Assembly: GCA_028717385.1 (NCBI GenBank)
Contig: JAQUNW010000012.1
Span: 1 to 32,061 of the forward strand
Direction of reading: 5' to 3'
DNA length: 32,061 nucleotides
From: Dehalococcoidales bacterium
GTDB lineage: Bacteria; Chloroflexota; Dehalococcoidia; Dehalococcoidales; CSSed11-197
Positions within the stretch are counted from its first letter, which is position 1; the number at the start of each line of letters is the position of its first letter. Positions 1-32,061 of the stretch are shown here, in pieces. The position numbers were made by a program, and so were the translations under genes. The notes under the pieces are model-generated. The model made no database searches, was not told the DNA's origin, and saw nothing but the letters and a program-made list of their open reading frames with translations.

Positions 1-59
1 GGTGTACCTTTGGGCATCTTGATGTGACGCCCTTTCGCTACTCCGCTAATAATCCTCAT
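1..59 (-). CDS. rsmD: RsmD-like 16S rRNA (guanine-N2)-methyltransferase, N-terminal fragment
   Basis: The first 59 bases read on the minus strand give ATG (57-59) followed by residues MRIISGVAKGRHIKMPKGT, after which the window ends. This matches the usual start of RsmD, the SAM-dependent enzyme that methylates G966 of 16S rRNA; family members begin close to MRVIAGEAKGRRLKxPKG. Only about 19 residues are visible, so catalytic motifs cannot be checked. No Shine-Dalgarno sequence precedes the ATG. Instead a perfect TATAAT lies 7 nt upstream, which suggests a leaderless transcript. Identification rests on this short but characteristic N-terminus. Confidence 0.72.
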   Translation of the reverse strand, partial: MRIISGVAKGRHIKMPKGT

Positions 60-66
60 GGTTGTA

Positions 67-72
67 ATTATA
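67..72 (-). promoter_or_regulatory. Probable -10 element of rsmD (leaderless)
   Basis: On the minus strand a consensus TATAAT ends 7 nt before the ATG of rsmD. That places the predicted transcription start at or next to the start codon. No clear -35 hexamer is visible at 16-18 nt upstream. Confidence 0.4.
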
Positions 73-162
73 AAGGATTGGAGTCGCCAGCTAAAATCAC
101 TACCTGTAATTGTTGCATCAAACCTGTTGACCTGCCGCTTTACCGTATGCTAGATTAAGGTT

Positions 163-191
163 TGTACATATTATGTATATTACTATGTACA
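163..191. repeat. Inverted repeat TGTACATA / TATGTACA with nested palindrome
   Basis: TGTACATA at 163-170 is repeated in inverted form as TATGTACA at 184-191, and the half-sites start exactly 21 bp apart. Within it, TACATA (165-170) and TATGTA (172-177) form a second perfect palindrome around one central T. A T5 run follows at 192-196. It could be an operator for a dimeric repressor or an AT-rich terminator hairpin. The two-turn spacing of the half-sites favours an operator, but no regulator is known here. Confidence 0.5.
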
Positions 192-754
192 TTTTTGGGT
201 GGAGTTAGTGCTACAAGCAATATTATCAAATCGGGCAAGAAATTCTTTCCTGCCACTACTTGATAAAGCGGCGCTAGCAGCAGAAGTTATACGTTTACCC
301 ATTATAGGCAGCTAGTTACAGCGATTACTGAAGATAAAGGCCATTCCAGAACGAAAGCCGATCTCCACCTGGGTGCAAATTGCCAGCTTTCTGAGGATAT
401 TGCAAGTACTATCCAGCACAAGGAGGAAAACCAGCTAGCTCCACTTTACCAAGTTCGCTGCAACCACAAACATTCTATTTGCAGAAAAAGCTCGTGAGAA
501 CCTGATTAAAATACTTGTTATTTAACAGGTAATGGTCAAACACACAACCACACAACTCACTTTTGTAATAATTATTATATGGATGGCACGATCAGAGTAG
601 AAGTGAATGTTGACAACCAAAACCTCATAGCCAAAATATCCTATAATTTATTCAAAAACATAGGGCTCTTATTCGGTAAAGGAATAACCTGATTACAAAA
701 CTCAGATAAATCCGGATTTATAATTACAGTTACAGATAAACAGCCAACCTTATG

Positions 755-786
755 TTTCAAAGGTATCAAAATAAAAAAGGTATAAT
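755..786 (+). promoter_or_regulatory. Candidate promoter of the yqeB operon
   Basis: A perfect TATAAT at 781-786 lies 53 nt upstream of the chosen yqeB start. The nearest -35-like hexamer, TTTCAA at 755-760, is 20 nt away and therefore poorly spaced, so support comes mainly from the -10 element. Confidence 0.38.
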
Positions 787-839
787 ACAGGAAACATCCT
801 TTAAAGAGAAATATTATATGTTTGAAAGGTGGAGACAAC

Positions 840-1640
840 ATGTCATTAAGCAGTCTTAAGGTATTAGTAAGAGGCGGGGGAGAGCAGGCTACTGCAGTAG
901 CGCATCGCCTGCATCAAGGTCACTTCAGGGTTGTCATTGTGGAAGCCCCTCACCCGGAAGCAGTGAGAAGAGAAGTTGCTTTTTGTGAAGCAATTTACGA
1001 CAAGGAAAAAACCGTGGAGGGGGTTACTGCCCGTTTTATCGGTTCTGCCGATGATATCTTTGGAATGTGGGAGAAAGACATTATACCACTGATGGCTGAT
1101 CCTGAAGCAAAAGTAAAAACGGTTTTAAAGCCGGATGTGATTATTGATGCCACTATCGCAAAAAGAAATCTGGGCAATAAGATGAGTGATGCTCGCCTGG
1201 TTATCGGCTTGGGTGTAGGTTTCACCGCTGGCCGAGATGTACACGTCGTAATTGAAACCAAGAGGGGGCATAATCTTGGCCGTGTTATCCGATTGGGTGA
1301 AGCTGCTCCCGATACAGGTATTCCTGGGGAAATCATGGGCTATAGCGCCGAGCGTGTTCTGCGCGCTCCCCAAGCCGGAATCTTTACTACAAGCCATTCT
1401 ATTGGTGATATTGTCAAAGCCGGCGACATAATTGCAGAGGTTGACGGCATGCCAATTAATGCAGTTATTGGTGGTGTTATTCGTGGTTTGTTACGCAACG
1501 GTACTACTGTGCCGAAAGGGATGAAGTCTGGTGATATCGATCCCCGGGGCGTAAAAGAATACTGTACTACCATTTCGGAAAAAGGGAGAGCTATCGCCGG
1601 AGGTGTGCTGGAAGCGATTCTAGCTGAATTCAATGTTTAG
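840..1640 (+). CDS. yqeB: YqeB-type selenium-dependent molybdenum hydroxylase accessory protein (EF2563 family)
   Basis: 266-residue cytoplasmic protein. It opens with VLVRGGGEQATAVAHRL, a glycine-rich Rossmann-like start, and carries the family motifs DVIIDATIAKRN, GLGVGFTAGRDVHVVIET and GEIMGYSAERVLRAPQAG. The C-terminal part resembles a biotinyl-like fold (VKAGDIIAEVDG, IGGVIRGLLRNG). In other bacteria yqeB travels with yqeC, xdhC, selD and selenium-dependent xanthine or purine hydroxylases; a role in loading labile selenium onto the molybdenum cofactor is proposed, not proven. The ATG at 840 is preferred because AAAGGTGGAG lies at 825-834; an in-frame TTG at 822 would put that site inside the gene. 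It is first in a tight operon with the next three genes. Confidence 0.85.
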   Translation: MSLSSLKVLVRGGGEQATAVAHRLHQGHFRVVIVEAPHPEAVRREVAFCEAIYDKEKTVEGVTARFIGSADDIFGMWEKDIIPLMADPEAKVKTVLKPDVIIDATIAKRNLGNKMSDARLVIGLGVGFTAGRDVHVVIETKRGHNLGRVIRLGEAAPDTGIPGEIMGYSAERVLRAPQAGIFTTSHSIGDIVKAGDIIAEVDGMPINAVIGGVIRGLLRNGTTVPKGMKSGDIDPRGVKEYCTTISEKGRAIAGGVLEAILAEFNV

Positions 1641-1650
1641 GCAGGCTTAA

Positions 1651-2250
1651 ATGGAAATACAAGATTTAATCAGTGTAAACAATTTATGGAAAAATATTTA
1701 CCCCTATCTGGTCGGGCAAATAATGGAAATATACCCTCACCAGGAAGGAAAAGCCCTCGAGTTGGGCCCTTTTGCCGGAGGTATATCGCAGAACCTGGCA
1801 AAACAGTACCCTTCTCTGGATATCACCATAGCAGATGAACGAGACGAAATGCTGGCATGGTTTAAACAAGAGCTGGCAACCGAAGTAAAGGCGGGCAATA
1901 TAAAGATAGCCTCCTCCAAACTTGATAAACTGGATTTTGCATCTGAAACCTACGACCTTGTCGTCATACGCGGTGCTTTTTTCTTCCTGACTGATAATCC
2001 CCACTTGCTCGGAGAAATATTCCGTGTGTTAAAACCCGGGGGGATAGCACTGGTTGGAGGCGGTTATGGTAAAGATACACCGCAGGAATTAATAAATGAA
2101 ATTGCGGATGAGTCCAGAGTGCTTAACGACCGATTGGGAAGAAAGTGGCTGAGCATCGAAACTCTGACAAAGTTGATAAAAAAAGCAGGTCTTGAGGATA
2201 AAACCAGAATTTGGGAGGAGGGTGGCGTTTGGCTGGTAATTACCCGATAA
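1651..2250 (+). CDS. Class I SAM-dependent methyltransferase
   Basis: 199-residue soluble protein with the class I methyltransferase layout. Motif I is ALELGPFAGG (about residues 35-44), followed by an acidic end of beta 2 (ITIADERDEML), then YDLVVIRGAFFFL and the post-motif III stretch EIFRVLKPGGIALVGGGYG, typical of Methyltransf_11 enzymes. The substrate is unknown. The gene starts 10 nt after yqeB and its 3' end overlaps yqeC, so it is almost certainly co-transcribed with, and perhaps translationally coupled to, the selenium-hydroxylase maturation genes. A methyltransferase is not a standard member of this operon. Confidence is high for the fold and low for the role. Confidence 0.85.
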   Translation: MEIQDLISVNNLWKNIYPYLVGQIMEIYPHQEGKALELGPFAGGISQNLAKQYPSLDITIADERDEMLAWFKQELATEVKAGNIKIASSKLDKLDFASETYDLVVIRGAFFFLTDNPHLLGEIFRVLKPGGIALVGGGYGKDTPQELINEIADESRVLNDRLGRKWLSIETLTKLIKKAGLEDKTRIWEEGGVWLVITR

Positions 2251-3017
2251 AACCGGGTGAAAATATTTCCCTGTCGCGAGCACTTGGTCTTTCTCGCGGT
2301 GAAATCATTAGTCTGGTGGGTGGCGGCGGAAAAAGCACCCTGATGAGGCTGCTGGCACTAGAGCTTGCCAATGCAGGGCATAAAGTAATTGCTACCACAA
2401 CTACACATATTCTCCCCGACCAGGCAATCGGCTACTTCATTTTGGAAGAGAATAAAAAGCTGCTGCTTGATAATATACAAAAGGCTATCATCTCCAATCC
2501 GATACTAACTGTTACCTGTGGTCAGGAACCGAATGGCAAGCTTAAAGGGCCTGATCCTGGTGTGATACCTGAATTGCTGAGATTTACGGATTTTGTAATT
2601 GTGGAGGCTGATGGAGCCCAGCGTAAACCCCTCAAGGCTCCCAATAATACAGAACCAGTTATAGTACCGGAAACCAATGTCGTTATAGCTATTGCTGGAA
2701 TTGATGGAATCGGGAAAAAATTCCGGGATATAGTTTTCAGGTATGAAATCGCCAGCAGGCTAACCGGGCTCGCACCGGAAGATATAGTTACTACACAGGC
2801 AGTTGCTACACTCCTTGCGCACCCCGAGGGCATCACGCGGACAAGCCCCCCACAATCACGCAAGATCGCATTTATCAATAAGGTCGAAGACGAAAAAGAA
2901 ATGGCATTTGCACTAGAAATCGCAAATTCTCTAAAAAAGCATGCATTATTTAACCATGTTATAATAGGTTGCTTAGAGGGAAACCGCCCTTCAATCCGGC
3001 TTATACAAATAAATTAA
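2229..3017 (+). CDS. yqeC: YqeC selenium cofactor biosynthesis protein (P-loop NTPase)
   Basis: 262-residue protein with an N-terminal P-loop LVGGGGKSTLMRLLALELA and the stretches HKVIATTTTHI, DFVIVEADGAQRKPLKAPN and VVIAIAGIDGIGKKF, all characteristic of the YqeC family. YqeC is a putative selenium-dependent hydroxylase accessory protein, usually beside yqeB and xdhC. I chose TTG 2229 because GGGAGGAGGG (2213-2222) sits 6 nt upstream. The upstream TTG at 2211 would overlap the site and add only six residues. The start lies inside the preceding methyltransferase gene (22-nt overlap). XdhC follows after 13 nt. Confidence 0.85.
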   Translation: MAGNYPIKPGENISLSRALGLSRGEIISLVGGGGKSTLMRLLALELANAGHKVIATTTTHILPDQAIGYFILEENKKLLLDNIQKAIISNPILTVTCGQEPNGKLKGPDPGVIPELLRFTDFVIVEADGAQRKPLKAPNNTEPVIVPETNVVIAIAGIDGIGKKFRDIVFRYEIASRLTGLAPEDIVTTQAVATLLAHPEGITRTSPPQSRKIAFINKVEDEKEMAFALEIANSLKKHALFNHVIIGCLEGNRPSIRLIQIN

Positions 3018-3030
3018 ACAGGACAGAAGC

Positions 3031-3804
3031 ATGGAAGTCGATATTTACGAAGAAGTAGCTAAACTCAAAGCTCAAGGCAAGGAAGCTGCCATGGTAACCC
3101 TGATTGGTGCCAGCGGCTCTACACCTCGTGGGGAAGGCGCCAAAATGATGGTGATGGAAGATGGCTCCATCAAGGGAACCATTGGTGGAGGTAGCGTAGA
3201 AAGAGAAGTCATACAGGCCGCCATTGAAGTTATTCACAAAGGAAAGCCGCAACGCTACAAGTATGAACTTAAAAAAGCTGATGAAGGAGTAGGGATGATT
3301 TGCGGAGGGGACGTCGAAGTGTTTATCGAACCCGTACTGCAATCCCCTTCCCTGTTTATTTTTGGGGCGGGTCATATTGCTCACGCTCTCTCCCAGATGG
3401 CCTCCATCACCGGTTACAAGATTACCGTAATCGATGATCGACCAGGTTTCGCTACCCCGGAGCGTTTCCCTGAGGCCGAAAAAACTATTACCGCTGAATT
3501 CAGAACAGCATTTAATGAACTTAATATTAACAAATGGAGTTTTGTTGTAATTGTCACCTACGGTCATCAAGCAGATGAAGCTGTACTAGAGGAAGTACTT
3601 AAAACGCCGGCTCGTTACATTGGGATGATTGGCTCCAAGAGTAAAAACCAGGCAGTATACGCCAACCTGAGGTCCAGAGGCGTTACCGATGACCAACTCT
3701 CCAGGGTTTATGCTCCCATCGGCACTCGTATCAATGCCCATACCCCTGAGGAAATAGCAGTAAGTATACTCGGACAAATTATTCAGGTAAGGCGTTCTTC
3801 CTGA
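3031..3804 (+). CDS. xdhC: XdhC/CoxI family molybdenum hydroxylase maturation protein
   Basis: 257-residue protein with both XdhC modules. The N-terminal XdhC_CoxI domain shows VTLIGASGSTPRGEGAKMMV and IKGTIGGGSVEREV, then MICGGDVEVFIEP. The C-terminal Rossmann domain starts at SLFIFGAGHIAHALSQMA with VIDDRPGFATPERFP and ends with YIGMIGSKSK, APIGTRINAHTPEEIAVSILG. XdhC proteins bind molybdenum cofactor, promote its sulfuration and deliver it to xanthine dehydrogenase-type enzymes. As last gene of the yqeB-methyltransferase-yqeC-xdhC cluster it supports a molybdenum hydroxylase encoded outside this window, since no structural subunits are present here. Confidence 0.88.
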   Translation: MEVDIYEEVAKLKAQGKEAAMVTLIGASGSTPRGEGAKMMVMEDGSIKGTIGGGSVEREVIQAAIEVIHKGKPQRYKYELKKADEGVGMICGGDVEVFIEPVLQSPSLFIFGAGHIAHALSQMASITGYKITVIDDRPGFATPERFPEAEKTITAEFRTAFNELNINKWSFVVIVTYGHQADEAVLEEVLKTPARYIGMIGSKSKNQAVYANLRSRGVTDDQLSRVYAPIGTRINAHTPEEIAVSILGQIIQVRRSS

Positions 3805-3890
3805 TATAATATCTGGTAGGATAATCCTATCACCGGGCTTAGCAAAATCGAAACGAATTTGCCGGCTGGTAAACATTCCGAATATATAAT
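3805..3890 (+). promoter_or_regulatory. Candidate promoter region with 13-bp palindrome upstream of the 415-residue gene
   Basis: Two TATAAT hexamers (3805-3810 and 3885-3890) flank a perfect palindrome TAGGAT-A-ATCCTA at 3817-3829, placed just downstream of the first -10. Neither -10 has a convincing -35 at 17 nt; TTGCCG at 3859-3864 is 20 nt from the second. The palindrome could be an operator or a short hairpin. Confidence 0.38.
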
Positions 3891-3932
3891 ATACGACAGA
3901 ATTATTTATCTATTAACAATCAGGAGGTTGCT

Positions 3933-5180
3933 ATGGTTTCAAACTGGCAAAACAGCTACCATAAACTCGAGGAATATCTTACAAACACCCCTGCAATCAA
4001 AATCGAACCACAATCTGTGTTTATCCCCCAAGATACAAAGGATGCGTTTTACTTGCATTTTGATGATGTCCGTGAAAAATTTCTGCAAGAGCACTTTTCT
4101 GCGGAAATCTCTCTCGGAAGAGAAATAAGCACCCAGTTCAAAGAGATTGAAGCCGAAGTTACCGGGATGCTTAATATTAAAAGGGAAATCAGGATAGCCC
4201 CGCCTCTGCGATGGTTTATAAATGATCCGGTTAATGGTATGACTCGACCACTCTTGAACCTGCTCTTTGACCTCCTTAAAGGCAAGATAGATAATGAAGC
4301 CTTTGAAGAATTAGCAAAAACTGAAATTACGGAATTATTTAAAAAACAATTCTCAGCCACATATGAAAGACTGGTGGTTCTAGCCTTGGTCAAATGGCTC
4401 CAGCCAACCCGGGCATTTGCTATGCCCCTGGATGACATGAATCTCTATTCTTCCTCCCAGGAAGGTGATTCGCAATATGAGAGAATCAATATGCCGCCAG
4501 ATTATTCTGATCTTGAAGAGATGGTATTTGACTATGCCAGCCGGGTTACCTACCTGGCTCCGGAAGTGATTGTTTATTCTCCGGTGGTAAAAAAGTATGT
4601 GGGCATCAAAACTGGATTCGTTGGAGTAGCCTGGCATGCAAGACTGGTTAGCGAACAAAGGGACTGGCTCGATCAAACTCCCTTCCATCAAATTTTCAGC
4701 CATCTCAATCCCTGGCCAAACATTCTGATTTATCTTGACGACGAAGCAGATAACATTAAAATGGTTGCCGATAAAACTCGAGTCTGCAGACCAGACTATA
4801 TTATCGATACTATAGCAACAGACAAGTTCTTTGATTCAAAAACTATCCAGAGAATCAAAGCTCATAATGAAATGCTTAAGCCTTTCCTGGGAACGGCTGT
4901 AGTCTGTCAGGGTGAGGCTCCAGATGAAGCATTTGAAATCTTGATGCCGCAGCCGGCAGAAGCTCTTGTCAACCCGGAAGAAGAACCCTTGCAAGGTGAA
5001 AACCAAGATCAATCTTCCAATCAGGCCATTTCTATTGCAGATACAGCAATTGAAGACGCCGTGGCAGAAGAAACTCCCCATGCACCACCAATTACAATAG
5101 TAAACGCAGGCTATGATTACACACTAATGGCAAATGTATTTTCCACAATGTTGGATGAGGATACCTCTCCGGAAGAATAA
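3933..5180 (+). CDS. Conserved-looking protein of unknown function with acidic C-terminal tail
   Basis: 415 residues, ATG with an excellent AGGAGG (3922-3927) 5 nt upstream. I do not recognise a family. No signal peptide or membrane segment is visible. Residues 1-160 are mainly helical, with charged segments and LLNLLFDLLKGK. Residues about 195-310 look like a mixed alpha/beta domain (APEVIVYSPVVKKYVGIKTG, NILIYLDDEADNIKMV). From about residue 330 the chain becomes low-complexity, acidic and proline/glutamine-rich, ending NVFSTMLDEDTSPEE. The gene has its own upstream promoter-like elements, is separated from the xdhC operon by 128 nt, and is followed by a strong hairpin. Codon usage looks like that of its neighbours. 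Confidence 0.8.
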   Translation: MVSNWQNSYHKLEEYLTNTPAIKIEPQSVFIPQDTKDAFYLHFDDVREKFLQEHFSAEISLGREISTQFKEIEAEVTGMLNIKREIRIAPPLRWFINDPVNGMTRPLLNLLFDLLKGKIDNEAFEELAKTEITELFKKQFSATYERLVVLALVKWLQPTRAFAMPLDDMNLYSSSQEGDSQYERINMPPDYSDLEEMVFDYASRVTYLAPEVIVYSPVVKKYVGIKTGFVGVAWHARLVSEQRDWLDQTPFHQIFSHLNPWPNILIYLDDEADNIKMVADKTRVCRPDYIIDTIATDKFFDSKTIQRIKAHNEMLKPFLGTAVVCQGEAPDEAFEILMPQPAEALVNPEEEPLQGENQDQSSNQAISIADTAIEDAVAEETPHAPPITIVNAGYDYTLMANVFSTMLDEDTSPEE

Positions 5181-5198
5181 GCATACAAAGCAAAATGG

Positions 5199-5230
5199 TC
5201 AGCCCGGCTTAATAACCAAGGCCGGGCTGA
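5199..5230. terminator. Intergenic hairpin between the 415-residue gene and cobJ
   Basis: TCAGCCCGGC (5199-5208) pairs perfectly with GCCGGGCTGA (5221-5230), and two more pairs (one G-U) tighten the loop to 8 nt. On the minus strand the stem is followed by CCATTTTGCTTTGT, a moderate U-rich tail, so it probably terminates cobJ. It may also end the plus-strand gene, where the tail is not U-rich. It covers the cobJ stop codon. Confidence 0.7.
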
Positions 5231-5952
5231 TATGCCCTTGGGGTAATCATCCAGGTATCATAAACAAAAGTAGCGCTGTTTCCAATAATAATCAATGAAT
5301 CTATAGATAACTTAGTCAGAGGAAGCATTTTTAAACTGATAATTTGAACCGATTCGTCGTCCCCACCGGCACTGCTCACTATTCCCACGGGAGTCTGGGG
5401 ATCTTTTAAAGGTTCCAGGGCTTTGCAAGCTTCCAGTATTCGTTCATTACCCAACTTTCCCACAGGATTATACAGAACCAATACAAAATCGAGGGCAGCG
5501 GCTTGAACAATCCGCTTTATAGACGCTGGCCAGTGGCCAGCCTGATCAGAGAGGCTCATTACAGCAAAATCGTTCCCAATTGGAGCGCCAAGACTTGCGG
5601 CAGCATTGCTGGAAGTGGTTACTCCGGGAATTATTTCCACCGGAATTAAAATCCCTCTGTCCTTAAGATAGTTTAAAAAGGTTGATGCAATAGCATAAAT
5701 ACCCGGGTCGCCAGTAGAAATGATGGCCACAGAGTACCCTTTCTGGCAGTATTCAACTGCCGCCTGAGAACGCTCCAGAGGACTCATCTTCTGGCCAAGT
5801 ACTTCTTTCCCCGGCAGCAGCCGACGGGTGTATTCCAAACCCAAGCCATTCCCGATAACAACCTTCACCGCAACAAGCGCCTTCTCTGCCCGCGGTGTCA
5901 AATCGATGGGATTGCCAGTCCCTATTCCAACCAGATATACCTTACCTGCCAT
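5209..5952 (-). CDS. cobJ: Precorrin-3B / cobalt-factor III C17-methyltransferase
   Basis: 247 residues, the full tetrapyrrole methylase length. Motifs: KVYLVGIGTGNPIDLTPRAEKAL at the N-terminus, AIISTGDPGIYAIAS (the SAM-binding GDPxxY loop), VEIIPGVTTSSNAAASLGAP, NDFAVMSLSD, FVLVLYNPVGKLGNERI and a C-terminal SLIIIGNSATF. This combination, with the DFAVMSLSD and LVLYNP stretches, is specific to CobJ/CbiH, which methylates C17 and drives ring contraction in corrin synthesis. No other cobalamin gene lies in the window. The ATG has no Shine-Dalgarno sequence, and a promoter-like pair places the transcription start about 3 nt upstream, suggesting a nearly leaderless message. It is divergent from clpC. 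Confidence 0.88.
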   Translation of the reverse strand: MAGKVYLVGIGTGNPIDLTPRAEKALVAVKVVIGNGLGLEYTRRLLPGKEVLGQKMSPLERSQAAVEYCQKGYSVAIISTGDPGIYAIASTFLNYLKDRGILIPVEIIPGVTTSSNAAASLGAPIGNDFAVMSLSDQAGHWPASIKRIVQAAALDFVLVLYNPVGKLGNERILEACKALEPLKDPQTPVGIVSSAGGDDESVQIISLKMLPLTKLSIDSLIIIGNSATFVYDTWMITPRAYQPGLGY

Positions 5953-5961
5953 ATATCAGTA

Positions 5962-5991
5962 AGCATAAACTCTTTAAAGAACTCTGGTCAA
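5962..5991 (-). promoter_or_regulatory. Candidate cobJ promoter
   Basis: Minus strand: TTGACC at 5986-5991 and TATGCT at 5962-5967, 18 nt apart. The predicted transcription start is about 3 nt before the cobJ ATG, which fits the lack of a Shine-Dalgarno sequence. Confidence 0.48.
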
Positions 5992-6060
5992 GCAACTGTG
6001 TTGATTAGACACTAGAAAGAGATAATTCGGGTTATTTAGCTTTGCAGCATTCCTTTTTCA

Positions 6061-6089
6061 TTGACCTCGATAGTTCTTTATTCTATAAT
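6061..6089 (+). promoter_or_regulatory. clpC promoter (sigma70-type)
   Basis: TTGACC (6061-6066), 17-nt spacer, consensus TATAAT (6084-6089). The predicted transcription start near 6096 lies just beyond the ATG at 6095, so that ATG cannot serve as start and the TTG at 6134 is favoured. I saw no tandem CtsR heptads or CIRCE element. Confidence 0.75.
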
Positions 6090-6133
6090 CATAAATGAAG
6101 CATTGGCATTTTAGCCGATACAGGAGAAGAAAT

Positions 6134-8623
6134 TTGGTAAGCCGTTTTGACAAATTTAGTGAACATGCCCGCAGGGTTCTTACCCTGGCACAGGAAGAAG
6201 CCCAGCGATTCAACCATAGTTATATAGGTACCGAACATATTCTGCTCGGCCTCGCTCGAGAAGAAGAAGGTATCGCTGCTAAAGTACTTACCAGCATGGG
6301 AGTCAGCCTGCAACGAGTCCGCCAGGCGGTAGAATATATAATTGGCGCTGGAGAAAAGCAATCTACTGGTGCATCTGGTTTAACTTCCAGAGCAAAAAAA
6401 GTAATTGAACTAGCTATCGACGAAGCCAGGCAGATGGGGCACAGCTACATTGGCACCGAGCACCTGCTTCTCGGTATTCTGCGAGAAGGTGAAGGCGTAG
6501 CTGCCAGGGTACTTCAAAACCTGGATGTCAACCAGGAAAGAGTACGGGCAGAAATTGCCAGGGTGTTGTCCACCAGTAGCCAAAAAGCCAAACAGGGGCG
6601 CCCCAGTCGAACACCGACTCTCGACCAGGTAAGCCGGGATCTTACAGCAGCTGCTCGCGAAGGTAAGCTGGATCCAGTTATCGGGAGAGACAAGGAAATA
6701 GAAAGAGTTGTACAAATACTCAGCCGACGCACCAAGAACAATCCCGCCCTGATCGGTGAACCCGGTGTTGGGAAAACCGCCATCGTAGAAGGACTGGCGC
6801 ACCGCATAGTTTCCGGGGATGTACCTGCTACTCTCGAAGAAAAAAGAATAGTCGCTCTTGATATGGCTTCTGTAGTTGCCGGAACCAAGTATCGTGGAGA
6901 GTTTGAAGAACGATTGAAGAAAATTCTGGATGAAATCAGAACTGCCGGTGGGTGTATTCTTTTTATAGACGAATTCCATACCCTGGTTGGGGCTGGCGCA
7001 GCTGAAGGCGCTGTCGATGCAGCCAATATCCTCAAACCACCGTTAGCAAGAGGTGAGCTTCAATGTATTGGTGCCACTACTCTCGATGACTACCGTAAAT
7101 ACGTTGAGCGTGACGCGGCTCTGGAAAGACGCTTTCAGCCTGTACTGGTAGAAGAACCTTCTACTGACGATGCGCTGGAGATTCTGAGAGGCATCAAAAC
7201 CCGTTATGAAGAACACCACCAGCTTGAGATAACCGATGAAGCCTTGAAGGCGGCAGTTAGCATGGCTTCACGCTATATACCTGATCGCTACTTGCCAGAT
7301 AAAGCTATCGACATTATAGACGAAGCTGCCTCCCGGGTTAGAATACGTTATGGCACGCGCCCCAGCTCTATTAAGAAGCTAAAACAGATTGAAGAACGTT
7401 ACCGCAAAGATAAAGAAGCCGCGCTTGCCAGCCAACAGTACGATGATGCCGCTGAACTTAGACAGCAAGAACTCCAGATTGGGGAACAAATCCGCATCGA
7501 AGAAGAAGAATGGCTGTCTAAAATGGGGCAGAGGACTGCCAGTGTTAACGAAGAGGATGTTGCCGAGGTTGTAAGTATGTGGACATCGATTCCTCTTGTT
7601 CAGCTGGCAAACGATGAAACACAGCGGCTGCTAAATATGGAAGATGCCCTGCATGAGCGCATTATTGGGCAAGAAGAAGCAATTACCACGATATCAAAAG
7701 CCGTCAGACGGGCACGCGCGGGAATCAAAGATCCGCGGCGCCCGATAGGTAATTTCCTGTTTCTCGGCCCTACCGGTGTCGGGAAAACTGAACTTGCCAA
7801 AGCGCTGGCAGAATTCATGTTTGGTAATGAAGATTCTCTGATCCGGATCGACATGAGTGAATTCATGGAGAAGTTTGCCGTTTCGCGCCTGGTGGGTGCA
7901 CCTCCCGGATATGTAGGTTTCGAAGAAGGCGGGCAGCTAACCGAGGCGGTGCGCCGGAAATCCTATGCCTGCATACTTTTAGACGAGGTTGAAAAAGCAC
8001 ATCCTGATGTATTCAATATATTGCTGCAGATTTTTGATGACGGCCATCTCACCGATGCCAAAGGCCGCCGAGTTGACTTCAGGAACAGCATTATAATAAT
8101 GACCTCCAATATTGGAGCGGAACTAATACGCAAGGGCTCGCAAATAGGTTTTTCGTCACGCTCCGATGATAACCAGGCACAGCAACAAAGCTACGAATCT
8201 ATGAAAGAAAAGTTGTTGAACGAAGTAAAGAAAGCGTTTAAGCCCGAGTTTTTCAACCGACTGGACGGAGTGATAGTGTTCCATCCTCTCAATCAGGAGC
8301 AAATTCTCCAGATTGTTGATCTGGTTATAAGAAACGTCACCAACCAGCTATCGGAAAAAGGGATCGGCATCGAAATCACCCGTGAAGCCAAAGACTACCT
8401 TGGAAGAAAGGGCTACGACGAAATATATGGCGCAAGGCCTCTGAAGCGCGTAATACAGGATCTGGTTGAAGATCCAATATCAGAAGGATTATTGAGAGGC
8501 ACCTACAAATCTGGGGGTACCATTAAAGTAAGCCTGGAAGAAGATAAAATAGTTATCACCAGCTCGAACAATGACAATGCAGCTAACGAAGAAAATGTAA
8601 CTGCCTTGTCTATTGATGGTTAA
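6134..8623 (+). CDS. clpC: ATP-dependent Clp protease ATP-binding subunit ClpC
   Basis: 829-residue Hsp100 unfoldase that feeds substrates to ClpP. Two N-terminal Clp_N repeats ([39 protein letters not shown]) are followed by AAA+ domain 1 (Walker A GEPGVGKT at about 208, Walker [12 protein letters not shown]) and a UVR motif at about 418-450 ([20 protein letters not shown]). AAA+ domain 2 follows (Walker A GPTGVGKT at about 544, [27 protein letters not shown]), then the ClpB_D2-small domain ([20 protein letters not shown]). The UVR motif between the AAA domains marks ClpC rather than ClpA or ClpB. The TTG start at 6134 has AGGAGA 6 nt upstream and gives the usual N-terminus [14 protein letters not shown]; the ATG at 6095 precedes the predicted transcript start. 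A terminator follows. Confidence 0.95.
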
Positions 8624-8649
8624 GTAAGATAAAATAGCATAATCTTTTT

Positions 8650-8695
8650 AGAAGGGCAATAAAGCGTGCTCTGCTTGATGCCCTTCTCTTTCGTT
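8650..8695 (+). terminator. clpC terminator
   Basis: AGAAGGGCA (8650-8658) pairs with TGCCCTTCT (8679-8687), with an inner AAGC/GCTT pair (8662-8665 with 8673-8676), followed by CTTTCGTT. It lies 27 nt after the clpC stop. Confidence 0.7.
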
Positions 8696-8719
8696 ATGAA
8701 AAGGAAATAATTCTAGCTG

Positions 8720-8896
8720 ATGATAGATTGGCAAGAAGCTTGGTTAATAGCTGGAGTAGCTCTCGGATTTACTTTCGGGATATTGTTTTTTCTATTCCTT
8801 CTGACTTTCCTTATTAGTAAGATTATCCCCAGGCTTCCAGGTAATGACGAAGGTGAGGCAAAACCAATGAATAACAACCCGGCGGCGGGAGAGTAG
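8720..8896 (+). CDS. Small OadG-like subunit of a sodium pump decarboxylase
   Basis: 58-residue single-pass membrane protein. It starts MIDWQEAWLIAGVALGFTFG, continues through a hydrophobic helix ending LTFLISKIIP, and finishes with a short polar Pro/Asn/Glu tail. This is the layout of OadG/MmdD gamma or delta chains, which anchor and assemble Na+-pumping oxaloacetate or methylmalonyl-CoA decarboxylases. The sequence itself is too short for firm family assignment; the call depends on its position 3 nt upstream of oadB. ATG 8720 follows an in-frame stop. The nearest ribosome binding site, AAGGAAA (8701-8707), is rather far (about 12 nt). No stop codon or frameshift disturbs it. Confidence 0.72.
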   Translation: MIDWQEAWLIAGVALGFTFGILFFLFLLTFLISKIIPRLPGNDEGEAKPMNNNPAAGE

Positions 8897-8899
8897 GCC

Positions 8900-10054
8900 T
8901 TGGCCGATTTTATCACTTTTGGTTTTACCCAATTAACCTGGGCGAACGGCGTCATGCTGATCGTAGGGCTTTTTTTTATATGGCTGGCCATATCCAAAAA
9001 ATGGGAACCATACGAGCTTCTTCCAATTGGAATTGGGATGATTCTGGCCAACTTGCCAGGCACAGGCCTTCTGCTGCAACCACAAGAAGTTGGGGGTGAA
9101 ATCGGAGCCTCCGGGCTGCTTGGTATATTTATAGAATTCGGCCTTCTTCGTTATACTGTATTGCCTCAACTTATTTTCATTGGTTTAGGGGCAATGACCG
9201 ATTTCAGCCCGTTAATAGCCAAACCCAAGCTTTTTCTTTTAGGCGCTGCGGCGCAGCTGGGCATTATGATAGCCTTTTTAGGGGCTTTGGCACTGGGACA
9301 TTTTGGAATTGCCGACTTCGACCTGCTTAAAGCAGCTGCTATTGGTATTATCGGGGGTGCCGATGGGCCAACTACGATATATCTGACCTCAAAACTCGCA
9401 CCCGAACTCATGGGAGTAGCCGCAGTAGCAGCATATTCTTATATGGCGATGGTAGCCTTTATTCAGCCTCCTATTATCCGGGCTCTCACTACCAAGAAAG
9501 AACGCCAGATATACATGAAATCCCAGATACGCCCGGTATCCCGGCGCGAAAGAATAATGTTTCCAATTATTTGCACTATAGTTGTTGTACTACTGGTACC
9601 ACAAAGCGGTCCCCTGGTTGGAATGTTTATGTTTGGTAATCTGCTCAGGGAAAGCGGAGTAGTAGAAAGATTATCAGTTGCAGCACAAAACTCGCTTGTA
9701 AATCTCACTACTATAATATTAATGCTTTGTATCGGCGCTTCGATGCCCGGTGAAGTAGTAATGCGAACGGAAACTCTACTGGTTTTAGCTCTCGGATTGA
9801 TAGCTTTCGCAGGGGGAACCGCCGGTGGAGTACTGATGGGTAAATTGATGAAGTATATATCCAAAGAGCCATTTAATCCCATAATTGGAGCCGCGGGAGT
9901 TTCGGCTGTTCCCATGGCTGCCCGTGTAGTGCAGCACATCGGCCAAAAAGAAAATCCGCAGAATTTCCTGTTAATGTACGCCATGGGCCCCAACGCAGCC
10001 GGAGTCATTGGTTCTGCTGTAGTAGCCGGCGTTTTCCTGAGTATGCTTAGCTAA
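8900..10054 (+). CDS. oadB: Na+-transporting carboxylic acid decarboxylase subunit beta (OadB/MmdB/GcdB family)
   Basis: 384-residue polytopic membrane protein with about ten hydrophobic segments. Diagnostic motifs are IIGGADGPTTIYLTSKLAPELMG, whose Asp is the Na+-coupling residue in studied members, AAYSYMAMVAFIQPPIIRALT, FGNLLRESGVVERL and the C-terminal FLLMYAMGPNAAGVIGSAVVAG. Family length is normal. It couples decarboxylation of a carboxybiotin to export of Na+. The start is TTG at 8900 with GGGAG 8 nt upstream. The OadG-like subunit precedes it by 3 nt, but no alpha (carboxyltransferase) or biotin carrier subunit is in the window, so the substrate (oxaloacetate, methylmalonyl-CoA or glutaconyl-CoA) cannot be assigned. 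Confidence 0.92.
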   Translation: MADFITFGFTQLTWANGVMLIVGLFFIWLAISKKWEPYELLPIGIGMILANLPGTGLLLQPQEVGGEIGASGLLGIFIEFGLLRYTVLPQLIFIGLGAMTDFSPLIAKPKLFLLGAAAQLGIMIAFLGALALGHFGIADFDLLKAAAIGIIGGADGPTTIYLTSKLAPELMGVAAVAAYSYMAMVAFIQPPIIRALTTKKERQIYMKSQIRPVSRRERIMFPIICTIVVVLLVPQSGPLVGMFMFGNLLRESGVVERLSVAAQNSLVNLTTIILMLCIGASMPGEVVMRTETLLVLALGLIAFAGGTAGGVLMGKLMKYISKEPFNPIIGAAGVSAVPMAARVVQHIGQKENPQNFLLMYAMGPNAAGVIGSAVVAGVFLSMLS

Positions 10055-10136
10055 CCAGGACCATTTAGCGTTTCCTCATCATACTAAAGGGCTATAGACT
10101 TTATCACCTGAACAAGATAAAATATATTGTGGGCGT

Positions 10137-10165
10137 TTGTTTAGGATTATTACCAGCCCTATATC
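10137..10165 (+). promoter_or_regulatory. Weak candidate promoter of the SWIM gene
   Basis: TTGTTT (10137-10142) and TATATC (10160-10165) are 17 nt apart in the 198-nt gap between oadB and the SWIM gene. Support is modest; nothing else was seen in this gap apart from the strong AGGAGGG at 10240-10246. Confidence 0.28.
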
Positions 10166-10252
10166 CCCTTTCAAAGTTACCGCGTGGCGGAAGGCAAAGT
10201 TCCTTATTGGCAAGATTAACAGCCAGCTAGTTTAGTTTTAGGAGGGCACGAC

Positions 10253-10513
10253 ATGCAATCAAGTCTGATCGGGAAAGTTGAAAAAGCCAAATTATACGCC
10301 TGTGAACCCGAACGTGTCACCTTTAGCGACTTCACAGTTACCATTCGTGGCGATAACCACAATCATACCACCAGTTATAGTGAGGGTTGCTGGACCTGCA
10401 ATTGCCCGTTTTTTGAGAGCAGGAACTGGTGCGCCCATACCATGGCTATGCAAAAAATCTTGGGCGTCATGCTCCCGGAAGATGCCAGAAATCAAGAACT
10501 GGAAATAGCTTAG
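10253..10513 (+). CDS. Small SWIM zinc-finger protein
   Basis: 86-residue protein. The centre reads GCWTCNCPFFESRNWCAHTM, giving the SWIM pattern CxC-xn-CxH with C49, C51, C60 and H62 as likely zinc ligands; C46 is an additional cysteine. SWIM domains bind DNA or proteins in SWI2/SNF2 ATPases, MuDR transposases and many small bacterial proteins of unknown function. Here the domain is nearly the whole protein, with no helicase or other partner adjacent. The ATG is preceded by AGGAGGG at 6 nt, an excellent ribosome binding site. Its stop overlaps the stop of folC on the other strand by 4 nt. Confidence 0.82.
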   Translation: MQSSLIGKVEKAKLYACEPERVTFSDFTVTIRGDNHNHTTSYSEGCWTCNCPFFESRNWCAHTMAMQKILGVMLPEDARNQELEIA

Positions 10514-11859
10514 AATACACTTCTGGTTTTCAGGCTGGAAAGCGCTTCCCCGGCAACAAACAAAGAACCTGTGATAAGCACCAGGTCATCTAGTGCGAGG
10601 CAGCGCATCGCGACTTGCAAGGCGTTTTCTATACTATCAGTAATTATGACTTCCGTTCCAGGGGCATTGAAAGCCAGGGCTATCTTTTCGGGATCCATAG
10701 AGCGTGGATGAGGTGCTCGAGTAACGATAATCCTGTTAAAGAAACCTTTTAGAAGAGCAGCCATGCCAGGTAAGTCTTTATCGGAAGAAACTCCAAATAC
10801 CAACGTTTTTCCCCCACATCTGGCATTGTGAGCATCAAGGTAATGATTAAGGGCTCCCATCAACGCCTTGATTGCCTCGGGATTGTGAGCACCATCAACA
10901 ATCACCAAAGGCTTGTAAGCTATAATATCAAACCTGCCAGGCCATTTAACCCTTTGCAAGCCTTGTTCGATCGTGTCTTTTGATAGAATAATTCCCTTTT
11001 CTGCTAATTGCTCCAAGGCTGCAACAGCGCAGCAAAGGTTGCCAACCTGATATAACCCAACCAAGGGAAGCCTGATATTATACGTGCCATTTGGGGCGGT
11101 TAACTCAAATAGCTGGAAACCATTTTCGTACCCTTTGTGCCGGCATTCAATAACGCTGCCAGCTTCGACTAACTTTACCCCTTTATCAAGGCACGTCCTC
11201 CTGATCACATCAGCTGCTTCGACAGGTTGGGTACCGCTAATAACTGTACAACCAGATTTTATAATTCCAGCTTTCTCAGCAGCAATCAAAGCCAGCGTGT
11301 TTCCAAGTACAGCCGTATGATCAAGACCAATCAAGGTAATAACAGCTACTAGCGGATTACACACGTTAGTGGCATCCAGGCGCCCTCCCATGCCTGTCTC
11401 GAGCACCTGAAAGTCCACCCCAGCACGGGCAAAATGCATAAATCCCATAGCTGTGAGTACTTCAAAAGTCGTCAGTTTTCCATATTCCGCACAGGAGTTT
11501 ATTCGAAAGATTAGAGGTTCCAGTTCAGCTACCAAATCGGTAATTTCCTGTTGGCTGATGTCCTTGCCATTTATAGATATTCGCTCGGTCAATTTAATAA
11601 GGTGAGGAGATGTGTAGAGACCAGTTTTAAACCCGGCATGTGAAAGTACGCTGGATATCATGGCAGCCGTACTGCCTTTTCCCTTGGTTCCGGCAATATG
11701 TATTGTTTGCGCCTCAAGGTGAGGGTTGCCAAGATTTTCAAGCAATAGCTTCATTCGGCGTAAATCAAATAAAGCAGCCTGGTTAGGATCCGCATGGACC
11801 TCAAAATCAACCAGGCTATACAGATAATCTAACGCTGCTTGGTAACCAGATATTTTCAT
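10510..11859 (-). CDS. folC: Folylpolyglutamate synthase / dihydrofolate synthase
   Basis: 449 residues. FolC adds glutamate to dihydropteroate or folates using ATP. The Mur-ligase-like P-loop is HIAGTKGKGSTAAMISSVL, followed by GLYTSPHLIKLTERI, VLETGMGGRLDATNVC, LIGLDHTAVLGNTLALIAAEKAGI and the C-terminal-domain motif IVDGAHNPEAI. All family hallmarks are present and the length is standard. The start is uncertain between ATG 11859 and TTG 11865; AGGT at 11872-11875 is spaced better for the TTG. It lies 69 nt downstream of the GIN-domain gene on the same strand. folP and folK lie about 20 kb away in this window, so folate genes are dispersed. Confidence 0.94.
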   Translation of the reverse strand: MKISGYQAALDYLYSLVDFEVHADPNQAALFDLRRMKLLLENLGNPHLEAQTIHIAGTKGKGSTAAMISSVLSHAGFKTGLYTSPHLIKLTERISINGKDISQQEITDLVAELEPLIFRINSCAEYGKLTTFEVLTAMGFMHFARAGVDFQVLETGMGGRLDATNVCNPLVAVITLIGLDHTAVLGNTLALIAAEKAGIIKSGCTVISGTQPVEAADVIRRTCLDKGVKLVEAGSVIECRHKGYENGFQLFELTAPNGTYNIRLPLVGLYQVGNLCCAVAALEQLAEKGIILSKDTIEQGLQRVKWPGRFDIIAYKPLVIVDGAHNPEAIKALMGALNHYLDAHNARCGGKTLVFGVSSDKDLPGMAALLKGFFNRIIVTRAPHPRSMDPEKIALAFNAPGTEVIITDSIENALQVAMRCLALDDLVLITGSLFVAGEALSSLKTRSVF

Positions 11860-11928
11860 TTGCAAATTTTGACCTGTCTAATAAAACACACTTGCGCCAA
11901 GTTAGCTGCCAGGATAACCACGCTTCGG

Positions 11929-12708
11929 TCACCCCCTGTCAACAGAGGAAAAATCAGACAGGTTTATATTGCCAAGCTCAGGATCTCCAAGGTATTGTAA
12001 ATGACTCGCTCCGGTCAAGCCTGCATCTAAAGTCCCGGTAATGTTCAATACCGCTGAAGAAGCTCCGCTTAGCCCAACTGTAGCGTCTTCGGCCATTACC
12101 CCGGAGAGATCTACATTCGATGCGCCACTCACGTTCAGTGTGATGTTTCTTGCCTGACCGCTGAGTGTAATTCGGCTGGCTCCGGATGCTCCCAAATCCA
12201 TATCTGCTCCTGTGATAACACCGGTAATACGACTGGCAGTACTGGCTTCAAGAGTAAAATCTACAGCATTCAAACCGGCAAACTCAATAGTACTAGCCCC
12301 GCTGGCAGTGGCATGAAAGTCATGAGGCAAATCAAAAGCGGAGACTGCAACCTCACACGCAGCATAAGCATTGAGTGAATATATATCGGGCATTACCACT
12401 CTGGCGATAAGAGCGCTTGGGAAATAACTGTACCCCGGCAGCATATCTATTTTTAATACCCCGTCAAATTCGTTAACCCTGACATACTCAAATAGATTGT
12501 CATCCGCGGTAACATTAACACTGTAAGTGCTTCCACGTACAATATCCACTTCAAATGCAGAACTGACTTCGACACGTGTGAAATTTGAATAATCAAAGGT
12601 TCGGTTAACAATTTTCCCAGAGCCTCTTATAGCACCATAGCAACCACATGTAATTATTGCGGTAAGAAATAACAATATGATCAAAACAATTATTGTTTTT
12701 TTGTGCAC
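11929..12708 (-). CDS. GIN-domain (DUF2807) envelope protein with signal peptide
   Basis: 259 residues. The N-terminus is a short basic stretch followed by a hydrophobic segment (TIIVLIILLFLTAIITCGCYG); the Cys in ITCGC may be a weak lipobox. The rest is the head GIN domain of putative adhesins: GSGKIVNRTFDYSNFTRVEVSSAF, then a beta-helix-like region with recurring SGAS units (ASGASTIEF, GASGASRITL, VSGASNVDL, LSGASSAVL). Such proteins are predicted to be exported or membrane-attached, with unknown function. GTG 12708 is chosen because GGGAGAAGG (12715-12723) lies 6 nt upstream; a TTG at 12732 overlaps nothing useful. A TATAAT upstream supports its own promoter. Confidence 0.82.
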   Translation of the reverse strand: MHKKTIIVLIILLFLTAIITCGCYGAIRGSGKIVNRTFDYSNFTRVEVSSAFEVDIVRGSTYSVNVTADDNLFEYVRVNEFDGVLKIDMLPGYSYFPSALIARVVMPDIYSLNAYAACEVAVSAFDLPHDFHATASGASTIEFAGLNAVDFTLEASTASRITGVITGADMDLGASGASRITLSGQARNITLNVSGASNVDLSGVMAEDATVGLSGASSAVLNITGTLDAGLTGASHLQYLGDPELGNINLSDFSSVDRG

Positions 12709-12749
12709 CCGTAACCTTCTCCCTACAATCAAACCAGCTGATCACTGTA

Positions 12750-12778
12750 ATTATAACGGTTGCGCACATAAAACAAAA
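12750..12778 (-). promoter_or_regulatory. Candidate promoter of the GIN-domain gene
   Basis: Minus strand: consensus TATAAT at 12750-12755, with TTTTGT at 12773-12778 as a weak -35, 17 nt apart. The predicted start near 12743 leaves a leader of about 35 nt containing the ribosome binding site. Confidence 0.5.
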
Positions 12779-12810
12779 GAGAATACTCTTGCGGGCAAAA
12801 CAGCTTGCGC

Positions 12811-12839
12811 TTGACTCAACGGGCAGCTATTGATAATAT
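12811..12839 (+). promoter_or_regulatory. pyrF promoter
   Basis: TTGACT (12811-12816), 17-nt spacer, TAATAT (12834-12839). Predicted transcription start about 12846, immediately before the AGGAG at 12847-12851, which supports TTG 12859 as the pyrF start and rules out the TTGs at 12805 and 12811. Confidence 0.55.
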
Positions 12840-12858
12840 CATCGATAGGAGTAATGTT

Positions 12859-13677
12859 TTGAATTTTATACTAAAATTACAAAAGGCTTGCCAGGACAAC
12901 GATAGTTTTTTATGTGTGGGGCTCGATCCGGATCCTCGCCTTATGCCGTCCAATATAGACCCAGACGAGTTTATTCTTCGCGTTGTTGAGGCTACCAGCG
13001 ATTTAGTTTGTGCCTATAAGATCAACTTTGCCTTTTTTGAAGCAATGGGGGAAAACAGCTTTCAACACCTAAAATTTGCTAGAAACTGTATTCCCGCAAG
13101 GATACCCGTTATTGCTGATGCCAAGAGAGCAGATATCGGTAATACATCACGAGGATATGCTGAAGCGATATTTGGCATAATGGGGTTTGATGCTATTACA
13201 GTAAATCCCTACATGGGTTTTGATTCTATTTTGCCATTTATTTCCTATACAGACCATGGCGTATTCATACTCTGTCGTACTTCCAATCCCGGTGCGCAAG
13301 ATTTCCAGGATCTTAATGTTATAAACGGCACGGATACGATTCCTCTATATCAGATGGTATCCAGAAAAGCTCAAGAATGGAATCAGCATGGCAATATAGG
13401 ACTTGTTGTGGGCGCTACGTGGCCAGAAGAAATAAAATATATTCGGAAACAAAATCCCGATATGCCGCTTTTAATTCCAGGAATAGGAACCCAGGGTGGC
13501 AGTGTCGAACTTGTATCTAAATACGCCATAGGAACAGAGGGAAAAATAGCAATTATAAATTCTTCCCGTTCGATTATACATGCCTCGTGTGAGGCAGATT
13601 ATAGTAGTAAGGCACGAGTAAAAGCTGAAGAACTGCGCAATCAGATTAACCAGTATCGGCGCAAAACAAGTAGCTGA
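12859..13677 (+). CDS. pyrF: Orotidine-5'-phosphate decarboxylase, type 2
   Basis: 272 residues. It converts OMP to UMP, the last step of de novo pyrimidine synthesis. It starts NFILKLQKACQDNDSFLCVGLDPD, as in type 2 PyrF proteins. The catalytic DxKxxD motif is in VIADAKRADIGNTS, followed by VNPYMGFDSILPF, NIGLVVGATWPEEI and the phosphate-binding LIPGIGTQGG. Length fits the roughly 270-residue type 2 subfamily rather than the 230-residue type 1. The TTG start has AGGAG 7 nt upstream and lies just after the predicted transcription start. A small helical protein follows after 24 nt and may be co-transcribed. Confidence 0.93.
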   Translation: MNFILKLQKACQDNDSFLCVGLDPDPRLMPSNIDPDEFILRVVEATSDLVCAYKINFAFFEAMGENSFQHLKFARNCIPARIPVIADAKRADIGNTSRGYAEAIFGIMGFDAITVNPYMGFDSILPFISYTDHGVFILCRTSNPGAQDFQDLNVINGTDTIPLYQMVSRKAQEWNQHGNIGLVVGATWPEEIKYIRKQNPDMPLLIPGIGTQGGSVELVSKYAIGTEGKIAIINSSRSIIHASCEADYSSKARVKAEELRNQINQYRRKTSS

Positions 13678-13701
13678 GGAGATATTAAGAGGCAAATAGC
13701 A

Positions 13702-14013
13702 ATGACACAGCGATCAGATTTAAAAAACCTATACGAAAGCTTTGGGCGGATTTTTACCACTTTTGGAGAAGCTTTGTCGGAATTTTTTAACGATCCGGAA
13801 CTTAAAGCTAAAGCCAAGGAACTCGGATCTGACGTGGCTGCATCTGCAAATATCCTGGCTGATCGGTTCAAAGATAAGGAAGTTAAAGATAAATTTGCCC
13901 AGATTGCCCTTGCCGTAAAGGAACTCGGGAGCGACTTGGTAAATGAAGCTGAAGATTTACTATCAAAAATAAAAGAAGCGGAAACCAATTCTGAAAACGA
14001 TAAGGAACCTTAA
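13702..14013 (+). CDS. Small helical protein of unknown function
   Basis: 103 residues, highly charged and predicted almost entirely helical: two similar segments (AKAKELGSDVAASANILADRFKDK and VKELGSDLVNEAEDLLSKIKEA) suggest a duplicated amphipathic helix. There is no Cys, signal peptide or membrane segment. AAGAGG (13688-13692) lies 9 nt upstream of the ATG. It starts 24 nt after pyrF on the same strand, and its stop overlaps that of holA by 4 nt. I recognise no family. Confidence 0.75.
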   Translation: MTQRSDLKNLYESFGRIFTTFGEALSEFFNDPELKAKAKELGSDVAASANILADRFKDKEVKDKFAQIALAVKELGSDLVNEAEDLLSKIKEAETNSENDKEP

Positions 14014-15017
14014 TTTAATTTAGCAATTTTTTCAACCAATACACTTAGCGCCAGATCGGGCTCAAGCCTGCCGGTTTTAATGTCCATTTCTGCCTTTACC
14101 AGCTGTAAATAAAAACTGTATATTGCATGTAAGTTAAACACTCTTGTCTTCTGTAAGATTTTCTGCATAACAAAGTCATGCTTGATACCCAGGCGTTTGC
14201 GAATATCCGAGTCTTTAAAACCGCTTGTTAACATGTCTTGTGAAATAGCGATCATTCTAATCTGACGAGCCAGCATGTTGATTACCTGAGAAGGAGAAAT
14301 ACCATTTGACAATAATTTTTCCAGCTCTAGCTCCGCAACCGAACTTCTTCCAGCGACAACTGCATCTATCATATGAAATATGTTGGCTTCCGGTGTGATG
14401 CTTACCATCCGGTTTATTGTTTCGGACGTGATTTTGTCCCCATCAGTATAGAGCACCAGTTTTTCTATTTCATTGCACATTGTCCAGAGATCTGATCCAA
14501 TCTGCCGAGAAAGCATCTGAGCTGCATCTGGTGTTATTACGCCTCCCTTCGAATGAACAAGCCGGGCTATCCATTCTGTTAGTTTTGCTCCAGCGAGTAG
14601 CGGATAAGCCCGGTTTTCAATATTTTTATCAAGGATCTCTAACAGTGAATTCCCTCCAGAGAGAGTGCCGGCAACAACAACCAATTCTGTTGAACCGGGT
14701 TTATTTTCAATAATTCTAGCAAATGATACAATATCTTCATCGACGTTCCGACTTTTCTTGTTACGTTTTTTTGCCCGCCGAGGCTGTTTTTCAAATCTTT
14801 CAAACAAGTTAACAACCACTACCAGTCTTTTAGGGGCTAAAAATGGAGTTGCTGAAACAATTAGCTCCAGATCCTGAGGTTTAATTGTTTCAGCATCAAC
14901 AAATGTATAATTCGCATCCAGAAGATCCCCGGCTTCCAGGCTGTTTTTAAAATCTTCCAATGCGCGGGTAATCGAATAATCGTCTTCTCCGGTGAGTAAA
15001 AAAGTCTTACTTGTCAT
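14010..15017 (-). CDS. holA: DNA polymerase III subunit delta
   Basis: 335 residues from ATG 15017. HolA is the clamp-loader subunit that opens the beta clamp. The N-terminus TFLLTGEDDYSITRALEDFK is the usual degenerate AAA start; FLAPKRLVVVVNLFERF, LTEWIARLVHSKGG, LWTMCNEIEKLVLYTDGDKIT, NIFHMIDAVVAGR and ARQIRMIAISQDM match the delta family in order. Length is typical (about 330-340). No Shine-Dalgarno is visible before the ATG or before an alternative TTG at 15026; a TACAAT (15029-15034, minus) lies 11 nt upstream, so the message may have almost no leader. The start faces that of the membrane protein at 15040. Confidence 0.9.
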   Translation of the reverse strand: MTSKTFLLTGEDDYSITRALEDFKNSLEAGDLLDANYTFVDAETIKPQDLELIVSATPFLAPKRLVVVVNLFERFEKQPRRAKKRNKKSRNVDEDIVSFARIIENKPGSTELVVVAGTLSGGNSLLEILDKNIENRAYPLLAGAKLTEWIARLVHSKGGVITPDAAQMLSRQIGSDLWTMCNEIEKLVLYTDGDKITSETINRMVSITPEANIFHMIDAVVAGRSSVAELELEKLLSNGISPSQVINMLARQIRMIAISQDMLTSGFKDSDIRKRLGIKHDFVMQKILQKTRVFNLHAIYSFYLQLVKAEMDIKTGRLEPDLALSVLVEKIAKLN

Positions 15018-15039
15018 GTTCAGCAATCATTGTATCATA

Positions 15040-15540
15040 ATGACTGGCTTCTTATTGCTGGCGCATATTGCCATGCCGGGTATTTTTAGGCTATTATTAA
15101 CTATTCTTAAACCTGCTATTGACCTTGGTTACATCATGCATATTCTAGCCGTTGAATATTATTGTTTTATAGTACTGCTTTCTATATCCACTATTCAGGC
15201 TGCTTCCTCCTATAGCGGGATAAGTGGGATTACTTTTTTCCAAAGACGTGCATGGAACTATATGATATCTAGTGTTATTGCTATCCCATGCCTGGCGATT
15301 CTGTTAACATGGAACTGGCATAAACCCACCGGAGTAATAGAAGGAGCTGAACAATTTTACCTTTTCATGGCAGGAATTGTAAGTGCAATCGGGCTTACAA
15401 TTATTATTTCTTCTCTTGTCAATCACAGGCGTTTTAAGAACAACCAGGGCGACCTCGAAAGTGGCTTTGAAGCATTGAAAAACAGAACGTTTTTCCAGGC
15501 TGCCAGCCTACGCTTAAGGAGTTTAAAATGGCGTGGCTAG
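15040..15540 (+). CDS. Small integral membrane protein of unknown function
   Basis: 166 residues with four strongly hydrophobic segments: GFLLLAHIAMPGIFRLLL, HILAVEYYCFIVLLSIS, WNYMISSVIAIPCLAILLTW and FYLFMAGIVSAIGLTIIISS. A charged C-terminal tail follows, ending LRSLKWRG. I recognise no family. The start is unsure: the frame is also open from GTG 14992 and ATG 15016, both of which overlap the holA start region, and none has a clear ribosome binding site. The 3' end overlaps the PAP2 gene by 13 nt, so the two are probably translated together and may work together in the membrane. Confidence 0.65.
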   Translation: MTGFLLLAHIAMPGIFRLLLTILKPAIDLGYIMHILAVEYYCFIVLLSISTIQAASSYSGISGITFFQRRAWNYMISSVIAIPCLAILLTWNWHKPTGVIEGAEQFYLFMAGIVSAIGLTIIISSLVNHRRFKNNQGDLESGFEALKNRTFFQAASLRLRSLKWRG

Positions 15541-16115
15541 AGCTCGACCAAAACCTGTTTTTATGGATTAATGGCCTCAGCGGACGCTTCCCGATAATTG
15601 ACAATATTATTTCTGCTATAGCTAATGATTATTTCATAATTGTATTCTGCTGTATGATAATGATGGCTCTTTGGACAGGCATAAAAAATGCCGATAATCG
15701 CCGTCACATGCAAAAAGGAATCATGGTGGCTTCTTCTTCATTAGGTACTGCCCAGGGAATGGTAGAAATTATTAATAATTTTTGGCAACGCCCGCGGCCG
15801 TTTGAAGAGCTTGACGTCAATTTGTTGTTCTACCCACCCACCGATCCTTCTTTCCCCTCAAATTCTGCATCAGTACTGTTCGCAATGGCTTGGGGAATAT
15901 TTCTGTATGATCGCAAGGTGGGATCCGTCCTGCTGGCTATTGCTGCCAGCATGGGTTTTTCCCGAGTTTATGTAGGAATTCATTATCCACTGGATATAAT
16001 TGGAGGAGCAGCCCTCGGATTTTTGGTGGCATTATTTTTTACGATTGTTTTCAAACTTTTAAATCCACTGCTTGATCGTATTATTGACTTAATGCGCTTG
16101 TTTTTCCTGGCGTGA
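15528..16115 (+). CDS. PAP2-superfamily membrane protein with altered active site
   Basis: 195-residue polytopic protein related to undecaprenyl-diphosphate phosphatases of the BcrC type. Motif 3 is intact (S145-R146 ... H152 ... D156, SRVYVGIHYPLD) and the RPRPF of motif 1 is present. However, the first Lys of KxxxxxxRP is Asn (N83), and the PSGH of motif 2 reads PSNS, replacing the catalytic acid His with Ser113. Other membrane segments look normal. It may be a non-hydrolytic lipid-phosphate binder or use altered chemistry. ATG 15528 has AAGGAG 6 nt upstream and overlaps the preceding membrane protein gene. Confidence 0.85.
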   Translation: MAWLELDQNLFLWINGLSGRFPIIDNIISAIANDYFIIVFCCMIMMALWTGIKNADNRRHMQKGIMVASSSLGTAQGMVEIINNFWQRPRPFEELDVNLLFYPPTDPSFPSNSASVLFAMAWGIFLYDRKVGSVLLAIAASMGFSRVYVGIHYPLDIIGGAALGFLVALFFTIVFKLLNPLLDRIIDLMRLFFLA

Positions 16116-16130
16116 AACAAGTCTTGACTA

Positions 16131-16161
16131 TTGACATCTACGGTTGGGCTCCAGTTATACT
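16131..16161 (+). promoter_or_regulatory. Promoter of the DUF47-PiT operon
   Basis: Perfect TTGACA (16131-16136) and TATACT (16156-16161), 19 nt apart (or TTATAC at 18 nt). The predicted transcription start near 16168 is downstream of the TTG at 16164, so that codon would not be on the mRNA. The AAGGAGGT at 16178-16185 would be. Confidence 0.62.
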
Positions 16162-16193
16162 AATTGAACTTTTTGCAAAGGAGGTTTATTAAT

Positions 16194-16823
16194 ATATTTA
16201 AGTTTAGTCTAACTCCCCGAGAGGAAAAATTTTTTAACCTTTTTGAGGATAGTGCTACCAATCTGGTGGATATCGCCCAGGCGCTCAAGGATATGGTAAG
16301 TATGTGGAATTCTGTTGAAGAACGGACTAAAAAAATTGCCGACCTTGAACACAGGGGGGATAGTATCACCCACGAGATAGTTGCCCGTCTTCATCAGACT
16401 TTTATCACTCCTTTCGATCGCGAGGATATCGCTATGCTGGCACAATCCATGGACGACGTTGCTGATCTTATACATTCAGCAGCGGATGATATGAATCTTT
16501 ACCGCATAGGCAAACCTACCGAGCAGTCTATCGAACTGGCAGATATAATACTGCAGGGAGCCCTCGAATTGAAAAAGGCAGTTCCCCTGCTTCGCCGTCG
16601 GTCCGACCTGAAAACCATGTTGATTCACTGCGTTGAAATCAACCGCCTTGAAAACGTTGCCGATAGGGTATACAGACAAGCCCTGGCTGAATTGTTTAAC
16701 GACAGCACTGAAGCAATTCAGGTCATTAAATGGAGGGAAATATACCAGCATCTTGAAACTGCCACCGATCGCTGCGAAGACGTTGCCAATGTACTGGAAG
16801 GAGTAGCCCTCAAAAATGCCTGA
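16194..16823 (+). CDS. DUF47/PhoU-like phosphate transport accessory protein
   Basis: 209 residues if started at 16194. The helical PhoU-like family TIGR00153/DUF47 is recognised by the N-terminus FKFSLTPREEKFFNLFED, ADLEHRGDSITHEIVARLHQTFITPFDREDI, the DDVADLI repeat and the second-half ENVADRVYRQALAELF. These proteins accompany PiT transporters and probably regulate them. The reading frame has no ATG, GTG or TTG at the proper place. A perfect AAGGAGGT (16178-16185) is 8 nt upstream of an ATA codon, and family members begin right there (M-FKFSL). The only upstream option, TTG 16164, contains the ribosome binding site within the gene and precedes the predicted transcript start. An AUA start, or a G-to-A sequence error, is inferred. 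It overlaps pit by 8 nt. Confidence 0.85.
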   Translation: MFKFSLTPREEKFFNLFEDSATNLVDIAQALKDMVSMWNSVEERTKKIADLEHRGDSITHEIVARLHQTFITPFDREDIAMLAQSMDDVADLIHSAADDMNLYRIGKPTEQSIELADIILQGALELKKAVPLLRRRSDLKTMLIHCVEINRLENVADRVYRQALAELFNDSTEAIQVIKWREIYQHLETATDRCEDVANVLEGVALKNA

Positions 16824-17817
16824 TCCCTCCCTGGCAGCTTTGATAGTCATCATTCTGTTGGCTCTGGGGTTTGGGCTGGTTAATGGTTTCAATGATGCCG
16901 CAAATGCCATTGCTACCGTAGTAGGAACCCGAACACTAACTCCACAAAAAGCAGTCTTGATGGCTGCTTTCTTCAACCTTCTCGGCGCTGCTACAGGCTC
17001 TGCAGTAGCGATCACCATAGGTAAAGGAATCCTCGCACCGGAAGCCGTTTCATTTCAAACAGTAATCGCTGCCCTGGCTTCCGTTATTATATGGACAGGA
17101 ACCGCTACTTTTCACGGTTTGCCAGTCAGCCTGACGCATGGGTTCATCGCCGCTCTGGCCGCAGCCGGACTAGCCTCTTCCGGACCTTCAGCTGTAAACT
17201 GGAGTGTTATTACTACAGTTGCTTCAGCGGTAGGCATTGCGCCTCTACTGGGATTTATTGGCGGATTTGCAGTAATGATCGCACTGCTATGGCTCTTGAG
17301 GCGGACAGCGCCTGCAACAGTACAATCACACTTTGGTAAACTGCAAATACTATCAGCCGCATTCATGGCTTACAGCCATGGCAAAAACGATGGGCAGATG
17401 CCGGTCGGTATTATTACCATGGCAATGGTTTTCTACACTGGCACCGAAGCACTGTGGGACTCAATTCCGTTCTGGATAGTGCTTGTATCAGCTATGTCTA
17501 TCAGCACAGGAACCGCATTCGGTGGCTGGAAGGTCATTAAAACCCTGGGAATGCGAGTTACCACTCTACGCCCGGTTCATGGCTTTGCTGCAGAGGCTTC
17601 CGCAGCCACAGTAATAGAAATAGCCTCATTCCTGGGCATACCCGTTAGCACAACCCACTGCATCAGTTCTTCTATTATGGGGGTCGGGGCTACACGCCGT
17701 TTTTCAGCGGTACGCTGGGGTCTTGCCGGGAACATTGTTGCCGCCTGGGTTATCACCTTTCCGGTTTGCGGTGGTTTAGGGCATCTTTTTTCCTGGTTGT
17801 TGGGCTATATTTTCTAA
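16816..17817 (+). CDS. pit: PiT-family inorganic phosphate transporter
   Basis: 333-residue membrane protein. It has the two PiT repeats: GLVNGFNDAANAIATVVGTRTL near the N-terminus and the inverted second copy with AFMAYSHGKNDGQMPVGII and GIPVSTTHCISSSIMGVG. The first repeat also has HGLPVSLTHGFIAALAAAG. Cation-coupled (Na+ or H+) phosphate uptake is expected. The ATG at 16816 overlaps the DUF47 gene by 8 nt, with AAGGAG at 16798-16803, so the pair is translationally coupled. Its stop overlaps the gmk stop by 4 nt on the other strand. Confidence 0.93.
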   Translation: MPDPSLAALIVIILLALGFGLVNGFNDAANAIATVVGTRTLTPQKAVLMAAFFNLLGAATGSAVAITIGKGILAPEAVSFQTVIAALASVIIWTGTATFHGLPVSLTHGFIAALAAAGLASSGPSAVNWSVITTVASAVGIAPLLGFIGGFAVMIALLWLLRRTAPATVQSHFGKLQILSAAFMAYSHGKNDGQMPVGIITMAMVFYTGTEALWDSIPFWIVLVSAMSISTGTAFGGWKVIKTLGMRVTTLRPVHGFAAEASAATVIEIASFLGIPVSTTHCISSSIMGVGATRRFSAVRWGLAGNIVAAWVITFPVCGGLGHLFSWLLGYIF

Positions 17818-18422
17818 GCTTGGCGCTCTGAGCGCAACTTGAGTTTTTCAGACCTGATGATGGAAATTAAATCATCCACTGCCGCATCCACCTCGCCATC
17901 ACAATTAAGCACAACGTAATCAAAAAGGTGAAGCTGGCTAAATTCGGCACCGGCAGTCTTTAAACGCAGCTCAAGATCACTGACTGATTCTGTATTGCGT
18001 TTTCTCAAGCGGTATGAAAGGGCGGATGCATCAGGTGGAGTAACAAACACAAAGCAAGCTTCGGGCATGCTCTTTTTTATTGTAGCCGCTCCCTGTATAT
18101 CCACTTTAATAATCGCGTCCCTTCCCCTTTGAATAGACTGCGCAACCTGTTTTTTCGGAACACCATACCAGTTACCATATACTCTGGCATGTTCCAGTAA
18201 TTCTCCGTTTTCTATCATCTTCATAAAAACAGGCTCTGCCACGAAGTAATAATTGACACCATCAATTTCATAATCCCTGGGGGGACGGGTAGTTAGAGTA
18301 ATAATAAAATCTGCCGGCACATTGCGTTCCTTCATTCGGTTGAGCACGGTATCCTTGCCAGCTCCAGAAGGACCCGAGACAACTAAAACGATTGGCCGAT
18401 TGACGTAATCAAAGATGATGAT
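17814..18422 (-). CDS. gmk: Guanylate kinase with no canonical start codon
   Basis: About 200 residues. Gmk phosphorylates GMP to GDP. The open frame contains the P-loop VLVVSGPSGAGKDTVLNRMK, ITLTTRPPRDYEIDGVNYYFV, ELLEHARVYGNWYGVPK and IIKVDIQGAATIKKSM, all normal. The frame begins after an in-frame TAA (18423-18425) with three ATC codons (18414-18422), then FDYVNRPIVLVVSG. The first ATG, GTG or TTG is a GTG at 18345-18347, which would cut off the P-loop and inactivate the enzyme. So translation probably starts at one of the ATC codons, possibly coupled to remA, whose stop is 4 nt upstream; a frameshift or base error is the alternative. The coordinates give the maximal frame. Confidence 0.87.
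   Translation of the reverse strand: MIIFDYVNRPIVLVVSGPSGAGKDTVLNRMKERNVPADFIITLTTRPPRDYEIDGVNYYFVAEPVFMKMIENGELLEHARVYGNWYGVPKKQVAQSIQRGRDAIIKVDIQGAATIKKSMPEACFVFVTPPDASALSYRLRKRNTESVSDLELRLKTAGAEFSQLHLFDYVVLNCDGEVDAAVDDLISIIRSEKLKLRSERQA
17823..17848 (+). terminator. Weak hairpin after pit
   Basis: GCGCT/AGCGC (17823-17827 and 17831-17835) with a 3-nt loop, then a T5 run at 17844-17848 after an 8-nt gap. It sits inside the 3' end of gmk. It is the only terminator-like structure here and is weak. Confidence 0.25.
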
Positions 18423-18426
18423 TTAC

Positions 18427-18717
18427 CTACTTTCTGACTTTTTCAACCGCCTCAGGTTTGATTATAGTTCCACCACGCATAACCTGAACACGACCAGTGA
18501 TGGTTTCAGGAGCTAAGGCAGCCAGGACGATATGGTTACTCTCGGTAAAGATCACCGCTTTGGTCCTGCGACCGCTTGTCATATCTATCAACTTGCCATT
18601 GGTTTTGGCATCCTGAACAGCTCTTTTTATTGGCGCTGAACCAGGCGAAGCAATGGCGACAACTTTATCCATGGCCAAAACATTACTAAATCCAATGTGT
18701 ACCAGCTCTGCATCCAT
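18427..18717 (-). CDS. remA: RemA/DUF370 family regulatory protein
   Basis: 96 residues. It matches the DUF370 family: ELVHIGFSNVLAMDKVVAIASPGSAPIKRAV, then LIDMTSGRRTKAVIFTES and LAALAPETITGRV. In Bacillus RemA is a DNA-binding activator of biofilm matrix genes; elsewhere, as here, it sits just upstream of gmk in an operon, where its role is unclear. The ATG at 18717 has GAGG 8 nt upstream and gives the usual family N-terminus; the frame is open further upstream to 18786, but that lies at the -10 element. gmk follows 4 nt downstream. Confidence 0.88.
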   Translation of the reverse strand: MDAELVHIGFSNVLAMDKVVAIASPGSAPIKRAVQDAKTNGKLIDMTSGRRTKAVIFTESNHIVLAALAPETITGRVQVMRGGTIIKPEAVEKVRK

Positions 18718-18784
18718 TGATTTAACCTCACTCAGGATTATTAAAAGACTGCACGCTCCCCATTCGCGGTGAAACGGCTTAAAC

Positions 18785-18813
18785 ATTATACATTCTGCTT
18801 ACTGACGTAGCAA
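18785..18813 (-). promoter_or_regulatory. remA-gmk promoter
   Basis: Minus strand: TTGCTA (18808-18813), 17-nt spacer, consensus TATAAT (18785-18790). It predicts a leader of about 60 nt before remA. Confidence 0.6.
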
Positions 18814-18836
18814 TTAAGAAAAGATACCGGATTAAA

Positions 18837-18855
18837 ATAGTTGATAAATAACTAT
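18837..18855 (-). terminator. Weak AT-rich hairpin downstream of ychF
   Basis: ATAGTT/AACTAT stem of 6 bp with a 7-nt loop, followed on the minus strand by a short T run. It is 64 nt downstream of the ychF stop. The stem contains only two G-C pairs, so this is weak. Confidence 0.25.
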
Positions 18856-18918
18856 ATTTGAGCCTGCCCATTCAAACAGTAAGACAGGTGTGTTCTGAAT
18901 TGAGTTTCTCCTGATAAA

Positions 18919-20016
18919 TCAAACATTGAAAAGGAAGTTAATTACATCTCCATCCTGAACTATATAGTTCTTTCCCTCAACCCTGAACAACCCTTCTTTC
19001 CTGGCACCCGCATATCCGCCCAATCGGATCAGGTCGTCATAGTGGACCACCTCCGCGCGAATAAAGCCTCTTTCGATATCACTATGAATACGACCGGCAG
19101 CCTGCGGTGCATAGGTATTTAGTGGTAGCGGCCATGCCCTGCTTTCGTCTTCGCCAGTGGTTAAAAAACTGATTAGTCCCAGCAGGTCAAACGATGCCCT
19201 TATTACTTTTTGTAATCCCGGTTCCTTAATCTGAAATTCATCAAGAAACACTTGCCGGCTCTCTTCATCCAAGCCAGCCAGCTCCATTTCCAGCTTTCCG
19301 GCCAGTGCTACAATCCGATGGCCTTCATCCCCGAAACGGGAATCAAGCTGCTCTTCTAATTGTCTAGCTTCTCCCAATTGCTCCTCTCCGATATTCAACA
19401 CGGTAAGCAGGGGCTTCAAACTCAAAAACTGATAACTGGAAATCTTTTTCAGGTCCTCCTCACCGAGAGACTGACGTCTGACAGGAGTACCCGCTTCCAA
19501 TTCAAGTTTTATCTTTTCAAGAAGCACGGCTTCTCCTTCCAACATAGGCCGATCTGTAATCCGGGCGGCTTTAAGTTGGGCGGCAAGCTTTTCAAGACGT
19601 CTTTCAATAATTGCCATATCAGAGAAAGCCAGTTCGAGCTCCATAGCCTCAATATCACGGGCTGGATCAATACTTCCTTGAGGATGCGGCACAGATTCGT
19701 CCTTAAAAGCTCTGATGACGCATAAAAGAGCATCTGTAGCCCCAAGTCCCGAAAGGAGTTTTCCGCTCAAAGCAAAATCTTTGGCGGCATTTTTCAGACT
19801 TGCTCCTAAATCAACGTATTTAACCTCTCCATAGACAGCCTTTCTGGACTTGAACATCTCTTTCAAGCGGTCGACTCTGAAGTCAGGCACTCTAGCGATG
19901 CCAACATGTTCCTCTTGACGAGAACGACTGGTGTCAGCAGCCATGCTGGTAAGACAGTTAAAAATCGTAGTGCGCCCACTCATCTCAAGGCCTACGATAC
20001 CGATGTTCAAACTCAT
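18919..20016 (-). CDS. ychF: YchF/Obg-like ATPase paralogue with degenerate P-loop
   Basis: 365 residues, the standard YchF length. The C-terminal TGS domain is well conserved (YAPQAAGRIHSDIERGFIRAEV, GKNYIVQDGDVINFLFN), as is the helical insert. The G domain departs from the family: Walker A, normally GLPNVGKST, reads GLEMSGRTT (residues 9-17), with Arg15 in place of the invariant Lys. The switch II DxAGL reads DLGAS, and the following GEGLGN stretch is not preserved. YchF normally binds ATP and associates with ribosomes; this copy may bind nucleotide weakly or not at all. I keep the symbol as a family label. It is monocistronic, flanked by intergenic DNA on both sides. Confidence 0.82.
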   Translation of the reverse strand: MSLNIGIVGLEMSGRTTIFNCLTSMAADTSRSRQEEHVGIARVPDFRVDRLKEMFKSRKAVYGEVKYVDLGASLKNAAKDFALSGKLLSGLGATDALLCVIRAFKDESVPHPQGSIDPARDIEAMELELAFSDMAIIERRLEKLAAQLKAARITDRPMLEGEAVLLEKIKLELEAGTPVRRQSLGEEDLKKISSYQFLSLKPLLTVLNIGEEQLGEARQLEEQLDSRFGDEGHRIVALAGKLEMELAGLDEESRQVFLDEFQIKEPGLQKVIRASFDLLGLISFLTTGEDESRAWPLPLNTYAPQAAGRIHSDIERGFIRAEVVHYDDLIRLGGYAGARKEGLFRVEGKNYIVQDGDVINFLFNV

Positions 20017-20152
20017 TTTTTCAGCCTGTTTACAATATTTTATTGCCGGGTATAGTTAAAGCTGCCAGCCGATTTATGCTACATATCTCCAGGCTAATTT
20101 TACGCTGAAGCATCAGGTACTTCAACTGGCAGACGTTTTTTGCTGCCCACTA

Positions 20153-20181
20153 TTGACAGGACAGATATTAGAGCCTACAAT
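20153..20181 (+). promoter_or_regulatory. trkA-trkH promoter
   Basis: Perfect TTGACA (20153-20158), 17-nt spacer, TACAAT (20176-20181). The predicted leader before trkA is about 70 nt, with GGGGA at 20243-20247 as ribosome binding site. Confidence 0.75.
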
Positions 20182-20257
20182 GCTAGACTGCCAATCTGGG
20201 AGCAGATTCAAATTGCTGGTTTAGGCATGCGATGTGCTGATCGGGGATTTTATATAA

Positions 20258-21628
20258 ATGTATATTATTATTGCAGGTGGGGGAATTATCGGCACTCATA
20301 TAGCTTCTTTGTTAACTGAAGAAGACCATGAGGTGTTGGTAATCGATCAATCTTCCGAAATATTGGATAAAATCCGCAACCGCCTGGATGTAAAAACTAT
20401 CCTGGGTAATTCAGCAACCCCCAAAACGCTCAAGCAAGCCGAAGCAGAACGAGCTGACCTTGTTCTTGCGGTTACCAATAACGACGAGACTAATATGATC
20501 ACCTGCTTTATGTCAAAAGAGCTGGGAGCTACGACCACTGCCGCTCGTATCCGCAATCCCGATTTTTCCTATTATTTTATTGCCGGAGGCAAATCGCCAC
20601 TGTCACCCAGGCGTATTATACGCCCCAAAAAACTGGGCGTAGATGTTTTTATCAATCCGGAAATGACTGCAGCCCATGAAATTGTTGCGATTCTATCGAG
20701 CCTGTATTCTACACCAACAGAAAATTTTGCCGGCGGCTTGGTACAAATTCGCGAGTTTGGGGTAGAGGATGAGGGATTGATAGGGTTGAATCTAAGCCAG
20801 CTAATAGCCCGCTTGCCACATCCAGCAGTTATCGCTGCTCTTGTAAGGCAAGGAGAATTGTTAATACCAACCGGTCAAACAGTAATACAAAAAGAGGATA
20901 GTATTTACCTCGCAGCCGGCAAAGATTATATCGACGAGGTAGGAAAGATACTGAGTACTCCTCATCGACCGGCAAAGAGAATTGTCATACTTGGCGGAGA
21001 CCGGATTGGTCACCTTGCTGCTGAAGGGCTTTCACGCCGTGGGGCGAAGGTGAAACTCATCGAACCCGATATTCCCAGAGCTGAAGAATTGGCTTCAAAG
21101 CTGAATAATGTTGAAATCATCAATGGATCCGGCACAAACCGTGATTTTCTTATCGAGCTTGGGGTTCCCTCAGCAGATGCATATGTTTCTACCACTAACA
21201 ATGATGAGCTCAACATCTTAAGCGCTTTATTGGCAAAAAAATTGGGTGTACCGCGTTCGATGGTTATTATCAACAATGCTACTTATGTTCCGCTTGCAGA
21301 GGCGATCGGAATAGACGTTGCTGCTCTACCGACACTACTTGCTGCCGATGAAATCACACGCTTTGTGCTTCATGGCGGTGCTATTGCTACTGCTTTTCTA
21401 GAAGGAGATAAAATGGAAGCCGTCGAGTTCATGGCAAGCCCGACTGCTTCTATCACCAACCATCGGATAAACGAGGTTGGATTACCGGCTGAGGCTGTCG
21501 CAATAGCTGTATTAAAAGGCAATGACGTCTTATTACCACCAGGGGAAACCCTGGTAGAACCCGGAGATCACGTTATTATTACCGCTCCCATAAGCTCAAT
21601 ACGCGCAGTGGAGAAGCTATTTAAGTAG
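20258..21628 (+). CDS. trkA: Trk system potassium uptake protein TrkA
   Basis: 456-residue peripheral membrane regulator with duplicated RCK architecture. The first NAD-binding domain starts MYIIIAGGGIIGTHIASLL and has LVIDQSSEILDKI; then comes a TrkA_C domain (LIARLPHPAVIAALVRQGELLIPTG). The second NAD-binding domain is RIVILGGDRIGHLAAEGLSR with IEPDIPRAEELA, followed by a second TrkA_C domain ending DHVIITAPISSI. It binds NAD(H)/nucleotides and gates TrkH for K+ uptake. trkH follows after 5 nt, so they form an operon from the promoter at 20153. Confidence 0.94.
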   Translation: MYIIIAGGGIIGTHIASLLTEEDHEVLVIDQSSEILDKIRNRLDVKTILGNSATPKTLKQAEAERADLVLAVTNNDETNMITCFMSKELGATTTAARIRNPDFSYYFIAGGKSPLSPRRIIRPKKLGVDVFINPEMTAAHEIVAILSSLYSTPTENFAGGLVQIREFGVEDEGLIGLNLSQLIARLPHPAVIAALVRQGELLIPTGQTVIQKEDSIYLAAGKDYIDEVGKILSTPHRPAKRIVILGGDRIGHLAAEGLSRRGAKVKLIEPDIPRAEELASKLNNVEIINGSGTNRDFLIELGVPSADAYVSTTNNDELNILSALLAKKLGVPRSMVIINNATYVPLAEAIGIDVAALPTLLAADEITRFVLHGGAIATAFLEGDKMEAVEFMASPTASITNHRINEVGLPAEAVAIAVLKGNDVLLPPGETLVEPGDHVIITAPISSIRAVEKLFK

Positions 21629-21633
21629 CGGCC

Positions 21634-23088
21634 ATGAAGTTTAAGGTCGTCCTTCATTACCTTAGTCTGATTGTGATTGGTGTTGGCATAGCCATGCTGA
21701 TACCCTTGTTATTTTCTCTTATAACCAGCAGTGGTGGCACTATAGCTTTTACCGGTTCAGCAGCCTTTTGCCTGGCTGCAGGAGGAATCGCCAGGTTTCT
21801 CACCATCTCAAAAGAACACCAGCTTTCAGCACGCGAAGCTATTTTGCTGGTAGCTGGGGGGTGGGTAATTGCTTCTGCAGTTGGGGCTTTGCCTTATTAT
21901 CTGTCTGGCGCCATGCCATCTTATATCGACGCTTATTTTGAAGCCATGAGCGGCTTTACTACTACCGGTGCTACTATCTTAACCTCAATAGAAACACAGT
22001 ATCCGGGAGTATTACTCTGGCGATCGGTTACTCAATGGCTGGGCGGCATGGGAATAATTATGCTGTTTGTAGCCCTTTTTCCAGTTCTCGGTTTGGGCTC
22101 AGCTCATTTGATCGAAGCTGAAATGCCCGGTTCCCAACACGGTGAAAGATTGACCGCCCGCATTCGGGATAGCGCTAAAGCCCTATGGTTAATATACCTC
22201 GGCATGACGCTTTTAGAGTATATCATGCTCCGGTTCGCTGGCTTGATGCCTTTCGATGCAGTGAATATTACACTTACGACAATGCCAACCGGAGGATTCG
22301 CGCCCACAGATTTAAGCATAGCGTCATATAATAATGTCTGGGTTGAAATTATCGTCACAGTTTTTATGGTCCTGGCCGGAGTGAATTTTGGTCTTTACTA
22401 TTTTTTGTTCTTCAAAAGACAGCCAAAATATTTGTTAAAAAACACGGAATTCAGAGTATACCTCGCCATTTTGTTTTTCAGCGGTACAATCATAAGCTTG
22501 AACCTGCTTGGCCAGATGGGGCTTTCGCCCGGTGAAGCCTTGCGTTATGGAACTTTTCAAATTGTTTCTATTATGACAACTACTGGTTTTGCTACCACAG
22601 ATTTCAACCTCTGGCCGACCTTTTCCAAAGCTATACTCATGGTGTTAATGGTGGTTGGCGCCTGTGCTGGTTCGACTACCGGCGCTCTGAAAGTAATACG
22701 CATTGTAGTATTATTTAAATATATTCACCGACGCCTGTTAATGGTATTCAAACCAAACACTATAATACCAATTACAATTGACGAAAACACCCTGCCCGGC
22801 GATATACTATCACGCATCGTCAGCCTGGCATTGCTGTATGTCTTGCTAGCCGCGGCTGGTTTCATGGTAATGAGCGCGATTGGGCTTGAACCGATTACCG
22901 CTTTTTCGTCAGTAATTGCATGTATAGGAAACGTCGGCCCTGGTTTTGGGATGGTGGGAGCTGTTGAAAACTATGCCTTTATCCCCTTTGAAGGTAAAGC
23001 TGTACTAATCCTGCTCATGCTAGCAGGTCGTCTTGAGATTTTCACCATTTTAGTGCTTTTTATGCCCTCTTTCTGGCGCTGGCGTTAG
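21634..23088 (+). CDS. trkH: Trk/Ktr potassium transporter membrane subunit TrkH
   Basis: 484-residue polytopic protein with the four pore-loop repeats of the SKT superfamily. The first filter region is DAYFEAMSGFTTTGATIL; the others appear as NITLTTMPTGGFAPTD, FQIVSIMTTTGFATTD and SSVIACIGNVGPGFGMVG. WRSVTQWLGGMGIIMLFVALFPVLG is a TrkH hallmark. It forms the K+ channel-like pore gated by TrkA, encoded immediately upstream. Length is normal. Confidence 0.94.
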   Translation: MKFKVVLHYLSLIVIGVGIAMLIPLLFSLITSSGGTIAFTGSAAFCLAAGGIARFLTISKEHQLSAREAILLVAGGWVIASAVGALPYYLSGAMPSYIDAYFEAMSGFTTTGATILTSIETQYPGVLLWRSVTQWLGGMGIIMLFVALFPVLGLGSAHLIEAEMPGSQHGERLTARIRDSAKALWLIYLGMTLLEYIMLRFAGLMPFDAVNITLTTMPTGGFAPTDLSIASYNNVWVEIIVTVFMVLAGVNFGLYYFLFFKRQPKYLLKNTEFRVYLAILFFSGTIISLNLLGQMGLSPGEALRYGTFQIVSIMTTTGFATTDFNLWPTFSKAILMVLMVVGACAGSTTGALKVIRIVVLFKYIHRRLLMVFKPNTIIPITIDENTLPGDILSRIVSLALLYVLLAAAGFMVMSAIGLEPITAFSSVIACIGNVGPGFGMVGAVENYAFIPFEGKAVLILLMLAGRLEIFTILVLFMPSFWRWR

Positions 23089-23139
23089 TATACACAAACA
23101 TGGTTGTACTAACTCTTTCCTGCTAGTCAGCTGTTTTCC

Positions 23140-23169
23140 TTGCCTGCTGATAAATACTGAGGCTATAAT
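23140..23169 (+). promoter_or_regulatory. alaS promoter
   Basis: TTGCCT (23140-23145), 18-nt spacer, consensus TATAAT (23164-23169). The predicted leader is only about 30 nt, too short for a T-box. Confidence 0.62.
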
Positions 23170-23207
23170 CTTTACACGAACCTATTTTACCGCTTAAGGA
23201 GATTTAA

Positions 23208-25823
23208 TTGACTGGAGAAGCATTAAGAAAGGCTTTTTTAAGCTATTTTGAAAATAAAAAACACCTGATTGTGCCAAGTTCTTCCCTTGTTCCGCATAAC
23301 GATCCGACGCTACTTTTGAATACTGCCGGAATGGTACAATTCAAACCTTATTTCCTTGGAGAAGATACGCCACCTTCACAGCGTTTAACCTCTTGCCAAA
23401 AATGTTTTCGCACCACCGATATTGAATCAGTAGGTGATACCAGCCACTGCACTTTCTTCGAGATGCTGGGTAATTTTAGTATTGGTGACTATTTCAAACC
23501 TGAGGCTATTGACTATGCCTGGGAATTCGTCACCGAAATCCTTGGGCTTCCGCACGAAAAACTCTGGATCACGATTTTTGAAAACGATGATGAAGCGTTC
23601 GAATTATGGAAATTAAAAGGTGTTCCTGTCAACCGCATTGTGCGCTTGGGGGAAAAAGACAATTTCTGGGGGCCTCCCGGTGATGCTGGTCCATGTGGTC
23701 CTTGCAGTGAAATACATTACGATTATGGCAACAATTGCGGTTGTCGACAGCCGAATTGTAACCCCGGTTGTGGATGTTCGCGCTTTGTAGAAATTTGGAA
23801 TCTGGTATTTATCCAATATAATCAGGATAAAAACGGTAACCGGCACCGTTTGGAAAAACCCAGTATTGATACCGGCATGGGCCTCGAGCGCATTTCTGCT
23901 GTAATTCAGGGAAAGAATACCATTTTCGAGACCGATTTGTTAAAACCACTGGTTACTGAGGTTTCTAACCTTACAGGAATCAGGTATGGGGGAAACACAG
24001 ACACAGATATGGCTACCAGAGTCGTGGCTGAGCACAGCAGGGGAATTAGTTTCCTGATTGCCGATGGAGTTATGCCAGGCAGTGAAGGACGTGGATATAT
24101 TCTGCGCCGACTCATACGCCGAGCGACTTTATATGGACGCCGCCTTGGTCTCAGGGAACCCTTTCTGGCTCGAATTGCCAAAGCTACTATAGAGCTGATG
24201 GGTTCGTATTACCCGGAACTCAAAGAAAAGCAAAAGCTGTTACTTGATGTAATTTATGCAGAAGAAAAGCGTTTTAATGAGACACTTTCTGCTGGAATTG
24301 AACTCCTCGATAAAGTAGTCGACAATGCTCTTTCGGGCAACAACATATTAAATGGTAAGGATATTTTTAAACTATATGATACCTACGGATTCCCGGTTGA
24401 GCTTACCCGCGAAATCGCCGGACAAAAGGGTCTTTGCATAGACATGGCCGGTTTTGAACAGGAAATGTCGGCCCAGAGAGAAAGGGCAAAATCCAGCCAT
24501 CGTTTTGCAGCAGGAAGAACCGTCCGGGAGAAAAAGCTCGATTTGGGTACTACAGATTTCGTTGGCTACCATAAATCCACCCAGGAAACGCTAGTCACTC
24601 ATATATTGACAAACGATAAGTTGATAGACTCAATTACCGAGGGGCAAAAAGCCAGCCTGGTGCTTGCCAATACTCCTTTCTATGCAGAAAAAGGTGGTCA
24701 GGTAGGAGATGCCGGTACTATTATCGGCAAGGATTCGCAGTTTAATGTTACAGATACCACTAACGGACCAGATGGAAGTATAATCCATCATGGATTCGTG
24801 TCCAGAGGCAGCTTCCAGACAGGCAATGCAGTAACCGCCCGGATAGATGAACTCCGTCGGGCGGACATCGCCCGCAACCACACCGCTACACATTTGCTTC
24901 ATACTAGTTTGAGAAAGATTCTTGGATCTCACGCCGAGCAAAAAGGCTCATTGGTAAGCCCCGAACGGCTGCGCTTTGATTTCAGTCATCTTAAACCATT
25001 GACGCCAGACGAATTGGAGCAGATCGAAACTCTGGTTAACCAGACAATACGTTCCAATTCCCCCGTTTCTACTCAAGAGATGAGCCTCAAACAAGCTATT
25101 GAAAGCGGAGCTATTGCAATTTTCGATGAAAAATACTCTGAAAAAGTCAGGGTTTTAAGAGTTGGAAATCCCCCGGTTTCAGCCGAACTGTGCGGTGGTA
25201 CCCATGTTTCCGCCACGGGAGAAATCGGTCTTTTCCATATAACCAGCGAATCATCAATCGGGGCAGGGCTTAGAAGAATAGAAGCAGTTACCGGGAGAGC
25301 GGCTGAAGAGTTGATTCGCTTGAATACTCAGTTAATAGAAAAGGCTTCCACCTTGCTGGAGACTTCCCCAGACAGTTTACTAACGAAAATATCAGGGCTG
25401 ATGGAAGAAAAGGTTGCTCTTGCCAAACAAGTAGAAAGTATGACGCGTCAGTCTATCTTGATGCAGGCCGAAGAATCGCTTACCCGTGCCGAAAACCTGG
25501 GAGAATTACGTTTGGTTTCGGCATTTCTGGATGAAGCCAATATTGAATTATTGCGAGAAGCAGCAGATCATATCAAGAATAAAATGAGTAGCGGTATTGT
25601 TATACTAACCTCTAACGCTGGTGACAAGCCAGTATTTGTTGTCGGCGTAACCAACGATCTGGTAAAAAAGGGCTATAATGCAGCTGGTATTATCCGAGAA
25701 ATCACCCGAATCGCCGGAGGAGGGGGTGGAGGTAAACCAGGAATGGCTACCGGAGGCGGCAAGGATAAAAAACTGGTTCAAAAAGCGCTCGATAACACCA
25801 GGGACTTTCTCAGGCAGGGTTAA
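23208..25823 (+). CDS. alaS: Alanyl-tRNA synthetase
   Basis: 871 residues. Class II catalytic core starting TGEALRKAFLSYFENKKH, with SLVPHNDPTLLLNTAGMVQFKPYF and the motif GPPGDAGPCGPCSEIHYDYG. An insertion at about 176-191 (NCGCRQPNCNPGCGC) is Cys-rich, as seen in AlaRS of several phyla including Chloroflexota; it may bind zinc. The editing domain has HTATHLLH (about 557) and CGGTHV (about 661), both complete. The C-Ala domain ends with the Gly-rich GGGGGGKPGMATGGG, which serves in tRNA binding. TTG 23208 has AAGGAG 6 nt upstream. ruvX follows 2 nt after the stop. Confidence 0.97.
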   Translation: MTGEALRKAFLSYFENKKHLIVPSSSLVPHNDPTLLLNTAGMVQFKPYFLGEDTPPSQRLTSCQKCFRTTDIESVGDTSHCTFFEMLGNFSIGDYFKPEAIDYAWEFVTEILGLPHEKLWITIFENDDEAFELWKLKGVPVNRIVRLGEKDNFWGPPGDAGPCGPCSEIHYDYGNNCGCRQPNCNPGCGCSRFVEIWNLVFIQYNQDKNGNRHRLEKPSIDTGMGLERISAVIQGKNTIFETDLLKPLVTEVSNLTGIRYGGNTDTDMATRVVAEHSRGISFLIADGVMPGSEGRGYILRRLIRRATLYGRRLGLREPFLARIAKATIELMGSYYPELKEKQKLLLDVIYAEEKRFNETLSAGIELLDKVVDNALSGNNILNGKDIFKLYDTYGFPVELTREIAGQKGLCIDMAGFEQEMSAQRERAKSSHRFAAGRTVREKKLDLGTTDFVGYHKSTQETLVTHILTNDKLIDSITEGQKASLVLANTPFYAEKGGQVGDAGTIIGKDSQFNVTDTTNGPDGSIIHHGFVSRGSFQTGNAVTARIDELRRADIARNHTATHLLHTSLRKILGSHAEQKGSLVSPERLRFDFSHLKPLTPDELEQIETLVNQTIRSNSPVSTQEMSLKQAIESGAIAIFDEKYSEKVRVLRVGNPPVSAELCGGTHVSATGEIGLFHITSESSIGAGLRRIEAVTGRAAEELIRLNTQLIEKASTLLETSPDSLLTKISGLMEEKVALAKQVESMTRQSILMQAEESLTRAENLGELRLVSAFLDEANIELLREAADHIKNKMSSGIVILTSNAGDKPVFVVGVTNDLVKKGYNAAGIIREITRIAGGGGGGKPGMATGGGKDKKLVQKALDNTRDFLRQG

Positions 25824-25825
25824 AG

Positions 25826-26296
25826 TTGGCACAAATTCAACCAGGACGGATTATAGCCATCGATATCGGAGATAAATGGCTTGGTATTGCAGTCAGTGAT
25901 CCGCTCAGATTAATCGCTTCTCCTGTAACAACGATCAAGTGTGAAACCGAAGAGGAAATATTAAACACGATAGACGCTTTTATCAGGGAATACGAAGCTG
26001 TCCTGATAGTTGCCGGTTTACCGCGTTCTCTAGACGGAAGCATCGGGCCACAGGCTACAAGAACACAACTAGTAGTTGATAATATCAGGAATAACCTTGG
26101 TATTGAAGTTGTATACCAGGATGAACGGTATTCAACAAGTCGCGCCAAAGATATCATGACTCATAAAAAGAGGCGGACAAATTTAATAACCCAACGTGAC
26201 GATGCAATTGCTGCTGCAGTCATTCTTGACGATTACCTTAAAACCAACACACCACTGATTACAGATGATGCGTCCCCACCAGCTAACGGTGGTTAA
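25826..26296 (+). CDS. ruvX: Putative Holliday junction resolvase / pre-16S rRNA nuclease (YqgF)
   Basis: 156 residues. RNase H-like fold: IIAIDIGDKWLGIAVSDPLRLIASP at the N-terminus (first acidic residue in AIDIG), LIVAGLPRSLDGSIGPQA, VVYQDERYSTSRAKDIM with the second acidic residue, and DDAIAAAVILDDYL with the third. YqgF proteins process 16S rRNA 5' ends and may resolve Holliday junctions. TTG start 2 nt after alaS; the alaS-ruvX pairing is common in many bacteria. The C-terminal tail is short and polar. Confidence 0.9.
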   Translation: MAQIQPGRIIAIDIGDKWLGIAVSDPLRLIASPVTTIKCETEEEILNTIDAFIREYEAVLIVAGLPRSLDGSIGPQATRTQLVVDNIRNNLGIEVVYQDERYSTSRAKDIMTHKKRRTNLITQRDDAIAAAVILDDYLKTNTPLITDDASPPANGG

Positions 26297-26320
26297 ATTA
26301 ATTCCAGTTTTCACGATTTT

Positions 26321-28102
26321 ATGAGCATTAACTCTATATCCAGCCTACTGTCAGAAAAAATTGCCGGACTGCGTTCCAACGAGCTTGTTTTCGGCGTTGT
26401 TCTATCTGTGATGGCCGGAATTGCTGCTGGTTTCGGGGCAGTTGTTTTCTGGCAGGTCATCAAATGGGCTAACTGGTTTTTCTTTTACGGCGGAAGCCAG
26501 GCTCTTTCCTTCATGGGAGAATATTATGTTATTTTTCTGCCAGCTGCCGGAGGGTTGCTGGTTGGGATAATTATCCGCTATCTAGCCAGGGAAGTTAAGG
26601 GTGAAGGCCCGCCGGAAGTAATAGAAGCTTTCGCCACCAGGGCAGGTAAAATTCACTGGAAGGTTACCCCGGTAAAAATCCTGTCCTCAGCTATTTCCAT
26701 TGGCAGCGGAGGTTCGGTTGGCCGTGAAGGACCTATCGTTCAAATCGGCGCTTCTGCAGGGTCTTCCATAGCACAGTTATTCAAACTAAATGACGAGTGG
26801 GCTAAAACCATGCTGCTTTGCGGTGCCGCCGGCGGCATATCTGCCACTTTTAATGCACCACTCGCCGGTATAATATTCGCACTTGAAGTAGTTGCCGGCA
26901 ATTTCATCAATCCTCGCTTCGGTTACATTGTGATATCTTCTGTTTCGGCAAATGTAATTGCGAAAATCTTTTTATTCACTGGGGAACACACTGCATCTTT
27001 TTCCCTCCCTCAGTACAACATTGCAAACTACCTGGAACTGATACCATATGCCGTTTTGGGAATACTGATAGCCATCAGCGGAGTAGCTTTTGTACGCTTC
27101 TTTTACAAAACCGAAGAATTATTTACATCTCTCAAAGTCCCCCAGGTAATTAAACCGGCTATAGGCGGACTGGCTGTTGGAATAATTGGTTACTTTTTCC
27201 CAGAGATTTTCGGCGTTGGCTACGGCATTCACTTTGATTCAACCGGTGCGCTCATTCCCTTCGGCGCCCTGGACCAGGCGCTAACCGAAGATCTGGCATT
27301 TTATTCTTTAATTGGTCTGTTTTTCCTTAAAATGTTGTCCACATCGCTGACGCTGGGCAGCGGTGGTAGCGGTGGCGTATTTGCCCCATCGCTGTTTATT
27401 GGAGCCATGGCTGGAGGTGCTTTTGGGTATGGTTTACATATGCTGCTGCCGGAATCAACCGCTACCTACGGAGCCTATGCGCTGGTAGGAATGGGGGCAT
27501 TCTTTGCCGTAGTTGCACGTGGGCCAATTACTGCCATAATCATATTATTTGAGCTTACCCTCAATTACACTCTTATACTCCCACTAATGACAGCAGTGGT
27601 CGTTGCCACTACTCTAGCTCGTTCTTTCACTCCGGAAAGTATATATACCGAAAGATTACTGAGAAAGGGTATAAACGTGCGGGCAATAAACCAGGAAAAC
27701 CCAATGAAAGAGATTACTGTAAACCAGATAATGACCCGGAATTTCCCTACTGCCGAAGAAACTATGCCGGTAGCTGAGTTAAGTGATAAACTAAAGAAAA
27801 GCGGCCACCATGGGTTCCCGGTAGTGGATCAGCAAGGAAACTTGTGCGGGGTGGTAACTGTAACTGACGTGGTTTCAGCCATGCAAAGAGGATCAGTCGA
27901 CAACCTGACAATAGCTGATATAGCCACCAGAAATCCCAGGATTGCATACCCTGATCAAACTCTGCATGATGTAATGATTTTAATCGGTACAGATGTCGGC
28001 CGCATACCAGTAGTGGATAGAGAAAATCCTAAAAAGCTGCTGGGGGTTCTTCGGCGGCACAACATTGTTAGTGCATATACCCGTTCAATAACAAAAAAAT
28101 AA
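26321..28102 (+). CDS. CLC-type chloride channel/antiporter with C-terminal CBS domains
   Basis: 593 residues. The N-terminal two-thirds is a CLC membrane domain: the gating-glutamate motif is GREGPIVQIGAS, the third ion-binding motif is GSGGSGGVFAPSLFIGAMAG, and GIIFALEVVAG carries a Glu at the position of the internal proton-pathway glutamate of E. coli ClcA. The first selectivity motif (GSGIP in ClcA) reads GEGPP, with Glu instead of the chloride-coordinating Ser. Residues from about 465 form two CBS domains (ITVNQIMTRNFPTAEETMPVAEL; IATRNPRIAYPDQTLHDVM), probably nucleotide-sensing. ATG 26321 has no evident ribosome binding site. It starts 24 nt after ruvX. Confidence 0.9.
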   Translation: MSINSISSLLSEKIAGLRSNELVFGVVLSVMAGIAAGFGAVVFWQVIKWANWFFFYGGSQALSFMGEYYVIFLPAAGGLLVGIIIRYLAREVKGEGPPEVIEAFATRAGKIHWKVTPVKILSSAISIGSGGSVGREGPIVQIGASAGSSIAQLFKLNDEWAKTMLLCGAAGGISATFNAPLAGIIFALEVVAGNFINPRFGYIVISSVSANVIAKIFLFTGEHTASFSLPQYNIANYLELIPYAVLGILIAISGVAFVRFFYKTEELFTSLKVPQVIKPAIGGLAVGIIGYFFPEIFGVGYGIHFDSTGALIPFGALDQALTEDLAFYSLIGLFFLKMLSTSLTLGSGGSGGVFAPSLFIGAMAGGAFGYGLHMLLPESTATYGAYALVGMGAFFAVVARGPITAIIILFELTLNYTLILPLMTAVVVATTLARSFTPESIYTERLLRKGINVRAINQENPMKEITVNQIMTRNFPTAEETMPVAELSDKLKKSGHHGFPVVDQQGNLCGVVTVTDVVSAMQRGSVDNLTIADIATRNPRIAYPDQTLHDVMILIGTDVGRIPVVDRENPKKLLGVLRRHNIVSAYTRSITKK

Positions 28103-28128
28103 ACAGAAAGGAAAACAGGCAATAAATT

Positions 28129-28980
28129 TTGTTTAATACATTACCAGATTATATAAATGTATTAAAGCCCCGGGAAACCTCCCTGCTGACATTTATTGGT
28201 GCAGCAACAATGTTTATTGCTGACCGAGGTGTTCCACCATGGAATCAACTGCTGCTGACAACGCTTGCCATTCTCATTGCAAGTGCAGCCGCCAACGGAT
28301 TCACTAACTACCTTGATCGCAACCTGGACTGCCTTATGCCCCGTACCCGTAACCGGGCACTGGCCGCCAAACGGATTGATCCGGCTGAAAAGGCACTACC
28401 CATGTTGTTCGCCCTGGCCGCTATTGGATTGGTGCTGGCATGGATCGTTCACCCTTATACTTTCCTGGCAGATTTGATAGGTACAATTGTGGCGGTTACC
28501 TTTCGTAAAAAAGTAACTTGCGTTTTCCCGCAGGGAGCAATTGCAGGGTGCGCCCCAGTTTTAATGGGATGGTTTGCAGCCGAGCCTTCACTAAATTGGC
28601 AAATCGGTTTAATATGCCTGTTAATTATAGTATGGCTTCCTTCACATGTATGGGGAGTCATGGTTGCCCGGCGCGATGAATACATTAATGCCGGCATCAC
28701 TTTTTTCCCGATGAGCGCCACTCCTGCCACCGGTATCCGTTTAATGGTTTTTTCCGGCCTCCTGTTATTTGCAACTTCAATTGTTCTTTATTTCGTCGCT
28801 GATTTTGGATGGCTCTACCTTTCCGGAGCAATTTTGCTGGGGCTGGCATTACTTGCGTCAAGCTTCAAACTGCTTTTAACGTCTGATTCTACCCGTGCCT
28901 GGCGCGTATACAAGATTTCCAGTTTCCCTTACCTGGGTATATTATTTTTTATCATGGTGCTTGACCTGCTGCTATTATGA
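28129..28980 (+). CDS. ctaB: UbiA-family prenyltransferase, protoheme IX farnesyltransferase-like
   Basis: 283-residue membrane protein with about eight or nine hydrophobic segments. The first Asp-rich motif is NYLDRNLDCLMPRTRNRAL, matching the NxxDxxxDxxMxRTxxRPL of heme O synthases. The region TFRKKVTCVFPQGAIAGCAPVLMGWFA corresponds to the CyoE stretch with xxPPLIGW, and HVWGVMVARRDEYINAGITFFPM matches its HFWxLAxxxxxDY. The reaction would be farnesylation of protoheme. No cytochrome oxidase genes are in the window, so another aromatic acceptor is possible. TTG 28129 is taken as start, with only a weak AGG upstream. The stop overlaps tgt by 4 nt (ATGA). Confidence 0.82.
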   Translation: MFNTLPDYINVLKPRETSLLTFIGAATMFIADRGVPPWNQLLLTTLAILIASAAANGFTNYLDRNLDCLMPRTRNRALAAKRIDPAEKALPMLFALAAIGLVLAWIVHPYTFLADLIGTIVAVTFRKKVTCVFPQGAIAGCAPVLMGWFAAEPSLNWQIGLICLLIIVWLPSHVWGVMVARRDEYINAGITFFPMSATPATGIRLMVFSGLLLFATSIVLYFVADFGWLYLSGAILLGLALLASSFKLLLTSDSTRAWRVYKISSFPYLGILFFIMVLDLLLL

Positions 28981-30146
28981 CAACAGGTTTTTTCATAGAG
29001 AATGAGGATACCTCATCTAAAGCAAGAACCGGAGTGCTTAAAACCGCTCACGGTGATGTGCATACGCCTGTTTTCTGCCCGGTCGGCAGTCAAGCTACCG
29101 TAAAGACTCTCACTCCTCAGGAAGTTGAAGCCGCAGGTGCCGAGATGATACTATCCAACACTTACCACCTGTACCTCAGACCAGGGATTGAGCTTATAAA
29201 AACGATGGGAGGACTCCATCGTTTCATGGGCTGGAAAGGTCCAATTCTTACCGATTCCGGCGGATTTCAGATATTCAGCCTCTCGTCGCTGGCAAAAATT
29301 ACCGATGAAGGAGTAACTTTCAGAAGCCACATAGATGGCTCTAAACACTTCATCACACCTGAGGATATAATATCATTCCAGCAGTCCCTTGGCTCAGATA
29401 TTATGATGGTGCTGGATGACGTGCCTCCCCACGATGGGAGTTCGGGCAGAGTTATAGAAGCCGTCAATCGAACAACTGCCTGGGCACAAAGATGTCTGGA
29501 AGCTCGAACCAGTAAAACCCAGCAGCTTTTCGGGATTATTCAAGGGGCTGTCAACCCAAGACTCAGAGTGAAATCTGCCACCGAGCTTGCCCAGCTTGCT
29601 TTTGACGGCTTTGCAATCGGCGGTCTGAGCCTCGGGGAAGATAAACAAACTACATGGGCGATGCTGGATTTAACCGTACCGCTAATACCAAATCCTAAAC
29701 CGCGCTATTTAATGGGTGTGGGCTCTCCGGAAGATATCGTCGAAGCTGTATCCAGAGGCATAGATATTTTTGATAGTGTGCTACCAACCAGAGTAGCCCG
29801 AAACGGGGGACTATACACCACAAGCGGGCGAATAAATATCCGCAATTCTATCTATAAAACAAGCGGCGCCCCGATAGAAGAAGGTTGTTGCTGCTATACC
29901 TGCAGAAATTTCTCGGCTGGATATATCGCCCACCTTTTCAGAAGCAGTGAGCTTCTCGGCCTGAGACTAGCCAGTATCCATAATATACATTTTCTTCAAC
30001 ACCTGACACAACAAATCAGAAAAGCTATTAAAGAGAACAGCTTTAGTCAGTATAAAGACGCATTTCTCACCAATTATCGTGTTGTTGACGAGGAAACCCG
30101 AAAAGCGCAAAAACAAAAATGGTTGTTAAAGAGGCCGGGCTACTAA
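28977..30146 (+). CDS. tgt: Queuine/preQ1 tRNA-guanine transglycosylase
   Basis: 389 residues. It exchanges guanine-34 for preQ1 in GUN anticodon tRNAs. Motifs: VKTLTPQEVEAAGAEMILSNTYHL, ILTDSGGFQIFSLSSL (base-recognition Asp), FGIIQGAV, FAIGGLSLGED, YLMGVGSPEDIVEAVSRGIDIFDSVLPTRVARNG with the nucleophilic Asp in FDSVLP, and the zinc site CCCYTCRNFSAGYIAH plus IHNIHF. Length is slightly above the usual 370-380. It is coupled to the upstream prenyltransferase by a 4-nt overlap, and its stop overlaps that of queD on the other strand, another queuosine gene. Confidence 0.96.
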   Translation: MTTGFFIENEDTSSKARTGVLKTAHGDVHTPVFCPVGSQATVKTLTPQEVEAAGAEMILSNTYHLYLRPGIELIKTMGGLHRFMGWKGPILTDSGGFQIFSLSSLAKITDEGVTFRSHIDGSKHFITPEDIISFQQSLGSDIMMVLDDVPPHDGSSGRVIEAVNRTTAWAQRCLEARTSKTQQLFGIIQGAVNPRLRVKSATELAQLAFDGFAIGGLSLGEDKQTTWAMLDLTVPLIPNPKPRYLMGVGSPEDIVEAVSRGIDIFDSVLPTRVARNGGLYTTSGRINIRNSIYKTSGAPIEEGCCCYTCRNFSAGYIAHLFRSSELLGLRLASIHNIHFLQHLTQQIRKAIKENSFSQYKDAFLTNYRVVDEETRKAQKQKWLLKRPGY

Positions 30147-30520
30147 TCTGGCCGATATTCAACCCAGCTTTCAGGTGATTCCCATACAGTTACAGCATCA
30201 ATAGTAACGTCTTCAGGTAATTCGCTCAGATATTCTTTCAGTTTAAAATAAATTGTCCGCGCGATATTTTCTGCTGAAGGGTTGATCTCATCAAAGGGTG
30301 GTATTTCATTAAGACAATGATGATCGTACTTCTCCAAAACATACCCAAGTTCTTTCTTTAGACGCGTAAAATCGTAAGCCATGCCAGCATTTTGATTAGA
30401 AGAAGCTTTAAGGCGCGCAACCACCCGATAATGATGCCCGTGTAGATTTTCGCACTTGCCCTGGTAGCCTCTCAGATAATGGGCTGCGTCAAAATCCCTC
30501 TCAACGTTTACCAAGTACAT
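30143..30520 (-). CDS. queD: 6-carboxy-5,6,7,8-tetrahydropterin synthase
   Basis: 125 residues. Zinc ligands are His14 (DFDAAHYL) and the HGH pair His27/His29 (CENLHGHHY), with the catalytic Cys23 of the QueD class in the CxxxHGH position. PTPS-III enzymes that serve folate synthesis have Glu there, so queuosine synthesis is favoured. KKELGYVLEKYDHHCLNEIPPF and the C-terminal TVWESPESW also match. It converts dihydroneopterin triphosphate to CPH4, the first step specific to 7-deazaguanines. It is the last gene of the folP-folK-queD operon, 1 nt after folK. Confidence 0.93.
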   Translation of the reverse strand: MYLVNVERDFDAAHYLRGYQGKCENLHGHHYRVVARLKASSNQNAGMAYDFTRLKKELGYVLEKYDHHCLNEIPPFDEINPSAENIARTIYFKLKEYLSELPEDVTIDAVTVWESPESWVEYRPD

Positions 30521-30521
30521 C

Positions 30522-31025
30522 TTAACATCCTCCCAATTTTAATACACCCTGTTTGGCGGTTTGGATTTCTCTGTACAAATCAGCGATTGTCTTGCCGGTT
30601 GAAGGATCAATAAAACTGGGGGCAATTTCATTCATGGGCATCAATACAAAAGCTCTTTTGGAAAGGCGTGGGTGCGGGATAATCAGATCCGGATTATTGA
30701 GCACCTGGTCACCATAAAAAAGGATATCGATGTCCATGGTCCGGGGAGAGTCTTTTGGATGGTTGGGCATTCTGCCCAACTTTTTTTCTATACCTTTAGC
30801 AAGTACAAGCAGGGATTCTGGCGGTAAAGAGGTCTTTACTTCACACACCATATTCAAAAATTTGGGCTGGCTGGTATTGCCTATCGGATCGGTTTCATAA
30901 ACCGATGATTTTGTTACAACACGCATTCTCTGTTCAATATATCCCAGCGCTTTTTTCAGGTTTTCCGTACGATTACCCATATTTGAACCCAAACCAAGGT
31001 AAACTGTAACCATATTATTGGACAT
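30522..31025 (-). CDS. folK: 2-amino-4-hydroxy-6-hydroxymethyldihydropteridine pyrophosphokinase
   Basis: 167 residues. HPPK signatures are complete: VYLGLGSNMGNRTENLKKAL, SSVYETDPIGNTSQPKFLNMV and RTMDIDILFYGDQ followed by LIIPHPRLSKRAFVLMPMNEIAP. It pyrophosphorylates hydroxymethyldihydropterin ahead of FolP. ATG 31025 has AAGGAG 6 nt upstream; a TTG at 31028 is less likely. The start overlaps the folP stop by 1 nt (TGATG), so translation is coupled. Confidence 0.94.
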   Translation of the reverse strand: MSNNMVTVYLGLGSNMGNRTENLKKALGYIEQRMRVVTKSSVYETDPIGNTSQPKFLNMVCEVKTSLPPESLLVLAKGIEKKLGRMPNHPKDSPRTMDIDILFYGDQVLNNPDLIIPHPRLSKRAFVLMPMNEIAPSFIDPSTGKTIADLYREIQTAKQGVLKLGGC

Positions 31026-31888
31026 CAATTTCTCCTTACAATCGCATCAGTCATAGAAGCCACCCGTTTCATGGCCTTGACATCATGAACCCGGACAATG
31101 TCAGCCCCGGCAGCAATCCCAATGGCAATAGTAGCAGCTGTGCCTTCCAACCGATCGTTTTCAGCAACTTTTAAAATCCGGCCAATAACAGATTTCCGGG
31201 AAGTACCTAGCAGCACCGGCCTGCCCAATCTTCTGATTTCGCCAAGACGATAAATTATTTCCAAATTTTGTTCTACAGTTTTACCAAAACCAATCCCCGG
31301 GTCAACAATTATTTTATTGCTCGCGATACCGGATGATAAAGCTTTTTCGATTGCCAGTTCAAGGTCAGCCAGCACTGCCGGAATAATACTTACAGAGGCT
31401 TCATCTCTCTGGTTGGACATTAGTATTAAAGGTGCACCCATCTTTGCGGCAATTTGCGCCATTTCATCACCCCTCTTTAATCCCCATATATCATTAATTA
31501 TATGCGCACCAGCTTCAAGAGCGCGCTCAGCAACTCCTGTTTTATAAGTATCTACACTTAAAGGCACATTCATTTCGGCATGAATTGCTTCGACAACCGG
31601 AATAACCCGCGCAATTTCCTGTTCTTCACTTACAGGTTCAGAACCAGGGCGGGTAGATTCTCCTCCTATATCTAGAATGTCTGCGCCTTCAGCCACAAAC
31701 CGCTTTGCCTGCTCAACCGCAGCCTTTACTCCACACACACCATCGCCAGAAAATGAATCGGGGCTAACATTTATGATGCCCATTACATAGGTGCGTTCTC
31801 CCCAATGGAAATCGATCCCGCCAATGCACATCGAAGGAATCAAATCTCGGTTACCAAACGGTTTATGCCTGTCTTTTGATATGTTCAT
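31025..31888 (-). CDS. folP: Dihydropteroate synthase
   Basis: 287 residues from ATG 31888. TIM-barrel DHPS motifs: YVMGIINVSPDSFSGDG, ADILDIGGESTRPGSEPV, LSVDTYKTGVAERALEAGAHIIND, IIVDPGIGFGKTVEQN, LLGTSRKSVIG and the C-terminal VRVHDV. It joins pABA to the pterin made by FolK. The start is uncertain: the frame is open up to TTG 31936, but a TATAAT at 31925-31930 suggests transcription begins near 31918. An inner ATG at 31831 gives the shorter N-terminus CIGGIDFHWGERTYVMG, common in the family. No good ribosome binding site decides between them. It is first gene of the folP-folK-queD operon. Confidence 0.92.
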   Translation of the reverse strand: MNISKDRHKPFGNRDLIPSMCIGGIDFHWGERTYVMGIINVSPDSFSGDGVCGVKAAVEQAKRFVAEGADILDIGGESTRPGSEPVSEEQEIARVIPVVEAIHAEMNVPLSVDTYKTGVAERALEAGAHIINDIWGLKRGDEMAQIAAKMGAPLILMSNQRDEASVSIIPAVLADLELAIEKALSSGIASNKIIVDPGIGFGKTVEQNLEIIYRLGEIRRLGRPVLLGTSRKSVIGRILKVAENDRLEGTAATIAIGIAAGADIVRVHDVKAMKRVASMTDAIVRRN

Positions 31889-31924
31889 GTTGGAAAATCG
31901 CAAAGCTTTTAAAGCTGCAAATCC

Positions 31925-31930
31925 ATTATA
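31925..31930 (-). promoter_or_regulatory. Candidate -10 of the folP operon
   Basis: Consensus TATAAT on the minus strand. No good -35 at 16-18 nt (TGTCAA at 31948-31953 is the nearest). Confidence 0.35.
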
Positions 31931-31947
31931 AAACAATCATGTTCAAA

Positions 31948-31976
31948 TTGACATCATTATACTGTTAGTGTATCAT
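31948..31976 (+). promoter_or_regulatory. Outward promoter at the right end
   Basis: Perfect TTGACA (31948-31953), 17-nt spacer, TATCAT (31971-31976), directed out of the window and divergent from folP. The remaining 85 bases show no start codon with a ribosome binding site. Confidence 0.55.
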
Positions 31977-32061
31977 TGGAAATTAGTTGCCATTTTGTTA
32001 TTAATCATCTTAATCTCCCAAATAACGGTAACTGGTTTTAATTATTTTAAACAAGTAATCT

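Follow-up and report, generated by a model that had tools for sequence, protein, structure and literature searches.

The infC gene, which encodes the start-codon proofreading factor IF3, has AUU, AUA or AUC starts and is autoregulated by its own product; to our knowledge few bacterial genes besides it start at AUA or AUU. In Staphylococcus aureus, infC and ccpN (both AUA) and cvfC1 (AUU) have strong Shine-Dalgarno (SD) sequences and yield about 10% of the output of AUG, and the starts of Staphylococcus ccpN and cvfC1 were established by ribosome profiling and reporters (PMC13009471). The Streptomyces sigR gene starts at GTC, with IF3 repression demonstrated (PMC5472188). In E. coli, according to an entry in the reference list of PMC13009471, the AUU start of pcnB limits expression.

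Here, we describe a DUF47/PhoU_div gene that very probably starts at AUA, found in a 32,061-nt stretch of DNA (the window, taken at its full length; coordinates in Table 1) from the draft genome (G000; 1.37 Mb, 71 contigs) of an uncultured Dehalococcoidales bacterium. Like infC, the gene has a strong SD followed by a near-cognate AUH codon as its probable start, an arrangement that is kept from species to species; unlike autoregulated infC, DUF47 is a phosphate-transport accessory gene, and we know of no tie between it and initiation. The AUA or AUU codon with an extended SD, conserved within a lineage, is also what ccpN and cvfC1 present, whereas those starts come from profiling and reporters and the DUF47 start is known from sequence alone, in another phylum (PMC13009471). 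As in sigR, the non-canonical first codon is conserved within the lineage, occurs with AGGAGGTG, opens the first gene of a two-gene operon and is misannotated to an upstream canonical codon; unlike sigR, with its GTC and demonstrated IF3 repression, DUF47 has AUA/AUU and would be IF3-sensitive by analogy (PMC5472188). E. coli pcnB, as far as that reference list describes it, shares the AUU start and differs in gene and lineage. The kind of feature is known; what appears to be new, among the papers searched, is its occurrence in this gene and this lineage and the pattern of its conservation.

The predicted DUF47 protein matches PF01865 (DUF47/PhoU_div) with E=2.4e-33 and 115.7 bits, above the Pfam gathering cut-off of 24.4, and scores 75.8 bits against the hypothetical equivalog TIGR00153, below the curated cut-off of 104.3. 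It adjoins a co-oriented Pit-family transporter gene, the arrangement of a pit-accessory operon. Wherever the genus has this pair, in five species, the stop of DUF47 and the ATG of pit overlap by 8 nt, so pit translation may follow that of DUF47, possibly being coupled to it via the overlapping start codon. A search of the order (156 genomes) gave a match in 124; all records found for these organisms are metagenome-assembled genomes. Within the genus the gene is present in five of six genomes, its orthologues being 87-78% identical, and neither DUF47 nor pit was found in the sixth (G001, 84% complete).

Table 1. Positions of the features discussed, in the window unless another locus (L) is given.
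Feature	Position	Strand	Remarks
PAP2-family phosphatase gene	15528-16115		5' of DUF47/PhoU_div gene
-35 hexamer TTGACA of DUF47-pit promoter	16131-16136	+	CTATTGAC invariant in five species
-10 hexamer TATACT	16156-16161	+	TTATACT invariant in five species
Upstream in-frame TTG	16164-16166	+	Mechanical ORF start; probably not transcribed
Second upstream in-frame TTG	16173-16175	+	Within predicted mRNA, without SD, not conserved
Shine-Dalgarno AAGGAGGT	16178-16185	+	Perfect anti-SD complement
Proposed AUA start codon	16194-16196	+	ATA or ATT in five congeneric species
DUF47/PhoU_div gene	16194-16823	+	209 aa counted from AUA; stop TGA 16821-16823
pit phosphate transporter gene	16816-17817	+	PF01384, E=6.5e-86, 288.9 bits
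porC (pyruvate:ferredoxin oxidoreductase gamma subunit)	L080 1521-2087, G000 contig C11		AUA behind GGGAGG
ABC-transporter ATPase	L083 4300-5256, G000 contig C15	-	CUG start behind GGAGG
infC	L064 near 1017 (G000 contig C41); L202	- (L202)	ATA start

A sequence-only reading of this DNA had proposed the AUA start from a promoter, an SD and the codons that follow. The letters of the window bear out a perfect SD with ATA 8 nt 3' of it, and the frame after ATA reads FKFSLTPREEKFF. The proposed TTGACA/TATACT promoter is present as well and stands with a corrected spacing of 19 nt. The pair (CTATTGAC...TTATACT, TTGAC-19-TATACT) is the same in each of the five congeneric species and so goes beyond a chance match; our promoter scanner, which accepts spacers of 16-18 nt, gave no promoter here because this spacer is one above its window. 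The invariance of the promoter places the start of transcription shortly 5' of the SD, and its position predicts a start near 16168. Leader folding gave no structure common to the species.

An automatic caller would pick an upstream TTG, and a start at 16164 or 16173 would make the ATA an ordinary isoleucine codon: each TTG lies in frame, with no stop interrupting the reading from it, and ATA and ATT both code for Ile. That 16164 is the only upstream in-frame TTG, as had been stated, is not correct, the second lying 3' of the predicted transcription start. Against both of them, 16164 is 5' of that predicted start, while 16173, with the SD immediately 3' of it, lacks one on its own upstream side. 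Neither TTG of the source genome is conserved, and in G002, G003 and G004 the frame runs from the stop upstream to the conserved N-terminus without an ATG, GTG or TTG. Coding constraint points the same way: between the five species, codons 2-24 differ at rates of 0.19, 0.14 and 0.47 at positions 1, 2 and 3, the third position dominating here and in the remainder of the gene, whereas the ten codons upstream of ATA/ATT (aligned without gaps) differ at 0.75, 0.65 and 0.76, with no periodicity. Because periodicity is found 3' but not 5' of ATA/ATT, coding constraint starts at that codon, and initiation at an upstream TTG is improbable. A shorter protein could begin at the next in-frame ATG, GTG or TTG, a GTG at 16266, 24 codons on; this is a canonical codon, but it is not kept as a start in the genus, has no SD at proper spacing and would drop the constrained segment FKF-LTP-E-KFF-LFE, so that we consider it more improbable still.

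Alignment of the orthologues, the check that had been suggested for this codon, gave ATA in G000, G003 and G004 and ATT in G002 and G005, each preceded by GGAGG at a gap of 6-10 nt. G005 is ambiguous because an ATG lies two codons upstream of its ATT, though only 1 nt past its SD. In a draft genome, with ATG one transition away from ATA, the A at 16196 could be a G misread in sequencing or assembly; as ATA or ATT also occurs in four other species, separately assembled, such an error is excluded for practical purposes. The genus alignment, the lack of a canonical upstream start in three species and the onset of periodicity all support the proposal of an AUA start, and translation of DUF47 very probably begins at 16194. 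The gene shares three features with the class of weak, non-canonical (AUH-type) starts: a probable first codon other than AUG, GUG or UUG, a strong and well-spaced SD, and conservation in relatives.

Outside the genus, 50 of 51 Dehalococcoidia orthologues have ATG, GTG or TTG at the aligned codon or the next one. Set against these canonical starts, AUH looks like a derived state that marks this genus. The remaining orthologue has CTG. In a more distant Dehalococcoidia DUF47 orthologue (L047, near 3001), CTG stands at the start position, for which its relatives have TTG.

A change in the genetic code was considered and rejected: AUA codons of the source genome align in an outgroup to Ile (53%), Val (17%), Leu (14%) and Met (3%), and AUU and AUC do likewise, which rules out reassignment of AUA to Met. 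A special initiator tRNA was also rejected, on the basis of an anticodon-arm pattern that would miss variants outside it: the CAU type alone was found, once in each of five genomes; G004 had no initiator-type match to this pattern.

We propose, with a probability of roughly 0.85, that DUF47 starts at AUA/AUU; the probable purpose would be a weak start that keeps DUF47-Pit low and IF3-sensitive. Initiation would occur at AUA 16194, or at AUU in the two sister species that have it, the ordinary initiator tRNA delivering fMet and the strong SD placing the ribosome despite imperfect codon-anticodon pairing. By analogy with published starts, efficiency at this AUA would be low; a weak start discriminated against by IF3 would hold DUF47 output down, and Pit output might possibly be held low too, through the overlapping start codon. 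Taken on its own, the regulatory role of the codon through IF3 sensitivity stands at about even odds. The same start could be used without regulatory meaning, the codon having drifted in a lineage that tolerates near-cognate starts, and this account competes with the regulatory part only, as it shares the AUA start. Several other genes of the lineage also lack canonical starts, and silent third positions are almost saturated, only about 20% of them being G; the absence of ATG among the five species is therefore weak evidence of selection when taken alone, not being significant by itself. Drift under relaxed discrimination is for this reason a serious rival. Published AUA/AUU starts, however, cut output about tenfold (PMC13009471), so drift should be opposed on a gene needing normal expression, and all five species retain a strong SD. 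We regard drift as plausible, with the odds somewhat against it.

Other starts were surveyed over about 830 kb of the source genome (about 60%), compared with parts of the genomes of three congeners and of one outgroup, giving 327 genes with orthologue support. Most of the ORFs flagged were antisense noise or ordinary genes. Few genes lacked a canonical start, the clear cases being porC, an ABC-transporter ATPase and DUF47 itself. Clear non-canonical starts make up about 1% of the surveyed genes, a figure that sets a minimum and should not be read as a rate, because the survey counts only genes with a conserved N-terminus past the first canonical codon. The porC gene, directly after a tRNA gene, starts with AUA in 5/5 species of the genus, and ATA apparently lies near the expected porC start in some other families (L126, L129, L133, L135). 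The ABC-transporter ATPase start is CTG in five of the six congeneric genomes and GTG in the sixth. The infC gene was examined on purpose: its ATA does not vary among the five species of the genus, and the outgroup G013 has ATA behind AAGGAGGT. A less clear case is gmk (guanylate kinase), located behind a remA-like gene on the reverse strand of the window (17814-18422): no ATG, GTG or TTG precedes the conserved N-terminus in G000 (ATC ATC ATC TTT at 18422), G002 or G004; ATG is present in G003, and in G005 an ATA lies at SD spacing. One more gene, which by eye we take to be a site-2-type protease, has ATT in G002 and TTG in its sisters.

Two flagged genes were set aside. A prfB-like gene (L171 near 5434 in G002; also in G003 and G004) shows the known programmed frameshift (GGGG TGCGG CTT TGA C), and selD has an in-frame UGA. 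Because this TGA falls at the active-site position (SG-TGA-AAKISPGD; L213 near 10197-10199, G000 contig C2; also in G004), SelD is probably a selenoprotein.

Gene callers shift AUA/AUU starts to wrong codons, and these results suggest that a number of starts in Dehalococcoidales, an order of environmental importance, are wrongly placed by standard annotation. A phosphate-uptake operon with such a probable start across a genus, together with its companion genes, offers a testable set for IF3-dependent control. A broader possibility, which we think rather unlikely, is that the genus, and in part the order, keeps a small set of genes (infC, porC, DUF47-pit, the ABC ATPase and perhaps gmk) on AUA, AUU or CUG, jointly tuned by IF3. 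If true, both phosphate uptake and pyruvate:ferredoxin oxidoreductase would be linked to translation status by start-codon proofreading in these bacteria, whose genomes are small.
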